Shown here piece after piece: positions 1-64,000 of a stretch of 64,000 bases of DNA (position 1 is the stretch's first letter; each line of letters opens with the position of its first letter). The position numbers and the translations under genes are program-made. Below the pieces are notes generated by a model. That model searched no databases and was not told where the DNA came from. It saw nothing but the letters and a program-made list of their open reading frames with translations. This DNA comes from Isoptericola cucumis (lineage in GTDB: Bacteria > Actinomycetota > Actinomycetes > Actinomycetales > Cellulomonadaceae), in assembly GCF_014635665.1 (NCBI RefSeq), contig NZ_BMDG01000008.1, forward strand, positions 124,001 through 188,000, given 5' to 3'.

Positions 1-681
1 GTTGGTCTCGCCGGGGGCGAACTCGTGCCCCTGACCGGTTCCGCCGTAGACGACCTCGCAGCCGCCGGCCTCGACCGCCTTCTGCACGTTGTCACGCAGG
101 CCGGTGCCGTAGGCCTCGTTCTGCACGAGGAAGCCGACCTTGCAGTGCCCGTCGTCGAGGATGAGCGAGCCGTGCGCGGCGCCCTGCACCGTGTCCGGCG
201 GTGCCGTGCGGGCGAAGAACTCGCCGTAGCCGGACAGGTCGGTCGCAGTGTTGGCCGGCGAGATCTGCATGACGCCGGCCTCGGCGAACGTGTCGACCAC
301 GCCGAGGGACACGGCCGACGAGGCCGCACCGATCACGGCCGTCGCGCCCTTGTTGATGAGGTCGGTGGCGGTGCTGTTCGCCACCGACAGGTCGGTGCTG
401 TCACCGGAGTCGCCCCACTCCACCTTCACGTCCTCGCCGAGGACGCCTCCGGCGGAGTTGATGTCGTCGATGGCGAGGCCGACACCGGCGATCTCGGGGG
501 GGCCGAGGAAGGCGAGGGTGCCCGTCACCGGGAGGATCGTGCCGATCGTCAGGGGTTCTGCGGTCGTCTCGCCCTCGCCGTCGTCGCCGCCCCCGCCCTC
601 GGAGGAGGCACAGGCCGTGAGGCCCAGGCTCAGGACCGCTGCCAGGGCGAGGCCCCGGGCGGCCGTGCTGCGTCGAATCAT
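1..681 (-). CDS. Branched-chain amino acid type ABC transporter substrate-binding lipoprotein (3' end outside window)
   Basis: Outer-face receptor of a LIV-type (Leu/Ile/Val or related ligand) ABC importer. The gene reads leftward off the window, so only the first 227 codons are visible. Seen: a lipoprotein signal peptide (basic MIRRS start, hydrophobic core, lipobox LTAC with acceptor Cys24), a Gly/Asp/Glu linker, then the periplasmic-binding opening IGTILPVTGTLAFLG and the segment ISPANTATDLS, both typical of Peripla_BP_6 proteins. Partner permease and ATPase genes are expected beyond the left edge. The ligand cannot be told from this half of the protein. The ATG at 681 is chosen because it directly precedes the signal peptide. 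Confidence 0.85.
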   Translation of the reverse strand, partial: MIRRSTAARGLALAAVLSLGLTACASSEGGGGDDGEGETTAEPLTIGTILPVTGTLAFLGPPEIAGVGLAIDDINSAGGVLGEDVKVEWGDSGDSTDLSVANSTATDLINKGATAVIGAASSAVSLGVVDTFAEAGVMQISPANTATDLSGYGEFFARTAPPDTVQGAAHGSLILDDGHCKVGFLVQNEAYGTGLRDNVQKAVEAGGCEVVYGGTGQGHEFAPGETN

Positions 682-852
682 GCTGTTCCCCTTCACCAGG
701 TGGGACTGCGCGGCTCAACGCCGCCTTTAGTGGCGCTGAACGTAGTGGGAATGTATGTCCGCCACGTGTCGCGTGGGTCACACTCCCGGGATCGTGACGA
801 ACCTGTTACCTCCGTCACACCACGGCGCGCAGTCCCTCCCGGTGCGGGCCGG

Positions 853-1707
853 TCAGTCGCGGAACTGCGTGAAGGCAGCGGTCGCCGGGTCCGCCCCGGT
901 GCGCCCGTCCACACCTGACTCGAGCGCGTCGATCTGCGCCATCTGCTCCTCGGAGAGCTCGAACGAGAAGAGGTCCATGTTGGTCGCCTGACGCTCGACC
1001 GACATCGACTTCGGGATGACGATCCGGTTCTGCTGCACGGCCCACCGCAGCACGACCTGCGCCGGCGTGACGCCGAGCTCGGTCGCCGCGGCCACGACGG
1101 CAGGCGCGTCGAGGTCGCCGCCGCGCCCCAGGGGCGAGTACGCCTCGACCGCGATCCCCAGCGCGCGGCACGTCTGCTGCACGTCGACCTGCTGGAAGGT
1201 GGGGTGCACCTCCATCTGGTTCACCGCGGGCACGACGTCGGTCTCCGCGACGAGGCGTTCCAGGTGGTCGGACAGGAAGTTGGAGACACCGATCGCCCGC
1301 ACCGCGCCGTCGGCGAGCAGCTTCTCGAACGCCCGCCAGGTCTCGACGTACAGGTCACGGCTCGGCACCGGCCAGTGGATCAGGTACAGGTCGACGACGT
1401 CGACGCCCAGCTCCCGCCGCGAGTCGTCGAAGGCGCGCAGGGTCTGCTCGTAGCCCTGGTCGCCGTTGCGGAGCTTGGTGGTCACGAAGACCTCGTCGCG
1501 CGACAGCCCCGAGGCGCGCAGCGCGGCGCCGACGCCCGCCTCGTTGTAGTACGCGGCAGCCGTGTCCACGTGCCGGTAGCCGAGCTCGAGGGCCTGCTCG
1601 ACGTTCTCCTGCGTGCCGCCGTCGGGCACCTGGAAGACGCCGAGGCCCACCTGCGGGATGTCGACGCCGTTGTTGAGGGTCAGGGACGGGGTGGTGACGC
1701 TGCTCAT
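853..1707 (-). CDS. Aldo/keto reductase (2,5-diketo-D-gluconate reductase-like)
   Basis: NADPH-dependent carbonyl reductase of the AKR superfamily, a cytoplasmic TIM barrel of 284 residues (normal length). The catalytic tetrad is complete: Asp48, Tyr53 (in DTAAAYYNEAGVG), Lys78 (VTTKL) and His111 (IHWP). The C-terminal cofactor segment IPKSMSVERQATNMD matches the family pattern that binds the adenosine phosphate of NADPH. The closest recognisable relatives are 2,5-diketo-gluconate and methylglyoxal reductases, but the substrate cannot be deduced. It stands alone, 171 bases downstream of the Liv-type lipoprotein start on the same strand, with no sign of an operon. Confidence 0.9.
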   Translation of the reverse strand: MSSVTTPSLTLNNGVDIPQVGLGVFQVPDGGTQENVEQALELGYRHVDTAAAYYNEAGVGAALRASGLSRDEVFVTTKLRNGDQGYEQTLRAFDDSRRELGVDVVDLYLIHWPVPSRDLYVETWRAFEKLLADGAVRAIGVSNFLSDHLERLVAETDVVPAVNQMEVHPTFQQVDVQQTCRALGIAVEAYSPLGRGGDLDAPAVVAAATELGVTPAQVVLRWAVQQNRIVIPKSMSVERQATNMDLFSFELSEEQMAQIDALESGVDGRTGADPATAAFTQFRD

Positions 1708-1920
1708 GGCACCTTTCTATCCCAGCGGCCCGCCGGGGTCGGGTCGGTCACACCGACGCGTCCACGGTGTGGACGTGTCGGCGAAGACCACTGGTGCACG
1801 ATCGCGCGCTCGCGTACCGTTGGGGCCGTTGCAGTGCCTCGCTCGATCCAGGACGTCCTTTCGTCCTGCGCTCCACGGCCACGTCGTTCAGGATTGACGT
1901 GAACGTCGGGCGGACCTTGG

Positions 1921-1990
1921 TTTCAAGAGTTGACGACGATTCACCGTGATGCGCGATCTCGACGGTCGAGGTCGTCGACACCTCTTGAAG
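1921..1990 (+). promoter_or_regulatory. Long-range stem in the cold-shock gene leader that covers the ribosome binding site
   Basis: TTCAAGAG at 1922-1929 is exactly complementary to CTCTTGAA at 1982-1989, and 1921/1990 add a G-U pair. The 3' arm overlaps the Shine-Dalgarno sequence GAAGGAG (1987-1993) of the cold-shock gene. The enclosed 52 bases hold smaller stems such as CTCGA-CGG-TCGAG. Regulated 5' leaders are known for cspA-type genes. That this stem acts as a temperature switch is inference, and the transcription start is unknown. Confidence 0.4.
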
Positions 1991-1998
1991 GAGTTCTC

Positions 1999-2202
1999 AT
2001 GGCTACCGGAACCGTGAAGTGGTTCAACAGCGAGAAGGGCTACGGCTTCATCGCCCCCGAGGACGGCTCGGCTGACGTGTTCGTCCACTTCTCCGCGATC
2101 CAGTCCCAGGGCTACCGCTCGCTGGACGAGGAGCAGCGCGTCGAGTTCGACGTGACGCAGGGCCCCAAGGGCCCGCAGGCGGAGAACGTTCGCCCGCTCT
2201 GA
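1999..2202 (+). CDS. Cold-shock protein (CspA family)
   Basis: Single cold-shock domain of 67 residues that binds single-stranded RNA and DNA and acts as an RNA chaperone at low temperature and in growth transitions. RNP-1 (KGYGFI, residues 13-18) and RNP-2 (VFVHF, residues 27-31) are intact. The length and the opening [10 protein letters not shown] are those of standard actinobacterial Csp proteins. The ATG at 1999 has a strong Shine-Dalgarno GAAGGAG six bases upstream. The gene is monocistronic, preceded by a possible regulatory stem and followed by a strong hairpin terminator. Confidence 0.97.
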
Positions 2203-2240
2203 CCCTCCGCACGGCCGAGTGACTCGGCCCGCGTGAGCAC

Positions 2241-2278
2241 ACGGCCCGCATCCCGCCAGTCGGCGGGGTGCGGGCCGT
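2241..2278 (+). terminator. Hairpin terminator after the cold-shock gene
   Basis: Inverted repeat with 17-base arms, 2241-2257 and 2262-2278, separated by AGTC. One T/G wobble is the only imperfection. It starts 38 bases after the cold-shock stop codon. There is no T tract, as is common in GC-rich actinobacteria. Confidence 0.7.
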
Positions 2279-2326
2279 CGTCGTCCCGCCGGGAACGCGC
2301 GCCAGGACGCGGTCGTTGGACGAGGT

Positions 2327-3103
2327 ATGGGATTCCTCGACCGACTTCTCGGCAGGACGCGCGACACACGGACGTTCCACGGAGTGCCCGGGCAGCCCGG
2401 AGCCACGTCGCCGGACGTCGGTGAGGCGCCGGGCAAGCACGGCTACTCCCCCGGCTCGGGCCAGGAGCCGGCCGGCGCCCCGGCCGCCCCCGGCTACGGC
2501 GCGAGCGGCGCCGCCGCCGACCGCGACCCCGACGAGGTCGCCGTCGAGCGGTACCGCTACCTCCTGCGGACCGCGCCGCCGGACGCCGTCGAGCAGGCGC
2601 ACGCCGAGGCTTTCGCGCGGCTGACACCCGAGCAGCGACGGCGCGTCCTCGACGAGCTGAGCGCGGGGGCGCCGCCCGCGGAGCGGGCGTCGTCGGACGA
2701 CCCGCAGTCCCTCGCCCGGATGGCCACCCGCGCGGAGATGCGCCAGCCCGGCACGCTCGAGCAGACGTTCCGCGGCACCGACGGGCCCGGCGCGGCTCGC
2801 GGCACGGGCTTCGGCTCCATGGTGGGGGCGAGCATGCTGGGCACGGTCGCCGGCGTGGTGATCGGCACCGCCGTGGCGGGCGCGCTGTTCGGCCCGACGT
2901 TCGGCGACCCCTCGCAGGACTTCGCCGCCGACCCTGGCGCGGGCGGGTCCGACGCGGGGGCCGACGCGGGGGCCGACTCGGGCGGGGACGCGGGTGCCGG
3001 GGCAGACCCGGGGGCCGAGGCCGCGGGCCAGGACGGCGGCGGCTTCTTCGGCGACGGCGGGTTCGGCGACGGTGGAGGGTTCGGCGACGTCGGCGGCTTC
3101 TGA
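2327..3103 (+). CDS. Hypothetical protein with membrane-active Gly/Ala segment and Gly/Asp-rich tail
   Basis: 258 residues, family not recognised with confidence. Seen: an amphipathic start (MGFLDRLLGR), a disordered Pro/Gly stretch to about residue 65, a charged helical region (about 70-150, containing ERYRYLLRTAP and LTPEQRRRVLDEL), one Gly/Ala/Val-rich hydrophobic segment (about 167-190) that could insert in a membrane, and a low-complexity Asp/Gly/Ala tail ending in FGDGGGFGDVGGF. The tail resembles those of several small actinobacterial membrane-associated proteins of unknown role. The gene converges on the nuclease/helicase gene with only seven bases between the stops. Confidence 0.75.
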   Translation: MGFLDRLLGRTRDTRTFHGVPGQPGATSPDVGEAPGKHGYSPGSGQEPAGAPAAPGYGASGAAADRDPDEVAVERYRYLLRTAPPDAVEQAHAEAFARLTPEQRRRVLDELSAGAPPAERASSDDPQSLARMATRAEMRQPGTLEQTFRGTDGPGAARGTGFGSMVGASMLGTVAGVVIGTAVAGALFGPTFGDPSQDFAADPGAGGSDAGADAGADSGGDAGAGADPGAEAAGQDGGGFFGDGGFGDGGGFGDVGGF

Positions 3104-3110
3104 CGGCCCG

Positions 3111-6100
3111 CTACGTGCCGAGCGCCAGGAACGCGCCGAGCCGCTCGACACCGTGCACGGTGCCCGGCAGATAGTTCGTCAGCTGCGGCGACCGGACGAC
3201 GACGGCGCACCACCGACCGCGCGAGACGGCGACGTTGATGCGGTGCCTGCTGAGCAGGAAGCCCGTGCCCCGGGGGATCCGGTCGGGGGACGACGCTGCC
3301 ATCGTCAGCACCACGACCACCGCCTCCCGCCCCTGGAACATGTCCACGGTGCCGACCGCGACCCCGGCCAGGCCGGCGGCGTCGAGCGCGCGTCGCACCG
3401 TCGCGACCTGCGCGTTGTAGGCCGCGACGACGAGCACGTCGCCGGCGTCCAGGGGGCGCGCGCTCCCGTCGCCCGGGTGCCAGGTGCGCCCCAGGACGTC
3501 GCGGACCTGCCGCACCACCTCCTGGGCCTCGGCGACGGAGGACACGTCGTCGCCCTCGTGGTCGACCAGCACGTGCCGGACGCCGGGCTCCACGCCGTCC
3601 AGGTGCCGGGCGGCGGCGCGCGGGTGGGCGTGCAGCCTGCCCTCGTAGGCGAGCCGGGAGACCTGGTCGCACAGCGCCGGGTGCATGCGGTACGACGCGG
3701 GCAGGAAGTAGCCGAACCGCTCGGGGAGCACGTCGTGCTCCCCCGTCAGCCACGACAGCGCCGACCCGGCCACCGCGGGCTCGGGGTGGCTGCCCCGGCT
3801 CACCTGCCCGAGCTGCTGCGGGTCGCCGAGCAGCAGCAGGCGGGCGGCGGCGCGCGCCACGGCGACCGTGTTGGCGAGCGAGAACTGCCCGGCCTCGTCC
3901 ACGACGAGCAGGTCGAGGCCCTCGGGCTCCCAGCGGGCGTGCGCGAAGTCCCAGGCGGTGCCGCCCACGAGGCACCCGCGCCTCGCGTCCCGGGCCGCCG
4001 CCGCGTGCGTGGCGAGCGCCTCGGGGGTGACCTCCGCCCACGCCGCGGCCGGCGCACCCGGACGGTCCCGTCGTTTCTTGGCCACCCGCTCGGGCGGCAC
4101 CCCGGCCCGGACGGCGGCCGCGAGCAGGTTCTCCACCACCGCGTGGGACTGCGCGACGACGCCGACGCGCCATCCCTCCTCGACCAGCCGGGCGACGACG
4201 TGCGAGCCGAGGGAGGTCTTGCCCGTGCCGGGCGGCCCCTGCACCGCGAGGAACGACCGGTCCAGCCGGCGCACCGCCTCGAGCACCGCCGGCACGAGCT
4301 CCGCCTCGCCGTCGGGACCGGGCCGGGCCTCCGGCAGCGCATCGCCCCCGGCGAGACGCGGGGAGCGTCGCGCCAGCAGGTCGGCCGCCGGGCCGTCGGG
4401 CAGCCGCCCGGCGGCGCGCCAGGTCGCCAGCGCCGCGGCCGCCGCGTCCTCCACGGCCTGCTCCTGCGGCCCCGTCTGCACCAGCCCGTCCAGGGCGACC
4501 CCCGTCGGCAGCGCGTCGTACGGATGGTCGGACCGGCGCAGCTGCTCCCGCACGACCAGCACCTGTCCGGCTGCGCGGCCGTCTGCGGCCGGACCAGCGG
4601 CCGGACCAGCGGCCGGACCAGCGGCCGGGTCGGGCTCGACGATGCTCGCCCGGCGGTGCGCGGCGCGCACCGCCCCCGGGGTGAGCTCGCCGACCCCCGC
4701 CGGCACCGGCTCGTCGTACAGCAGCCAGACCGGGGCGCCGGGCACGAGCTCCGAGCCCTCGACCGCCCGCCCCCGCAGCACCAGCAGCCGTGACGACGTC
4801 GACCGTCCCGCCTCGACCTCCCAGCCCCTGAGGACCTCGGCCTCCTGCACGACCATCGAGGTCCGCCGCCCGGGCCACTCGTCGGGCGGCGAGTCCAGCC
4901 GGGCGAAGTGCTCGTGCCAGAACGGCTTGGCCTCGCGCCGGTAGTAGCCGACGGACGCCCCCAGCAGCGCCAGACCCTGCACCTGGGCCGCACGCCCGGT
5001 CGCCGCGGCGCCGTCGAGCGCGGCCCGCTCGGCCCGCTCGGCCTCGACCGTGGCCCGCACGTCGTCCTCGAGCGCCAGCCGGCGCCGGACGTCGAGGGCG
5101 CGCCTCGTCGGCTCGGCGGCCGCCTCGACCGATGCCTCGACCGATGCCTCGCCCGATGCCTCGACCGGTGCCTCGCCCGCCGCCGGGCCGGGCTCGGCCG
5201 GCGCCGGCTGACCGGAGTGGGCCCGTACCCCGTTCACCTGGGCGCGGGCGTCGCGCAGCCAGTCGAGCAGGCGCAGCGTGGAGACGCAGTCGTACCGGTT
5301 GTACTCGAGGATCTGCTGCTTGCGGCGCGCGGCCTCGTCGTGCCGCCCCGCCGCCAGGAGGCCGGTGTACTCGGCGTACTCGACGATCGACGCCGCGGCG
5401 TCGGTCACGCCCTCACGACCCGGTTCGTGGGACATGTACAGCGGCTCGAGCTTCTTGATCGACCGCGACCGGTGGGAGATGCGCAGCGACGGGCGCACCA
5501 CCTTCCACAGGTCCACGAGCACGCCCTCGCGCAGCAGGTCGTCGACCTCGTCCTCGTACGTCCCGTGCCGGGCCGCGATGGACAGCAGGTGCGACCGCTC
5601 GTAGTCGGCGTAGTGGTAGACGTGCAGGTCCGGCCACCGTCGGCGCCGGTCGCGCAGCCAGTCGACGAAGGCGACCAGCGCGTCGCGCTCCTGCGCCGGG
5701 GTGTCGGCCCACAGCCCGTGGAACGGCGGGGCGCCCTCGTCGGCCGCGTCGTCGTCCACCCCGGGGCGGGTCACCCAGCCGAAGAGGTAGTCCAGCCCGT
5801 ACCCGGCCCCCGGCCCACGGCCCTGCGGGTCCGTCCACAGTGGGTCGCCCTCGAAGTCGAAGAACACGTCGCCGGGGCTGGGCGGGGGCAGCCGGTCGAC
5901 GGCGGCGGGGTCGGGCATGGCCCAGCGCAGCTCGGCCGCCTGCGGCCCGTCGGGGCCCTCGACCTCGTACCGGACGCGCCCGTCCCCCGGGTCGGTACCG
6001 AGCTGCAGCGCCGCCTGGGACCGCACCTTCTCGAACGCTCCCTCGGACATCCCGGCGGGCGCCTGCTCGGCCGCGGCCAGCCCGTCGATCGTGGTGACGC

Positions 6101-6953
6101 CCCCGGCGGCCAGGGCCGCGCGCTGGCGCGGGTAGACCCCGCCGACCAGCAGCACGTCACGGTGCCGCTCGGCAGCCTGGGCGCAGTCCGGGCACACACC
6201 GAGCCGCCCGCACGCGACGAACCGCGGGTCCCCCCAGGTCACGGGTCCGTCGTCGGCGACGTGCGCCGCCACCACGTCGAGCATCCGGTCCCGTCGCGCA
6301 CGGAACACGGGCAGCACCTCGGCGAGCAGGTGCGCGGTGGCCTCCTGCGTGCCCAGCAGCAGGTGCCCGTGGGAGGTCGGGTCGACGCCCGCGGCGGCGA
6401 GCTGCTCCGCGTAGGCACCCACCTGCAGCAGCGCGGGCACCTGGGCCCGGCGCGCGAGCTTCGCCTCCCACACGGCGTACCGGGGGCGGGAGCCCTCGCC
6501 CGCACCGTCGGCACGGTCCGCGCGCACGAGGAAGTCGGCGCGGCCGTGGAACCGGCCGTCGAAGAAGGCCGCCTGCGCGACGACGTCGGCGCCCCGCTCC
6601 AGGGCTCCGAGCGTGCGCGCGTGCGCCCCCGCCAGCTCGTCCCAGGTGGTGGCGGCCGGCGGCATGACCTCCACGACGCCGCCGGGGCCGCCGCCGGCCG
6701 GCGCTTCCCCGAAGCGGGCACGGTGCTCCTCGAGCGCGCGGCGCTCGTGGGCCGCACCCAGCGCGAGGGTGCGCGCCAGCGTCGCGTCGGCGACCCGCTC
6801 GGTGCGGGGCGACCGTCCGAGGACCTCGTCGACGCGGCGCAGCAGCGCGTGCTCGCACTCCGCCGCGAGCACCACGTCACGGGCCGAGTGCACCAGCCGG
6901 GGCGGGGCGTCGGCCGTCGTGCCGCGGGCACCGTCGTCGTCGAGAAGGAACAT
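3111..6953 (-). CDS. TM0106-family RecB-like nuclease / RNase H-fold exonuclease / SF1 helicase
   Basis: Large DNA or RNA processing enzyme, 1280 residues. Three catalytic modules are visible. (1) N-terminal PD-(D/E)XK nuclease: Asp140 (GRAD) and E163-A-K165 (WEAK), with Cys33 and C248-x5-C254-x2-C257 flanking the domain as in iron-staple nucleases. (2) RNase H/DEDD-like exonuclease about 360-570: FFDFEGD (Asp366, Glu368), YHYADYE (Asp450) and YNRYDC (Asp555). (3) UvrD/Upf1-like SF1 helicase about 880-1280: Walker A GPPGTGKTS (Lys912), Walker B DEAGQ (1019-1023), motif V VDMFQGREA and motif VI VAVSRGR. The linkers hold in-frame 12-base repeats. The ATG at 6953 is chosen because the nuclease domain follows at once; the open frame continues upstream without conserved sequence. 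The biological role of this family is not established. Confidence 0.85.
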   Translation of the reverse strand: MFLLDDDGARGTTADAPPRLVHSARDVVLAAECEHALLRRVDEVLGRSPRTERVADATLARTLALGAAHERRALEEHRARFGEAPAGGGPGGVVEVMPPAATTWDELAGAHARTLGALERGADVVAQAAFFDGRFHGRADFLVRADRADGAGEGSRPRYAVWEAKLARRAQVPALLQVGAYAEQLAAAGVDPTSHGHLLLGTQEATAHLLAEVLPVFRARRDRMLDVVAAHVADDGPVTWGDPRFVACGRLGVCPDCAQAAERHRDVLLVGGVYPRQRAALAAGGVTTIDGLAAAEQAPAGMSEGAFEKVRSQAALQLGTDPGDGRVRYEVEGPDGPQAAELRWAMPDPAAVDRLPPPSPGDVFFDFEGDPLWTDPQGRGPGAGYGLDYLFGWVTRPGVDDDAADEGAPPFHGLWADTPAQERDALVAFVDWLRDRRRRWPDLHVYHYADYERSHLLSIAARHGTYEDEVDDLLREGVLVDLWKVVRPSLRISHRSRSIKKLEPLYMSHEPGREGVTDAAASIVEYAEYTGLLAAGRHDEAARRKQQILEYNRYDCVSTLRLLDWLRDARAQVNGVRAHSGQPAPAEPGPAAGEAPVEASGEASVEASVEAAAEPTRRALDVRRRLALEDDVRATVEAERAERAALDGAAATGRAAQVQGLALLGASVGYYRREAKPFWHEHFARLDSPPDEWPGRRTSMVVQEAEVLRGWEVEAGRSTSSRLLVLRGRAVEGSELVPGAPVWLLYDEPVPAGVGELTPGAVRAAHRRASIVEPDPAAGPAAGPAAGPAADGRAAGQVLVVREQLRRSDHPYDALPTGVALDGLVQTGPQEQAVEDAAAAALATWRAAGRLPDGPAADLLARRSPRLAGGDALPEARPGPDGEAELVPAVLEAVRRLDRSFLAVQGPPGTGKTSLGSHVVARLVEEGWRVGVVAQSHAVVENLLAAAVRAGVPPERVAKKRRDRPGAPAAAWAEVTPEALATHAAAARDARRGCLVGGTAWDFAHARWEPEGLDLLVVDEAGQFSLANTVAVARAAARLLLLGDPQQLGQVSRGSHPEPAVAGSALSWLTGEHDVLPERFGYFLPASYRMHPALCDQVSRLAYEGRLHAHPRAAARHLDGVEPGVRHVLVDHEGDDVSSVAEAQEVVRQVRDVLGRTWHPGDGSARPLDAGDVLVVAAYNAQVATVRRALDAAGLAGVAVGTVDMFQGREAVVVVLTMAASSPDRIPRGTGFLLSRHRINVAVSRGRWCAVVVRSPQLTNYLPGTVHGVERLGAFLALGT
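4585..4632 (-). repeat. In-frame 12-base tandem repeat, about four copies
   Basis: Unit gcggccggacca occurs three times exactly (4585-4620) plus a degenerate fourth copy to 4632. It encodes an Ala-Ala-Gly-Pro linker ahead of the helicase module of the nuclease/helicase. Copy-number changes would keep the reading frame. Confidence 0.85.
5123..5182 (-). repeat. In-frame 12-base tandem repeat, five degenerate copies
   Basis: Five successive units of the form cctcg(a/c)ccg(a/g)tg at 5123, 5135, 5147, 5159 and 5171. They encode Glu-Ala-Ser/Val-rich linker sequence between the exonuclease and helicase modules of the same protein. Confidence 0.8.
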
Positions 6954-7083
6954 GCCACCTTCTCTACCAGGGCCCCCCGACAGCCCGCGGAGCACTGTCG
7001 GCGCGTTGCCGGCATGGTCGCGACGTGGACCTGCACGCCCGGTTTCCGCCATAGTAGGTGCCGCTCGACGACCAAGGAGTGTC

Positions 7084-8124
7084 ATGGCTGTGCGATTCAA
7101 CCCGCCCCCGGGGTGGCAGGTTCCCCCCGGTTTCCGGCCCGAGGCCGGGTGGGTTCCCGACCCTGCCTGGCCGCCCGCGCCCCCCGGCTGGGAGTACTGG
7201 GTCGAGAGCTCCGCGCCGCCACCGGTCGCCCCCGCCCCCCGGTACTCCGCACCGCCGCCGCCCGTGGCCCCGGCGGAGTCGGCGGCCGAGCGGACCAGCG
7301 TCATGGCACCGATCGCGAGCCACGCGCCCGCGCCGCCGCCCGCCGGGCCACCCGCCGTCGACCCCCGCGCGACGACGACGATGCCCCCGTCGCCGCCCGC
7401 ACCGCAGCCCGGGCAGGCCGGCCCCGCGACCGCGACCCCGTCGCGCCGCGCCCTCCAGGCGGAGGAGCCCGAGCCCGGTCGTGCCGCCGCGGCGGCGTCG
7501 GCGGCCGCCACCGCGGTGCAGGCCTGGGGCGACAAGCTGCAGGCGCGCCGCGCCGCGAAGGCCGAGACCGCCCAGGCGGAGGCTGCCCGGGCGGAGACTG
7601 CCCGGGCGGAGACTGCCCAGCAGTCGGCACGACCCGTCCGGCGCCGGGGCCCGTCGAGCATGCTCGTCACCGGAGTGGCCGTGGCGTGCCTCGCGCTGGG
7701 CTGCATCCTCGGCGTCACCGTGTCGATGATGCGCAGCTCGGACGCCGCGCAGGCGCTCGTCGACGCCCGACGCGACCTGCAGCAGGCCGAGCAGCTCAAG
7801 TCGGAGGCCACCCAGGCGCAGCAGGACCTGACGAACCTGCGCACCGAGGTCGAGGACCGCGAGAAGGCGCTGCAGGAACGCGAGAAGGAGGCCGCCGCCA
7901 AGGAGGCCGAGCTCACCAGCCAGGAGCAGCAGCTCGCCGACCAGCAGCAGCAGCAGGAGGAGGAGGCGGCCCAGCCGGAGCCCGAGGAGGGCGGCGACTG
8001 GTTCTACTGGGACTGCAACGCGGCCCGGGCCGCCGGCGCGGCCCCGATCCAGCAGGGCCAGCCGGCCTACCGCGGCAGCCTCGACGCCAACGGCAACGGC
8101 ATCGCCTGCGAGGACGGCGAGTAG
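7084..8124 (+). CDS. Membrane-anchored excalibur calcium-binding domain protein
   Basis: 346 residues. Order: Pro-rich N-terminal region (about 1-180, rich in PPPG and PAPP) that should be cytoplasmic, a basic stretch, one transmembrane segment (about 193-215, VTGVAVACLALGCILGV), a coiled coil of about 75 residues with Gln/Glu heptads, an acidic linker, and a C-terminal excalibur domain (WDCNAARAAG ... DANGNGIACE) whose Asp/Asn residues form a DxDxDG-like calcium site and whose two Cys are conserved. Such proteins are exported surface proteins in actinobacteria and bacilli; the precise role is unknown. The ATG at 7084 follows the Shine-Dalgarno AAGGAG. The gene diverges from the nuclease/helicase gene. 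Confidence 0.85.
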   Translation: MAVRFNPPPGWQVPPGFRPEAGWVPDPAWPPAPPGWEYWVESSAPPPVAPAPRYSAPPPPVAPAESAAERTSVMAPIASHAPAPPPAGPPAVDPRATTTMPPSPPAPQPGQAGPATATPSRRALQAEEPEPGRAAAAASAAATAVQAWGDKLQARRAAKAETAQAEAARAETARAETAQQSARPVRRRGPSSMLVTGVAVACLALGCILGVTVSMMRSSDAAQALVDARRDLQQAEQLKSEATQAQQDLTNLRTEVEDREKALQEREKEAAAKEAELTSQEQQLADQQQQQEEEAAQPEPEEGGDWFYWDCNAARAAGAAPIQQGQPAYRGSLDANGNGIACEDGE

Positions 8125-8134
8125 CGCCGCCGCG

Positions 8135-8614
8135 TCACCCCGCGACCGCGAGCATGTCGACGCCCAGGGTCGCCAGGACGCCGAACAGCACGCCCCACAG
8201 GACGATCGAGACGATCTGCCAGCCGATCACCGCGTTGCGCGAGGCGCCGAAGGACACCATGGCGGCCGAGGTGATCTGGCTGGGCAGCAGCGTCTGGCCG
8301 AGCAGGCTCACGCCCGGGACGCCGAAGCGGTCGAACCGCTCGCGCAGCTTCGCGCGCCGCGGCGAGTCGGGCTTGCCCCGCCCCTTGGCCGCCGCGGTCC
8401 GCACCCGGGCGGCCACGAGCACGAAGACGAGCATGGAGATCACGTTGCCGACCACGGCCGCCGCGACGGCGACGGCCGGTTCGAGCCCGGCGAGGATGCC
8501 CAGCACGGAACCGAGGTACGACTCGACGAACGGGATCGCCCCGGCCAGCATCACCCCCAGCCACTGGAGCAGGGGCGGCAGGCTCTCGGTGAGCTCTTGC
8601 AGGTTCTCGATCAC
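8135..8614 (-). CDS. Small multi-spanning membrane protein (putative small multidrug export family)
   Basis: 159 residues with about four hydrophobic helices (about 16-45, 48-70, 115-130, 135-157) and a basic loop (AAKGRGKPDSPRRAK) between helices 2 and 3. The arrangement, including the motif AGAIPFVESYLG near the N-terminus and a GQTLLPSQ element in the second half, fits the Sm_multidrug_ex family, whose transport activity is only presumed. Start is GTG at 8614 (VIENLQEL). It converges with the excalibur gene, 10 bases between stops. No linked genes suggest a substrate. Confidence 0.6.
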   Translation of the reverse strand: MIENLQELTESLPPLLQWLGVMLAGAIPFVESYLGSVLGILAGLEPAVAVAAAVVGNVISMLVFVLVAARVRTAAAKGRGKPDSPRRAKLRERFDRFGVPGVSLLGQTLLPSQITSAAMVSFGASRNAVIGWQIVSIVLWGVLFGVLATLGVDMLAVAG

Positions 8615-8762
8615 GGGTACTCCACAGGTCGTTGTCAGGACGTCCCTGACATCCTGGCCATGACCTGGGCGGACGGACAGTGTCCTGCCGCACCGGTCCC
8701 GGTGAGCCGGTCACGGTGCGGCGGTGACATCTGTCAGGTCCGCCGGTCGGCCCGACCTCCGG

Positions 8763-9551
8763 TCAGTCCCCGGTGTCGATCTCGACCTGCGCCGTCGTCC
8801 CGTCCGTGAAGGTCACGTCGGCCGTCGGGGGCAGCGACGACGCCCCCGGCGCCCACGCCGCCCACCAGCCGTCGTCGAGCGACGCCCGGACGACCTGACC
8901 GTCGTCCGTCGTGAGCTCGATCGACTCCACCTCGTCCCCGGCGCGGCCGAACGCGGACGTGAGCGCCCCGTCCCCGGTGCTGCTCTCGGACCACGACGCG
9001 GTCCCGGCCTGGAGCGTCGTGACGTCGCGCGCGCCGGGGGCGGCCGGCCCGGCGGCCACGACCGCGTCGGAGGTGACGACGTCCTGCGCCCCGTCGGCGG
9101 GGGTCGTGACGAAGCACTCGGTGACGGCGTCGTCGCCCGCGAGCACGACGTACGTGTACTCCCCGCGCACCTCCGTGAGCACGGGCCGTACGGGCACCTC
9201 GGTGACGGCCGGGCCGTCGGGCCCGTCGGTGATCTCGTGGGCGGAGGTGCCGCACGGCTCGGCGGCCTGCGTCGCGGCGGCCCGGGAGAGGTCCGCGGGC
9301 TCGGGCGTCCAGGACGCGTACGCGGGCGGCGACCCGAGGGACGAGGTCAGCGTGACCCCGACGGCGACCGCGACGACGGCGGCGGCCGCCGCGCTCGCGA
9401 CCAGCGCCGGGCGCGGGGCGCGGCGGATCTTCACGGCGGAGCGCTCGGTCCCGAGGATCGCCTGCAGGGCGGGGTCGTCCGCCCGGCCGGGGGCGCGCAG
9501 GTCGCGGGCGGGGTCGAGGCCCTCGAGCTCCGCCATCATCGGCGTCTTCAT
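8763..9551 (-). CDS. Membrane-anchored partner of the ECF sigma factor (anti-sigma-like, CU044_5270-type)
   Basis: 262 residues: a short cytoplasmic N-terminus (about 1-48, MMAELEGLDPARDL), one transmembrane helix (about 49-70, Ala/Val-rich), and an extracytoplasmic domain of about 190 residues with two Cys (CGTSAHE and ECFVTT) that could form a disulfide. Its start ATG overlaps the stop of the sigma-factor gene by four bases (9548-9551), so the two are translationally coupled. By position it should modulate the sigma factor or be a receptor linked to it. It lacks a recognisable zinc-binding HxxxCxxC anti-sigma motif, so the anti-sigma role is inference. Confidence 0.7.
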   Translation of the reverse strand: MKTPMMAELEGLDPARDLRAPGRADDPALQAILGTERSAVKIRRAPRPALVASAAAAAVVAVAVGVTLTSSLGSPPAYASWTPEPADLSRAAATQAAEPCGTSAHEITDGPDGPAVTEVPVRPVLTEVRGEYTYVVLAGDDAVTECFVTTPADGAQDVVTSDAVVAAGPAAPGARDVTTLQAGTASWSESSTGDGALTSAFGRAGDEVESIELTTDDGQVVRASLDDGWWAAWAPGASSLPPTADVTFTDGTTAQVEIDTGD

Positions 9552-10108
9552 CGTGCCTCCTCGCCCACCGACGAACCGGTGGAGGACTTGAGGTTGCGCA
9601 GCACGTCGGCCGTCTCGTGCGGCAGGCCGGAGAACGCGAGCAGGCGCTTGCGCGCCCGGGTGAGCCGGACGGAGAACGTGGTGGGCCGCACGCCGAGCAC
9701 CCGCGCCGCCTCCACCGCCGTGAGCCCGTCCCAGGCCACGAGCGCGATGACCTCGCGGTCCGCGGCGGACAGCAGGTCCCAGGCGCGGCGCAGGTCGGTG
9801 CGGTCGGCGGCGACGTCGGCGGTGCCTTCCCGCCCGGGCTCCGGCTCCTGCTCGAGGCGGGTGCCGAGCGCCCGCCACCGGCCGTGCGTGCGCAGGTGCG
9901 TGGACAGCACGTTGCGGGCCACCCCGAACAGCCAGGGCCGCGGTTCTGCCGGCACGTCCTCCACCTTTCGCCACGCCACCAGGAACGTCTCGGAGACGAC
10001 GTCGTCGACGAGCTCCGGCATCGCCCGCCGAGCCACGAACCGCGCGACCGGCTCGTGGTGGTCCACCCACAGCCGCGTCAGCAGCGCGCGAGCATCGGCG
10101 TCGTCCAC
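9548..10108 (-). CDS. ECF-type RNA polymerase sigma factor
   Basis: 186 residues. Sigma-70 region 2 is at about 10-75 (VARFVARRAMPELVDDVVSE, then FLVAWRK with the usual Trp) and region 4 at about 110-165 (LRRAWDLLSAADREVIAL, WDGLTAVEAARVLGV, then the recognition helix RPTTFSVRLTRARKRL). Regions 1.2 and 3 are absent, as expected for an ECF factor. It directs polymerase to a small set of promoters. Start is GTG at 10108. It is first in a two-gene operon with the membrane partner at 8763-9551. The secreted protein gene at 10262 diverges from it and could be a target, but I could not find a convincing ECF promoter pair. Confidence 0.92.
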   Translation of the reverse strand: MDDADARALLTRLWVDHHEPVARFVARRAMPELVDDVVSETFLVAWRKVEDVPAEPRPWLFGVARNVLSTHLRTHGRWRALGTRLEQEPEPGREGTADVAADRTDLRRAWDLLSAADREVIALVAWDGLTAVEAARVLGVRPTTFSVRLTRARKRLLAFSGLPHETADVLRNLKSSTGSSVGEEAR

Positions 10109-10261
10109 GCTCGTCCTCTCGTCTCTACCTCTGGTGTTGCCGGCAGGGGCCTCGGTGCTACACCGTAGTGACAGTCAGTTGCCCCGGACGAGTCGGCTGG
10201 TGCGCGCACCGCACCTCGCCCGGGCAGCCCGGGCAATGCCCACCGGAGACGAGGAGCGGAC

Positions 10262-11014
10262 ATGAGCCGACGCAGGACCACCACGACCCGGGCCGCCGCG
10301 TGCCTCGGCGCAGCCGCCCTCCTGCTCGGCGGCGCGCTCGCCACGACGGCGGGGTCGACGGCCGCCGTGGCGGCCCCCGAGAACCTGCCCGGCGTGCCGG
10401 AGGCGGGCAGCCCGGCGAAGGCCTGGGAGAAGTGGGCCGCGCAGGAGCGCGCCGACGCGAAGGCCACCGACTGGGAGGCCGACGCCGCGGCCCGCGGGTG
10501 CGAGCTGCAGGACGTGACGATCACGTCCGAGGTCGACCGCGAGTACAACCTCGCGATGGGCGCGCCCGCCGACCTCGAGACCCACCGCGTCGAGCTGGCG
10601 GAGCGCTGCGACGGCGCAGCGAGCCTCGCCGGCGAGGTCGGCAGCGCCGACGGCGACGCCACGCGGTCCGCCACCACCCTCGCGGCCGGCCTGCCCTCCG
10701 GTTCGCAGTGCGACACCACCGAGGGCCCCGGCGTCGTGTGCCTGTGGAAGGACAGCGGGCGGATCTACTCCTCCTGGCGGTACGAGGGGTCCGGCACCGT
10801 GACGGGCTTCCTGCGCATCTACCGGGTCTCCACCGGCTCGAGCGGCTGCCCCACGGGCAGCACGTGGCTCACCGGGGCCGACTCGTCGTGGAGCAACGGC
10901 ACCACCCGGACGGTCTCCAAGACCCGCACCCAGGCCGGGGGCTACGCCACCCACGTGTGGAAGAAGGTCGTCATCGGGCACACGAACTGGGGCTCCACCT
11001 GCGCGTCGCTCTGA
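10262..11014 (+). CDS. Secreted hypothetical protein with four cysteines
   Basis: 250 residues with a clear Sec or Tat-like signal peptide: basic MSRRRTTTTRAA, hydrophobic core, probable cleavage after AAVAA near residue 38. The mature part has an Ala/Glu/Asp-rich helical half, then a Ser/Thr/Trp/Gly-rich C-terminal half (about 140-250) with four Cys (QCD, VVC, SGC, STC) that likely form two disulfides. The C-terminal half looks like a small extracellular beta domain, but I do not recognise the family. The ATG at 10262 follows a GAGGAG-like Shine-Dalgarno (acgaggagcggac). It diverges from the ECF sigma gene and converges on the ABC ATPase gene with 12 bases between stops. Confidence 0.8.
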   Translation: MSRRRTTTTRAAACLGAAALLLGGALATTAGSTAAVAAPENLPGVPEAGSPAKAWEKWAAQERADAKATDWEADAAARGCELQDVTITSEVDREYNLAMGAPADLETHRVELAERCDGAASLAGEVGSADGDATRSATTLAAGLPSGSQCDTTEGPGVVCLWKDSGRIYSSWRYEGSGTVTGFLRIYRVSTGSSGCPTGSTWLTGADSSWSNGTTRTVSKTRTQAGGYATHVWKKVVIGHTNWGSTCASL

Positions 11015-11026
11015 CGCGGGCCGACC

Positions 11027-11842
11027 TCAGAGGACGTGCGCGAGGAAGTCCCTCAGTCGCGGCTCGGACGGGTTGTCCAGCACGTCGCCGGGCCGCCCCT
11101 CCTCGACGATGGCGCCGTCGTCCATGAACACGACGTGGTCGGCGACCTCGCGGGCGAAGCCGATCTCGTGCGTCACGACGATCATCGTCATCCCGGACCG
11201 GGCCAGGTCCTGCATGACGGCCAGCACCTCGCCGACCAGCTCCGGGTCGAGGGCGGACGTCGGCTCGTCGAACAGCATGAGCTCGGGGTCCATCGCGAGC
11301 GCGCGGGCGATCGCGACGCGCTGCTGCTGGCCGCCGGAGAGCTGCGCCGGGTAGTGCTCCACCCGGTCGGACAGCCCGACCCGGTCGAGCAGCTCCAGCG
11401 CCCGGGTGCGGGCGGCCGCCTTCGACAGCCCGCGCACCTGGACGGGCGCCTCCATGACGTTCTCCAGCGCCGTCTTGTGCGGGAACAGGTGGAAGCGCTG
11501 GAACACCATCCCGATGCGGGAGCGCTGGGTCGCGATCGCCTTGGGGTGCAGGCGGTGCAGCACGCCCTTGGCGTCCTCGCGGTAGCCCATGAGCTCGCCG
11601 TCCACGTGGATGGCGCCCGCGGTGATCTCCTCCAGCTCGTTGACGCAGCGCAGCAGCGTCGACTTGCCCGAGCCGGACGGGCCGAGGACGACGGTCACCG
11701 ACCCCCGCTCGACGTCGAGGTCGATGCCGCGCAGCACGTGCACGGCGTCGTGCCCGCGGCCGAACACCTTGTGCACGCCGCGGACGGTCACCATGGGGTC
11801 CGTGCTCTCGACCGGCTCGACCGGCTTGACCGACGGGGTCAC
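11027..11842 (-). CDS. Polar amino acid ABC transporter ATP-binding protein
   Basis: GlnQ/HisP-type ATPase (271 residues) that powers the importer formed with the permease and binding protein upstream. Seen: Walker [11 protein letters not shown]-loop [14 protein letters not shown] signature LSGGQQQR, Walker [16 protein letters not shown]-loop VTHEIGFA. The start is GTG at 11842, inside the GTGA overlap with the permease stop (11839-11841) and preceded by GGAGG, so translation is coupled. An alternative start is the Met 16 residues later. Third gene of the operon, order binding protein, permease, ATPase. Confidence 0.93.
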
Positions 11843-12804
11843 GGGGTCACCTCCAGGAAGGGGTCGTCCTTGGTCGTGCCCGAGGCGCCGATGAGCGCCT
11901 GCTTGCTGGGCTTGCGCCCGCGCCCGAAGGGCCCGCGGCCGCCGCCCCGGCGGCCGGTGGCGCCGCCGTCGAACCCGCGGCCGTAGTACCGCTCCAGGTA
12001 GTGCTGGCCGATCATGAGGACCGACGTGATGAGCAGGTACCAGAGCGCCGCGACGATGAGCAGCGGGATGGGCTGGAAGATGCGGTTGCCGATGGCGTTG
12101 GTCGCGTACGTCAGCTCGAGGGTGAACGGCACGGCGAGCACCAGCGACGTCGTCTTGAGCATGGAGATCGTCTCGTTGCCGGTGGGCGGCACGATGACGC
12201 GCATCGCCTGGGGCAGCACGATGCGGCGCAGGATCTTGCCGTCCTTCATGCCCAGCGCCTTGGCGGCCTCCGTCTGGCCCGGGTCGACCGACGAGAGACC
12301 GGCCCGCACGATCTCCGCGAGGTAGGCCGACTCGTTGAGCGCGAGGCCGAGCAGCGCCGCCCAGAAGGCCGTGATGACGTCCTGGGTGCTGAACGTGAAG
12401 AACTCCGGCCCGAACGGGACGCCCAGGCTCAGGCGCGGGTACAGCACCGACAGCAGGCCCCAGAACACCAGCTGGGTGTAGATCGGGGTGCCGCGGAAGA
12501 ACCAGATCCAGAACCAGGACACCCCGCGCATCACGGGGTTGTCGCTGCGCCGCATCACCGCGAGCATCACCGCCAGCACGATCGCCAGCGCCATCGACCC
12601 GAACGTCAGGACGAGCGTCCAGCCGACGCCGCGCACCACGACGACGTCGCGCAGGTACAGCCAGACGGTGTCCCAGCGGAAGTTCGGGTTGGTGACCAGC
12701 GCGTTCACCGCCATCGCGGCGAGCACGAGGACGATCGCGGCCGAGATCCACCGCCCGGGCCGGCGTACCGGCCGGGCGTGGATCGGTTCGGGCAGCGTGC
12801 TCAT
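11839..12804 (-). CDS. Polar amino acid ABC transporter permease
   Basis: Inner-membrane subunit (321 residues) of the His/Gln/Glu-type importer. It has about six hydrophobic helices and the cytoplasmic EAA loop [20 protein letters not shown] that docks the ATPase. [12 protein letters not shown] is a typical motif of this permease family. The C-terminus carries an unusual basic/Gly-rich extension (about 270-321, [16 protein letters not shown]) not needed for transport. Only one permease gene is present, so the channel is presumably a homodimer. It lies 37 bases downstream of the binding-protein gene and overlaps the ATPase gene by four bases. Confidence 0.92.
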
Positions 12805-12841
12805 GGGGTCTCCTCGGGACGGCCGGGTCAGCCTGCGGGTG

Positions 12842-13762
12842 TCAGCCTGCGGGGTTCAGCTCGGCGGTGCCCAGCACGGCCTCGCCGCTGCCCCAGGCGT
12901 CCGCGACCTCGGCGAGCACGCCGTCGTCCATGAGCTTCTGCAGCGCGGCCTGCACGGCCTTCGCCAGCTCGGTGTCGTCCTTCGCGACGACGGCGCCGTA
13001 CGGGGCGGCGTCGGTGATGTCACCCAGGGTCTCGACGGAGCCCTCCGTCTGCTCGACCGCGTAGGCGATGATCGGCGAGTCGGCGTACATCGCCTGCAGC
13101 TTGCCGCCGGCGAGGTTGGTCGTCACGTCGGACTGCGAGTCGTAGGGCAGCACGTCGATCGCGTCCTTGCCGGCGTCGGCGCACTCCTTGTCCATGTCGC
13201 CGAGCTCGTCCTGCTGGATCGTGCCGGTCTGCACGCCGACGGTCACGCCGCACAGGTCGTCGGGCGCCACGTCGTCGGGGTTGCCCTTCGCGACCGCGAG
13301 CTGCGAGCCCGCCGTGAAGTAGCTGACCATGTTCACGGTGTCGAGGCGCTCGGGCGTGATCGAGAAGGCGGAGAACCCGACCTCGAACTTGCTGCCGATC
13401 GCGGGGATGATCGAGTCGAACCCGGCGTTCTGCACGTCCGCCTCGAGCCCCATCGTCGCGGCGACGGCGGTGACGATGTCGATGTCGAGCCCGACCGGCG
13501 TCTTCCCGTCCGCGTCGACGAACTCGACGGGTGCGTACTCCAGGTTGGAGCCGACCGTCAGGGTGCCGTCCTCCGACACGCCCTCCGGCACCATCGCCTC
13601 GACCTCGGGGTCCACCTCGATCGCGGAGAGATCGGGCAGCGCGGTGGACTCGTCGGCGGGTGCCGTCGCGGCGCCGCCGCCGTCCTGGGACGCCGTGGTG
13701 CAGCCGGTGAGGAGAAGGACGGCCGCGGTGGCGGACGCCGCGAGGGCGGGCAGGGTGCGCAT
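12842..13762 (-). CDS. Polar amino acid ABC transporter substrate-binding lipoprotein
   Basis: 306-residue extracellular binding protein of SBP_bac_3 type, first gene of the importer operon. The signal peptide ends in lipobox LTGC (Cys21). The mature domain starts near residue 67 (GTLTVGSNLEYAPVEFVD) and carries family landmarks GFDSIIPAIGSKFEVGFSAF and the alpha-carboxylate-binding Arg region (SITPERLDTV). The ligand is a polar amino acid; which one cannot be read. ATG at 13762. A promoter with an embedded palindrome lies about 40 bases upstream. Confidence 0.93.
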   Translation of the reverse strand: MRTLPALAASATAAVLLLTGCTTASQDGGGAATAPADESTALPDLSAIEVDPEVEAMVPEGVSEDGTLTVGSNLEYAPVEFVDADGKTPVGLDIDIVTAVAATMGLEADVQNAGFDSIIPAIGSKFEVGFSAFSITPERLDTVNMVSYFTAGSQLAVAKGNPDDVAPDDLCGVTVGVQTGTIQQDELGDMDKECADAGKDAIDVLPYDSQSDVTTNLAGGKLQAMYADSPIIAYAVEQTEGSVETLGDITDAAPYGAVVAKDDTELAKAVQAALQKLMDDGVLAEVADAWGSGEAVLGTAELNPAG

Positions 13763-13799
13763 GGTGGGCTCCGAAGATCGTGCGAGGGGTCAATGCATG

Positions 13800-13828
13800 A
13801 TTATGCAGTCCACTGCATGATGCTCCAA
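13800..13828 (-). promoter_or_regulatory. Promoter with palindromic operator for the polar amino acid ABC operon
   Basis: Read on the minus strand: -35 TTGGAG (13828-13823), 17-base spacer, -10 CATAAT (13805-13800). A perfect palindrome ATGCAG-TCCA-CTGCAT (13803-13818) fills the spacer and touches the -10. TGCATGAT also occurs twice as a direct repeat (13794-13801, 13814-13821). This AT-rich patch stands out from its surroundings, as expected for a repressor-controlled promoter. The cognate regulator is not identifiable here. Confidence 0.6.
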
Positions 13829-13902
13829 ACCGGCTGGTGGGGACGACACCCGGCCGCGCCTCTCGACATGCCGGAGGACGCCGCCGTCCTTATGCTCCGA
13901 GA

Positions 13903-14322
13903 ATGATCAGATTCCTGATCCGGGCGGCGATCTTCCTGCTCGCAGCGGCGGTGGGCATCCTGCTGACTGACTGGGGCTTCTCGATGCTGGACCTGGAGAC
14001 CTTCGAGATCAACTGGAGCGAGCCCCTGGGCTTCGTCGTCGCCGTCGTGGTGTTCGCCCTGGCGCAGGCGATCCTCTCGCCCTTCCTCGCCAAGATCGCC
14101 CGCAACAACGCGCCCGCGCTCGTCGGCGCCGTCGGGCTGCTGTCCACGTTCGTGGCGCTCATCATCGCCGTCCTCACCACCGACGGCCTCGTGATCTCCG
14201 GCGCGGCGGGCTGGATCCTCGGCCCCGTCGTGGTCTGGCTGATGGGGATGCTTGCCGCGTTCCTGCTGCCGCTCTTCCTGCTCAAGGAGGGCGTGGAGAA
14301 GGTCCGCGAGAACAACGACTGA
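13903..14322 (+). CDS. Four-helix membrane protein, phage-holin-like superfamily
   Basis: 139 residues with four transmembrane helices (about 5-24, 44-66, 74-94, 103-127) and short loops; the single acidic stretch LDLETFEINWSE sits between helices 1 and 2. The pattern is that of the Phage_holin_4_2/YvlD-like family, small membrane proteins found across actinobacteria whose function is unknown; the holin name reflects topology, not lysis activity. The ATG at 13903 (MIRFLIRAA) is chosen because it precedes helix 1 directly. It is separated from the convergent metS gene by a 52-base palindrome. Confidence 0.75.
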   Translation: MIRFLIRAAIFLLAAAVGILLTDWGFSMLDLETFEINWSEPLGFVVAVVVFALAQAILSPFLAKIARNNAPALVGAVGLLSTFVALIIAVLTTDGLVISGAAGWILGPVVVWLMGMLAAFLLPLFLLKEGVEKVRENND

Positions 14323-14329
14323 TCGTTGC

Positions 14330-14381
14330 GGGTACGAGATCGGCGTGGACTCGAGCTCGAGTCCACGCCGATCTCGTACCC
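14330..14381. terminator. 52-base perfect loopless palindrome, probable bidirectional terminator
   Basis: Positions 14330-14355 are the exact reverse complement of 14356-14381, with no spacer and no mismatch (centre CTCGAG|CTCGAG). It lies between the convergent stops of the holin-like gene (14322) and metS (14406), where a two-way terminator is expected. The arm is much longer than an ordinary terminator needs, and there is no T tract. Confidence 0.75.
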
Positions 14382-14405
14382 CCAGCAGGTCGGGGTCGCT
14401 CGGGG

Positions 14406-14573
14406 TCAGGTGTCGTGCTGGACGATCGGGTCGTCCTCGCGGTGGTCGTCCTCGCCGCCGGGCGGGAAGTCCGTCCGCTCGGGCCGGGCCCGCAGCGCCA
14501 GGATGCTGGCGATCATCCCGCCCCAGACGATCAGCAGGGCGACGATCATCATCACGATCGCGTCGGTGCTCAT
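14406..14573 (-). CDS. metS: Small subunit of the methionine/alanine NSS importer
   Basis: 55-residue membrane peptide: MSTDAIVMMIVALLIVWGG opens a single transmembrane helix (about 5-27), followed by an Arg-rich turn and an acidic, His/Asp-rich cytoplasmic tail. Its size, sequence type and position fit MetS, the small subunit needed with MetP for secondary methionine uptake in Corynebacterium glutamicum. Its start overlaps the metP stop by four bases (ATGA, 14570-14573). Last gene before the 52-base palindrome. Confidence 0.88.
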   Translation of the reverse strand: MSTDAIVMMIVALLIVWGGMIASILALRARPERTDFPPGGEDDHREDDPIVQHDT

Positions 14574-16165
14574 CGGTCGGTCTCCTTCCCGGAGGTCGCG
14601 GCAGCGGACGCCACCGGCGGGTACGTGGGCCAGGCGTCGAACCTGTCGGGGTCGACCCGCCAGCGCGGCAGCGTCAGCAGGACCGCCCCCACGACGAGCA
14701 CCACGAGCGTGCCCCAGCCGGCGTACAGCAGGTAGGTCTCGTCGTAGCCCTCGTAGCCGTTCTGCACGAGGTCGACGATCCGCGAGACCAGCATGTAGGC
14801 GAGCACGGCCGGGACGATCGCGCCCACGCAGATGTACCACCAGCGCCCGACGGGGAACGTCGAGACCCCGGTGAGGTGGTAGCGCAGCTCCGGACCCATG
14901 CGCAGCACCCAGATGAGGAAGATGCACATGAGGACGGCGGACGCCACGATGCCGATGTTGTTCGACCAGTTGTCGATGGTGTCCAGGGCGATGAGGCCCG
15001 TGGTCGTGGAGAACCCGACGACCGACACGACCCCGGCGACGACGCCGAGGCCGGTGACGGCCTGCCGGCGGGTGAGGCCGAACTTCTCCTGGATGCCGGC
15101 GGAGACCACCTGCAGGATCGAGATCAGCGACGTGAACCCGGCCATCGCCAGCGCCCCGAAGAACAGCGCGCCGAACAGCGGGCCGGCCGGCATCTGCGAC
15201 ACGACCGCGGGGAACGTCACGAACGACAGGATCGGCCCGGTGATGCCCTCCAGCTCACCGACGGCGATCCCCTGCTCGTGCGCGAGGAAGCCGAGCGCGG
15301 CGAACACGCCGATGCCCGCGAGCATCTCGAAGCCCGAGTTGGAGAACGCCACCACGAGGCCCGGCGACGTGAGGTTCGCCTTGCGCTTCCGGTAGGACGA
15401 GTACGTGATCATGATGCCGAACGCCACGGAGAGCGAGAAGAAGATCTGCCCGTAGGCGGCGATCCACACGTTCGGGTCGCCGAGCGCGCCCCAGTCCGGG
15501 GTGAAGAGGGCGTTGAGGCCGTCCCCCGCGCCGTCCAGGAAGACCGCCCGCACCACGAGGACGGCGAACGCGACCACCAGCAGCGGCAGGAAGATGACGT
15601 TCGCCTTCTCGATGCCCTTCGCGATTCCGCCCGCGAGGACCGCGATCGTCGCGACCCAGACCAGCAGCAGCGGGATCAGCACCGCCGGCACGAAGTCGAG
15701 CGAGAACCACGGGCCGCCGTTGGCCGTGTCCGAGAGCTGCAGGTACTCGCCGGTGAAGAAGCCCGCCGTGTCGTCGCCCCACCTCAGGTCGAACGAGTAG
15801 ACGAAGAAGCTCAGCGCCCAGGCGATGATCGCGGCGTAGTAGATCGCGATGACGAAGCAGATCATCACCTGGAACCAGCCGAGGGTCTCCAGCCAGGACT
15901 TGGCGCGGCGCAGCGCCGTCGGCGGCCCGCCACGGAAGCGGTGCCCGAGGGCGTAGTCGAGGAACAGGATCGGGATGCCCGCCGTCAGGAGCGCGATCAC
16001 GTAGGGCACCATGAAGGCGCCGCCGCCGTTCTCGTACGCGACGCCGGGGAATCGCCAGATGTTGCCGAGCCCGATGGCGGAGCCGATCGCGGACAGGATG
16101 AAGCCGACCTGTCCGGTGAACTGCTCCCGCGGGGGCTGCGTGTCATGCGTGGATGTTGCGGTCAC
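14570..16165 (-). CDS. metP: Sodium-dependent methionine/alanine symporter, NSS family
   Basis: 531-residue sodium:neurotransmitter-symporter family transporter (LeuT fold) that imports methionine, and in C. glutamicum also alanine, together with MetS. The NSS signature GSAIGLGNIWRFP followed by YENGGGAF is intact near residue 31, with the unwound TM1 and sodium-site residues. About 11-12 hydrophobic helices follow. Start is GTG at 16165 with GGAGG upstream. Operon metP-metS. Methionine as substrate is inferred from the coupled small subunit. Confidence 0.9.
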   Translation of the reverse strand: MTATSTHDTQPPREQFTGQVGFILSAIGSAIGLGNIWRFPGVAYENGGGAFMVPYVIALLTAGIPILFLDYALGHRFRGGPPTALRRAKSWLETLGWFQVMICFVIAIYYAAIIAWALSFFVYSFDLRWGDDTAGFFTGEYLQLSDTANGGPWFSLDFVPAVLIPLLLVWVATIAVLAGGIAKGIEKANVIFLPLLVVAFAVLVVRAVFLDGAGDGLNALFTPDWGALGDPNVWIAAYGQIFFSLSVAFGIMITYSSYRKRKANLTSPGLVVAFSNSGFEMLAGIGVFAALGFLAHEQGIAVGELEGITGPILSFVTFPAVVSQMPAGPLFGALFFGALAMAGFTSLISILQVVSAGIQEKFGLTRRQAVTGLGVVAGVVSVVGFSTTTGLIALDTIDNWSNNIGIVASAVLMCIFLIWVLRMGPELRYHLTGVSTFPVGRWWYICVGAIVPAVLAYMLVSRIVDLVQNGYEGYDETYLLYAGWGTLVVLVVGAVLLTLPRWRVDPDRFDAWPTYPPVASAAATSGKETDR

Positions 16166-16259
16166 GGGTGACGAACCTCCATGTTGATCACCGCCGCGTC
16201 AAACGCGTCTCACGAATGATGATGCCTCAGGGGCGCCGGTCGAGCCCGTCGCGACATGC

Positions 16260-17528
16260 TCAACCGGCGAGCAGGCGCCCCACGAACCCGCCGCGCAGCC
16301 GGCCCTCCGGGTCGAACCGGTCCGCGAGGGCGCGGAAGTCGCCGAACCGCGGGTACAGGGCCGCCATGTCGCGCGGGTCCACCGTACTCACCTTGCCCCA
16401 GTGCGGCCGAGCCCCGAGCGGCAGCAGCGCCGCCTCGACGTCCGGCAGCACCGCACGCACGTCCGCCTCGCGCGGCAGCCACGTGAAGTGGAACCCCACG
16501 GACGGCTCGTCGAACGGGCTGAGCCACAGGTCGTCGCCGGCGACCGTGCGAATCTCGCTCGTGGCCAGCAGGGGCGCCACCTTCGGGCCCAGCCGCCGCA
16601 TCGCCTCGACCGCGGCCACCACGTTGCGGCGCGGCAGCAGGTACTCCGACTGGACCTCGTCGCCGGCGGACGGCGTGAACTCGAGCCGGAAGTGGCTCAG
16701 CCGCTCGTGCCACGGCCCCGCCACCCCCAGCTGCTCCGTGCACGCCGACGGGTCCACGCCCGGCAGGGGGTGCACCGGCGTCGTCGCCCAGCGCGCGCCC
16801 GGCACCTCCGGCACCCGTCCGCCGTCCGACCCCGCCTTCGACTTGAACCAGATGTCGCGCACGGCCGGGTCGTCCCAGCGGGTGAAGGCGCTCACCGAGT
16901 ACGCGGCGGACATGATCGCGTCGAAGTTGTCGAGGTAGTCGTCCCAGGGCAGCTCCTGGGCCACGTCCTGGCGCACCGAGAAGGTCGGCACGGTGGTCAG
17001 CTCCACCCGGGTCACGACGCCCAGCGCCCCCAGGGACACGACCGTGCCCGCGAAGACGTCGGGGTGCTCCGCGCGCGTGATGCGGCGCAGCTCGCCGCCC
17101 GGCGACATGATCTCCAGACCCACGACGGCGCCGGACAGGCTCTGGTTCGCGTCGCCCGAGCCGTGGGTCGCGGTGGCCACCGCGCCGGCGACCGAGATGT
17201 GCGGCAGGGAGGCCATGTTGCCCAGCGCGCGCCCGGTCGCATGCAGGCCGCGGGACACCTCGCCGTAGCGCAGCCCGGCGTTCACCGAGACGATGCCGTT
17301 CTCCGCCCCGTCCTGGTCGAGCAGGTCGACGGCGGGGCGGCCGTCGTCGAGCACGTCCACCTGCACGTGCACGCCCGGGGTGTCGGCGACGTCGTTGAAC
17401 GAGTGCCGCGAGCCGAGGGCGCGCACGTGGTCGGCCGCCGTGACGACGTCGGCGAGCTGCTCCAGCGAGGTGGGGCGCACGATCTCGCGAGCGGAGTAGG
17501 TCAGGTTCCCGGCCCAGTTCTGATGCAC
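16260..17528 (-). CDS. Alditol oxidase (FAD-dependent, xylitol/sorbitol oxidase type)
   Basis: 422-residue flavoenzyme of the VAO family, close in length to Streptomyces AldO (418). It should oxidise the C1 hydroxyl of alditols such as xylitol or sorbitol to the aldose with release of H2O2. Seen: FAD-binding region with covalent-attachment His42 in ALGSRHSFNDVADTPG, the motif HISVAGAVATATHGSG of the FAD_binding_4 fold, and the C-terminal HWGKVSTVDP characteristic of the ALO/AldO group. Start is GTG at 17528 (VHQNWAGN). It lies 71 bases downstream of the winged-helix gene on the same strand and could be cotranscribed. L-gulonolactone or arabinonolactone oxidase activity is a less likely alternative. 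Confidence 0.85.
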   Translation of the reverse strand: MHQNWAGNLTYSAREIVRPTSLEQLADVVTAADHVRALGSRHSFNDVADTPGVHVQVDVLDDGRPAVDLLDQDGAENGIVSVNAGLRYGEVSRGLHATGRALGNMASLPHISVAGAVATATHGSGDANQSLSGAVVGLEIMSPGGELRRITRAEHPDVFAGTVVSLGALGVVTRVELTTVPTFSVRQDVAQELPWDDYLDNFDAIMSAAYSVSAFTRWDDPAVRDIWFKSKAGSDGGRVPEVPGARWATTPVHPLPGVDPSACTEQLGVAGPWHERLSHFRLEFTPSAGDEVQSEYLLPRRNVVAAVEAMRRLGPKVAPLLATSEIRTVAGDDLWLSPFDEPSVGFHFTWLPREADVRAVLPDVEAALLPLGARPHWGKVSTVDPRDMAALYPRFGDFRALADRFDPEGRLRGGFVGRLLAG

Positions 17529-17599
17529 GGGACCACCCTGCCACCTCGTGGCACCCCCGCGGATCCGTCTTCCGGTGGATCCCGGGTCGTCCCGAGGAC

Positions 17600-18781
17600 C
17601 TACGCCGCCGTCGGCGCCAGGTACGCGGCCAGCGCCGTGACCTGCTCGGACAGGGCCTCGGGCTCGGAGCCGGTCGCGTCGCGCAGCCACTGCACCTCGA
17701 CGTCGACCAGACCGCCGGGCGGCGGGTTCGCGGGCCAGCGCCACCGGCCCGCGACGACGCCGTCCACCGCCAGCGAGTGGACGAAGGCTCCCGCCCGGTC
17801 GGGCGGCGGCAGCGCGGGGTCGAGCACGACGTGCCGCGTCTCGCGGTAGGACATGAGGAGCTCGTCGTACGCCTGGAGCAGGTCGACCTCCGGCCGGGTG
17901 GTGCCCGGCGCGTGCCGGCCGGGGTCGTCGAGCCAGCGGTCGGCGACGGACGTCGTCCCCACGAGGGTGAGCCCCTCGAGGTCGCCGGCGCCCGGCACCT
18001 CGACGACCTCGCCGGCGTCGCGGAGCACGGCCAGGCCCCGCCGCAGGTCGGCGAGCGGGATGTCGCTCCACAGCCGCAGGTCACCCACCGTGGCGAACGC
18101 CCGTCCCGGCAGGTAGCGGCGCCACAGCTCCAGCACCGCGGCCTCCGCGTCGAACCGCTCGCCGAGCGGCCCGTAGCCGGCAGGGACCCGGTCGTCGAAC
18201 GCCGCGTACACCTGGTGGTGCTCCGGCCGGCCGGCCGGCGGCGGGCCGCTGACGACCAGCCGCCGCAGCTCGGCGTGCATGAGCGTCTGCGTGAACACGA
18301 TGCCGGGCGCGTCGGCGGCGAGCACCCCGCGCGCGAGGAGCGCGCCCTTCAGCTCGGCGCGGGTGCGGGGCCCGGCCGCGACCTCGGCGGCGACCGCGTC
18401 CACGCCGGGGCCGAGGTCGCCCACGTCCCACGCCCGCTCGGTCGACGCCATGAGCCGCGCGACCCGTGGCGCCGTCAGCTCGAGCAGCCAGCGCACGTCG
18501 GCCGGCCGCACCAGGTGCCAGGTGGGGCGCAGCACGTGGGTGCGCAGCACCTCGCCGTCGGCGAGCGACCGGTTCGCCGCCGCCCGGTCGGGCCGGGCCG
18601 CGGCGTCGACGCGTCGGCTCAGCCCCCACAGCGCGGGCTGCAGCTCCTGCCCCTGCACGGCGAGCAGCCGCTCGACGGCGGCCGGGAGGCCGGGCGTGCC
18701 GGGCCCGCGCAGGCCCGTCGCCTCGAGGCGGGCGGCGCGCACGCGCCGCGAGTCCAGGACAGGGCGGGAGGGACCCGTCAT
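17600..18781 (-). CDS. Winged-helix DNA-binding protein, YcaQ/AlkZ-like (HTH_42) family
   Basis: 393 residues of the HTH_42 family, which includes the DNA glycosylases AlkZ/AlkX (YcaQ) that remove bulky or crosslinked alkylated bases. A QxQ-type motif occurs at Gln43-Gly-Gln45 (AVQGQE), where the catalytic QxQ/QxD motif of these enzymes sits. Other landmarks are LRPTWHLV and ARLMASTERAWDVGD in the first half and VDGVVAGRWRW near the C-terminus. Whether it is an active glycosylase is inference. The ATG at 18781 overlaps the STAS gene stop by four bases, so the two are coupled. Confidence 0.8.
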   Translation of the reverse strand: MTGPSRPVLDSRRVRAARLEATGLRGPGTPGLPAAVERLLAVQGQELQPALWGLSRRVDAAARPDRAAANRSLADGEVLRTHVLRPTWHLVRPADVRWLLELTAPRVARLMASTERAWDVGDLGPGVDAVAAEVAAGPRTRAELKGALLARGVLAADAPGIVFTQTLMHAELRRLVVSGPPPAGRPEHHQVYAAFDDRVPAGYGPLGERFDAEAAVLELWRRYLPGRAFATVGDLRLWSDIPLADLRRGLAVLRDAGEVVEVPGAGDLEGLTLVGTTSVADRWLDDPGRHAPGTTRPEVDLLQAYDELLMSYRETRHVVLDPALPPPDRAGAFVHSLAVDGVVAGRWRWPANPPPGGLVDVEVQWLRDATGSEPEALSEQVTALAAYLAPTAA

Positions 18782-19146
18782 CCGCGCCGGCCCGACGGCT
18801 CCGCTTCCTCCACCGGGATGCGGCCGCCCATGCCCACCATGTCCAGCACCTCGGTCACCGCGTCCGACGGGGCGCGCAGCACCACCGGCGTCCCCGTCTC
18901 CTGGCCGAGCATGTAGACCTGCAGGATGAAGGCGACCCCGGACGAGTCGATGAACGTCACGTCCCGGGCGTCCAGGACGACGGGGCGCGTGGTCCCGCGG
19001 GCCGCGAGGCTCGCCATCGCGTCGCTGGCCGCCTCCCGGAGCTCCGCGTCCACCTCGCCCCAGAGGGTCAGGACGGTGCCCTCGTCCCCGGTGCGTGACG
19101 AGATCCCGGAGCTGGGCCCGGGTTCGCTGCTGGTGTCGAAGTCCAT
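18778..19146 (-). CDS. STAS-domain anti-sigma factor antagonist
   Basis: 122-residue SpoIIAA/RsbV-type protein. In this family the unphosphorylated form binds and neutralises a kinase anti-sigma factor, and phosphorylation of a conserved Ser switches it off. The STAS core runs about 22-112: strand [12 protein letters not shown], then [18 protein letters not shown] with the phosphorylatable Ser in D67-S68-S69-G70. The N-terminal 20 residues are Ser/Gly-rich and disordered. ATG at 19146. No kinase anti-sigma gene is adjacent; instead it is translationally coupled to the winged-helix protein, an unusual pairing. Confidence 0.88.
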
Positions 19147-19294
19147 GTCCTCGTGAAGCTCCCGTACGTGCGGCGCCGATCGGCGAGCGGGCGGCCCTCG
19201 CTGCCCCTCTGTCGCAACGAGAAGGCCCGCGTCGAGTGTTCCCCGCTCAGATGGTTTCGTCCACCCCTGCCGCGGCGCCCAGTGCGGCAGACGC

Positions 19295-19327
19295 CGCCCG
19301 CACCCTGGCCGGTGGCGTGTGCGGGCG
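19295..19327 (-). terminator. Possible terminator after the YbaK-family gene
   Basis: CGCCCGCAC (19295-19303) and GTGCGGGCG (19319-19327) form a 9-base stem with a 15-base loop, and outer GACGC/GCGTC could extend it with bulges. It starts nine bases past the ybaK-type stop codon on the minus strand. Confidence 0.4.
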
Positions 19328-19335
19328 CCGCGGCG

Positions 19336-19830
19336 TCATCGGCCCGGCTCGGGATCCGTGACGTCCGCGACCTGCGCTCCCAGCGCCCTGACCAGGGCGG
19401 CGCCGTCGACGGTGGCGGCCACGCCGTGGCCGCCCGCGCCGATCGACACCGGCCCGGCGGCGACCCGCTCGTCCGCGACCACCGGCCACGGGCGCGTCGA
19501 GCCGAACGGCGTGATCGTGCCCCGCTCGTAGCCGGTCATCTCCCGCGCCACGTCCCGGTCGGGCATCGACAGCCGCGACACGCCCAGCAGCGCCCGCAGC
19601 CGCGGCCACGCGATGGTGCGGCCGCCCGGGACCAGCACGAACAGGTAATCGTCGTCACCGCGGCGCAGCACCAGGGACTTGATCACCTGGTCCGCCCGCA
19701 GACCGCGCGCCTGCGCCGCCTCCTCCAGCGACGACACCTGGCCGTGCCGGACGAGCTCGAACTCCAGCCCCGACGCCTCCAGCGCCTCCCGGGACCGGCG
19801 CTCGCCCGCGGACTCGGTCGAGCCGGTCAC
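19336..19830 (-). CDS. YbaK/EbsC-family aminoacyl-tRNA deacylase
   Basis: 164-residue trans-editing protein of the YbaK/ProX fold that hydrolyses mischarged tRNA (Cys-tRNAPro in E. coli YbaK). Seen: the conserved Lys in QVIKSLVLR, the following strand [13 protein letters not shown], and the Gly-rich [12 protein letters not shown] and VSIGAGGHG loops that line the active site. Length is normal. The GTG start at 19830 overlaps the stop of the VanY/PASTA gene (19827-19829), so it is coupled to a cell-wall enzyme, an unexpected operon partner. Exact tRNA specificity cannot be read. Confidence 0.88.
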
Positions 19831-21965
19831 CCCTCGTCCCCGGACTTGACGGCGTCCTCGGTCTCGACGGCGAGGACGACCTCGGAACCCTTCGCCACCG
19901 CGGCGTCCGCGTCCGGGGACTCGACGACCTCGTCCTCGGGCTCGACGCCCTCCGCCGGGTCCGTGACGACCACGAACCCGAGCGGCTCGAGCTCGTCCCG
20001 CGCCTCGGCGACCGTCAGGCCGGTGACGTCCGGGACCACCACCATGTCGCTCCAGTCGATGGTGACGGTCGACCCCTCCGGGACCTTCGTGCCCGCCCCC
20101 CGGGTCTCGACGACCAGGTCCTCGGGCCCGACGCCCTCCGCCGGGTCGGTGACCACCACGAACCCGAGCGCCTCGAGCTGCTCCGTCGCCTCGGCGACCG
20201 TCAGCCCTTCGAGGTCCGGGATCGTGACCAGGGCCGGACCGCTCGAGACGACGAGGGTGACCGTCCACCCGGTCCGCACCTTCTGGCCGGCACCGGTGTT
20301 CTCCAGGACCTGCCCCTGGGGCTCGTCGCTCGCCTGGGTCGTCGTGGTGACCCGGAGCCCGAGCGCCTTGAGCTTCGTCTTCGCCGTGGTGACGGACTGG
20401 CCGGCGAGGTTCGGCACCGTCACCTTCTGCACGGTCTCGCCCGTGCCAGGACCGTCGCCGCCCGTGCCGGGCCTCGACCCGCCGTCGGAACCTCCGGTGC
20501 CGCCGGAGCCGTTGCCCGAGCCCTTGCCCCCCGAGTCCTTGCCTCCGGTGCCGCCGGTGCCGCCGGTGCCACCGGAGTCCTTGCCGCCCGAGCCCGTCTT
20601 CTGCTCGTCGGCGCTGCCCTTCTTGTCCGAGCGCTGCTTCTGGTCGGGGCTGCTCTTCCGGTCGCCGGACCGCTTGTCGGCGGGCTGCTTCCCGTCGTCG
20701 TCGTGGCCCGCCTTGTCGACCGGCGCCCCGTGGCCGTCGCCGTCCCAGCGGCCGACGTCGGCGGAGTCCCACGCCCGGTCGGGGATGGGCCCGGACGCGA
20801 AGAACTCGAAGTGCCACGGCTCGGGCTTGGACCCGTCGAGCCGCGCCCACGACGGGTTGTCCCAGCCGAAGTCGGGGCCGTGCACGCGCAGCCACCGGTA
20901 CTCGGCGGACGTGCCGGACGAGATCGGCGTCGACAGGTCGACGGCGACGCCCCAGCCGTGGTTGGAGGTACCGGGCGTCGCGGCCAGGTACGGCTTGATG
21001 ACCTTGAGCCGCACCTGGACGTCGTACGGCCGGTACGAGTCCGTCATCGGGATCGGGACGCCGAACTCCTTCTCGTACAGCGCGTTGAGGGCGGTGAGCT
21101 GCGCGGCGGCGTCGCACCGCAGCATGTGGCCCTGCGCGAAGTCCAGCGGGCACAGCACCGAGGTCGGGATCCGGCCGTTGGCGAAGCCCGCGGTGCTGCC
21201 GGCGTACTTGTCGACGACGGCCCGCAGCCCGGCGGTCAGCGTCGCGCGGGAGCTGTCGCCGGACAGCCCGTCCGCCGGCAGGACGGCGTCGGCCGAGCTC
21301 TCCGACGCCGGGTCGAGCAGGTTCGCGAGCCGCGTCGCGGCGACGACCACGTCGTCGAACGTCACCGGCCCGGACTCCGTCACCTCGGGGACCTCGGCGG
21401 CCGCGTCCTGCACCGCGTCGGCCGGGGACGTGGGCGGCTCGACGACGCGCGAGACGGGCGCGGCGTCGGCGGTCGAGACGTCGGCCGGTCCGTCGGCGGG
21501 GCTCGTCGCGGCCTGGACGACGGGCGCGGCCTGCGGGACGGCCTCGGGGGTGCGCAGCCCGGCGTCGGCCTGCTGGGCGAGGTACGTGCTGAGCAGCATC
21601 CCCACCTCGGCCGCCGCCTGCTCGATCTCGCGGGTGTACTCGCGCCCGGCGTCCTCGGCGGCCAGCTCGGCGCGCTCCAGGACGGCGAGCACCTCGGCCA
21701 CGCTGGTCGGGCCGGTCGTCGTGGTCTCGCCGACGACGCCGATGCTGACGCCCTCTCCCTCCGGGCTTCCCGCGCCCGCGACGGGCAGGTCCTGGGCGGC
21801 GTGCAGGTGCTCCGCGTCGCCGGGTGCACCGACGACCGGGAGCGCCACCAGACCCGCGCTCAGCACGGCGACGGTGGTCGCGATGCCGACGACGCGGGCA
21901 AGCCCGTGCCCCCGCTTGCGCTGCTCGCGGCGTTCCACCTGGTCAGCGTCTCGTACGACCGTCAC
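19827..21965 (-). CDS. VanY-type D-Ala-D-Ala carboxypeptidase with three PASTA domains
   Basis: 712-residue extracytoplasmic peptidoglycan enzyme. Order: basic N-terminus, signal anchor or signal peptide (about 22-46), a Pro/Ala-rich helical spacer to about 240, an M15B carboxypeptidase domain (about 265-395), a long Lys/Asp then Gly/Ser/Thr-rich flexible linker (about 405-510), and three PASTA repeats (about 512-576, 577-640, 641-704). Zinc ligands His336 and Asp343 ([10 protein letters not shown]) and His385, with catalytic Glu382 (EPWHFE), are all present. PASTA domains bind peptidoglycan or beta-lactam-like ligands. PASTA 2 and 3 are near-identical over [12 protein letters not shown], a recent duplication. 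Catalytic plus PASTA domains in one chain is uncommon; PASTA is better known from PBPs and PknB kinases. GTG start at 21965. Confidence 0.88.
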
Positions 21966-22160
21966 GACCGCGGACCTCCCTCAGCGACGATGCAAAGTGC
22001 TCGCATCCTTGCACAACCCTCCCGGTGCCGGTGACCCGGGCGACGATGTGGCTCTCCCACTCTGCGTCACCCTGTCGCGGCTTGCCAGCGGGGCTGCCGA
22101 GAATTCATCCGTCGGCCATCCCCGTGACAAGGAACGAGCCCCGGGGGGCGCGGTTGATAC

Positions 22161-22218
22161 GTCGAGGCACTCGACCGGCGGGCGCGGGCGGACGACGCGG
22201 GGTGGACGACGCGGGGTG
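22161..22218 (+). promoter_or_regulatory. Palindrome and tandem repeat upstream of pxpA
   Basis: GTCGAG-GCA-CTCGAC (22161-22175) is a 6-3-6 palindrome, preceded by TTGATA. It is followed by two exact copies of the 14-base unit gacgacgcggggtg (22191-22204, 22205-22218) just before the pxpA start at 22231. These could be operator and leader elements. No regulator gene is adjacent, so the function is a guess. Confidence 0.3.
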
Positions 22219-22230
22219 GACACTGACCTC

Positions 22231-23019
22231 ATGAGCTCCGTCGACCTCAACAGCGACCTCGGCGAGGGGTTCGGGCGCTGGACCCTCGGCGACGACGCGG
22301 CGATGCTCGGCGTCGTGTCGTCCGCCAACGTCGCGTGCGGCTTCCACGCCGGCGACCCGGCCTCCATCCGCCGCACCGTGCGGCTCGCCGCCGAGCGCGG
22401 CGTCGCCGTCGGGGCGCACGTCGGCTACCGCGACCTGGTGGGCTTCGGCCGCCGCGACCTCGACGTCGCGTCCGAGGAGCTGCAGGCCGACGTCGCGTAC
22501 CAGATCGGCGCGCTGGCGGGGCTCGCGGCCGCCGAGGGCGCGCGCGTCACGTACGTCAAGCCGCACGGCGCGCTCTACACCGCCTCAGCGGTCGACGGGC
22601 GGGTGGCGGCCGACGTCGCGGCCGCGGTCGCCGCCGTCGACCCGTCGCTGAAGCTGCTCGGCCTGCCGGGCACCCGGTCGCTCGACGCCGCGGCCGCGGC
22701 CGGCCTGACCACGGTCGCGGAGGCGTTCGCCGACCGCGCGTACACGCCGGCGGGCACGCTCGTCCCCCGGCGGGAGCCGGGCGCGGTGCTGCACGACCCC
22801 GACGTCGTGGCCCGCCGCATGCTGCGGCTCGTCACCGAGGGGGTGGTGGAGGCGGTCGACGGGTCGCCGGTCGAGGTGCGCGCGGACTCGATCTGCGTGC
22901 ACGGCGACTCCGACGGCGCCGTCGCGATGGCCCGCCGCGTCCGCGAGCTCCTCGACGCCGAGGGCGTGGCGATCGCGCCGTTCGCGCCCGCGGGCGGACG
23001 GGTGCGGGCGGACCGCTGA
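22231..23019 (+). CDS. pxpA: 5-oxoprolinase subunit A
   Basis: 262-residue LamB/YcsF-family protein, subunit A of the ATP-dependent 5-oxoprolinase PxpABC, which opens 5-oxoproline (pyroglutamate) to glutamate. The diagnostic opening [13 protein letters not shown], the motif [13 protein letters not shown], the [15 protein letters not shown] segment and VKPHGALY are all intact. Length is normal for the family. ATG at 22231 without an obvious Shine-Dalgarno. The fused BC subunit starts two bases after the stop, so this is a tight two-gene operon. Confidence 0.95.
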
Positions 23020-23021
23020 GC

Positions 23022-24689
23022 GTGCGGATCCTGCCGGCCCGTGACGACGTGCTGCTGGTGGAGGTCGACGACCTCGACCAGGCGCTCGCCCTGCACGGCT
23101 CCCTCCGGGCGTCGCCCGTCCCGGGCGTCGGCCGACCGGTGCCGGGGGCGCGCACGCTGCTGGTGCCGTTCGACCCCTGGCGGGTCGGCGCCCGCGACCT
23201 GGCGGCCGTGCTCCGGGACCGGGTCGCGACGGCGCGGCAGGCCGCCGGGCAGCCCGGGTCCGGCGCCGCGGGCGGCCGGACCGTCGAGATCCCCACGGTG
23301 TACGACGGCGCCGACCTCGCCGACGTCGCCGACCTGCTCGGGTGGAGCGCCGAGGAGGTCGTGCGCCGGCACGCTGCCGCGTCGTGGGTCGTGGGGTTCG
23401 TGGGGTTCGCGCCCGGCTTCGCCTACCTGACGAGCGACGACGACGGGCTGGTCGTCCCCCGGCGGGACACGCCGCGCACGCGCGTGCCCGCGGGCTCCGT
23501 GGCGCTCGCCGGGCCCTGGTCCGGCGTCTACCCGCGCGAGAGCCCGGGCGGGTGGCAGCTGATCGGGCGGACCGACGTCGTCACCTGGGACGCCGACCGC
23601 GACCCGCCCACGCCGTGGGCTCCCGGCGACCGGGTGCGCTTCACGGTCGTGCGGGAGTCCGTCCGTGGACGCTCGGCCGGTGAGGTCGGTGGTTCGGGGC
23701 GAGGTCGGCGGTCCGGACCGCCGACCTCGCCCCGGACCACCGATCTCGCCGGCGCAGCCCCGTCCGGCCCGGGGCTCGACGTCGTGACGCCTGGCGCGCA
23801 GGCGCTGCTGCAGGACCTCGGGCGGCCGGCGCTCGAGCACCTCGGCGTCTCCGCGTCGGGGGCCGCCGACCCGCGCAGCCTGCGCGCCGCCAACCGGGCC
23901 GTGGGCAACCCGCCGGGGGCGGCGGCGGTCGAGGCCGTCGGCGGGCTGCGCCTGCGCGCCCGGGGCCCGGTGGTGCTGGCGCTCGCCGGCGCCGACGCGG
24001 GCGCCGTCGTGCATCCCGCGGGCGCCCCGGACGAGGGGCGTGCCGCGCCGTTCGCGCGCCCGTTCCTCCTGGCCGACGGCGACGAGCTGGCGCTCGGCCA
24101 CCCGGCGCGCGGGTGGCGCACCTACGTCGCGGTGCGCGGCGGCGTCGACGCGCCGCCCGTCCTCGGGTCCCGCGCGACCGACACCCTCGCCGGCCTCGGG
24201 CCCGCGGCCCTCGGCCCGGCGACCCGGCTCGCGGCAGGCCCGGGCGGCGCCGCGGACGCCGTGGCGGCGCACGACGTCGGGGCGCCGTCCCCCTCGACGC
24301 TGCCCGCGCCCGGCGAGGTCACGACGCTCCCGCTGGTGCTCGGCCCGCACGACGACTGGTTCGACGCCGCCGGCCTCGCGCTGCTGGCGGGCCAGGACTG
24401 GGAGGTCACCGCGCGGTCGGACCGCGTCGGGCTGCGGCTGGCGGGGCCCTCCCCGCTCGCGCGCACCCCGGCCGCCCGGGGCCGCGAGCTGCCGAGCGTG
24501 GGCTGCGTGACGGGCGCCGTGCAGGTGCCGCCCGACGGGCTGCCGGTGCTGTTCGGCCCCGACCACCCGCTCACGGGCGGGTACCCGGTGGTGGGAGCGG
24601 TGGCGTCGGGCCACCTGTGGCTGCTCGGTCAGCTGCCGCCGGGCGCGCTGGTGCGGTTCCGGCCGGGCGCGACCAGCCCGCACTCGTAG
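23022..24689 (+). CDS. 5-oxoprolinase subunits B and C fused in one polypeptide
   Basis: 555 residues carrying subunit B (KipI/AHS1 fold, about 1-215) and subunit C (KipA/AHS2 fold, about 250-555) of 5-oxoprolinase. B landmarks: VGFVGFAPGFAYL, RRDTPRTRVPAGSVALA and YPRESPGGWQLIGRT. C landmarks: GLDVVTPGAQALLQDLGRP, GVSASGAADPRSLRAAN, and near the end LPSVGCVTGAVQVPPDGLP and GGYPVVGAV. Start is GTG at 23022. The linker between domains (about residues 219-244, Gly/Ser/Arg/Pro-rich) is encoded by a 78-base palindrome. The 3' end overlaps the convergent response-regulator gene by 61 bases. Confidence 0.92.
   Translation: MRILPARDDVLLVEVDDLDQALALHGSLRASPVPGVGRPVPGARTLLVPFDPWRVGARDLAAVLRDRVATARQAAGQPGSGAAGGRTVEIPTVYDGADLADVADLLGWSAEEVVRRHAAASWVVGFVGFAPGFAYLTSDDDGLVVPRRDTPRTRVPAGSVALAGPWSGVYPRESPGGWQLIGRTDVVTWDADRDPPTPWAPGDRVRFTVVRESVRGRSAGEVGGSGRGRRSGPPTSPRTTDLAGAAPSGPGLDVVTPGAQALLQDLGRPALEHLGVSASGAADPRSLRAANRAVGNPPGAAAVEAVGGLRLRARGPVVLALAGADAGAVVHPAGAPDEGRAAPFARPFLLADGDELALGHPARGWRTYVAVRGGVDAPPVLGSRATDTLAGLGPAALGPATRLAAGPGGAADAVAAHDVGAPSPSTLPAPGEVTTLPLVLGPHDDWFDAAGLALLAGQDWEVTARSDRVGLRLAGPSPLARTPAARGRELPSVGCVTGAVQVPPDGLPVLFGPDHPLTGGYPVVGAVASGHLWLLGQLPPGALVRFRPGATSPHS
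23676..23753. repeat. 78-base near-perfect loopless palindrome at the PxpB/PxpC junction
   Basis: The 39-base arms 23676-23714 and 23715-23753 are reverse complements with only three mismatches, all of the G/T wobble type, and no spacer (centre GGTCC|GGACC). Each arm also contains a degenerate direct repeat, GAGGTCGGtGGTtC and GAGGTCGGcGGTCC. It is in frame and encodes only low-complexity linker. Confidence 0.9.
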
Positions 24690-25330
24690 GCGACGATCAC
24701 CGCCTGGACCCGGTCCCGGACCCCGAGCTTGGCCAGGACGTTGCCGACGTGCGTCTTCACCGTCGTCGCGGAGAGGACGAGCCGGTCCGCGATCTCGGCG
24801 TTGGACAGCCCGTCCGCCACGCACCGCAGCACGTCGAGCTCGCGCGGGGTGAGCGAGCGCAGCCGGGGGTCGGTCTCGTGCGCGGAGGGGTCGGCGCCGC
24901 CCGCGGGCAGGTGCGGGGCGAACAGGTCGAGCATCCGCCGCAGGACGCGCGGCGCGACGACCGAGCGCCCCGTCGCGACCGTGCGGATCGCGTCGACGAG
25001 CTCGTCCGGGCGGGCGTTCTTCAGCAGGAAGCCGCTGGCGCCGGCCCGCAGCGCGGCGAACGCGTACTCGTCGACGTCGAACGTGGTCAGCACGAGCACG
25101 CGCACCTCCGGGTGCTCGGCGACGATCCGGCGCGTGGCCTCGATGCCGTCCGTCCCCGGCATGCGGATGTCCATGAGCACGACGTCCGGGGCCAGCGCCG
25201 CGACCTGCTCGAGCGCGACGGCGCCGTCCGACGCCTCGCCGACGACGTCCAGGTCCGCCTCCGTCTCGATCACCAGCCGGAAGCCCATGCGCAGCAGCGC
25301 CTGGTCGTCCACGAGCAGCACCGTCGTCAT
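24629..25330 (-). CDS. NarL/FixJ-type response regulator
   Basis: 233 residues. Receiver domain (about 1-118) with acidic pocket VDDQ, phospho-acceptor Asp54 (LMDIRMP), conserved Thr (LVLTTFD) and Lys (FLLKNARP). LuxR-type DNA-binding domain at about 160-225 ([36 protein letters not shown]). It works with the kinase whose gene overlaps its start by four bases (25327-25330). The operon also encodes an ABC exporter, the likely regulated output. The 3' end extends 61 bases into the convergent pxpBC gene. Confidence 0.94.
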
Positions 25331-26748
25331 CGGACCCCGTCCTCGTTCGTGTCGTCGTGCGCGTCGTCGTGCGCGTCGTCGTGCGCGTCGTCCCAGGGCA
25401 GGACGACGTGCACCCGCCAGCCTCCGCCGGGCCGGGGGCCGGCGTCGACCCGGCCGCCGAGGAGCGCGGCCCGCTCCCGCATCCCGAGGACGCCCCGCCC
25501 GCTGCCGCCGCCGGCCGGCGCCCGGGTGCCGCCCTCGTCGAGCACGTCCACCTCGACCGCCCGGTCGCCCCGGGCCAGCGCGACGTGCACGACCCGGGTG
25601 CCGGGGGCGTGCCGCAGCACGTTCGTCAGCCCCTCGGTCACGATCCGCACGAGCGCGAGCCGCAGCGAGGTGTCCGCCGGCAGCGGGGCGTCGAGGCCGG
25701 TCGCGGTGACCGGCAGGCCGGCGGCGCGGAAGCGCTCCACGACGCCGGCGAGGTCCGTGCCCGGGAGGTCGGGACGGGGCTCGGGCCCCGCCCCGTCCAC
25801 GGCACGCCCGGCGTCGGCGGGGTCGAGGGCGCCGAGCACGCGCTGCAGGTCCGACAACGCCTCCCGGCCGGTCCGGGACAGCTCCCGCAGCGCCTCGCGG
25901 GACCGCTCGGGCGCGCGGTCGAGCGCCGCCCCGGCGCCGTCGGAGAGCGCCACCATGACGGAGACGCTGTGCGCGACGACGTCGTGCATCTCGCGCGCGA
26001 TGCGGCCCCGCTCGGCCGCGCGCGCGAGCGCCGCGCTCTGGTCGCGCTCGCGGGCCATCGCCTGGTAGCGCTCGACGATCTCCAGGGCGTACAGCCGGCG
26101 GGCCCGCGCCGTCGACCCCGTCGCGACGCCCAGCGCCACGAGCGCGAGCAGGAGCGACGCCGAGAGCGCCCGGCGACCGGCGGAGAAGGGCGGCGCCTCC
26201 AGCTGCCGGGCCGGGTCGCCGCCGGTCCCCGGCTCCGGTCCCCACAGCAGGATCTCCGCGAGACCGATCTCCTGCCACCACCACAGCGCGGCCACGACGA
26301 CCACGGCCGCCGCGGCGGCGGCGACCCAGGTGGTGCGTGCCGGCCGGGTGGCCGCGACGGTGTACAGCGCGCAGGCGAGGCACAGCCCGAGGACGCCGAG
26401 CACGCCCGCGACGCCCAGCGAGGCGACGGCCACGACGGTGAGGGCCGCGGTGACGCCGAGCGGCCACCGACGACGGACGGCGAGCAGCGCCGCCCCCAGG
26501 ACGGCTCCGGCGAGCCACGCCGTCGGGACGGTCCACGCGACCGCCGCGCCCGGCCGGTACATCCCCAGGGCGGTGGTCCCCAGCACGGTCTGCACCGCCA
26601 CGACGGCGGTGACGAGCCCGACCAGCAGCACCGCCGTGACGAGGGCGGCGTCAGCGATTCGCGGATGGGCGGCGACCAGGCCTCCCAGCGGCCCCTGCCG
26701 CTGCACCTGTCCCGGGGTGAGGGGGTCGGCCGCGCGGAGGGTCGTCAC
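25327..26748 (-). CDS. Sensor histidine kinase (HisKA_3/NarX-LiaS-like)
   Basis: 473 residues. N-terminal membrane sensor of about five to six helices (about 35-220) with no large extracellular domain, typical of intramembrane-sensing kinases tied to ABC exporters. Dimerisation/phosphorylation helix with the phospho-His in REMHDVVAHSVSVMV, then an HATPase_c domain (LVRIVTEGLTNVLRHAPG, GGGSGRGVLGMRERA). The C-terminus ends in a repeated Asp-Asp-Ala-His tail from a DNA tandem repeat. GTG at 26748 is chosen because GGAGAG precedes it and it leaves a gap to the upstream gene; an ATG at 26814 in the same frame would overlap that gene by 17 bases. Confidence 0.92.
   Translation of the reverse strand: MTTLRAADPLTPGQVQRQGPLGGLVAAHPRIADAALVTAVLLVGLVTAVVAVQTVLGTTALGMYRPGAAVAWTVPTAWLAGAVLGAALLAVRRRWPLGVTAALTVVAVASLGVAGVLGVLGLCLACALYTVAATRPARTTWVAAAAAAVVVVAALWWWQEIGLAEILLWGPEPGTGGDPARQLEAPPFSAGRRALSASLLLALVALGVATGSTARARRLYALEIVERYQAMARERDQSAALARAAERGRIAREMHDVVAHSVSVMVALSDGAGAALDRAPERSREALRELSRTGREALSDLQRVLGALDPADAGRAVDGAGPEPRPDLPGTDLAGVVERFRAAGLPVTATGLDAPLPADTSLRLALVRIVTEGLTNVLRHAPGTRVVHVALARGDRAVEVDVLDEGGTRAPAGGGSGRGVLGMRERAALLGGRVDAGPRPGGGWRVHVVLPWDDAHDDAHDDAHDDTNEDGVR
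25351..25392 (-). repeat. In-frame 12-base tandem repeat at the kinase C-terminus
   Basis: Unit gtcgtcgtgcgc is repeated three and a half times exactly (25351, 25363, 25375, partial at 25387). It encodes DDAHDDAHDDAH-type sequence in the kinase tail. It is a candidate variable-number repeat. Confidence 0.9.
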
Positions 26749-26797
26749 GGGCCCACTCTCCCATCGCTCGTCATGCCCGTCGCGATCCCGTGACCGC

Positions 26798-27634
26798 TCA
26801 CGTGACGTCGCCACGGCGCAGGCGGTACGCGGCCACGGCGAGCACTCCGGCGACCCAGGCCCCGAGGACGAGCCCGCCGCCCCACGCCCCGAGGTGCGGG
26901 CCGAGGCTCGCCGCGTCCAGGGCCGCGAGCCCGGCGTCGTCGAGGAGCAGCCGCGTCCCGGCGCCGGGCAGCAGGGCGCGGGCGGTGTCGGCCGCCTGTC
27001 CCGGGTTCGTCGCGAGCAGGTGGTCGACGACGACCAGCAGGAGCGTCGCGCTCACGAGCGCCGCCGCCGGCCGCCGCAGCAGCGCACCGAGGCCGAGCCC
27101 GAGGAGCGCCACGCCCGTCAGGTCGAGCACGAACCCGGCCAGGACGCGGACGGTCTCGCCGTCCGCGAGGTCGAGCGCCGTCCCCGCGGTGGCCCGTGTG
27201 CCGGCCGTGACCAGCGCCGACGCGGCGACCGCCGCGACCGCGGCGGCGAGGGTGACGACGGTCGTCACGACGCCCTGCGCCACGAGCACCGGCAGCCGCC
27301 GGGGCACGGCGGTGTACGTCGTCGTCGCGGTGCCGGCGCTGTGCTCGCCGGCGCCCACCAGCGCGCCCAGCGTCAGGGGGCCGAGCTGGGCGAGCAGGTG
27401 GCCGGCGACCACGAGCGAGGCGGCGGTCCGGCCGTCCCCCGACCGCGCGAACAGCCCCAGCACCCACGCGAGCGCCGCCGTCGTGCCGACCGTGCCCACG
27501 ACGACCCACCAGGTCGAGCGCAGGCCGGCGAGCTTGGTCCACTCCGCGGCGACCACGCGCCCGAGCGTGACACCGGTGCGCCCGGGCGCCCGCGGCGTCG
27601 TCGAGGCGTTCCCCGGGACGGTCGTCGGCCCCAC
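26798..27634 (-). CDS. ABC-2 type exporter permease (second of two paralogues)
   Basis: 278-residue membrane permease with about six hydrophobic helices. The start of the conserved part, GRVVAAEWTKLAGLRSTWW, is the typical ABC2 permease opening. It is clearly paralogous to the gene just upstream: both share VVAAEWTKLAGLR, an E/GEHSAGT or GEFSSGT element, YTAVPRRLPVLV or FTAVPRRLPVLA, and a C-terminal GLVLGAWV or GLVLAAWV. The two likely form a heterodimeric channel served by the ATPase at 28457-29176. GTG start at 27634, one base after the upstream stop. Substrate unknown; an antibiotic or peptide is likely by analogy. Confidence 0.85.
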   Translation of the reverse strand: MGPTTVPGNASTTPRAPGRTGVTLGRVVAAEWTKLAGLRSTWWVVVGTVGTTAALAWVLGLFARSGDGRTAASLVVAGHLLAQLGPLTLGALVGAGEHSAGTATTTYTAVPRRLPVLVAQGVVTTVVTLAAAVAAVAASALVTAGTRATAGTALDLADGETVRVLAGFVLDLTGVALLGLGLGALLRRPAAALVSATLLLVVVDHLLATNPGQAADTARALLPGAGTRLLLDDAGLAALDAASLGPHLGAWGGGLVLGAWVAGVLAVAAYRLRRGDVT

Positions 27635-27635
27635 C

Positions 27636-28460
27636 TCAGGTCAGGTCCCTGCCGCGCAGGCGGGCCGCGGCCGCGGCCAGCGGGACGAGCACCCACGCGG
27701 CGAGCACGAGCCCGCCGCCCCACGGGCCGAGGTCGGGCGCGCCCTCGACGCCGCCGGCCCCGGGCGGCGTCGCGAGGAGCGCCCCCGCCCCGCTGGGCAG
27801 GAGCGTGACGAGGGTGTTCACCGCGCTCTGCAGCGCGGCGGGGTCGCCCGCGGGCGCGGTCGTGGGGCCGGCCGCGACGTCGGTCGCGAGCATGAGCGCG
27901 ATCGGCAGCACCAGGGCGACGGCGAGCACGGCCACGAAGGCCGGCGTCGGGCGGCGCAGCAGCGCCCCGACCGCGAGGCCGAACAGCGCCAGCCCGACCA
28001 GGAAGGCCACCATGCCCGCGAGGACCTGCGGCGTCCCGTGGGTCGTCAGCTCGAGGGGGATCCCCCGCGAGCGGGCGGCGGGCAGCAGGCCGGCCACCGC
28101 GGCACCGACCGCCAGGACGGCGGTGGCCAGGGCCGCCGCGGCCGTGACGACGGTCTGGCCCGCGAGGACGGGCAGCCGGCGCGGGACCGCGGTGAACGTC
28201 GCGCGGAACGTGCCGCTGCTGAACTCCCCCGTCCCGACGAGCACCCCCAGGACCAGCGGCCCCACCTGGGCGAGCGAGAGACCCGCGGTGAGCGAGTCGA
28301 GCGGGTCGAAGCCGGGGTCGACGGACGACGCGTTCGCGGCCGCGAACGTCAGGAGCCCGGACACCAGCACGGTGGCGACGGCGACCAGGGCCGGGCCCCG
28401 GAGGCCGGCGAGCTTGGTCCACTCGGCCGCGACCACGCGCGGCAGGGTCGGCGCCGTCAT
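27636..28460 (-). CDS. ABC-2 type exporter permease (first of two paralogues)
   Basis: 274 residues, about six transmembrane helices, with the ABC2 permease opening LPRVVAAEWTKLAGLRG. It appears to have arisen by tandem duplication with the following gene. It overlaps the ATPase gene by four bases (ATGA at 28457-28460), so the exporter subunits are made in a coupled fashion. ATG start at 28460. Confidence 0.87.
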   Translation of the reverse strand: MTAPTLPRVVAAEWTKLAGLRGPALVAVATVLVSGLLTFAAANASSVDPGFDPLDSLTAGLSLAQVGPLVLGVLVGTGEFSSGTFRATFTAVPRRLPVLAGQTVVTAAAALATAVLAVGAAVAGLLPAARSRGIPLELTTHGTPQVLAGMVAFLVGLALFGLAVGALLRRPTPAFVAVLAVALVLPIALMLATDVAAGPTTAPAGDPAALQSAVNTLVTLLPSGAGALLATPPGAGGVEGAPDLGPWGGGLVLAAWVLVPLAAAAARLRGRDLT

Positions 28461-29176
28461 CGGGCACCGCCCCGGTACTGCACGGCGCCGGCGGTGAGCT
28501 GCAGGTAGGCGTCCTCGAGGGAGCCGCCGTCCTCGAGCTCGGCCACGGTCGCGTCCGCGAGCAGCCGGCCCCGGCCGATGACGACCACCCGGTCGGCGCA
28601 CAGCGCGAGCTCGTGCATGAGGTGCGACGACAGCAGGACGGTGCGCCCCTCGGCGGCCAGCTCGCGCACGAGGCCGCGCACCCACAGCACGCCGTCCGGG
28701 TCGAGCCCGTTGACCGGCTCGTCGAGGATCAGCGTCCCCGGGTCGCCGAGCAGCGCGCCGGCGATCCCGAGCCGCTGGCCCATCCCGAGCGAGAACGTGC
28801 CCGCGCGGCGGTGCGCGACGGTCTCCAGCCCCGTCGTCGCGATCACCTCGTCGACGCGGGACCGGGGGATGCCGTGGGTGCGCGCCAGGCCCAGCAGGTG
28901 GCGGAACGCGGTCCGCCCCGGGTGTGCCGAGCGGGCGTCGAGCATGACGCCGACGTCGTGGAGCGGCGCGGCCAGCTCGGCGTACGGGCGGCCGTCGACG
29001 GTCGCCGTGCCCGACGTGGGGCGCTCCAGGCCCACGATCAGGCGCATCGTCGTCGACTTGCCCGCACCGTTCGGCCCGAGGAACCCCGTCACCGTCCCGG
29101 GCGGCGCCGTGAACGTCAGCCCGTCCACGGCCGTGGTGCGCCCGTAGCGCTTGGTCAGCGCCGTCACCTCGATCAT
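28457..29176 (-). CDS. ABC exporter ATP-binding protein
   Basis: 239-residue ATPase of the drug/peptide exporter type. Walker A GPNGAGKST, Q-loop region VGVMLDARSAHPGRTAF, Walker B TLILDEPVNGLDPDG and H-loop LLSSHLMHELALCADR are present. The signature is the degenerate SLGMGQRLG common in this subfamily. First gene of an operon: ATPase, permease, permease, kinase, response regulator, an arrangement seen for regulated export or detoxification modules. ATG at 29176 preceded by GGAGGACAG. Confidence 0.94.
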   Translation of the reverse strand: MIEVTALTKRYGRTTAVDGLTFTAPPGTVTGFLGPNGAGKSTTMRLIVGLERPTSGTATVDGRPYAELAAPLHDVGVMLDARSAHPGRTAFRHLLGLARTHGIPRSRVDEVIATTGLETVAHRRAGTFSLGMGQRLGIAGALLGDPGTLILDEPVNGLDPDGVLWVRGLVRELAAEGRTVLLSSHLMHELALCADRVVVIGRGRLLADATVAELEDGGSLEDAYLQLTAGAVQYRGGAR

Positions 29177-29343
29177 CTGTCCTCCTGTCGGCGGCGGGCG
29201 GCGTCCGTCGGCGTCGCGCCGCCCGTCGTGACCGACGCTAGGGAGGCGGCCGGGGGTGCCGGCACCTGCGCACGGCCGAGATCCGCGGCCCGCCGCCTCG
29301 TCCTCGAGGAGGAGGTCCGTCCGCACCAGGGGGCGGTCACGGC

Positions 29344-29387
29344 ACGACGAAGGCCTGGCGGGCAGGTGCCCACCAGGCCTTCGTCGT
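29344..29387 (-). terminator. Hairpin terminator after the DAACS symporter gene
   Basis: 15-base perfect arms (29344-29358 and 29373-29387) enclose an inner 5-base stem GGGCA/TGCCC. It lies 32 bases beyond the symporter stop at 29419 and upstream of the ABC exporter operon. Confidence 0.75.
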
Positions 29388-29418
29388 CGCCGACATGACG
29401 TCCGGCGTCGCGCGTCCG

Positions 29419-30939
29419 TCAGGCGCGCGTGGTGGCCTCCGCCAGCTCGCGGTCGTCCTTGGACCCGCCGTCCGACGCGGCGTCGGACGCGTCGTCGGAC
29501 GCGGCGGCGTCGGCCTGCTCGGCCGCGGCGTCGTCCGCCTCCGGCTCGTCGTCGTCGAACAGGTTCTCCGACGACGCGGCGCGGTACTGCTCGAGGTCGA
29601 GGATGCCCTCGCGCTTGGCGACGACGGTCGGCACGAGCGTCTGGCCGGCGACGTTCACGGCGGTGCGGCCCATGTCGAGGATCGGGTCCACGGCGAGCAG
29701 CAGGCCGACGCCGGCGAGCGGCAGGCCCAGGGTCGACAGCGTCAGCGTGAGCATGACCATGGCCCCGGTGAGCCCGGCGGTCGCGGCGGAGCCCACCACG
29801 GACACGAACGCGATCAGCAGGTAGTCGGTGATCGACAGGTCGACGCCGAAGATCTGCGCCACGAAGATCGCGGAGATCGCCGGGTAGATCGAGGCGCAGC
29901 CGTCCATCTTGGTCGTCGCGGCCAGCGGCACGGCGAACGACGCGTACTCGCTCGGGACGCCCAGGTTCCGCTCGGTCACGCGCTGCGTCACCGGCAGGGT
30001 GCCGATCGAGGAGCGGGAGACGAACGCCAGCTGGATGGCCGGCCAGGCACCCCGGAACCAGGCCATGACGCCCAGCCCGTTGGAGCGCAGCACCACCGGG
30101 TAGACGACGAACAGCACCAGCGCGAGGCCCACGTAGATCGCCAGCGAGAACGACGCGAGCGAGCGCAGCGACTCCCAGCCGTACGTCGCGACGGCGTTGC
30201 CGATGAGGCCCATCGTGCCCAGCGGCGCGAGGCGGATGATCCACCACAGCACCTTCTGCACGATGGCGAGGGCGGAGCGGTTGAAGGCGAGGAACGGGTC
30301 GGCCTTGGCGCCGGACTTGAGCGCCGCGATGCCGATGACGAGCGCGACCACGAGGATCTGCAGCACGTTGAAGCTGATCCCGGTCTCGGCGCTCAGCGCG
30401 CCGTCGGCGCCCGCCTCCACGGAGGTGTCGGCACCGAGGCCGAGCACGTTCGTGGGGATGAGCCCGTTGAGGAAGTCCATCCACGTGCCCGTGCTGGACG
30501 GCTCGGCCGCCTCCGCCGTGGTCAGGGTCGTGTTGTGACCGGGCTGGAAGACCAGGCCCAGGCCGATGCCGATCGCCACCGCGACGGCGGCCGTGATCGC
30601 GAACCAGAGCAGCGTCTGGCCGGCGAGGCGGGCCGCGTTGGTGACGGTGCGCAGGTTGGCGATCGACGCGACGATCGCCGTGAAGATCAGCGGCGGCACG
30701 ATCGCCTTGAGCAGGGTGACGAACGACGAGCCGATGGTGTCGAGGGTCGTCGTCAGTCCGTTGGGGACCGGGTCGGAGCCGTCCGTGCCGGGCGACTGCG
30801 GGCCCATGGACAGGGCCAGCCAGCCGAGCAGCACGCCGAGCACGAGGCCCAGGATGATCTGGACCGAGAAGGACGGGAAGCGCAGACCCTTGCGGGCGCG
30901 GGGCTGCGCTCCGGGGATCTTGGTCGTAGCGGAGGACAC
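29419..30939 (-). CDS. Dicarboxylate/amino acid:cation symporter (DAACS), probable cystine importer
   Basis: 506-residue secondary transporter of the DAACS fold with about eight helices and two re-entrant loops. HP1 motif SRSSIGTLPVT, TM7 region TTKMDGCASIYP and TM8 DMGRTAVNVAGQ are in place. The MDGC and SIGTLPVT variants resemble TcyP-type L-cystine symporters more than GltP or DctA. A leader peptide of the cysteine-attenuation type lies upstream on the same strand, which supports cystine or cysteine as substrate (inference). The C-terminal 60 residues form an acidic Asp/Ala-rich tail. GTG start at 30939 with GAAAGG upstream. Glutamate remains possible given the neighbouring hut genes. Confidence 0.85.
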   Translation of the reverse strand: MSSATTKIPGAQPRARKGLRFPSFSVQIILGLVLGVLLGWLALSMGPQSPGTDGSDPVPNGLTTTLDTIGSSFVTLLKAIVPPLIFTAIVASIANLRTVTNAARLAGQTLLWFAITAAVAVAIGIGLGLVFQPGHNTTLTTAEAAEPSSTGTWMDFLNGLIPTNVLGLGADTSVEAGADGALSAETGISFNVLQILVVALVIGIAALKSGAKADPFLAFNRSALAIVQKVLWWIIRLAPLGTMGLIGNAVATYGWESLRSLASFSLAIYVGLALVLFVVYPVVLRSNGLGVMAWFRGAWPAIQLAFVSRSSIGTLPVTQRVTERNLGVPSEYASFAVPLAATTKMDGCASIYPAISAIFVAQIFGVDLSITDYLLIAFVSVVGSAATAGLTGAMVMLTLTLSTLGLPLAGVGLLLAVDPILDMGRTAVNVAGQTLVPTVVAKREGILDLEQYRAASSENLFDDDEPEADDAAAEQADAAASDDASDAASDGGSKDDRELAEATTRA

Positions 30940-31080
30940 GGAGGGACCTTTCGCCTCGGGCGCCGGGCGGCAGGGAACCGGTCGGCGTCGTGGGGGACGT
31001 GGCGGCGCGGGGCGCGGCCGACGTCAGGACGGAGGGTGCACGGGAGGTGCGGGGCGCGTGGCAGCGCCGGGGGGTGCCGG

Positions 31081-31098
31081 GCCGTCGGCGTCGACGGC
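31081..31098 (-). promoter_or_regulatory. Hairpin downstream of the leader peptide (possible attenuator part)
   Basis: GCCGTCG-GCGT-CGACGGC is a perfect 7-base stem with a 4-base loop, starting 13 bases after the leader-peptide stop in the direction of the symporter gene. It could be one of the competing structures of a translation-coupled attenuator. It has no T tract, so it is not an intrinsic terminator by itself. Confidence 0.4.
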
Positions 31099-31111
31099 GG
31101 TCAGCGCAGGG

Positions 31112-31180
31112 TCAGCGACACAGCGCGCTGGCGACGCGACGGAAGTCGACATCCAGGCGCGCGGTGAGGAGCTTCCTCAC
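31112..31180 (-). CDS. Putative leader peptide of the cysteine-attenuation type
   Basis: 22-residue open frame starting GTG (MRK) and continuing LLTARLDVDFRRVASALCR, then TGA. The core LLTxRxxVDxxRVASALCR matches my memory of the short 'putative leader peptides' that precede sulfur- and cysteine-related genes in Streptomyces and relatives. In mycobacteria, Cys-containing uORFs are known to attenuate cysteine genes. The only Cys is the penultimate residue. It is followed by a hairpin and, 172 bases on, by the DAACS symporter on the same strand. No strong Shine-Dalgarno is visible. Confidence 0.7.
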   Translation of the reverse strand: MRKLLTARLDVDFRRVASALCR

Positions 31181-31245
31181 GGGAACGCTGACAGCCACAG
31201 GTGCTCCAGGCAAGATCGAGGATCGGGGGCCGATCACGCGGTCGA

Positions 31246-31262
31246 ATGATCGACATGATCGA
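31246..31262. promoter_or_regulatory. Direct repeat ATGATCGA x2 in the symporter/hutG intergenic region
   Basis: ATGATCGA occurs at 31246-31253 and 31255-31262, spaced nine bases, in a locally AT-rich patch between two divergent transcription units. GTCGA-ATGA-TCGAC (31241-31254) is also a small palindrome. It is a plausible operator; no regulator is assigned. Confidence 0.3.
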
Positions 31263-31360
31263 AGGTAGGTATCGAACCCACGAATACGGGACGATAGCAG
31301 GGACGCGGCGCGCCGCCCAAGGGGTGTGAGCCGAGTCATGCGCGTCGTACCGTCGGCAAC

Positions 31361-32320
31361 GTGACCGACGCCCCCCTCTCCCGCGACCCCCTCTGGCCAC
31401 GCGCGGGCGGTTGGCCTGCGACGACGCCCGACGGGTCGCGCGCCGACCTCGCGATGCTGGGCGTCCCCGCCTGGCGCACCTCGCTGTCGCCCACCGGCGC
31501 GCACGCCACGCCCGCCGCGGTGCGCGACGCGCTGCGCCGCTACAGCCCCGCGCTGATCGACGGGCCGGGCACGGCGGCCGACGCCGGGCCGGTCGACCTG
31601 TGCGAGCTCGACGTCGTCGACCTGGGCGACGTCGACGAGCCGGACGGCCCGGACGGCGAGGCGCGGACCCGCGCCGCCGTCACGTCGGCACTGGCGCAGG
31701 CGCGGGCGCTCGTCGCGCTCGGCGGCGACAACTCGCTCACCGTGGCGACCGCGCTCGGCGCCTGGGGCGACGACCTCGCCACCGCGGGCCTGGTCACCCT
31801 CGACGCCCACTACGACCTGCGCGACGGCGTCTCCAACGGTTCGCCCGTGCGGCGCCTGGTCGAGGCGGGCCTGGACCCGACGCGGATCGTGCAGGTCGGC
31901 ATCGCCGACTTCGCCAACTCGGCCGGGTACGCGCAGCGTGCCGCCGACCTCGGCATCACGGTCGTGACCCTCGACGACCTGCGCCGACGCGGTCCCGGGG
32001 CGCTGGCCGACGTCGCCCGCGAGGCGCTCGAGGTCGCCGGCGCCGCGGGCGGGCCGGTGCACCTGGACGTCGACGTCGACGTGTGCGACCGCTCCGTCGC
32101 GCCCGGCTGCCCGGCGAGCGTGCCGGGCGGGCTCGCCGCGTGGGAGCTGCGCGCCCTCGTCCGCGAGGTGTCGCGCGACGAGCGCGTGCGCTCGGTCGAC
32201 GTCGCCGAGGTGGACGCGACCGCGGACGCCCCCGACGGGCGCACGGTGCGCCTGGCCGCGCTGTGCGTGCTGGAGGTCCTCGCCGGCCTGGCGCTGCGGC
32301 GGGCGCCGGCTGCGGTCTAG
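31361..32320 (+). CDS. hutG: Formimidoylglutamase
   Basis: 319-residue ureohydrolase (arginase/agmatinase fold, Mn-dependent) that converts N-formimino-L-glutamate to glutamate and formamide, the last step of histidine breakdown. Metal-site motifs: GGDNS (residues 121-125), DAHYDL (Asp148, His150, Asp152) and DVDVDVCD (Asp238, Asp240, Asp243). The first motif has Asn124 where most ureohydrolases have a metal-binding His (GGDHS). Assignment rests on the fold plus the adjacent hutI, hutU and hutH. GTG start at 31361. It lies apart from hutHUI and reads in the opposite direction, with the stop overlapping the tetR stop by four bases. Confidence 0.87.
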   Translation: MTDAPLSRDPLWPRAGGWPATTPDGSRADLAMLGVPAWRTSLSPTGAHATPAAVRDALRRYSPALIDGPGTAADAGPVDLCELDVVDLGDVDEPDGPDGEARTRAAVTSALAQARALVALGGDNSLTVATALGAWGDDLATAGLVTLDAHYDLRDGVSNGSPVRRLVEAGLDPTRIVQVGIADFANSAGYAQRAADLGITVVTLDDLRRRGPGALADVAREALEVAGAAGGPVHLDVDVDVCDRSVAPGCPASVPGGLAAWELRALVREVSRDERVRSVDVAEVDATADAPDGRTVRLAALCVLEVLAGLALRRAPAAV

Positions 32321-33015
32321 CGGCCCGTCGACCGCCCGGCCGGCTGCGGCTCCGCGGCGGGCGACGAACCCGTCGCGAGGCCGCGGATCAGCGCCTCGAG
32401 AGAGACCTCGAAGACGCTCCGGCGCTCACGGCCGGGCGCCTCGCCGACCGCCTGCTGCAGCAGCGGGAGCCCGTCCAGGTCCGCCGCGTCCAGGCGTCCG
32501 ACCCGGTCGGCGGTCGTGTCGTCGCCGGCGGCGACCTCCATGCCCACCTGGCCGAGCACCAGGCCGATCACCGCGTAGACCATCTCGAGCGCCCGCGCTG
32601 GCCCGAGCTCGGACGGCTGCATCGCCTCGAGCGCGCGCTCCATGCCCCGCAGCGTCGCCGGCGTGATGCCCGGCCGGGTGGCGACGACCGGCACGAGCCG
32701 GGGGTGGGCGAGGAGCTGGGCGCGGAACCCGTGGGCGACGGCCCGCAGCGTGCCCTGCCAGTCCCCCGCGTCGGGCAGGTCCGGCAGGACGCCGTCGAGC
32801 AGGCGCTCCACGAGGCCGTCGAGCAGCTGGTCCTTGGTGCCGACGTGGTGCTGGACCGTCATCGCCTCGACCCCGACGGCCGCGCCCAGCCGCCGCATGG
32901 ACAGCGCCGCGAGGCCGTCCCGGTCGACGAGCTCGGTCGCCGCGTCGAGCAGCGCGGCCCGGGTCACTCCCGCGTGCCGTCCCTGGGGACGCCGCGGCGT
33001 CGCTTGACTTCTCAT
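32317..33015 (-). CDS. TetR-family transcriptional regulator
   Basis: 232 residues. N-terminal TetR helix-turn-helix at about 15-65 (VTRAALLDAATELVDRDGLA, then MRRLGAAVGVEAMTVQHHVG and TKDQLLDGLVERLL). The C-terminal ligand/dimer domain resembles TetR_C_1-type regulators. Its own start codon ATG (33013-33015) lies inside an operator-like palindrome half, so it probably represses itself and the divergent membrane protein gene at 33070. It sits between hutG and hutI but there is no evidence that it controls hut. Confidence 0.9.
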   Translation of the reverse strand: MRSQATPRRPQGRHAGVTRAALLDAATELVDRDGLAALSMRRLGAAVGVEAMTVQHHVGTKDQLLDGLVERLLDGVLPDLPDAGDWQGTLRAVAHGFRAQLLAHPRLVPVVATRPGITPATLRGMERALEAMQPSELGPARALEMVYAVIGLVLGQVGMEVAAGDDTTADRVGRLDAADLDGLPLLQQAVGEAPGRERRSVFEVSLEALIRGLATGSSPAAEPQPAGRSTGR

Positions 33016-33056
33016 ACGACGTAAGTCTAGCGTCGCCGAGTCTCATACGGTGTATG
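33004..33056 (+). promoter_or_regulatory. Promoter with twin TetR operators
   Basis: TCTCATACG occurs at 33010-33018 and 33041-33049, exactly 31 bases apart (about three helical turns). The second lies in a perfect palindrome CATAC-GGT-GTATG (33044-33056); the first in the degenerate CATAC-GAC-GTAAG (33013-33025), which contains the tetR start codon. A possible promoter for the 33070 gene is TTGACT (33004-33009), 18 bases, TAGCGT (33028-33033). Confidence 0.6.
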
Positions 33057-33069
33057 ACAAGGAGTCCTG

Positions 33070-33552
33070 ATGAGCAACCGCACGCAGACCGACCGCACGC
33101 AGCGCACCAGGGCCGTCCCGACGGCCCTGTGGATCGGAGCCGGGCTCACCCTGTTCTGCGCCCTGGCGCCGCTTCTCGACCTGGCGCTCACCGGAGCGAT
33201 ATCGGCGCACGTCCGCGCGGCCTACCCCGCCTGGGACGCCGCCACCGTCTCGACCGAGGCCACGGCGATCACCGCCTGGCTGGTGGGCACGGCCGTGCTC
33301 GGCCTCGTCGGCTGGGGCGTGACCATCCGGGCCACGGCCAAGGGCCGCCGCTGGGCGCGCCCGACCGCCGCCGCCCTGCTGGTGGCAGGGCTCGTCGTCG
33401 CCGCGACGAACCTCAGCCTGGGCGGCGAGGCCTACGACGTCATCGTCCCGACCGCGTTCGGGTTGCTGACGCTGCTGCCCACCGTCGCCGGGTTGGTCGC
33501 CGTGCTCACGATGGGCGGGGCGTCCCGGGCGGCCGCCCCCGTCGGGGCCTGA
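33070..33552 (+). CDS. Four-helix membrane protein, TetR-controlled, function unknown
   Basis: 160 residues with four predicted transmembrane helices (about 17-38, 68-90, 98-115, 122-145), a hydrophilic N-terminus and small extracellular loop (HVRAAYPAWDAA). I do not recognise the family. The gene starts 54 bases from the divergent TetR gene and has operator-like palindromes in its promoter, so it is likely induced by a TetR ligand. The ATG at 33070 follows AAGGAG. No transport motif is visible. Confidence 0.75.
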   Translation: MSNRTQTDRTQRTRAVPTALWIGAGLTLFCALAPLLDLALTGAISAHVRAAYPAWDAATVSTEATAITAWLVGTAVLGLVGWGVTIRATAKGRRWARPTAAALLVAGLVVAATNLSLGGEAYDVIVPTAFGLLTLLPTVAGLVAVLTMGGASRAAAPVGA

Positions 33553-33589
33553 CGACCCAGACCCGACCCAGACCCGATCTCGACCTGAC

Positions 33590-34876
33590 CTAGACCTGCC
33601 GCCCGCCCTGCCACACCGCGTGCACCAGCGGGACACCGGGGCGGTACGCCAGATGGGTGCGGCTGGGGGCGTCGAGCACGACGGCGTCGGCGCGGGCGCC
33701 CGGCGCGAGGTGCCCGACGTCGTCGCGCCGCAGCGCCCGCGCGCCGCCCGCCGTCGCGGCCCACACGGCCTCGGGCACGGTCATGCCCATCTCCCGCACG
33801 GCGAGCGCCACCATGAGCGGCATCGAGCTCGTGTACGACGAGCCGGGGTTGCAGTCGCTCGCCAGCGCGACGACGGCGCCCGCGTCGAGCAGCCGCCGCG
33901 CGTCGGGGTACGGCTGCCGGGTGGAGAACTCGACGCCGGGCAGCAAGGTCGCGACGGTCCCGTGAGCGGCGGGGCCGGACGAGCCGCCCGACGCGCCGCC
34001 CGACGACCACGAGCCCGCGAGCGCCGCGACGTCGTCGTCGGACAGGTACGTGCAGTGGTCGACGGCGGCGGCGCCGAGGTCGACGGCGAGCCGCACGCCC
34101 TCCCCCGGGCCGAGCTGGTTGGCGTGCACCCGCACGCCGAGGCCGGCGGCGGCGCCTGCCTCCAGCACCCGCCGCGACTGCTCGGGGGTGAACGCACCGG
34201 TCTCGCAGAACACGTCGATCCACCGCGCGTGCGGGGCGCACGCGGCGAGCATGTCGCCGACCACGAGGTCGACGTACGCATCCGGGTCGTCCGCGCACTC
34301 CGGCGGCACCACGTGCGCTCCGAGGAACGTCACCTCGTCGGTGACCTCCGCGGCGAGGCGCACCGCGCGTTCCTCGTCGGCCACGGACAGGCCGTACCCG
34401 CTCTTGACCTCGAGCGTCGTGGTGCCCTGCGCGAGCGCCTCGTCGACGTGCTTGCGCAGGTTCGCGCGCAGCGCGTCGTCGGACGCCGCCCGCGTCGCGG
34501 CGACGGTGGTGCGGATGCCGCCCGCCGCGTACGGGCGCCCGGCCATGCGCGCCTCGAACTCGGCCGTCCGGTCGCCGTCGAACACGAGGTGGGTGTGGGA
34601 GTCGACGAACCCGGGCAGCACGGCGCGCCCCTCGACCGCGACCACACGGTCCGGCGCCCGCCCGAGCGCCTGCTCCACGCCGTCGGCGCACGCGCTCTCC
34701 GTGCCCACCCATGCCACCCGTCCGCCGTCCAGCAGCAGCGCGGCGTCGCGGACGAGGCCGGTCGGGTCGTCGGCCGGATCGACGCCGACCACCTCGGGGG
34801 CGTTGGTCGTGAGCTCGCCGATGCCCAGGATCAGGGTCGCCGGGTGTGCGCCCCCGGGATGCTCCACCTCGCGCAC
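33590..34876 (-). CDS. hutI: Imidazolonepropionase
   Basis: 428-residue metal-dependent amidohydrolase, third step of histidine degradation (4-imidazolone-5-propanoate to N-formimino-L-glutamate). Metal ligands: VDSHTHLVF (HxH near the N-terminus), ANQLGPGEG region after VRVHA, DHCTYL and [14 protein letters not shown] with the catalytic Asp. The N-terminal [13 protein letters not shown] strand and C-terminal [10 protein letters not shown] are typical. GTG start at 34876, one base after the hutU stop codon. Last gene of the hutH-hutU-hutI operon. Confidence 0.95.
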
Positions 34877-34877
34877 G

Positions 34878-36602
<1,725 letters not shown>

Positions 36603-36633
36603 CGTCGTCTCCTTCGGCGAGGTCAGGTCGGTG

Positions 36634-38298
36634 TCAGCGGAGCGGCCCGACGGCGCCGCTCGCGGCGGCGGCCACGCCGCCGTCGGCAACGAGCCGGGTC
36701 ACGGCGTCGATCTCGGGGGCGAGGAAGCGGTCCGGGCCGGGGCCGGGGACGGCCGTGCGCAGCAGGTCGTGGACGGCGCCGGTGCCGGCGGCGGGCGTCA
36801 GGCCGGACTCGGGGGTGCAGCGCAGGTCGAGGGCGCGGGCGGCGGTCATGAGCTCGACGGCGAGCACGCGGCCCAGGCCGTCGACGGCGCGGCGCAGCTT
36901 GCGGGCGCCGGCCCAGCCCATGGACACGTGGTCCTCCTGCATGGCCGACGACGGGATGGAGTCGACGCTCGCCGGAGCGGCGAGGCGCTTGAGCTCGCTC
37001 ACGATCCCCGCAGCCGTGTACTGCGCGATCATCAGGCCGGAGTCGACGCCCGGGTCGTCGGCGAGGAACGCCGGCAGCCCCTCGTTGCGTGCGACGTCGA
37101 GGAACCGGTCGGTGCGCCGCTCGCTCATGCTCGCGACGTCGGCCACCGCCACGGCGAGGAAGTCCAGCACGTACGCGACCGGGGCGCCGTGGAAGTTGCC
37201 GTTGGACTCGACCCGCCCGTCCACGGTGACGACGGGGTTGTCGATGGCGGAGGCGAGCTCGCGGCCCGCGACGGTCTCGGCGTGGTCCAGGGTGTCGCGG
37301 GCCGCGCCGTGCACCTGCGGCGCGCAGCGCAGCGAGTACGCGTCCTGCACGCGGGTGCACTCGGGGCGGCCCTCGGCGTCGAAGGTGCGGTGGCTCGCCA
37401 CGACCGGCGAGCCGGCCAGCAGCGCGCGCAGGTTCGCGGCCGACGCCGCCTGGCCCGGGTGCGGGCGCATGCCCACCAGGTCCTCGGCGAACGGCGCGTC
37501 CGAGCCGAGCAGCGCCTCGACGCTCGACGCCGCCGCGACGTCCGCCGTCGTGAGCAGGCGGTGCAGGTCGTCGAGGGCGAGGCACAGCATGCCGAGCATG
37601 CCGTCCGTGCCGTTGATGAGGGCGAGGCCCTCCTTCTCGCGCAGCTTCAGCGGCGCGATGCCCGCGGCCGCGAGCGCCTCGGCGGCGTCGACACGCTCGC
37701 CGTCTTCCTCCGGGCCGGTCGAGACCCGCACCGGGCCCTCGCCGAGCGCGGCGAGCGCCACGTGGGCGAGCGGCGCGAGGTCGCCCGAGCAGCCGAGCGA
37801 GCCGTACTCGTGCACGACGGGCGTGATGCCGGCGTTGAGCATCGCGGCGTACGTCTCGGCGACGACGGGGCGCGCGCCCGTGCGGCCGGTGGCGAGTGTC
37901 GCGAGGCGGAGGAGCTGCAGGGCGCGGACGACCTCGCGCTCCACCTCCGGGCCGCTGCCCGCGGCGTGCGAGCGCACCAGGCCGAGCTGCAGCTGCGCCC
38001 GCTTGTCGACGGGGATGTGGCGGCGAGCCAGGGCGCCGAAGCCGGTGGAGACGCCGTAGTGCGGGCGGTCGTCGTCGGCCAGGTCCTCGACGACGGCGCG
38101 GCTCGCCGCCATCGACTCCAGCGCGCGGTCGGTGAGGCGCACCGCGGCGCCGTGCCGGGCGACGGCGACGACGTCCGCGACGGACAGCGGGTCGCCGGTG
38201 ATCTCGACGGTGGTCGTGGCGGCGCTCGTGGCGCTCGTGGCGGTGCGGCCGGCCACGGGGGTGGTGCGGTCGGCGGGGTGCTGCAGCGTGTCGGCCAT
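36634..38298 (-). CDS. hutH: Histidine ammonia-lyase
   Basis: 554-residue lyase, first step of histidine degradation (histidine to urocanate and ammonia). The MIO prosthetic group forms from the tripeptide Cys170-Ser171-Gly172 in [12 protein letters not shown]; Cys in place of the more common Ala is, as far as I recall, usual in streptomycete histidases. The active-site Tyr81 is in YGVSTGFG and the [14 protein letters not shown] helix is intact. The first 30 residues are Thr/Ala-rich and not conserved. ATG at 38298 is used; a GTG at 38334 in frame is possible. First gene of hutH-hutU-hutI, with a HutR-like palindrome upstream. Confidence 0.95.
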
Positions 38299-38352
38299 AC
38301 GGACAGCACACACCGTCGTCGTGCCGCTGGACACGGCTCCGGGCGAGGTTCA

Positions 38353-38368
38353 GTCTGGGATCCCAGAC
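38353..38368. promoter_or_regulatory. Probable HutR operator, 16-base perfect palindrome
   Basis: GTCTGGGATCCCAGAC is a perfect palindrome between the divergent hutH operon and the IclR regulator gene. Its central TCTGGGATCCCAGA agrees with the TCTGwwATwCCAGA motif I recall for the IclR-type HutR of Corynebacterium at all fixed positions; only the three w positions are G/C here. Its place suggests it controls both directions. Confidence 0.7.
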
Positions 38369-38457
38369 AACGTCGATGCGTCCGGCCCCGCGGGACCACG
38401 CCCGGGTGCGGCGCCCGCGGGGCCACCCGCGCGGGCAGGACGGCCAAGGAGAGTCGC

Positions 38458-39219
38458 ATGGCGGACGTCCCAGCAGCGCGCAGCACGCTGCGGGTGCTCG
38501 CGTACCTGGCGGCGCAGCCCGGCCCGTCGCCCGCCGCGGCGGTGGCGCAGCACCTGGGGCTGCCGCGCTCGACGGTGTACCACCTGCTGTCCGTGCTGGT
38601 GGACGAGGGCTTCGTGACCCACCTGCCCGAAGAGCACCGGTACGGGCTGGGGACGGCGTCGCTCTCTCTCGGCTCGGCGTACGCGCGTCAGGCTCCTCTC
38701 GCCCGGTTGGCGCGACCCGTGGTCGCGCGCCTGGTCGAGACGACGGGCGAGAGCGCGCACCTCGCCGTCCTGCACGGGCGCGAGGTGCTGTACCTCGTGG
38801 AGCAGCGCGCCCCGCACCGGCTCAGCCTCGTCACCGACGTCGACGTCCGGCTGCCGAGCCACCTCACCGCCAGCGGCCGCGCCGTGCTCGCGCGGCTGCC
38901 CGCCGCGCAGGTGCGCGCACTGTTCCCCTCCGCGGGGGCGCTCGCCGACCGCACCGGCGTGGGCCCGCGCACGCTGCGCGAGCTGCGCGAGGTGCTGCGC
39001 GACACCCGCCGACGGGGACACGCCACCGAGGACGGCGAGGTCACCACCGGCCTGGCGTCCGTCGCGCACGCCGCGGTCGACCACACCGGGTACCCGGTGG
39101 CGGGCGTCGCGCTGACGTTCTGGTCCGACGACGTCGACGACGGGCGACGGGACGAGCTGGCCGCCGCCGCCGGCCGGGCCGCCGTGGAGATCAGTCGCCG
39201 GCTGGGCGCGCGGGGCTGA
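38458..39219 (+). CDS. hutR: IclR-family regulator of histidine utilisation
   Basis: 253 residues. N-terminal winged helix at about 6-62 (STLRVLAYLAAQPGP, VAQHLGLPRSTVYHLLSVL, wing EEHRYGLG) and C-terminal IclR effector domain (about 80-250: LVETTGESAHLAVLHGREV, VDVRLPSHLTASGRAVLA, ATEDGEVTTGLASVAHAAVD). It diverges from hutH across a palindrome that fits the HutR motif, so local control of hut by histidine or urocanate is likely. ATG at 38458 with AAGGAG upstream. The symbol is by analogy with Corynebacterium HutR. Confidence 0.82.
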   Translation: MADVPAARSTLRVLAYLAAQPGPSPAAAVAQHLGLPRSTVYHLLSVLVDEGFVTHLPEEHRYGLGTASLSLGSAYARQAPLARLARPVVARLVETTGESAHLAVLHGREVLYLVEQRAPHRLSLVTDVDVRLPSHLTASGRAVLARLPAAQVRALFPSAGALADRTGVGPRTLRELREVLRDTRRRGHATEDGEVTTGLASVAHAAVDHTGYPVAGVALTFWSDDVDDGRRDELAAAAGRAAVEISRRLGARG

Positions 39220-39232
39220 CGCACGACGCGGC

Positions 39233-39277
39233 CGTGCCCGGTCCCTCACCGGCACCCACCGCCGCTCGCCGGGCACG
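39233..39277 (+). terminator. Possible terminator after hutR
   Basis: CGTGCCCGG (39233-39241) pairs with CCGGGCACG (39269-39277), a 9-base stem with a 27-base loop, 14 bases after the hutR stop. Confidence 0.4.
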
Positions 39278-39352
39278 CACCGGCGCAACCTCGCGCCGAG
39301 GCTGTCCACAGCCGCCATCGTCCACAGATATCCGGGGATCTTCCGCCACTCC

Positions 39353-39381
39353 TTGACGCGTTCGAACGCCTGTTCGATAAC
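39353..39381 (+). promoter_or_regulatory. SOS promoter: LexA box inside a sigma-70-like promoter
   Basis: TTGACG (39353-39358), 17 bases, GATAAC (39376-39381) forms a good promoter. A perfect actinobacterial LexA box TCGAAC-GCCT-GTTCGA (39362-39377) fills the spacer and overlaps the -10 by two bases. LexA bound here would block polymerase. The DUF222/HNH gene starts 90 bases downstream. Confidence 0.85.
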
Positions 39382-39470
39382 GTCGCACCATCACCTCGAG
39401 AGGCGAACGTCTGGGCGGTCGTGCCGGGCGACGCCGCACCGGAGGTGAGCGACCGACCAGAGGAGGAGCG

Positions 39471-41240
39471 ATGACGCTGACCGAGCAACCCGTCAGGCCG
39501 AACGCCCCCGGGCCACGTACCTCGCACCCGAACGCCGCCCACCCGCCCACAGCCGATCCACCGGCGCTCGAACCGCCGCCTGACGTCGACGCCCCTGCCC
39601 TCGGCACGGGCTCGGCCCCGTCCGCGACGGGGGCGCTCGAGCTCGTCGTGGAGGCGCTCTCCGAGATCGCTGCGAACGCCGGGTGGGACCACGTCACGGA
39701 CCCGGACCTGGCACAGCTCGAGTCACGGCTCCGCGCCGTCGAACAACGGCTCGCGGCGGTCCGTCTCGACATCCTGCCTGCGCTGGAGGCTTCCGGGACC
39801 TGGTCGCTGGACGACTCGCGGACGTTCGCCCACTGGCTGGCCCGCCGCGACCGCGTCCACCCGGCCACGGCGCACCGGGAGGTGCGCACGGCCCGCCGGC
39901 TGCTCCACGACCTGCCCGCCACCCGCGCCGCCGCTCTCGCCGGGCAGATCGGGGCGGACCACGTACGGGCGTTGGTCGACGTCGCGCCGACGTCTCCGGC
40001 GCGGCGCGAGACGCTCGCCGCACCCGTACCGGACCCGACCGTCGGCACGGAACGCGACGCCGCTGACGTCGAGGACCCCGACGAGGGAGGCGCCCTCGAG
40101 AGGCCGACCGGGGAGGAGTACCTCCTCAGCCTGTCCGAGGCCTGCTCGGTCCCGCAGTTCCGCCGCCTCGTGGGTCGCTTCGCCCACGTCGCCGACCCCG
40201 AGGCCGACGAGCGCGGATACGTGAAGGCCCGCGAGAAGGAGTTCCTGGAGGTCTCCCCGACGTTCGACGGCTACCACCTCGCCGGGTTCCTCACCGAGGA
40301 GCACGGACAGACCCTCCGCGGCACGCTCGACGCCCTGACCGGGCCACCGACCGGCGGCGACACTCGCACGCCGACGCAGCGGCGCGCCCAGGCGCTCGCC
40401 GACATGGCACGGCTCACGGCCGAGCGCGGGGACACCCGGCAGGACCACACCGGGCAGGAGGCCGCGGGACGAGAGGCCGCGGGACGGGAGAACGGCGGAC
40501 TGGGGCGCGCCGGGCACCGTGCCGCATCCCGGCCGCACGTCACGGTGACGGTGTCGTGGACGGAGCTCCGGCGCGCGCTCGCCGGCACCGCCACCGCCGG
40601 CACCGCCACCGACGGCTCCGAGACCGACTGCTCCGAGACCGACTGCTCCAGGGCCGACTGCTCCAGGGCCGACAACCTCGACCTGGAGAGCCTGACCGCT
40701 CCCGTCGGAGAGGGCCTTGCCCGGTTCGGCGACGGCCGTGGCCCGATCCCGGCGTCGGTGCTGCGCCGCATCGCGTGCGACGGTGCCCTCACGCGCGTGA
40801 TCTTCGGCCCGGACTCACAGGTGCTCGACGTCGGGCGGGCGCAGCGCACGGTCGCCGGTCCGCTGCGCCGCGCCGTCGTCGCCCGCGACCAGCACTGCAC
40901 CTTTCCCGGCTGCGACGAGCCGCCGTCACGCTGCGAGGTGCACCACGCCGTCGTCCGCTGGGCTGACGGCGGACCCACCAGTGCCGAGAACGCCGCACTG
41001 CTGTGCTGGCACCACCACGACCACGTCGACGGCAGCGGTGTCAGCATGCGCCGGCGCGCCCGGGCCGGGACCTCGTGGTGGGAGTTCCGCGACCGGCAGG
41101 GTCGGGCCCTCGCCGGGTCGGACGTTCCGCCCGGCCACGCTCCGCCCAGGCCTGCCGCGCCCGGCCACCCGACTCCCGATCGCCGGGCTCTCGACCGCCC
41201 CACTCCCGACCGGGCAGCCGCAGACCGGGCAGCCGCATGA
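39471..41240 (+). CDS. DUF222 / HNH endonuclease (13E12-repeat family)
   Basis: 589 residues. DUF222 region about 40-360 (GALELVVEALSEIAANAGW, LEASGTWSLDDSRTFAHWL, TARRLLHDLPATRAA), then a C-terminal HNH nuclease fold about 470-530: zinc-type Cys in CTFPGCDEP, CEVHHAVVRWADGGPTS, and NAALLCWHHHDHV with the catalytic His pair. The family is abundant in actinobacteria (13E12 repeats of mycobacteria) and several members are SOS-regulated, which agrees with the LexA box upstream. Function is not settled. In-frame 15-base repeats occur at 40623 and a Pro/Asp/Arg/Ala repeat tail ends the protein. ATG at 39471 with GAGGAG upstream. Confidence 0.92.
   Translation: MTLTEQPVRPNAPGPRTSHPNAAHPPTADPPALEPPPDVDAPALGTGSAPSATGALELVVEALSEIAANAGWDHVTDPDLAQLESRLRAVEQRLAAVRLDILPALEASGTWSLDDSRTFAHWLARRDRVHPATAHREVRTARRLLHDLPATRAAALAGQIGADHVRALVDVAPTSPARRETLAAPVPDPTVGTERDAADVEDPDEGGALERPTGEEYLLSLSEACSVPQFRRLVGRFAHVADPEADERGYVKAREKEFLEVSPTFDGYHLAGFLTEEHGQTLRGTLDALTGPPTGGDTRTPTQRRAQALADMARLTAERGDTRQDHTGQEAAGREAAGRENGGLGRAGHRAASRPHVTVTVSWTELRRALAGTATAGTATDGSETDCSETDCSRADCSRADNLDLESLTAPVGEGLARFGDGRGPIPASVLRRIACDGALTRVIFGPDSQVLDVGRAQRTVAGPLRRAVVARDQHCTFPGCDEPPSRCEVHHAVVRWADGGPTSAENAALLCWHHHDHVDGSGVSMRRRARAGTSWWEFRDRQGRALAGSDVPPGHAPPRPAAPGHPTPDRRALDRPTPDRAAADRAAA
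40623..40667 (+). repeat. In-frame 15-base tandem repeat in the HNH gene
   Basis: Units of form (a/g)ccgactgctcc(gag/agg) at 40623, 40638 and 40653, then a partial copy. They encode Thr/Ala-Asp-Cys-Ser-Glu/Arg repeats in the linker ahead of the nuclease domain. Confidence 0.85.
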
Positions 41241-41248
41241 CCGCGCGA

Positions 41249-42526
41249 TCAGTCGAGCCACTCCCGCGCGGCGGCAACCAGCGTCGCGACGCCGAGGTCG
41301 AGGGTCGGCTCGGGAGCCGGGGCGAAGTACGGCGAGTGGTTGGACGGGATGCCGCGCGGCTGCTGGCCCGCCGCGGCAGCACCGGCGAGGTCGACGTCGG
41401 CGAACTGCGCCGGGTCGTGGCCCCCGAGGAACCAGTACACGAGCGGAGCGCCGGCGGCCGTCGCGAGCTCGCCCACGTCCTCGGACGCCGCGTGCGGGGC
41501 GGGGGTCACGACCGCAGGCGAGCCGCCGACCGCCTCGACCGGCGCACGGCGCGCCTCCAGGGCCGCGCCCAGGGCGCTGCGGGTGCGCTCGGTCGCCTCC
41601 GGGTCGTTCACCGTCGCCGCGAAGCTGGTGACCGTCTCGATCTCGGGAGGCTGGGGCGCCCCGGACGCGGCGGCCTCCGCCTCGACGATCCGGCGGATGG
41701 CGGCCAGCACGCGCTCGCGGACCTCGGGCGTGTAGGTGCGTACGTTGACCAGCAGCTCGGCACGGTCCGGGATGATGTTGGGCTCGCTCCCGGCGCGGAC
41801 GGACCCGACCGTCACGACGGCCGACTCCCCCGCCGCCACCTCGCGGGCCACGATGCCCTGCAGCCGCTGCACCGTGGCGGCTGCCATCAGCACGGGATCC
41901 ACGGTGGTCTCCGGCATCGAGCCGTGCCCGCCGCGCCCGTGCAGCGTGATCCGCAGCGAGTCCGCGGCCGACATCGCCACGCCGGCGCGCACCGCGACCA
42001 CCCCCGCGGGCAACGCCAGGACGTGCTGACCGAGCACCACGTCGGGCGCCCCGCCGACGGTCGCGAACAGGCCGTCGTCGAGCATGGCCCGGGCACCCCG
42101 GCCGAGCTCCTCGGCGGGCTGGAAGAGCACCACCAGCGTGCCCCTCCATCCGGTGTCCCCGTCCGCGAGCGCGGCCGCCGCCCCGAGCAGGCAGGTGACG
42201 TGCACGTCGTGGCCGCAGGCATGCATGACGCCGGCTTCCTGGCCGTCGTCCGTGGTCGTCACCTGCGTCGACGCATAGGGCAGCCCGGTGCGCTCGGTGA
42301 CGGGCAGCCCGTCCATGTCGGCACGCAGCAGCACGCGCGGGCCGTCGCCGTTCGTGAGGACGCCGACGACGCCGGTGCCGCCGATCCCCTCGTGGACGGC
42401 GTAGCCCCACCCGCGCAGCCGCTCGGCGACGATCCCGGCCGTGCGGTGCTCGGCGAACCCGAGCTCCGGGTGCGCATGCAGGTCGGTGTAGATCGCGGTC
42501 AGCTCGGACGTCGTCAGCGCGCTCAT
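41249..42526 (-). CDS. M20-family amidohydrolase (hippurate/IAA-amino acid hydrolase type)
   Basis: 425-residue di-metal peptidase of the M20D subfamily, which cleaves N-acyl amino acids (hippurate, N-acetyl amino acids, indoleacetyl conjugates). Landmarks: LHAHPELGFAEHRTA, LLRADMDGLPVTERT, the metal motif MHACGHDVHVTCLLG, FQPAEELGRGARAML, LHGRGGHGSMPE (dimerisation domain) and ASEDVGELA near the C-terminus. ATG at 42526 is chosen because it begins at the conserved first helix. It is convergent with the HNH gene, eight bases between stops. Substrate not determinable. Confidence 0.9.
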   Translation of the reverse strand: MSALTTSELTAIYTDLHAHPELGFAEHRTAGIVAERLRGWGYAVHEGIGGTGVVGVLTNGDGPRVLLRADMDGLPVTERTGLPYASTQVTTTDDGQEAGVMHACGHDVHVTCLLGAAAALADGDTGWRGTLVVLFQPAEELGRGARAMLDDGLFATVGGAPDVVLGQHVLALPAGVVAVRAGVAMSAADSLRITLHGRGGHGSMPETTVDPVLMAAATVQRLQGIVAREVAAGESAVVTVGSVRAGSEPNIIPDRAELLVNVRTYTPEVRERVLAAIRRIVEAEAAASGAPQPPEIETVTSFAATVNDPEATERTRSALGAALEARRAPVEAVGGSPAVVTPAPHAASEDVGELATAAGAPLVYWFLGGHDPAQFADVDLAGAAAAGQQPRGIPSNHSPYFAPAPEPTLDLGVATLVAAAREWLD

Positions 42527-42674
42527 GCCGCCATCCTGCCGCCGACCAGCGTGGCCGCCAGGCGGCGCCACGGCCCGCTCGCGCCCGCCCTGCACGGCGG
42601 TGTGTGCAAGATCTCCACGTCATCTGTGGATTCCGGCCAGTGGAAACGCTCCCGGGCAAGGCAGAATCGGGCCC

Positions 42675-43148
42675 ATGACGTCAGCGACGACTTCGACCAT
42701 GGGCAAGACGACGACCCGTCTGGCCGCAGCGAGCCTGCTCGCCCTGGCCATGATGCTCGGCGCCTGTTCCGCCCCTGCCGACGTCGAGCGGTTCATCGCC
42801 GACGCACAAGGTCAGGCCGAGGCCATCGAGGGCGACCTGCACGAGCTGGAGAAGCAGGTGTCCGACCTGCCCGCCACGCTCGCCACCGACGTCACCAACG
42901 CGGTCGCCTCGGCGACCGCCGCCACGGAGGAGGCCCGCGCGGCCCTGGTCCGCGCGTCCGAGTCCGCCGCCGGCGCGGTGATCGCCCTCGAGGACGCCCA
43001 GGTGGCGCTCGAGGCGGCGTCCGCCGAGGTCAGGCACGTGACCGGGGAGGCCGCCGATGCCGGCGCCGCCGAGGTCTCGGGCATGCTGGGCAGCCTGCAG
43101 GAGCAGATCGACGCCCTGCGCGGCGAGACGGAGAACGCCGCAGCCTGA
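42675..43148 (+). CDS. Small alanine-rich lipoprotein
   Basis: 157 residues. The signal peptide ends with lipobox LGAC (Cys31), so it is anchored to the outer face of the membrane. The mature part is one long amphipathic helical region rich in Ala/Glu (DVERFIADAQGQAEAIEGDL ... VTNAVASATAATEEARAAL), likely a coiled coil; no Cys or enzymatic motif. Family not recognised. ATG at 42675 is used; Met9 is an alternative that gives a more standard signal length. The preceding 148 bases hold a CelR/CebR-like sequence at 42641-42654. Confidence 0.75.
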   Translation: MTSATTSTMGKTTTRLAAASLLALAMMLGACSAPADVERFIADAQGQAEAIEGDLHELEKQVSDLPATLATDVTNAVASATAATEEARAALVRASESAAGAVIALEDAQVALEAASAEVRHVTGEAADAGAAEVSGMLGSLQEQIDALRGETENAAA

Positions 43149-43158
43149 CCCGCCGGCG

Positions 43159-44007
43159 TCAGTCCGGGTCGCTCGGGTCGAGCGGCAGGTGGTGGTCGAG
43201 GTTGACCGTGCCGCGCCGCCAGTACCCGGAGATCGAGAGCTGGGCGGGCGGCAGCCCGAGCTCGCGACGCAGGTAGCGCCGCACGGGCACGAGGTCCCCC
43301 GCCTCCCCGAGGGCGACGACGAGCTCACCCTCCTCGACGCCTCCGAGGGACCGCACGGCGTCCTCCAGCTGGCCCGGGCCGTCGGTGCGGTAGAGGATCT
43401 CGACGGTGGCCCGCCCGAGCTCGTCCTCGACGAACGCCTCGTCGACGTCGTCCCCGATCTCGACGATCGCGGTGACGGGGACGTCCGGCCCGACGGCCTG
43501 CACCCAGCGCGCGGCGGCGGGCAGGCCCGTCTCGTCGACGGCGAGGGTGAGGCGGTCGACCCCCTCCGGGGCGCCGACGCTCCCGCGCGGCCCGGCGAGC
43601 ACCAGCTCGTCACCCTCGGCGGCCCTCGCGGCCCAGGCCGACGCCGGCCCTTCGTCGCCGTGCAGCACCCAGTCGATGTCGAGCTCGGCCACGCCGTCGA
43701 CGGTCCTGGTGGCGCGCACGGTGTAGTCGCGCGAGATGGACACGACGCCGGTGGGCCGCTGCAGGCCCCCGTCGGGCGCGATCGTCGGGGCGTGCAGCTG
43801 GCCGGTGGCCGGGTCGGGCAGGAAGACCTTGACGTGGTCCTCCGGGCCGGGCGCCTGCAGAGCGGCGAGCGACGACGACGCCGCGGGGTCGGCGCCGGCG
43901 ACGTCGCGGAAGGTCGTGCGCCGCATCGAGCCGGTCAGCTCGGCGACGGCGTGCACGCGCACGCGGCGGGGGACGAGGTCGAGGCGGGTGCGGGGTCGGT
44001 CGAACAC
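43159..44007 (-). CDS. Siderophore-interacting protein (SIP/ViuB-like ferric-siderophore reductase)
   Basis: 282-residue FAD/NAD(P)H oxidoreductase of the SIP family, which reduces ferric siderophores in the cytoplasm to release iron. FAD-binding region SISRDYTVRAT (RxYT motif), then LAGPRGSVGAPEGVDRLTLAVDETGLPAAARW typical of SIP_C, and the C-terminal GYWRRG. Length is normal. GTG start at 44007. No siderophore transport or biosynthesis genes are adjacent, and no iron-box (DmdR/IdeR-like) sequence is evident upstream. Confidence 0.9.
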   Translation of the reverse strand: MFDRPRTRLDLVPRRVRVHAVAELTGSMRRTTFRDVAGADPAASSSLAALQAPGPEDHVKVFLPDPATGQLHAPTIAPDGGLQRPTGVVSISRDYTVRATRTVDGVAELDIDWVLHGDEGPASAWAARAAEGDELVLAGPRGSVGAPEGVDRLTLAVDETGLPAAARWVQAVGPDVPVTAIVEIGDDVDEAFVEDELGRATVEILYRTDGPGQLEDAVRSLGGVEEGELVVALGEAGDLVPVRRYLRRELGLPPAQLSISGYWRRGTVNLDHHLPLDPSDPD

Positions 44008-44084
44008 CTCTCGATTCCATCACGACCGCCCGTGCGCGGGCCCACGGCCCGATGAGGGCGGGCCGGGTCGCGGGTCTACCTGCC

Positions 44085-44555
44085 ATGACCGACCTTGCCG
44101 CCGACGCCGAGCGCGTCCTCGCCACCGTCCGCTACGTCGTGCTCGCGACGATCGACCCGGACGGCGCGCCGCGCGTCTCGCCGGTGTTCTTCACCCGGGA
44201 CGGTCGCGACGTCTACTGGGTGTCGTCCCCAAGCGCGCACCACTCCCGGAACGTGGAGCGCGAGCCGCGGGTCGAGGGCGTCGTCTTCGACTCCACCGTC
44301 CGGGTCGGCTCCGCGGAGGCCGTGTACCTCACCGGCCGGGCGCAGGTCGTGCCCGACGGCGAGCTCGAGGCCCGCTGCGCCGCGGCGTACGCCGACACCC
44401 GTGACGGCGTGGCGTTCACGCCCGGCGAGCTGTCCGGGGAGGCCGACATCCGGCTGTACCGCTTCGAGGTCGACCGGTGGGAGGTCCTGGTGCGCGGCAG
44501 CGACCCGGAGCGCGGCACGGGCACCGACCGCCGGGTGCCCGCGCCGCTGGGGTGA
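44085..44555 (+). CDS. PPOX-class flavin/F420-binding oxidoreductase
   Basis: 156-residue split beta-barrel protein of the pyridoxamine-5'-phosphate-oxidase superfamily. Motifs: VLATIDPDGAPRVSPVFF, VYWVSSPSAHHSRNVEREP and VYLTGRAQVV at the cofactor-binding strands. Whether it binds FMN or F420 cannot be told, and it is too short and divergent to be a true PNPOx. ATG at 44085, divergent from the SIP gene across 77 bases. The 3' end is followed by an epoxide hydrolase remnant on the opposite strand. Confidence 0.8.
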   Translation: MTDLAADAERVLATVRYVVLATIDPDGAPRVSPVFFTRDGRDVYWVSSPSAHHSRNVEREPRVEGVVFDSTVRVGSAEAVYLTGRAQVVPDGELEARCAAAYADTRDGVAFTPGELSGEADIRLYRFEVDRWEVLVRGSDPERGTGTDRRVPAPLG

Positions 44556-44567
44556 GAACCCCGGAGG

Positions 44568-44747
44568 TCAGGCGAAGAAGACCCGCAGGTCGGCGACGTC
44601 GCCCGGCACCTCCATCGCCGCGACGTGCCCGCCGCGCGGGAGCTCGGACCAGTGCTCGATCCGCGCGTTGTCGCGCTCGGCGAGGCTGCGGATCGTCTGG
44701 AGGTCGTCGGCGAACACCGCGACGCCGATGCGGCCGGTGCTGACGAC
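44568..44747 (-). pseudogene. Epoxide hydrolase remnant (C-terminal fragment only)
   Basis: About 59 codons, ending at the stop 44568-44570, read VVSTGRIGVAVFADDLQTIR, then SLAERDNARIEHWSELPRGG and HVAAMEVPGDVADLRVFFA. This matches the C-terminal end of alpha/beta-hydrolase epoxide hydrolases, including the catalytic-His neighbourhood (RGGHxAAME). There is no start codon in frame, no nucleophile (Asp) or N-terminal lid, and only about 60 bases remain before the dehydrogenase gene. The rest of the gene has been deleted. Family assignment is from memory of the conserved C-terminal motif. Confidence 0.75.
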
Positions 44748-44806
44748 GGGCTCGGCGCCGCTGCGCTGCTCGGCGTGGTGGCAGCGCGCTGTGCCACCCC
44801 GGCACC

Positions 44807-45748
44807 TCACGTGAGCACGCGCACCGGGCTGCCCGCCGCCCACGCGGCGACGTCCTCGACCGCTTCGCCGTAGAACGTCTCGTACGTGGCCTCGGTGACG
44901 TACCCGAGGTGCGGGGTCAGCACCGTGCGCGGCGCGGACCGCAGCCGGTGGTCGGCGGGCAGCGGCTCGGCGTCGTACACGTCGAGCCCGGCGCCGGCGA
45001 TCCGCCCGTCGTGCAGCGCCGCGAGCAGGGCGTCCGTGTCGACGAGCGCACCGCGCGAGGTGTTGACGAGGTACGCGGTCGGCTTCATCCGCGCGAGGTC
45101 GCCGGCGCCGACGATCCCCACGCTGCGCGCGCTCAGCTTGTAGTGCACGGTCACGACGTCCGACGTCGCGAAGAGCTCGTCCTTGGTCACCGCGCGCACG
45201 CCGACCTCGGCGGCGTGCGCAGGGTCGAGGTGGGTGCTCCACGCGACGACGTCCATGTCGAAGGCCGCGCCCACGCGCGCCACCCGCGTGCCGAGCCGGC
45301 CGAGCCCCACGACCCCGAGCCTGCGTCCGGCGAGGTCGGCACCCACGGTGTGCTGCCACCCGCCGTCGCGGACGGCGCGGTCCTCGGCAGGGACGTGCCG
45401 CAGCAGCGCGAGGACGAGCGCCCAGGTGAGCTCGGGTGTCGCGTTGGTGGGTGATCCCGTGCCGCACACGACGATGCCACGCCCGCGGGCGGCGTCCAGG
45501 TCGATCGCCGCGTTGGCACGCCCGGTGGTGACGAGCAGCCGCAGGTCGGGCAGCCGGGCGAGCCGGGCGGCGGTGAACGGCGTCCGCTCCCGCATCGCGA
45601 CCACGACGTCGTAGCCCGCGAGCGCGGCGACCACGGCGTCGTCGTCGGGCAGGTGCCGGTCGAGGAAGTCGACCTCGGCCTGCAGGCTCGCCCAGTCGGC
45701 GAACCGGTGGGCCACCTGCTGGTAGTCGTCCAGGACGGCGACGCGCAC
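44807..45748 (-). CDS. D-2-hydroxyacid dehydrogenase family protein
   Basis: 313-residue NAD(P)-dependent oxidoreductase of the D-lactate/glycerate/phosphoglycerate dehydrogenase family. Rossmann motif VGLGRLGTRVA (148-158), active-site Arg232 (NTSRGALVD), Glu261 (DAEPLP) and His280 (TPHLGY). Opening MRVAVLDDYQQVA is typical of the SerA-like subgroup often annotated near tartronate or glyoxylate genes. GTG start at 45748 with GAGGAG upstream. The deletion that left the epoxide hydrolase remnant lies just past its stop. Confidence 0.88.
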   Translation of the reverse strand: MRVAVLDDYQQVAHRFADWASLQAEVDFLDRHLPDDDAVVAALAGYDVVVAMRERTPFTAARLARLPDLRLLVTTGRANAAIDLDAARGRGIVVCGTGSPTNATPELTWALVLALLRHVPAEDRAVRDGGWQHTVGADLAGRRLGVVGLGRLGTRVARVGAAFDMDVVAWSTHLDPAHAAEVGVRAVTKDELFATSDVVTVHYKLSARSVGIVGAGDLARMKPTAYLVNTSRGALVDTDALLAALHDGRIAGAGLDVYDAEPLPADHRLRSAPRTVLTPHLGYVTEATYETFYGEAVEDVAAWAAGSPVRVLT

Positions 45749-45765
45749 GCTGGCCTCCTCGTCGA

Positions 45766-45801
45766 TGCTGGGTGCTGGGCGCCTGCTGGGTGCTGGGTGC
45801 C
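45766..45801. repeat. 18-base tandem repeat in the promoter gap
   Basis: tgctgggtgctggg(c/t)gcc occurs at 45766-45783 and 45784-45801 with a partial third copy after it. It lies between the divergent dehydrogenase gene and the DUF4190-like gene. No function assigned. Confidence 0.8.
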
Positions 45802-45907
45802 TGCTGGGCGCCGGCCCTCGCCGGGCGGTGCCGACGTTACCGACGTCCGCGCGCCGCGTCGTGCCCGCCCCCTTGGCGCGACGACGCCGGGGCGGGAGAC
45901 TGTCGGG

Positions 45908-46369
45908 GTGAGCGACCCGTACCAGCCCGACCAGCCGGGCCAGCAGCCCGGCTACCAGACCCAGCCCGGTTACCCCGCGCAGCCCGGCTACCAGACCCAG
46001 CCCGGCTACCCACCCCAGCCTGGCTACCCGCCGCAGCCCCACCAGCCGCAGGGTGGAAACCCGGGGTACGGGTACCCGCCGCCGTACGGTTACCCGCCGG
46101 CCGACCCGGGCCAGACGATGGGCATCGTCGGCTTCGTCCTCGCGTTCGTGTTCCCGCCCGCGGGCATCGTCTTCGCCGCGATCGGTCGTTCCCAGTCGCG
46201 GCAGGCCGGCTTCGACAACCAGCTCGCGACGTGGGGGTTCTGGCTCTCCATCGTCTTCACGTCGCTCGGCGTGCTCTACGCGCTGTTCTGGGTGCTCCTG
46301 GTGTTCGGGGGCCTGTTCGCGGCGGTGTCCGTCGGCGGGGCCACGTCGGCGGTCGGGCTCACCGTCTGA
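45908..46369 (+). CDS. DUF4190-like membrane protein with Pro/Gly/Tyr/Gln repeat region
   Basis: 153 residues. The N-terminal 70 residues are low-complexity QPGYQTQPGYPAQPGY-type repeats (cytoplasmic, disordered); then two transmembrane helices (about 76-98 and 110-140) around the motif IGRSQSRQAGFDNQLATWG, which is typical of DUF4190 proteins. GTG at 45908 is chosen at the start of the repeats. Function unknown; such Tyr/Gln/Pro-rich regions can promote clustering of membrane proteins. It diverges from the dehydrogenase gene. Confidence 0.8.
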   Translation: MSDPYQPDQPGQQPGYQTQPGYPAQPGYQTQPGYPPQPGYPPQPHQPQGGNPGYGYPPPYGYPPADPGQTMGIVGFVLAFVFPPAGIVFAAIGRSQSRQAGFDNQLATWGFWLSIVFTSLGVLYALFWVLLVFGGLFAAVSVGGATSAVGLTV

Positions 46370-46473
46370 CGCCCCGGTCCTGACGCACCGGCCCTGACGC
46401 CCCGGCCCGAGCGACCGGGCGCGGCCCGCCGGCCGTGGCTAGCCTGACCCGACACCGTCGGACGGAGACCTCC

Positions 46474-47865
46474 ATGCAGCGACCCACGATCGACGCGGAC
46501 CTGGCCGTGGTCGGGTTCGGCAAGGGCGGCAAGACGCTCGCCGCCGCGATGGCCGGACGCGGCGCCCGGGTCGTCATGATCGAGCAGTCGGACCAGATGT
46601 ACGGCGGCACGTGCATCAACATCGGCTGCGTCCCCACGAAGTCGCTCATCTACCAGGGCGAGCACGTCGACCCGCACACCGCGGGCGAGGAGAGCTTCCG
46701 GCTCGCGGCCGCCACCACCCGCTCGCTCACGTCGCTCATGCGCGGGAAGAACTTCGCGATGATCGACTCGCTGGACGCCGCGACCGTCGTGACGGGGCAG
46801 GCGACGTTCACCGGGCCGCACTCGCTGGTGGTGCGTGCCGGCGACGACGAGCTCGAGGTCACGGCGACGACGATCGTCGTCGGCACGGGTGCGGAGCCCG
46901 TCCTGCCCCCGATCCCCGGCCTGCGGGAGAGCAACCACGTCGTCACGAGCACCGGCCTGCTGGGGCGCACGGAACGCCCGCGCGAGCTCGTGGTCCTCGG
47001 CGGCGGGTACGTCGCGGTCGAGCTGGCCGCGATGCATGCCGCGTTCGGCGCGCGGGTCACGCTGCTCACGCGCGGGCCGCGCATCCTGCGCCACGAGGAC
47101 GACGACGTCGCCACGGCCGCGGCCGGCATCCTCGCCGACGCGGGGGTCGCGATCCGCACGGACGTGACGATCGATTCCGTGGCCGACACGACGACCGACG
47201 ACGGCCCCTGCGCCCGCGTGACGTACCGGACGGCGGACGGCACCACCGACACGGTCGACGGGGACACGGTGCTCGCCGCGCTCGGACGGCGCCCGGTCAC
47301 CGACGGGCTGGGGCTCGAGGCCGCGGGTGTCCGCACCGACGCCCGCGGCGCCGTCGTCGTCGACGAGCACCTGCGCACCAGCGCGGAGCACGTCTTCGCG
47401 GTGGGCGACGTCAACGGCGGCCCGCAGTTCACGTACGTGTCGCTCGACGACTACCGCATCGTCCTGGACCAGCTCGTCGGCGAGGGTCGGCGCTCGACCG
47501 CCGACCGGCGCGCGGTGCCGCAGGCGATCTTCATGACGCCGCCGCTGGCGCGGGTGGGGATGACGGAGGCGGAGGCCCGGGAGACCGGGCGACCGCTGCG
47601 CGTGGCGGTGCGCCGGGTGGCGGACATGGCCACGGTGCCGCGCGCCAAGATCGCCGACCCGCGCGGCCTGATGAAGGCCGTCGTCGACGCGGAGACGGAC
47701 GAGGTCCTCGGCGTCACGATGCTCAGCCACGACGCCCACGAGACGATCAACACCGTCGCGCTGGCGATGCGGCACGGGGTCACGGCGACCCGGCTCCGCG
47801 ACGAGATCTACACCCACCCGTCCATGACCGAGGCGCTCAACGACCTGTTCGCGAACCTCGCCTGA
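46474..47865 (+). CDS. RclA-type pyridine nucleotide-disulfide oxidoreductase
   Basis: 463-residue flavoprotein of the class I disulfide reductase family. FAD motif VVGFGKGGKTLAAAMAGRGA, redox-active disulfide Cys47/Cys52 in GTCINIGCVPTKS, NAD(P) motif VVLGGGYVAVELAAMHAAFG, and C-terminal THPSMTEALNDLF. The combination (CINIGC and HPSMTEALNDLF) is characteristic of RclA, the hypochlorous/hypothiocyanous acid defence enzyme. The His and Glu that act as proton shuttle in the family are present in HPSMTE. ATG at 46474. It is followed at 48 bases by an aldo/keto reductase, probably cotranscribed. Confidence 0.87.
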   Translation: MQRPTIDADLAVVGFGKGGKTLAAAMAGRGARVVMIEQSDQMYGGTCINIGCVPTKSLIYQGEHVDPHTAGEESFRLAAATTRSLTSLMRGKNFAMIDSLDAATVVTGQATFTGPHSLVVRAGDDELEVTATTIVVGTGAEPVLPPIPGLRESNHVVTSTGLLGRTERPRELVVLGGGYVAVELAAMHAAFGARVTLLTRGPRILRHEDDDVATAAAGILADAGVAIRTDVTIDSVADTTTDDGPCARVTYRTADGTTDTVDGDTVLAALGRRPVTDGLGLEAAGVRTDARGAVVVDEHLRTSAEHVFAVGDVNGGPQFTYVSLDDYRIVLDQLVGEGRRSTADRRAVPQAIFMTPPLARVGMTEAEARETGRPLRVAVRRVADMATVPRAKIADPRGLMKAVVDAETDEVLGVTMLSHDAHETINTVALAMRHGVTATRLRDEIYTHPSMTEALNDLFANLA

Positions 47866-47913
47866 CGTCCACGAGCGCCGGCGAGACCACCACCCCGATC
47901 GACGAGGAGATCC

Positions 47914-48849
47914 ATGAGAACCGTCCCCCTGGGCACCACCGGCCGCCACGTCCCGAACGTCGTGATCGGCCTCATGCGCATCCAGCAGCTGGACGACGAC
48001 GCCGTGCGCGAGCTCGTGCGCACCGCACGCGACGCCGGCATCGACTTCGTCGACCACGCCGACGTCTACGGTGACGACCTGCACGGCTGCGAGCGCCGGT
48101 TCGCCGAGGCCATGCAGCTGTCGCCGTCGGAGCGCGAGCAGCTCACCATCCAGTCCAAGGCCGGCATCGTGCGCGAGGGGCCGTACTTCGACTACTCGTA
48201 CGAGCACCTGGTCTCCTCGGTCGAGGGCTCCCTGCGCGCCCTGGGCACCGACTACCTGGACGTGCTGCTGCTGCACCGCCCGGACGCGCTCGTGGAGCCG
48301 GACGAGGTGGCCCGCGCCTTCGACGACCTGGAGGCCGCCGGCAAGGTCCGCGCCTTCGGCGTCTCCAACCACACCCCGGGCCAGATCGACCTGCTCAAGA
48401 AGTCCGTGCGCCAGCCGCTGGTCGCGAACCAGCTGCAGCTGTCGATCACGCACGCGCCGATCGTCGCGCAGGGGGTGGCTGCCAACATGGCGGGCGAGGA
48501 CCAGGCGCTCACCCTCGACGGCGGCGGGATCCTCGACTACTGCCGCCTCCACGACATCACCGTGCAGGCCTGGTCGCCGTTCCAGGCGGGCTTCTTCACC
48601 GGCGTGTTCCTCGGCTCGGAGGACTACCCGGAGCTCAACGCCGTGATCGACCGCCTCGCGGCGAAGTACGACGTGCCGCCCATCGCGATCGCCGTCGCCT
48701 GGATCACCCGGCACCCGGCGGGGATGCAGGTGGTGCTCGGCACGACGACGCCGGAGCGCGTCGAGGGCGCGGCCCAGGGCTCGGACCTGCCCCTCACCCG
48801 CGCCGAGTGGTACGAGCTGTTCCGCGCCGCGGGCTACCGCGTGCCCTGA
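47914..48849 (+). CDS. Aldo/keto reductase (YdhF-like)
   Basis: 311-residue NADPH-dependent AKR with catalytic Asp47, Tyr52 (DHADVYG), Lys82 (SKAG) and His121 (LLHRPD). NADPH-binding VLGTTTPERVEGAA is near the C-terminus. It most resembles E. coli YdhF-type oxidoreductases of unknown substrate. The position after the RclA-type gene suggests a role in repair of oxidised or electrophilic metabolites (inference). The ATG at 47914 has GAGGAG upstream. Terminator follows. Confidence 0.9.
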   Translation: MRTVPLGTTGRHVPNVVIGLMRIQQLDDDAVRELVRTARDAGIDFVDHADVYGDDLHGCERRFAEAMQLSPSEREQLTIQSKAGIVREGPYFDYSYEHLVSSVEGSLRALGTDYLDVLLLHRPDALVEPDEVARAFDDLEAAGKVRAFGVSNHTPGQIDLLKKSVRQPLVANQLQLSITHAPIVAQGVAANMAGEDQALTLDGGGILDYCRLHDITVQAWSPFQAGFFTGVFLGSEDYPELNAVIDRLAAKYDVPPIAIAVAWITRHPAGMQVVLGTTTPERVEGAAQGSDLPLTRAEWYELFRAAGYRVP

Positions 48850-48856
48850 CGGGCAG

Positions 48857-48897
48857 CCGCCCCCGAGGTCGCCGCTCGTGGTCGGGCTCGGGGGCGG
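48857..48897 (+). terminator. Hairpin terminator after the AKR gene
   Basis: CCGCCCCCGAG (48857-48867) and CTCGGGGGCGG (48887-48897) form an 11-base perfect stem, eight bases past the stop codon and ahead of the hrpA start. Confidence 0.7.
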
Positions 48898-48943
48898 GTA
48901 GCGCGGGCCAATCACCTTGCGCGGCTTGAGAGAATGGGACGTC

Positions 48944-51900
48944 GTGAGCACCGAGCCCAGCCCCGCACCGCAGTCGTCGTCGGACGACGGCGGTGCGCGG
49001 CGTCCCCGCCGCCGCGGCCGCGGACGCGGCAGGCCCCCGGGCTCGGGCCGGCCGGCGGACCAGCAGGCCGCCCGGTCGCGCGGCCCGCGTCGCGTCAGCC
49101 ATGAGCAGCTCGAGAAGGCCGCCGCGAGGCGCGCCGCGGTCGAGGTCCCGCCGATCGTTTACCCCGAGCAGCTGCCGGTCTCGGCGCGCCGGGACGACAT
49201 CGCCGCTGCGATCCGCGACCACCAGGTGGTCGTCGTCGCGGGCGAGACGGGCTCCGGCAAGACGACGCAGCTGCCGAAGATCCTGCTCGAGCTGGGCCGC
49301 GGGCGCGCCGGGCAGATCGGGCACACGCAGCCGCGCCGGATCGCGGCGCGCAGCGTCGCCGAGCGCGTCGCCGAGGAGCTGGACACCGAGCTGGGCGGCG
49401 TCGTCGGCTACCAGGTGCGGTTCACCGACCAGTCGTCGGAGGACACCCTCGTCAAGGTCATGACGGACGGCATCCTGCTGGCCCAGATCCAGCGTGACCC
49501 GGAACTCCTCGCCTACGACACGATCGTCATCGACGAGGCGCACGAGCGGTCGCTCAACATCGACTTCCTGCTCGGCTACCTGTCGCGGCTGCTGCCGCGC
49601 CGCCCGGACCTCAAGGTCGTCATCACGTCGGCGACGATCGACTCCGAGCGGTTCGCGGCGCACTTCTCGCCGTCGCACCTGGCCGAGGTCGGCGGTGCCC
49701 CGCGCGACGTGGTCGAGGTGCTGCCCGACCATGCGCCCGTCGTCGAGGTCACGGGCCGCACCTACCCGGTGGAGATCCGCTGGCGTCCCCTGTCCCCCGA
49801 CACCGACCCGGACGCGCCGGCGAAGAAGAGGGCCCGCTCCGAGGACGGCGAGAAGGACCTGGTCACCGGCATCGTCGAGGCCTGCGACGAGCTGATGCGC
49901 GAGGGCCCCGGCGACATCCTCGTGTTCCTCTCCGGCGAGCGGGAGATCCACGACGCGGCGGACGCGCTGGAGGGCCACCTCAAGGACCGGGTGCGCGACA
50001 GCAAGCGGCCCGACTTCGTCGAGATCCTGCCGCTGTACTCGCGGCTGTCCGCGGCGGAGCAGCACCGCGTCTTCCAGTCGCACCCCGGCCGCCGCATCGT
50101 GCTGTCGACGAACGTCGCCGAGACGTCGCTGACCGTGCCGGGCATCCACTACGTCGTCGACCCGGGCACCGCCCGCATCTCGCGCTACTCCAAGGCGACC
50201 AAGGTGCAGCGGCTGCCCATCGAGCCGATCAGCCAGGCGAGCGCCAACCAGCGCTCCGGGCGGTCCGGCCGCGTGGCGGACGGCGTCGCGATCCGTCTCT
50301 ACTCGCAGGAGGACTTCGAGAGCCGGCCGGAGTTCACCGAGCCCGAGATCCTGCGCACGTCGCTCGCGTCCGTGCTGCTGCAGATGATCTCCGTCGGTGT
50401 GGTGCAGACCCCCGACGACGTGGCGCGCTTCCCGTTCGTCGAGCCGCCGGACACCCGCGCCGTGCGCGACGGCGTGCAGCTCCTCAGCGAGCTCGGCGCG
50501 CTGGAGACGCGGGACGGCGCCACTCGCCTGACGGAGGTCGGGCGCACGCTCGCGCAGCTCCCGATGGACCCGCGGCTGGCGCGCATGATCATCGAGGGCG
50601 CGAAGCAGGGGGTGGCGCGCGAGGTCGCGATCATCGCCGCCGTGCTGTCCATCCAGGACCCGCGCGAGCGCCCGGCCGAGACGCGCGCGCACGCCGACCA
50701 GCTGCACGCCCGGTTCACCGACCCGCGATCCGACTTCCTCACGTACCTCAACCTGTGGGAGTACGTGCGCGGCCAGCAGCACGAGATGGGCTCGTCCGCG
50801 TTCCGGCGGATGTGCAAGGCGGAGCACCTCAACTTCCTGCGCATCCGCGAGTGGCAGGACGTCGTCGCGCAGCTGCGCGAGATGAGCAAGCCGCTCGGCA
50901 TCGACATGTCGTTCAAGCCCCGCACCCGCACGGTCTCGGCGGAGCGCGCCGACGTCGACCCCGAGACCGCCGAGGTGGACCACCGGCTCGCCTGGGACGG
51001 CGACACCATCCACCGCGCCCTGCTGGCGGGTCTGCTGTCGCAGATCGGCATGCAGGACACCGGGGAGATCAAGGCGTCGTCGGTGGCCCACCTGCGCGGG
51101 GAGGCGCGCGCCCGCGCGCTGCGCCAGGCCGCGAAGCGCGCGCGCAACGAGTACCTCGGCGCCCGCGGCGCCCGGTTCGCCATCTTCCCCGGGTCGCCGC
51201 TGAGCAAGAAGCCGCCGGAGTGGATCATGGCGGGCGAGCTCGTGGAGACGTCGCGGCTGTGGGCGCGCGACGTCGCCCGCATCCAGCCCGAGTGGGCGGA
51301 GGAGCTCGCCGGGCCGCTGGCCAAGCACACCTACTCCGAGCCGCACTGGTCCACGAAGCAGGGCGCGGCGATGGCGACGGAGAAGGTGCTGCTGTACGGC
51401 GTGCCGATCGTCGCCGACCGGCCGGTGCTGTTCGCCAAGGTCGACCCCGAGGCGGCGCGCGAGATGTTCGTCCGCCACGCGCTCGTCGAGGGGCAGTGGA
51501 CCACCCACCACCGGTTCTTCGCGGAGAACCGGCGCCTGCTCGCCGAGGCCGAGGAGCTCGAGGCCCGGTCCCGGCAGCGCGGGCTCGTGGCGTCCGAGGA
51601 CGACCTCTTCGCGTTCTACGACGAGCGGGTCCCGTCGTCGGTGGTCAGCGCCCGGCACTTCGACACCTGGTGGAAGTCCGCGCAGCGCGAGACGCCGGAC
51701 CTGCTGACGTTCACGCTCGACCAGCTCGTGGACTCAGGAGCCGTCGACACCGACCAGTTCCCGGAGACGTGGACGCAGGGCGAGGTCACCCTGCCGCTGA
51801 CGTACCAGTTCTCCCCCGGCAGCGACGCGGACGGCGTCACCGTGCACGTGCCGCTGTCCATCCTCAACCGCGTCGCCCCCGAGGGGTTCGACTGGATGGT

Positions 51901-53482
51901 GCCGGGCCTGCTCGACGAGCTGTGCGTCGCGACGGTCCGGTCGCTGCCGAAGGCCGTGCGCCGCGAGCTGGTGCCCGCGCCCGACGTCGGCGGCGCGGTC
52001 GCCGCGTGGCTGCGCGAGAACACGCCGAGCTGGGAGGACATGACCCGCGCCGGCGACATGGCGTCCCCCTTCCACGTGGAGTTCACCCGCGCCGTGCGCG
52101 CGCTGCGCGACGTCGTCATCCCCGACGACGTGTGGGACGCCGAGCGCGTCGAGCGGCTTCCCGCGCACCTGCGCATGACGTTCCGCGTCGAGGACGCCGC
52201 CCGGGCGGAGGCTCCCGTCAAGGCCAAGGGCCAGGGCAAGGGGAACGGCCGCAAGCGGGCGCCGAAGGCGGCGGCACCCGCCGTCGTCGGCGAGTCCAAG
52301 GACCTGCTCGCCCTGCAGAAGCAGCTCGCCCCGCAGGCCGAGGCGGCCGTGCGCGCGGCGGTGAAGGGCGCCGTCGGCCTGGCGCTCGAGGAGGCGCGCG
52401 CCGCGGCCGGGTCGCCCGCACCGGCCCACGCAGGCGCGCCGGCGTCGCGTCGCGCCTCGGCCGGGCCGCCCGCGGCCGGGCACGCGACCGGGAACGCGAC
52501 CGGGAACGCGGCCGGGCAGGGCACGTCCGTCGTCGCCGAGCAGTCCGGTCTCACGACCTGGCCGTCGGCGCTGCCCGACGGCGCGCTGCCGCGCTCGGTG
52601 TCGACCGACCTGGGCGGCGGTGTCGTGGTCCGGGGGTACCCCGCCCTGGTGGAGGAGCCCGACGCGAAAGGGCGGCCCACGGTCGCGCTGCGCGTGCTCG
52701 CCGACGCCGCGGCGCAGGACGCCTCGCACGCCCGGGGCGTGCGGCGGCTGCTGCTGACGGAGACGGGGCTGCAGCCCGGGCGCATCACGTCGCGGTGGAC
52801 GTCGTCGCAGTCGCTGACGCTCGCCGCCGCGCCGTACCGGAACACCGAAGGGCTGGTGGCCGACCTGCAGCTCGCGGCGGTCACCGCACTGACCAGCCCC
52901 GACGCCGAGAAGGCACCGGGGACTCCCACCGGCGGCCCGGTCGCTGTACAGATCCGCGACGCGGAGTCGTACACGACGGCCGTCGCGTTCGTGCGGCGTC
53001 ACCTGGAGGACGAGGTGCACCGGATCGTCGGGCACGTCGTCGCGGCCCTCGCGGCCTGGCGCGCGGTCGAGGGCGAGGTCCGGGCGTCGTCGTCGCTCGC
53101 GCTGCTGAACACGCTGCAGGACGTCCGTGACCACGTGGCCGGGCTCGTGCACGACGGCTTCGTCGGGCACACCCCGCCACGCCGCGTCCCCCACCTGGTG
53201 CGCTACCTCCGCGCCGCGTCGTACCGGCTGGAGAAGGCCCAGACCAGCCCGGCGCGCGACGCCGAGCTGGCCTGGCGCGTGCACGACGTCACCGAGGCCT
53301 ACGACAAGGCCCGGGCCGCCTACGCCGCGGGCCCCGCCGACCCGGCCCGCGCCGCCGAGCTGGACGACGTGCGGTGGCTGGTCGAGGAGCTGCGGGTCTC
53401 GCTGTTCGCCCAGCAGCTCGGGACCGACGGCGCCGTCAGCGAGAAGCGGATCCGCAAGATCCTCAGCCCCGGCGGCTGGTGA
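48944..53482 (+). CDS. hrpA: ATP-dependent RNA helicase HrpA
   Basis: 1512-residue DEAH-box helicase. Order: disordered Arg/Gly-rich N-terminus (about 1-60), DEAH core with Walker A GETGSGKTT (from residue 100), DEAH at 197-200 followed by ERSLNIDFLLGYL, SAT motif (TSATIDSERFAAHFS), helicase C motif NRSGRSGRVADGV region, HA2/ratchet domain, and a C-terminal DUF3418 region. In E. coli HrpA resolves stalled or collided ribosomes on mRNA; the same is expected here. GTG at 48944 is used; TTG codons at 48917 and 48926 are alternatives. An Ala/Gly/Thr-rich insert with repeats occurs around residues 1150-1190. Confidence 0.95.
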   Translation: MSTEPSPAPQSSSDDGGARRPRRRGRGRGRPPGSGRPADQQAARSRGPRRVSHEQLEKAAARRAAVEVPPIVYPEQLPVSARRDDIAAAIRDHQVVVVAGETGSGKTTQLPKILLELGRGRAGQIGHTQPRRIAARSVAERVAEELDTELGGVVGYQVRFTDQSSEDTLVKVMTDGILLAQIQRDPELLAYDTIVIDEAHERSLNIDFLLGYLSRLLPRRPDLKVVITSATIDSERFAAHFSPSHLAEVGGAPRDVVEVLPDHAPVVEVTGRTYPVEIRWRPLSPDTDPDAPAKKRARSEDGEKDLVTGIVEACDELMREGPGDILVFLSGEREIHDAADALEGHLKDRVRDSKRPDFVEILPLYSRLSAAEQHRVFQSHPGRRIVLSTNVAETSLTVPGIHYVVDPGTARISRYSKATKVQRLPIEPISQASANQRSGRSGRVADGVAIRLYSQEDFESRPEFTEPEILRTSLASVLLQMISVGVVQTPDDVARFPFVEPPDTRAVRDGVQLLSELGALETRDGATRLTEVGRTLAQLPMDPRLARMIIEGAKQGVAREVAIIAAVLSIQDPRERPAETRAHADQLHARFTDPRSDFLTYLNLWEYVRGQQHEMGSSAFRRMCKAEHLNFLRIREWQDVVAQLREMSKPLGIDMSFKPRTRTVSAERADVDPETAEVDHRLAWDGDTIHRALLAGLLSQIGMQDTGEIKASSVAHLRGEARARALRQAAKRARNEYLGARGARFAIFPGSPLSKKPPEWIMAGELVETSRLWARDVARIQPEWAEELAGPLAKHTYSEPHWSTKQGAAMATEKVLLYGVPIVADRPVLFAKVDPEAAREMFVRHALVEGQWTTHHRFFAENRRLLAEAEELEARSRQRGLVASEDDLFAFYDERVPSSVVSARHFDTWWKSAQRETPDLLTFTLDQLVDSGAVDTDQFPETWTQGEVTLPLTYQFSPGSDADGVTVHVPLSILNRVAPEGFDWMVPGLLDELCVATVRSLPKAVRRELVPAPDVGGAVAAWLRENTPSWEDMTRAGDMASPFHVEFTRAVRALRDVVIPDDVWDAERVERLPAHLRMTFRVEDAARAEAPVKAKGQGKGNGRKRAPKAAAPAVVGESKDLLALQKQLAPQAEAAVRAAVKGAVGLALEEARAAAGSPAPAHAGAPASRRASAGPPAAGHATGNATGNAAGQGTSVVAEQSGLTTWPSALPDGALPRSVSTDLGGGVVVRGYPALVEEPDAKGRPTVALRVLADAAAQDASHARGVRRLLLTETGLQPGRITSRWTSSQSLTLAAAPYRNTEGLVADLQLAAVTALTSPDAEKAPGTPTGGPVAVQIRDAESYTTAVAFVRRHLEDEVHRIVGHVVAALAAWRAVEGEVRASSSLALLNTLQDVRDHVAGLVHDGFVGHTPPRRVPHLVRYLRAASYRLEKAQTSPARDAELAWRVHDVTEAYDKARAAYAAGPADPARAAELDDVRWLVEELRVSLFAQQLGTDGAVSEKRIRKILSPGGW

Positions 53483-53579
53483 GGTCGGCGCACGTCCCGG
53501 AACCTGCACCGCGCATGCATCGACGGTCGCTCGTAGGGTCGGGCTACTTCGTCTCACGCGCAGTGAAGGAGCCATCGTG

Positions 53580-54758
53580 ATGGGTCGGTCGAGGCGCAGG
53601 TCGCGGGACGGCACGCCGCCGCAGGCGGGAGCCACGCAGGTCGAGGGGTCGCCGCTCCCCTCCGGCGCCGTCGTGGGGGTGTGGTCCGACGGGTTCGGCC
53701 GCGTGGCGACGAGGTCGCTGCAGGTGCTGGCGGTGCTCGCGGTGATCGCCGTGCTCGCGCTCGCGGTGACCCAGCTGTCGCTCGTCGTCATCCCCGTGCT
53801 GATCGCGCTGGTGCTGGCCGCGGCGATCTCGCCGCTCGTGGCATGGTTGCGCCGACGCGGCCTGCCCTCCCTGCTGGCGACGTGGATCGCCCTGGTCGCG
53901 CTCGTCGCGGTGCTGTCGGGGATCGTCTGGCTGGTCGTCCTGGCCGTGGTGAACCAGTGGGACGAGCTGCGCACCCAGGCCCTCGACGGGTTCGCGGAGC
54001 TCCAGACGTACGTGCAGGGCCTGCCCTTCGAGATCACGGACGAGCAGATCCGGTCCGCGCAGGAGTCCGCGGCCGGGCTGCTGCGGTCCGACGCCGTCGG
54101 CTCGGGCGCGATCGCCGGGGTGTCCCAGACCGCGGACTTCGTGGCGGGGTTCTTCATCATGATCGTCGTGCTGTTCTTCTTCCTCAAGGACGGCCCGAAG
54201 CTGTGGGAGTTCCTCCTGCGCCCGTTCGAGGGCCACCGCTACGAGCGCGGCAAGCGCATCGGTGACGCGACGATCCGCACGCTCGGCGGGTACGTGCGCG
54301 GCACGGCGATCATCGCGGCCGTCGACGCGGTCGCCATCGGCATCGGTCTCGCGATACTCGGGGTGCCGCTCGCGATCCCGCTGTCCGTGCTCGTGTTCCT
54401 GCTGGCGTTCATCCCGCTCGTCGGCGCGACCCTCGCCGGCATCCTCGCGACGTTGGTGGCCCTCGTGGCGGTCGGCCCGGTCGAGGCGCTCGTCGTGGCC
54501 GCGCTCGTCATCGTGGTAAACCAGCTGGAGGGTGACCTCCTCCAGCCGATCGTCATGGGCCGGGCGCTGCGCCTGCACCCCCTGGTGATCCTCGTGGCGC
54601 TGACCGCGGGCACGGTGCTCGTCGGTCTCACCGGCGCCGTGCTCGCGGTGCCCATCGCGGCGTCGATCTGGCGTGCGGTGCAGGTGTGGGACGGCCCGGA
54701 CCTCCCGGCACGGTTCGCCCGTGAGAAGCGCCCCGAGACGGTTCAGCAGGCGTCGTAG
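53580..54758 (+). CDS. AI-2E family transporter (TqsA/PerM-like)
   Basis: 392-residue membrane protein of the AI-2E_transport (UPF0118) family with about eight helices: two near the N-terminus (about 45-80), a cytoplasmic or extracytoplasmic region (about 125-185), and five or six more after residue 185 with the motif LGGYVRGTAIIAAVDAVAIG and NQLEGDLLQPIVMGRALRLHP. Members export quorum signals, act as Na/H antiporters, or have no known substrate; the name implies no proven AI-2 transport. GAAGGA precedes tandem starts GTG 53577 and ATG 53580. The 3' end overlaps the convergent GH114-like gene by 16 bases. Confidence 0.88.
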   Translation: MGRSRRRSRDGTPPQAGATQVEGSPLPSGAVVGVWSDGFGRVATRSLQVLAVLAVIAVLALAVTQLSLVVIPVLIALVLAAAISPLVAWLRRRGLPSLLATWIALVALVAVLSGIVWLVVLAVVNQWDELRTQALDGFAELQTYVQGLPFEITDEQIRSAQESAAGLLRSDAVGSGAIAGVSQTADFVAGFFIMIVVLFFFLKDGPKLWEFLLRPFEGHRYERGKRIGDATIRTLGGYVRGTAIIAAVDAVAIGIGLAILGVPLAIPLSVLVFLLAFIPLVGATLAGILATLVALVAVGPVEALVVAALVIVVNQLEGDLLQPIVMGRALRLHPLVILVALTAGTVLVGLTGAVLAVPIAASIWRAVQVWDGPDLPARFAREKRPETVQQAS

Positions 54759-55660
54759 ACGTAGCCGTCCTCGCCGGCGGCGACGAGGTCCCGGTCGCGC
54801 AGGACCGTGAGCGGCGCCCGGTCGTCCAGGGCGCAGACGTCGTCGAAGGTCAGGCCCGCCTCCTCGAGGGCGTCCGGGTACTCGACCTGCAGCACGTGGT
54901 CGCCGTAGACGTCGGTGTAGGCGGCGCACTCGGACCACGCGGCGCACTCCTCGGTGACGGCGAAGTCGAAGCCGAGCTCGCCGTGGGCCACCCCCGTGAT
55001 CTCGGCGGCGTTCTTCTGCGCGATCGCGAGCCCGGCGTCGTGCGCGGTCTCGACGTACGCGCGGGCGAGCGCGTAGGCGCCCGCGGACTCGATCTCGTCG
55101 AAGCGCGTCCACGTGTCGAGGTTGTCGATCTCCACGGCGTCGAACCCGGCGTCCGCGCAGCCGGTCACGGCCGGCCCGAGCACGTCGAGGATCCCCTCGC
55201 GCTGCGCCTCCGTGGACGGGTCGAGCACGTACTCGTCCGGCCAGTCCGGGTCGACGACGAGCTCGCCGTCGGCGTCGTGCAGCAGCAGCTCGGCGCGCTC
55301 GAGCCACGCCTCCGCGTCGCCCGGCTGGGTCTGGAACCCGTTGACGTAGCAGACGTTGTACGCGCCGGGCAGCGGGGCGGCCGTCGCGTCGCGCACGACG
55401 ACGTCGACCGGCACCGGACCGCCGGACCCCGCGCCCGCGTCGACCTCGTCGTACGCGCCGCCGAGCTGGTAGTCGAAGACGCCGGCCGTAGGGGGCAGCG
55501 CGACCGACGCGGCCGCAGCAGCGGCCGACGACGCGGTCGACGGGCCGGCCGGCCAGGGCTCGTCCGACGAGGCCGCGGCCTCTCCCGTGGCCGGTCCGGC
55601 GCATGCCACCGCCGCCACGAGGACGAGCGCTGCCGACGTGATCCCCCTCGCGCGCCTCAC
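54743..55660 (-). CDS. Secreted GH114-like glycosidase (endo-alpha-1,4-polygalactosaminidase family)
   Basis: 305 residues. Signal peptide with a possible lipobox (AVAC, Cys20). After an Ala/Ser-rich linker the domain begins GVFDYQLGGAY and continues with GH114 barrel landmarks: YNVCYVNGFQTQPGDAEAW, FDAVEIDNLDTW (catalytic carboxylates), AIAQKNAAEITG, FDFAVTEECAAWSEC and VLQVEYPDALEEAGL. The family hydrolyses alpha-1,4-linked galactosamine polymers such as Pel-type exopolysaccharide. Substrate here is inferred from the family only. GTG start at 55660. Confidence 0.85.
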   Translation of the reverse strand: MRRARGITSAALVLVAAVACAGPATGEAAASSDEPWPAGPSTASSAAAAAASVALPPTAGVFDYQLGGAYDEVDAGAGSGGPVPVDVVVRDATAAPLPGAYNVCYVNGFQTQPGDAEAWLERAELLLHDADGELVVDPDWPDEYVLDPSTEAQREGILDVLGPAVTGCADAGFDAVEIDNLDTWTRFDEIESAGAYALARAYVETAHDAGLAIAQKNAAEITGVAHGELGFDFAVTEECAAWSECAAYTDVYGDHVLQVEYPDALEEAGLTFDDVCALDDRAPLTVLRDRDLVAAGEDGYVYDAC

Positions 55661-55697
55661 GGAATCACGATGTCACGACCTCTCGGTGCCGCGCGCG

Positions 55698-57002
55698 TCA
55701 GAGCACCCGCAGGCCCGCGCTCCCGGCCAGGCGCTGCAGCCGTCGCACGTCGGCGCACACCAGCGGGACCTGCGACCCGTCGGCCAGCATCAGCCAGTGC
55801 CGCCGGGAAGCCAGCATGTGCGGCACACCGCTGACCAGCGCGGCCCCGTCGAGCGCGACCGCGGCCCCGTCGGCCGGCCGCAGCGTGGGCGCATCGCCGA
55901 GGTCGAGGACGGCCGGCCCGGGCACGACGACCTCCGGCCCGAGGGGCGGCACGTCGTCGGCCAGCACCCGCACCGACACCTCGACGCCACGAGCGCGCAC
56001 CCGACCGGCCATCATCCGCACCACGAAGCTGCCGTAGACCAGCAGGATCGGCACCACGACGATGCCGACGCCGATCGCGACCCCGTCGACGCCCGCCGTC
56101 GGACCGGACGCCGACCGAGCGACCACGACGACGAGCCCGCCGACCGCGACGGGCAGGAAGACGAGGTTGAGCCGACGCCACCAGGGGCGGGGGGCGGCCG
56201 CCTCCTCGTGGCCGGTCAGCACCCGCCACCCGGTCCACCGGGCGCGGTCGTCGTGCTCCAGCCCCGCCACGACCCATCCGTCCGCGAGGCGCCGCCACGC
56301 GCGGACGGATGCCAGGAGCCCGACGACGAGCAGCACCACGCCCGGCGACAGCGCGGTCGCGCCGTCGACCAGATCGTCCTGGTCGGAACCCACGACCACC
56401 AGCAGCAGCCCGACGGCCAGCACGAGCGGGTAGAGGATCGCCCGCAGCGCGTCGAGCAGCCCGCTGAAGCCGTCCACCGGCTTGACGCCCGGGTACGGCT
56501 CCAGCTCGGCCAGCTCGCGCGCTCTGAAGTCGTGCATCCGCTCCGGGTCGACCCCGGGGCCCGTGGCCTGCGTGCGGGTCGGGAGCGCCAGCACCTCGGG
56601 GTCGCGCAGCGCCAGCGCCCAGCCCTGCCGCAGGCGCCGCGCCCTGCCCCAGTCGCGCCGGTAACGCGTCCACCAGGCGAGGGTCCCGAGCAGCACGAGC
56701 CCGCCCACGACGACCGACGCGACGTCGGCCTGCGCGCCGTCGGGCCCGTTCCCGAGCAGCACCAGCACGGGCTCGGTGGCAAGGCCCAGCCCCAGCAGGC
56801 AGCCGAGCACCAGCACGAGGCCGGCGAGCATCCGCCTGCCGCCGCTGTCCCGCCGCTGGACCGCTCCGAGGTTCGAGGCGGCCACGTCGTACCAGTCGCC
56901 GAAGGTCGCGGGCAGGGGGACGTCCCGCGGCGCCGGCGGCAGCGGCACGCGGCCGCTCCCTCGTCGTCGCTGCGGCGGCGCCTCGGCGTCGCGCACCGTC
57001 AC
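55698..57002 (-). CDS. Multi-spanning membrane protein of unknown function
   Basis: 434 residues, about six to seven transmembrane helices in two groups (about 60-110 and 190-255, then 295-345), separated by hydrophilic segments (WTRYRRDWGRARRLRQGWA, ERMHDFRARELAELEPYPG). The C-terminal about 85 residues form a soluble beta-rich domain. I do not recognise the family. GTG at 57002 is chosen, with GAGGAG five bases upstream; a second GTG lies two codons later. It reads opposite to the APH-type kinase gene. Confidence 0.7.
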   Translation of the reverse strand: MTVRDAEAPPQRRRGSGRVPLPPAPRDVPLPATFGDWYDVAASNLGAVQRRDSGGRRMLAGLVLVLGCLLGLGLATEPVLVLLGNGPDGAQADVASVVVGGLVLLGTLAWWTRYRRDWGRARRLRQGWALALRDPEVLALPTRTQATGPGVDPERMHDFRARELAELEPYPGVKPVDGFSGLLDALRAILYPLVLAVGLLLVVVGSDQDDLVDGATALSPGVVLLVVGLLASVRAWRRLADGWVVAGLEHDDRARWTGWRVLTGHEEAAAPRPWWRRLNLVFLPVAVGGLVVVVARSASGPTAGVDGVAIGVGIVVVPILLVYGSFVVRMMAGRVRARGVEVSVRVLADDVPPLGPEVVVPGPAVLDLGDAPTLRPADGAAVALDGAALVSGVPHMLASRRHWLMLADGSQVPLVCADVRRLQRLAGSAGLRVL

Positions 57003-57134
57003 CCGATCTCCTCGCCCTGTGCGTCCACGGGGGACGATCTTCGCAGACCCCGCCGTGGCGGCGAGCAGCATGCCCACGCAGACGGACGCGCTATTCGATG
57101 GCGCCCCGGCGGCGCCGTCCGTACGGTCGTCGGC

Positions 57135-58073
57135 ATGCCCCTGCACGACGACGAGGTCCCGGTCACCGTCGACGACGTCCGCCGCCTGGTGGCGGCCCAG
57201 CACCCGCGGTGGGCGGGCCTGCCCGTGACGCCGGTGGCCGAGTCCGGCACCGACCACCTGCTCTTCCGGCTCGGCGACGAGCTGGTGGCCCGGATGCCGA
57301 AGATCGCGTGGGCGGCCCAGCACGCGCTCGGCGACGCCCGGTGGCTGCCGCGGCTCGCGCCGCACCTGCCGCTGACCGTGCCGGCGCCGCTGGCCGTCGG
57401 CGAGCCGGACGACCGCTACCCGTTCCGGTGGTCGGTGGTGCCCTGGGTCCCCGGGGCCGCGACGGCCGACCCGCTCGACCCGGGCGCGACGCCGAACCTC
57501 GACCCCGGCGCCGCCGCCACGGACCTGGGGGCGTTCGTGACCGCGCTGCGCGCCGTCGACCCGGCCGGCGGGCCCGTCAAGGGCGGCACCGGGCGCGGCG
57601 TGCCCCTCGCACGACTGGACGAGGACGTCCGCGCCGCGACGGCCGCGGCCGGGAACCGGGTCGACGGGCCCGCCGTCCTCAAGGCGTGGGACCGGGCGCT
57701 CGAGGCGGCCACCGACCCGGTGCCCGGGACGTGGCTGCACGGCGACCTCATGCCGGGCAACCTCATCTCGAGCGGCGCGGGCGACGGAGGACGACTCACC
57801 GCCGTCATCGACTGGGGTGCGCTGGGCGTGGGCGACCCGGCCGCCGACCTGCCGCCCGCCTGGTGGCTGTTCGCCGGCCGGGACCGCGACGCGTTCCGGC
57901 AGGCCGCGGGCGCCGGCCCCGGCGGGTCGCTCGACGACGGCGCCTGGGAGCGCGGTCGCGGGTGGGTGCTGGTCCAGGGCATCATCGCGCTGCCGTACTA
58001 CTGGGACCGCTGGCCCGAGTTCGCGCGGGCGTCCCAGCGCCGGGTCGCGGCGGCGGTCGCCGACCTTCCCTGA
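57135..58073 (+). CDS. Aminoglycoside phosphotransferase (APH)-family kinase
   Basis: 312-residue protein-kinase-like phosphotransferase. Catalytic loop HGDLMPGNL (His202, Asp204, Asn209) and metal-binding IDWG (Asp226) are intact; the N-lobe has ESGTDHLLFRLGDELVARMPK with the ATP-binding Lys. The family includes aminoglycoside and macrolide kinases and many metabolic kinases (e.g. for choline or sugars). The sequence alone does not show resistance. ATG at 57135. First of three genes read in the same direction, with PspC and macrodomain genes following. Confidence 0.85.
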   Translation: MPLHDDEVPVTVDDVRRLVAAQHPRWAGLPVTPVAESGTDHLLFRLGDELVARMPKIAWAAQHALGDARWLPRLAPHLPLTVPAPLAVGEPDDRYPFRWSVVPWVPGAATADPLDPGATPNLDPGAAATDLGAFVTALRAVDPAGGPVKGGTGRGVPLARLDEDVRAATAAAGNRVDGPAVLKAWDRALEAATDPVPGTWLHGDLMPGNLISSGAGDGGRLTAVIDWGALGVGDPAADLPPAWWLFAGRDRDAFRQAAGAGPGGSLDDGAWERGRGWVLVQGIIALPYYWDRWPEFARASQRRVAAAVADLP

Positions 58074-58150
58074 CCCGTCAGGGTGCGTCAGGGTCGAACC
58101 CGGGAAGCACCGGATACCGGGCGCGCGGGCACCGTCGTAACGTCGAAGAC

Positions 58151-58408
58151 ATGAGCACCACGACCCCGTACCCCCAGGCCCCGTACCAGCAGCCCGCGCC
58201 GCCGCCGCGGCGCAAGCTGTTCCGGCCCAGCCGCGGGCGCATGCTCGGCGGCGTCTGTGCCGGGCTCGCGGACTACCTCGGCTGGAGCCGTGGCCTCGTC
58301 CGCATCCTCACCGTGGCGTCGATCCTCATCCCCGGCCCGCAGGTGCTGGCGTACATCGTGCTGTGGATCGTCATGCCGAGCGAGGCCAAGGCCCTCCGGG
58401 CGGGCTGA
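58151..58408 (+). CDS. PspC-domain membrane protein
   Basis: 85-residue protein with a Pro/Gln/Tyr-rich N-terminus, then the PspC domain (about 23-80): LFRPSRGRMLGGVCAGLADYLGW and a hydrophobic helix pair ending VLWIVMPSEAKA. PspC domains sense membrane or envelope stress, and stand-alone small PspC proteins are common in actinobacteria. ATG at 58151, 77 bases after the kinase gene. Confidence 0.9.
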   Translation: MSTTTPYPQAPYQQPAPPPRRKLFRPSRGRMLGGVCAGLADYLGWSRGLVRILTVASILIPGPQVLAYIVLWIVMPSEAKALRAG

Positions 58409-58451
58409 ACCACCGGCGGCCCGCCCGCCCCGCCGCACCCGAGGAGGACCC

Positions 58452-58982
58452 GTGCACCTGACCGCGGAACAGGGCGACATCACGACCGTCCACGTGGACG
58501 CGATCGTCAACGCCGCGAACTCGTCGCTGCTGGGCGGCGGCGGGGTCGACGGCGCCATCCACGCCGCCGCCGGCCCCCGGTTGCTGGCGGCGTGCCGCGA
58601 GCTGCGGCGCACCACGGTCCCCGACGGGCTCGCGGTCGGCGACGCCGTGGCCACCCCCGGCTTCGACCTCCCCGCGGCGTGGGTGATCCACACCGTCGGC
58701 CCGAACCGGCACCGCGGCGAGACGGACCCGGACCTCCTCGTCTCGTGCTTCACCCGGTCGCTGGACGTCGCGGCCGACCTGCGCGCCCGGTCCGTGGCGT
58801 TCCCCGCCGTCAGCGCGGGGGTCTACGGCTGGGACCCCGACGACGTCGCGCGCACCGCCGTCGCCGCGGTGCGGTCGTGGGACGACGCCAACCCGGCCGC
58901 CGTGGACGAGGTCCGCTTCGTCCTCTTCGACGCGGCGGTCCACGACGCCTTCGAACGCGCTCTGACCGGTCCGTACGGCTAG
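58452..58982 (+). CDS. Macrodomain protein, O-acetyl-ADP-ribose deacetylase-like
   Basis: 176-residue macrodomain that binds ADP-ribose derivatives and in this clade (YmdB-like) removes acetyl or mono-ADP-ribose groups. Landmarks: VDAIVNAANSSLLGGGGVDG, AIHAAAGP, AWVIHTVGPN and AFPAVSAGVYGW with the catalytic Asn/Asp region. GTG start at 58452 with GAGGAGG upstream. The stop overlaps the convergent response-regulator stop by four bases. Whether it acts in sirtuin signalling or in reversal of DNA/protein ADP-ribosylation is open. Confidence 0.9.
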   Translation: MHLTAEQGDITTVHVDAIVNAANSSLLGGGGVDGAIHAAAGPRLLAACRELRRTTVPDGLAVGDAVATPGFDLPAAWVIHTVGPNRHRGETDPDLLVSCFTRSLDVAADLRARSVAFPAVSAGVYGWDPDDVARTAVAAVRSWDDANPAAVDEVRFVLFDAAVHDAFERALTGPYG

Positions 58983-59686
58983 CCCGCCCAGGAGTACTCG
59001 AGCTCCGGCCGGCCCTGGTGACCGTGCCGCGGCGTGCGCGACGCCTCGCCCCGGTCGACCAGGTGCTCGAGGTACCGCCGCGCGGTCACGCGCGAGACGC
59101 CCAGCTCGCGGCCGACCTCGCTCGCGGACCGCGCCCGCGGGCTGCCGCGCAGAGCCGCGGCGACCGACTCGAGCGTCTCGGGGAGCAGCCCCTTCGGCAG
59201 CACCGGCCGCGCGCCCGAGTGCAGCAGGCCGAGCGCCTCGTCGATCTGCTCCTGGCGGCCCGTCCCGCCGGCCGTGAGCGCCCGCCGGTACTGGGCGTAC
59301 CCGCGGAGCTTGGCGGCGAACGCCGAGTACGTGAACGGCTTGACCAGGTAGCCCACCACCCCGGCCTGGGCGGCGGCCCGCAGCGACGGCAGCTCGTCGT
59401 CCGCCGTGATGACGAGGATGTCGACGTCGGCCCGGCCCGCCCGCAGCGCGCGGGCGACGTCGAGCCCGCCCATGTCGGGCAGCCCGAGGTCGAGGAGCAC
59501 CAGGTGCACCGGGCGCCCCGCCTCCTCCAGCGAGCCGAGCGCCGACAGGGCCGACCGGCCGGTGAGGGCGGTGCCGGCGACGGCGTACCCGGGGATCCGG
59601 CGGACGAACTCGGCGTGCGCCTGCGCGGTCAGCTCCTCGTCCTCGACGACGAGGACCCTGAGGTCGCTCCCCTGGCTGTCGGTCAT
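58979..59686 (-). CDS. CitB/DcuR-type response regulator
   Basis: 235 residues. Receiver (about 10-125) with VVEDEE, phospho-Asp66 (LLDLGLPDMGG), Thr (LVITADDE) and Lys116 (YLVKPFTYSAF, the characteristic CitB-group KPF), and a C-terminal helix-turn-helix (about 170-215: SASEVGRELGVSRVTARRYLEHL). This group controls uptake of citrate or C4-dicarboxylates. The ATG at 59686 overlaps the kinase stop by four bases (59683-59686). The divergent DctA-type symporter gene is the obvious target. Confidence 0.93.
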   Translation of the reverse strand: MTDSQGSDLRVLVVEDEELTAQAHAEFVRRIPGYAVAGTALTGRSALSALGSLEEAGRPVHLVLLDLGLPDMGGLDVARALRAGRADVDILVITADDELPSLRAAAQAGVVGYLVKPFTYSAFAAKLRGYAQYRRALTAGGTGRQEQIDEALGLLHSGARPVLPKGLLPETLESVAAALRGSPRARSASEVGRELGVSRVTARRYLEHLVDRGEASRTPRHGHQGRPELEYSWAG

Positions 59687-61266
59687 CGCCCCGCATCCTC
59701 CCCCGGCGGGAGCTCGACGACGAACACCGCGCCGTCGTCGTCGTACGCCTCCACCGTGCCACCGAGCCGCTGCACGGTGTGCCGCACCAGCGCCAGTCCC
59801 AGGCCCCGGCCCTCGGGGCCGGCGGCCTTGCCGGTGCGGCCGAGCGCGAAGAGCGCGACGGGCGAGCGCACGCCGTCGGGCCCGCCGAGCCCCGGGCCGG
59901 TGTCGGCCACGCGGATGCGCAGGCCCGACGGGATCCGGCTCAGCTCGACCTCCACGGTCGCCTCCTCGCTGCCCTCCGCCGCGTCCACGGCGTTGTCCAC
60001 CAGGTTGCCCACCACGGTGACCAGGTCGGCCGACGGGAGGTGCAGCCCCGCCACCTGCCCGGCGACGACGACCTCGACCCGCACCCCTCGGTCCCGGGCC
60101 TCGGCGCTCTTGCTCACCAGCAGCGCGGACACGAAGGGCTCGTCGACGGCCGTCACCGCGCCGCCCGCGAGACGGCGGGTGCGGGCGAGGTCGCCGGCGG
60201 CGAAGCGCCGGGCCTCGTCCGCGCGTCCCAGCTCGAGCAGCGAGACGACGGTGTGCAGCCGGTTGGCGTGCTCGTGGGTCTGGGCGCGCAGCGCCGTCGC
60301 CATCGCCTGCGTGCTGCGCAGCTGCCCGGACAGGTGCATGAGCTCGGTGCTGTCGCGCACCAGCAGGACCCGGCCGGTGGACGCCGGGCGCTGGCTCACG
60401 ACCAGCGTGCGGTCCGGCGTGACGTGGTGCTCGGCGTCGACGGTCCTCCCGCTGGTCACGACCTGCTCCACGGACTCGGGCATGCCCAGCGTGGCGACAG
60501 GCTGCGGCAGCGCCTGGCCGACGTCCGCGGCCAGCCCCAGCAGCTCGCCGGCACGGTCGTTGACGAGCTGCACGTTCCCGCGGGCGTCCACCAGCACGAG
60601 CCCCTCGTCGGCGTTGTGCAGCGCCGCGTCGTACAGGTCGTGCACCTGCCGCAGCTCCGTCGGCCCGAGGCCGAGGGTGATGCGCCGCAGGTACCGTCCC
60701 AGCGCGACGGCGCAGCCGGCGCCCACCAGGAGCACCCCGGCGCCGAGCCCGAGGACGAGCGGCAGGTCGCGGGTCGCGTCGAGGGAGACGTTCTCCACGG
60801 TGATGCCCGCGGCGACGAGCCCGCGCACCCGCCCCGACCCGTCGTGCACCGGCGCGATGGTGCGCACCGACGGGCCGAGCGTGCCGGTGAACGTCTCCGA
60901 GTACACCCGGCCGGCGAGCGCCGGGGCCCGCGTCCCGAGGTAGGTGCCGCCGACCTCGTCGGGGTCGGGGTGGGTCCAGCGGGTCCCGTCCGGGGCCATG
61001 ATCGTGATGAAGTCGGCGCCGGAGTCGGCGAGCAGCTCGTTCGTGAGCCCGCGCAGGTCGCCGACGGGATCGGCCCCCACCGCCGCGGCGCGCACCGTCG
61101 GGTCGTCCGCGATCGCCACCACCAGCGCGCGGCTCTCCGCCGTCGCCGTCTGCTCGGCGGCGCGCTGGGCCTGCACGTACAGCAGCGCCGACAGCGCCAG
61201 GCCCGCCAGCACCGCGAGCGCCAGCAGCAGCGCGAGGACGCGCACGGCGATGCTCCAGCTGCGCAC
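59683..61266 (-). CDS. CitA/DcuS-type sensor histidine kinase
   Basis: 527 residues. Transmembrane helices at about 6-33 and 168-190 frame an extracytoplasmic sensor domain (about 34-167) of the CitA/DcuS PAS type. A cytoplasmic PAS domain follows (about 205-315), then the SpoB-like helix with phospho-His331 (LRAQTHEHANRLH) and an HATPase domain (VVGNLVDNAVDAAEGS, GRGLGLALVRHTVQRLGG). It likely senses a di- or tricarboxylate outside the cell. GTG at 61266 with GAGGAG upstream is chosen over earlier in-frame starts, since TM1 follows directly. Confidence 0.92.
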   Translation of the reverse strand: MRSWSIAVRVLALLLALAVLAGLALSALLYVQAQRAAEQTATAESRALVVAIADDPTVRAAAVGADPVGDLRGLTNELLADSGADFITIMAPDGTRWTHPDPDEVGGTYLGTRAPALAGRVYSETFTGTLGPSVRTIAPVHDGSGRVRGLVAAGITVENVSLDATRDLPLVLGLGAGVLLVGAGCAVALGRYLRRITLGLGPTELRQVHDLYDAALHNADEGLVLVDARGNVQLVNDRAGELLGLAADVGQALPQPVATLGMPESVEQVVTSGRTVDAEHHVTPDRTLVVSQRPASTGRVLLVRDSTELMHLSGQLRSTQAMATALRAQTHEHANRLHTVVSLLELGRADEARRFAAGDLARTRRLAGGAVTAVDEPFVSALLVSKSAEARDRGVRVEVVVAGQVAGLHLPSADLVTVVGNLVDNAVDAAEGSEEATVEVELSRIPSGLRIRVADTGPGLGGPDGVRSPVALFALGRTGKAAGPEGRGLGLALVRHTVQRLGGTVEAYDDDGAVFVVELPPGEDAGR

Positions 61267-61397
61267 GCCTGCTCCTCTCCCCGCGCCGGCCCGGACGTCG
61301 AGAACTCTATGCACGCAAGCAGCCACGCAGGGTCCGCGGCTGTGACGCTCGGCACAGCCCGGGAACGAGCCCGGGCGCACTCGCCGAGGAGGAGCAC

Positions 61398-62804
61398 ATG
61401 GCCCTGAGAACCGCGGACGCAAGGGCGCCGAAGCGGACCGGTGGCACGCGGGACCGCACGCACTGGCTCTACATCGCCGTCATCGTCGCCGTCGTGGCGG
61501 GCGCCGTCCTGGGGCTCGCCGCCCCCGCCGCCGGGGTGGCGCTCAAGCCGCTCGGCACGGCCTTCGTGGCGCTGATCAAGATGATGATCGCGCCCGTCAT
61601 CTTCTGCACCATCGTGCTGGGCATCGGCTCGATCGCGAAGGCGGCCACGGTCGGCAAGGTCGGCGGCCTCGCGCTCGCGTACTTCCTGGTGATGTCGACG
61701 TTCGCGCTGGCCATCGGCCTCGTCGTCGGTAACCTCATCCACCCGGGCGAGGGGCTGCACGCCGCCGGCCAGACCGCCACCTACGAGGTCGAGGGCGGGG
61801 GCGAGTCCATGACGGACTTCCTCGTCGGCATCATCCCCGTGACGATGCTCGCGTCGCTCACCGGCGAGTCGATCCTGCAGACGCTCTTCGTCGCCCTGCT
61901 GGTCGGCTTCGGCCTGCAGGCGATGGGGTCGTCCGGCAAGCCGATCCTGGACGGCGTCGCCCACGTCCAGCGGCTCGTCTTCAAGATCCTCATGATGATC
62001 ATGTGGGCCGCGCCGGTCGGCGCGTTCGGCGCCATCGCGGGGGTCGTGGGCGAGACCGGGTTCCGGGCCATCGCGGCGCTCGGCACCCTGATGCTCGCGT
62101 TCTACCTGACCTGCGTGCTGTTCATCGTGGTGGTGCTCGGGACGGTGCTGCGCGTCGTGGCGGGCGTCAACATCTTCCGGCTGATGAAGTACCTGGCCCG
62201 CGAGTACCTGCTGATCTTCTCCACGTCGTCCTCCGAGTCGGCCCTGCCGCGCCTCATCGCGAAGATGGAGCACCTGGGCGTCTCGAAGCCGGTCGTGGGG
62301 GTGACGGTGCCGACGGGCTACTCGTTCAACCTCGACGGGACCGCCATCTACCTGACGATGTCGGCGCTCTTCGTCGCGTCGGCGCTCGACAACCCGCTGT
62401 CGGTCGGCGAGCAGATCTCGCTGCTGGTGTTCATGATCGTCGCGTCCAAGGGGGCGGCGGGCGTCACCGGCGCCGGGCTGGCCACCCTCGCCGGCGGCCT
62501 GCAGTCGCACCGCCCCGACCTGGTCGACGGCGTCGGCATCATCGTCGGCATCGACCGGTTCATGTCCGAGGCCCGCGCGCTGACCAACTTCACGGGCAAC
62601 GCCGTGGCGACCATCCTCATCGGCACGTGGGTCAAGGAGATCGACGGCGAGCGCGTGCAGCGCGTGCTGCACGGTGGCCAGCCGTTCGACGAGGCGAGCC
62701 TGGCGGGCGACGGGCACGGCGACGAGGGTGCCGACGGTGCCGACGACGAGTCCGCCGACGTCGGACCGGCGCCGCGAGAGCTGGAGCCCACCGGGGCGCG
62801 CTGA
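61398..62804 (+). CDS. C4-dicarboxylate:cation symporter (DctA-like)
   Basis: 468-residue DAACS-fold symporter. HP1 motif SSSESALPRLIAKME and the TM7 signature PTGYSFNLDGTAIYLTM identify the DctA branch, which takes up succinate, fumarate, malate and related acids with protons or sodium. The re-entrant loop near ASKGAAGVTGAGLATLAGGL and the TM8 region (GIDRFMSEARALTNFTGNAVA) are normal. ATG at 61398 with GAGGAGG upstream. Divergent from the CitA/CitB-type operon across 131 bases. Ends at a long inverted repeat. Confidence 0.92.
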   Translation: MALRTADARAPKRTGGTRDRTHWLYIAVIVAVVAGAVLGLAAPAAGVALKPLGTAFVALIKMMIAPVIFCTIVLGIGSIAKAATVGKVGGLALAYFLVMSTFALAIGLVVGNLIHPGEGLHAAGQTATYEVEGGGESMTDFLVGIIPVTMLASLTGESILQTLFVALLVGFGLQAMGSSGKPILDGVAHVQRLVFKILMMIMWAAPVGAFGAIAGVVGETGFRAIAALGTLMLAFYLTCVLFIVVVLGTVLRVVAGVNIFRLMKYLAREYLLIFSTSSSESALPRLIAKMEHLGVSKPVVGVTVPTGYSFNLDGTAIYLTMSALFVASALDNPLSVGEQISLLVFMIVASKGAAGVTGAGLATLAGGLQSHRPDLVDGVGIIVGIDRFMSEARALTNFTGNAVATILIGTWVKEIDGERVQRVLHGGQPFDEASLAGDGHGDEGADGADDESADVGPAPRELEPTGAR

Positions 62805-62840
62805 CCGGCGTCGCCCGGCCACCCGGCCGCCCGGCCACCC

Positions 62841-62899
62841 GCGAGCGTCTCTGTGCGTCAGGAATCCGGGCGGGATTCCTGACGCACAGGGACGCTCGC
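62841..62899. terminator. Long inverted repeat, bidirectional terminator
   Basis: 27-base arms 62841-62867 and 62873-62899 with one T/G wobble and a 5-base loop (GGGCG). It lies between convergent stops (62804 and 62915). Third of the unusually long palindromes in this window. Confidence 0.75.
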
Positions 62900-62914
62900 C
62901 GGCCTAGGCCCGGG

Positions 62915-64000
62915 TCAGCGCTTGGGGAACCCCGCGCCCGGCTTGTCCTCGTCCAGGTCCTCGATGTGCTCGAACTCGGTGGGCCGGTGCCGCACCGCAC
63001 GGTTGTAGATCCAGGTGAGGAAGGACAGCACCACGCCGACGGCGAGGAGCCCGCCCGCGATGGCGTACTGCTCCTGCTGGTCCGCCGACCGCGCCCACGG
63101 CCCCGCGAGGTACGCGCAGGTGATCGCGCCGAGCAGGGCGACCCACGACTTGGTGCGGAAGTGCTCGTGCTGCACGGGCTGACGACGCAGCACCAGCAAC
63201 GCCACGTTCACGACGGCGAACACGACCAGGAGCAGCAGCGACGTCGTCCCGCCGAGCAGGCTGATGGCGTTCGAGCCGGACTCGGTGCCGCTGGCGGGCA
63301 CGACGTAGAGGATGAGCCCGAACGCGATGAGCGTGGTGACGATGATCGACACCCACGGGGTGTGGCGGGTGCGGTGCACCTTGCCGAAGGCGCGCGGGAG
63401 CACCCCCTGGTTCGCCAGCCCGTACAGCAGGCGCGAAGCCATGAGCATGTTGATCAACGCGGAGTTCGCGACCGCGAACATCCCGATGAACGGGAAGATC
63501 GTGTCGAACGGCAGGTTCGGCGCCCCCGCCGCGACGACCTGCGTGAGCGCGGAGCCCTTCGACTCGTCCGTCAGGTCGCCCACCGGCACGAGGGCCACCG
63601 CGGTGATCGCGACCAGCACGTAGATCAGCCCGGTGATCGACAGACCCGTGAGCATCACGCGCGGGAAGTCCTTCACCGGGTCCCGGCACTCCTCGGCCAT
63701 GTTCACCGAGTCCTCGAAGCCGACCATGGCGAAGAAGGCGAGCGTGGTGGCCGCGGTGACGGCGAGGAACACGCTCTTGTCGTCGGCGCTCTCGAAGACG
63801 ACGACGCGGGAGAAGTCGGCCCGTCCCTGCGTCACGGCCCAGAGGCCGACGAAGATGATGAGGAGCAGCCCGGACAGCTCCACGATCGTCAGGACGACGT
63901 TCGCCTTGACGCTCTCCCCCACGCCACGGAAGTTGATGATCGCCACGAGGGTCATGAAGCCGAGCGCGATGAGCAGCAGGCCCGGGCCACCGGCCTCGAG
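62915..64000 (-). CDS. APC-superfamily amino acid permease (5' end outside window)
   Basis: C-terminal 361 residues of an amino acid/polyamine/cation permease. About nine transmembrane helices are visible, with the motif LAFFAMVGFEDSVNMAEECRDP near the conserved sixth-helix region (FxGFE, conserved in APC porters) and MLMASRLLYGLANQGVLPRAFG in the loop before helix 8-9. The N-terminal helices with the substrate-binding GSG motif lie beyond the right edge. The C-terminus is a short charged tail (EHIEDLDEDKPGAG). It converges on the DctA-like gene. Confidence 0.88.
   Translation of the reverse strand, partial: LEAGGPGLLLIALGFMTLVAIINFRGVGESVKANVVLTIVELSGLLLIIFVGLWAVTQGRADFSRVVVFESADDKSVFLAVTAATTLAFFAMVGFEDSVNMAEECRDPVKDFPRVMLTGLSITGLIYVLVAITAVALVPVGDLTDESKGSALTQVVAAGAPNLPFDTIFPFIGMFAVANSALINMLMASRLLYGLANQGVLPRAFGKVHRTRHTPWVSIIVTTLIAFGLILYVVPASGTESGSNAISLLGGTTSLLLLVVFAVVNVALLVLRRQPVQHEHFRTKSWVALLGAITCAYLAGPWARSADQQEQYAIAGGLLAVGVVLSFLTWIYNRAVRHRPTEFEHIEDLDEDKPGAGFPKR

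Follow-up and report, generated by a model that had tools for sequence, protein, structure and literature searches.

A conserved cysteine-type leader peptide with a single TGT cysteine codon precedes a DAACS symporter gene in Isoptericola cucumis and other actinobacteria

The window analysed here, a 64,000-nt stretch of contig NZ_BMDG01000008.1 of Isoptericola cucumis, carries on its minus strand a DAACS/SDF symporter gene (29419..30939; PF00375, 337 bits) that encodes 506 aa and has the sequence MDGCASIYPA in TM7. GAAAGG (30947..30952, minus strand) is the likely ribosome-binding site (RBS) of the symporter, and GCGAAAGG is kept in 7/7 loci of the genus. Upstream on the same strand lies a leader peptide gene of 28 codons (31112..31198), assigned from a conserved start and core, which begins with GTG and reads VAVSVPVRKLLTARLDVDFRRVASALCR-TGA, with residue 1 given as M. 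A Shine-Dalgarno GGAG (31204..31207, minus strand) stands 5 nt 5' of this GTG with identical spacing in all seven genus loci. Cysteine is encoded once in the leader, by a TGT two codons ahead of the stop (31118..31120, minus strand), which is the putative regulatory codon. A C-rich, G-poor tract (30955..31111, minus strand; C 55%, G 28%) follows the leader and is, by its composition, a candidate rut-like Rho-entry region. The divergent neighbour of the symporter is a hutG-like gene (31361-32320, plus strand) that scores 150 bits with the hutG model, below its cut-off, and the frames at 33590-34876 and 34878-36689 (both minus strand) resemble hutI and hutU by reading of their translations. No Rfam family matched at gathering score anywhere in the window, and a known Rfam element was rejected on these grounds.

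The initial annotation had described a 22-codon minus-strand frame that starts at 31180 and ends in RRVASALCR and TGA. The end of this frame is confirmed in the window sequence, where the stop TGA (31114-31112) follows RRVASALCR; so are the one Cys codon (TGT, 31120-31118) and the reported spacings, with a perfect 7-bp hairpin 13 bases past the stop and the start codon of the symporter (GTG, 30939) at a distance of 172 bases from it. The start was misplaced. GTG 31198 with GGAG 5 nt upstream occurs in 7/7 genus loci, whereas GTG 31180 is replaced by GCG in one of them (G010/L087). In this same locus the leader ends at an earlier TGA because of 17 nt inserted after TGTCG; a second GTCGCTGACC remains behind it, and the symporter match has one in-frame TGA. 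The opening of the leader frame extends over 437 codons in its own genome, so that openness alone is no evidence for a leader. In several other genomes of the genus the frame is short (49, 52, 73 and 130 aa) and encodes the same peptide.

We searched for the 19-residue core of the peptide, at a score of at least 30, in the 700 nt upstream of the symporter at 87 loci, made up of the best 80 of a larger number of related loci plus the 7 genus loci, own locus included. The core was found in 41 of these 87 listed loci. It reached this score in 0/87 listed loci on the reverse strand, 0/87 downstream and 0/87 after block shuffling, with maxima of 28, 28 and 26, respectively. A profile HMM built from the core-score leaders added nine divergent ones (E 8e-10 to 8e-5; best reverse-strand match, E 0.095), all of which, among the listed loci, belong to Geodermatophilaceae. 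Aligned with the uORFs ahead of orthologous symporters, the peptide is therefore conserved in 50/87 listed loci, 41 by core score and nine by HMM. Carriers include Cellulosimicrobium, Oerskovia, Luteimicrobium, Cellulomonas, Paraoerskovia, Sediminihabitans and Actinotalea, and further Georgenia, Nocardioides, Jiangella, Nocardiopsis, Blastococcus and Geodermatophilus. The leader is lacking at 37/87 listed orthologues, including 12/12 in Pseudomonadota and 15/15 in the Micrococcaceae/Microbacteriaceae clade. Within the genus the symporter occurs in 6/18 genomes (7 loci), and a search with the NCBIfam model NF042934 found the leader at 7/7 of these loci. Of the 12 genus genomes without the symporter, 11 had no NF042934 match and one matched weakly, within frames of 414-1021 codons.

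The codon used for the conserved cysteine is nearly invariant. At the aligned Cys position TGT was found in 41/41 core-score loci and in 6/9 divergent leaders, the remaining three having TGA, TGA and TGG. Taken together, TGT occupies this place in 47/50 leader loci and TGC in none, with Cys lost in three. These three leaders (L033, L041 and L038, from Blastococcus and Geodermatophilus) keep the motif while the Cys codon has become TGA, TGA and TGG, respectively; they are either decaying or have a peptide role without need for Cys. At the 41 core-score loci the symporter genes encode Cys exclusively by TGC (41/41 codons), and the coding-like ORFs of these loci use TGC and TGT at 367 : 59. All leader Cys codons together number 44 TGT : 7 TGC, which differs from the coding-like ORFs with an odds ratio of 39 (Fisher, p 3e-26; the sequences are related, so this p is too small, though the uniformity is evident). 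Among leaders collected across the order, the Cys of SA-x-C is TGT in 28/30, with TGC in L139 and L156. In the best-scoring 30 loci of the class, which include leaders with long Cys runs, all Cys codons together are mixed (TGT 65 : TGC 61), and the TGT rule is therefore limited to the SA-x-C cysteine and does not extend to every Cys codon. These alignments show that TGT is very strongly selected at the single Cys codon. The bias extends to other synonymous sites: among the 38 unique cores of the core-score leaders Val is GTC in 37/38 and in 25/25, and Ser is AGC in 37/38 against a background of 20%. This bias indicates that constraints at the level of RNA or codons operate in addition to those on the peptide. 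No covariation of codon 4 with codon 17, as in a leader-internal stem, was seen in the 38 unique cores (GAG-CTC 5, GAG-CTG 4, CAG-CTC 4, CAG-CTG 3).

A frame that merely happens to be open in GC-rich DNA is left with a negligible probability by these results. Such a frame would account for the 437-codon opening, which makes openness meaningless in this genome, but it does not account for a core at 41/87 listed loci against 0/87 in each of three controls, for TGT in 41/41, or for the same peptide in genus genomes with short frames. We rejected it on this conservation, and the peptide is almost certainly a conserved functional leader.

The leader belongs near a known family. The 28-aa peptide matches NF042934 with 22.1 bits (E 8.5e-5) and in the genome search with 20.4 bits, and the curated cut-off of this model was reached in 0/18 genus genomes. 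In other genera the cut-off is exceeded by orthologues of the leader that stand ahead of the same symporter (L141, 35.5 bits). Across the class NF042934 matched at E <= 1e-3 in 198/296 genomes, in 176 of them above cut-off, and in 0/14 control genomes. The class loci that we fetched were the 30 best-scoring ones, skewed to few genera, and in 30/30 a same-strand downstream gene fits sulfur or cysteine metabolism, with representatives confirmed by Pfam: two-domain rhodanese and/or DUF4395 (21), sulfatase (3), NIR/SIR reductase (2), CysM-like PLP enzyme (2, at 410-431 nt) and luciferase-like monooxygenase (2). For the SIR-type, PLP and luciferase-like enzymes we infer sulfur substrates. In the order, matches at E <= 5e-4 were present in 55/297 genomes, 38 of them above cut-off. 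The downstream ORF could be extracted at 29/30 order loci, and in 9/29 it is the same symporter (69-78% identity). The other downstream genes encode TauD, TauE, an SsuE-type FMN reductase, CysD, rhodanese, NIR/SIR reductase and a MetQ/NlpA lipoprotein. Family-5 and family-1 solute-binding proteins and an FAD-NAD(P)-binding protein, for which a sulfur link is not evident, are encoded there as well. These assignments rest on HMM scans for 12/29 ORFs, on BLAST for the nine symporters (two of them among the scanned 12) and on translations for the other 10; downstream ORFs were chosen by base composition, and gene starts may be misplaced.

Symporter-first and leader-first searches, which are independent directions, led to the same leader-symporter pair. 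The initial annotation had likened the peptide to actinobacterial leaders linked to cysteine supply. That assignment is borne out by the NF042934 match (below cut-off), the conservation before orthologues, the relatives before sulfur genes and the selection for TGT, and we regard cysteine sensing by the leader as very likely. Two groups of genes behind cysteine-type leaders were also noted. In one genus FAD-NAD(P)-binding protein genes stand in this position (L139, L148, L155 and L157; L139, the sole one scanned, is PF13454) and are possibly unrecognised sulfur genes. Family-5 solute-binding protein genes follow the leader at L152 and L160-L163 (L160, TIGR04028, 640 bits) and are candidates for sulfur-compound import.

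The RNA between leader and symporter has an unusual composition. From leader stop to symporter RBS the mean content is 0.51 C and 0.27 G, and C exceeds G in 31/31 measurable loci; of the 41 core-score loci, five had no symporter start found and five had less than 40 nt remaining. The tract ranks within the top 2% of equally long stretches from its own locus in 31/31 leader loci (median 0.12%), compared with 2/36 leaderless orthologue loci (36 of the 37 served as this control). Across the window, no other region among 127,688 equally long segments on both strands attains both the C content of the tract and its excess of C. YC dinucleotides average 0.29 per nt, a figure without a control. The tract is mildly less structured than its own locus in 24/31 loci and more structured than shuffles of the same composition. 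Where the leader family stands before other genes the tract is less pronounced, with top-2% values in 5/30 class loci and 5/16 order loci. At the divergent Geodermatophilaceae leader loci 0/8 were in the top 2%; the stretch measured there was a constant 150 nt overlapping the leader. Among the rut features given in PMC12121999 are a high C:G ratio, YC dinucleotides and a low degree of structure. The genome encodes Rho (637 bits). No intrinsic terminator was found in 30850-31450, where the 7-bp hairpin is followed by CCGGCACC with no T run, and an attenuator of the intrinsic-terminator type was rejected for this region.

The hairpin itself (GCCGTCG-ACGC-CGACGGC; 31081..31098, minus strand) begins 13 nt after the leader stop. 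All seven loci of the genus have it, with changes that compensate each other (GCCGTCG/CGACGGC to GTCGTCG/CGACGAC, and CCGCCG/CGGCGG), and occurs sporadically at the same place in other genera. A consensus fold of five genus sequences consists mostly of invariant pairs, with two changed on both sides and an unfavourable covariation term (+3.84). The initial annotation had placed the hairpin behind the leader; as a general part of the system it is not supported, being kept in the genus and not generally beyond it, and it may be a local addition. A direct repeat, CGCTGAC, lies over the stop (31117-31111) and after it (31106-31100), spanning 31100..31117 on the minus strand, and was noted for its complementarity to the leader. 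GTCAGCG within the leader (31192-31186) is complementary to both copies, an arrangement partly seen in Cellulosimicrobium. On sequence grounds a mutually exclusive alternative pairing of GTCAGCG with CGCTGAC is possible.

What the symporter carries was judged from its own sequence and from its neighbours. GCAxxYPA in TM7 is common to the window symporter and E. coli TcyP, which is annotated as a cystine/sulfocysteine:cation symporter, and this segment is one residue longer than in GltP, DctA and a solved aspartate transporter. The comparison covered the TcyP of E. coli plus three further carriers of this species, so that the motif is a lead and not an established marker. TM8 is also similar to that of TcyP (P-[IL]-[LI]-DMGRTA-[VL]-NV). 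An ordinary glutamate or C4-dicarboxylate carrier, possibly tied to hut, whose leader, if active, adjusts something besides cysteine supply, would fit the higher overall identity to GltP (32.4%) than to TcyP (27.8%; 30% by BLAST over 402 positions), the best NCBIfam scores with DctA and GltP (all below cut-off) and the divergent hutG next door. It would also fit the Asp and Arg positions of TM8, which we take to bind substrate in glutamate carriers and which are kept here; TcyP retains both too. This reading is nevertheless unlikely. The TM7 segment is that of TcyP and unlike GltP or DctA, the leader family marks sulfur genes, and hutG adjoins the symporter in 7/7 genus loci but in 0/80 other listed loci. 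A hut-linked symporter was rejected on this last count. A tree with the four E. coli carriers, in which L086 was entered as the window sequence and L091 was left out, had reference branches too long to place the symporter. The initial annotation had held that the leader names the substrate: the leader and the TcyP-like TM7 do point to a cystine or cysteine source, while overall identity is higher to GltP. We consider it reasonably likely that the substrate is cystine or a near relative.

The reading that we prefer, and hold to be probable, is cysteine-responsive leader control of a cysteine-supply importer, with the second step left open. Ribosomes would start at the leader GTG (31198). When Cys-tRNA is plentiful they would pass UGU, terminate at UGA and leave, and the C-rich, G-poor RNA past the stop would then lie open, most likely to Rho, with a shortened symporter message as the outcome. 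When cysteine is short, ribosomes would stall at UGU and the importer would be on; the symporter would then bring in cystine or another cysteine source. The second step could instead be translation attenuation, in which the stalled ribosome prevents a structure that otherwise hides the symporter RBS. This follows the model of mycobacterial polycysteine leaders, in which stalled ribosomes reportedly open a hidden RBS. Papers that cite Canestrari et al. (2020) refer to cysteine genes of M. smegmatis as being controlled at translation, and in our folding predictions removal of the leader opens the RBS by >0.1 in 8/35 loci. Against this, predicted RBS openness equals that of shuffled upstream sequence (mean 0.43 vs 0.43 in 35/41 core-score loci, below shuffled in 11/35), although thermodynamic folding is weak for GC-rich RNA. 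In the window the predicted values are 0.49 vs 0.49 shuffled and 0.52 without the leader. We hold control at the RBS to be rather unlikely. The lack of an intrinsic terminator in the searched region, an RBS openness equal to shuffles, the recurrent C-rich tract and the encoded Rho together favour a Rho-gated attenuator. Stalling at UGU would let a ribosome mask no more than roughly the first 10 nt of the 157-nt tract, which counts against the Rho step, and for Rho as the second step we would put the chance somewhat below even.

The sensor might also be an arrest peptide, with LTxRRxVDLxRVASA acting in the exit tunnel, so that stalling needs the nascent chain and not empty Cys-tRNA alone. About 12 non-Cys residues are kept across families, though a tRNA sensor needs the codon alone; the motif is common to polycysteine leaders, and the three leaders that lost Cys retain it. 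The constraint on Val GTC and Ser AGC suggests, however, that this conservation may be partly at the RNA or codon level, and near-invariant TGT points to Cys decoding; an arrest peptide of this kind is improbable as the sensor. A more elaborate form of the preferred cysteine-responsive control can be offered tentatively. The nascent-chain motif and a near-invariant, slow UGU would hold the ribosome together, the conserved C-rich, G-poor tract would gate Rho, and the TcyP-like importer and its organosulfur uptake relatives would share a one-codon cysteine report.

Judged by titles and the beginnings of abstracts, no open-licence paper listed in our searches connects the leader with a DAACS symporter; the subscription literature was mostly outside this coverage. 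Compared with known cysteine leaders, the single TGT-only Cys codon, the Shine-Dalgarno start, the symporter target and the C-rich tract appear to be new here. Substrates of the SDF family are hard to tell by sequence, and the leader ties one such symporter to cysteine supply. It provides a substrate hypothesis for symporter orthologues in many actinobacteria. The findings further suggest that a single UGU codon, not a Cys run, can serve as a sensor. They raise the questions of why UGU and never UGC is found at the Cys place, and of whether Rho or RBS sequestration is the second step in high-GC actinobacteria.

The closest described family is NF042934 (cis_reg_atten, 'putative leader peptide'), with which the window leader shares the core L-T-x-R-x-x-V-D-x-x-R-V-A-S-A-x-C. 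Its 22.1 bits lie under the cut-off of 27, so that annotation at this cut-off passes over the window leader and the family model misses the leaders of the genus. The mycobacterial polycysteine short ORFs (NF042936, Ms4527A; NF042933, Ms5788A) have the N-terminal LTxRRxVDLxRVA and Cys codons near the stop, which are also seen in the window leader, and they likewise stand before sulfur genes; the window leader matches both NCBIfam models weakly. It differs from them in having one Cys codon where they have a Cys run, and in its symporter target. Its GTG is led by a Shine-Dalgarno sequence, whereas the polycysteine ORFs are leaderless according to the title of Canestrari et al. (2020). That paper is cited elsewhere for cysteine-responsive attenuation by polycysteine short ORFs, and 'translation attenuation' is the wording of citing papers for its system. 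In contrast to the mycobacterial polycysteine model, predicted folding gives no indication here that the symporter RBS is hidden. For mycobacteria, PMC4633059 describes a uORF before cysA2 that is rich in cysteine and occupied by ribosomes. Seliverstov et al. (2005; PMC1262725) predicted cysteine leaders before cys operons with no obvious terminators and suggested Rho-dependent termination; their leaders have Cys-codon runs, come from Mycobacterium, Propionibacterium and Bifidobacterium, and have Rho motifs that are called not conserved. Behind the window leader likewise no intrinsic terminator was found (30850-31450), and here the C-rich tract is present in 31/31 measurable loci. In tnaC-tna of E. 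coli a short leader without an intrinsic terminator is followed by Rho entry just after the leader stop, and tnaC senses free tryptophan via the nascent chain. The same layout, with Rho entry behind the stop, is proposed for the window leader, for which the proposed signal is scarce charged tRNA and Rho is a proposal. The tnaC-tna operon is itself cited as a Rho precedent in PMC1262725. Finally, E. coli TcyP (YdjN, b1729) is of the SDF family as well, with GCAxxYPA and the extra residue in TM7 and an alike TM8; the window symporter has KMDG where TcyP has GQNG.
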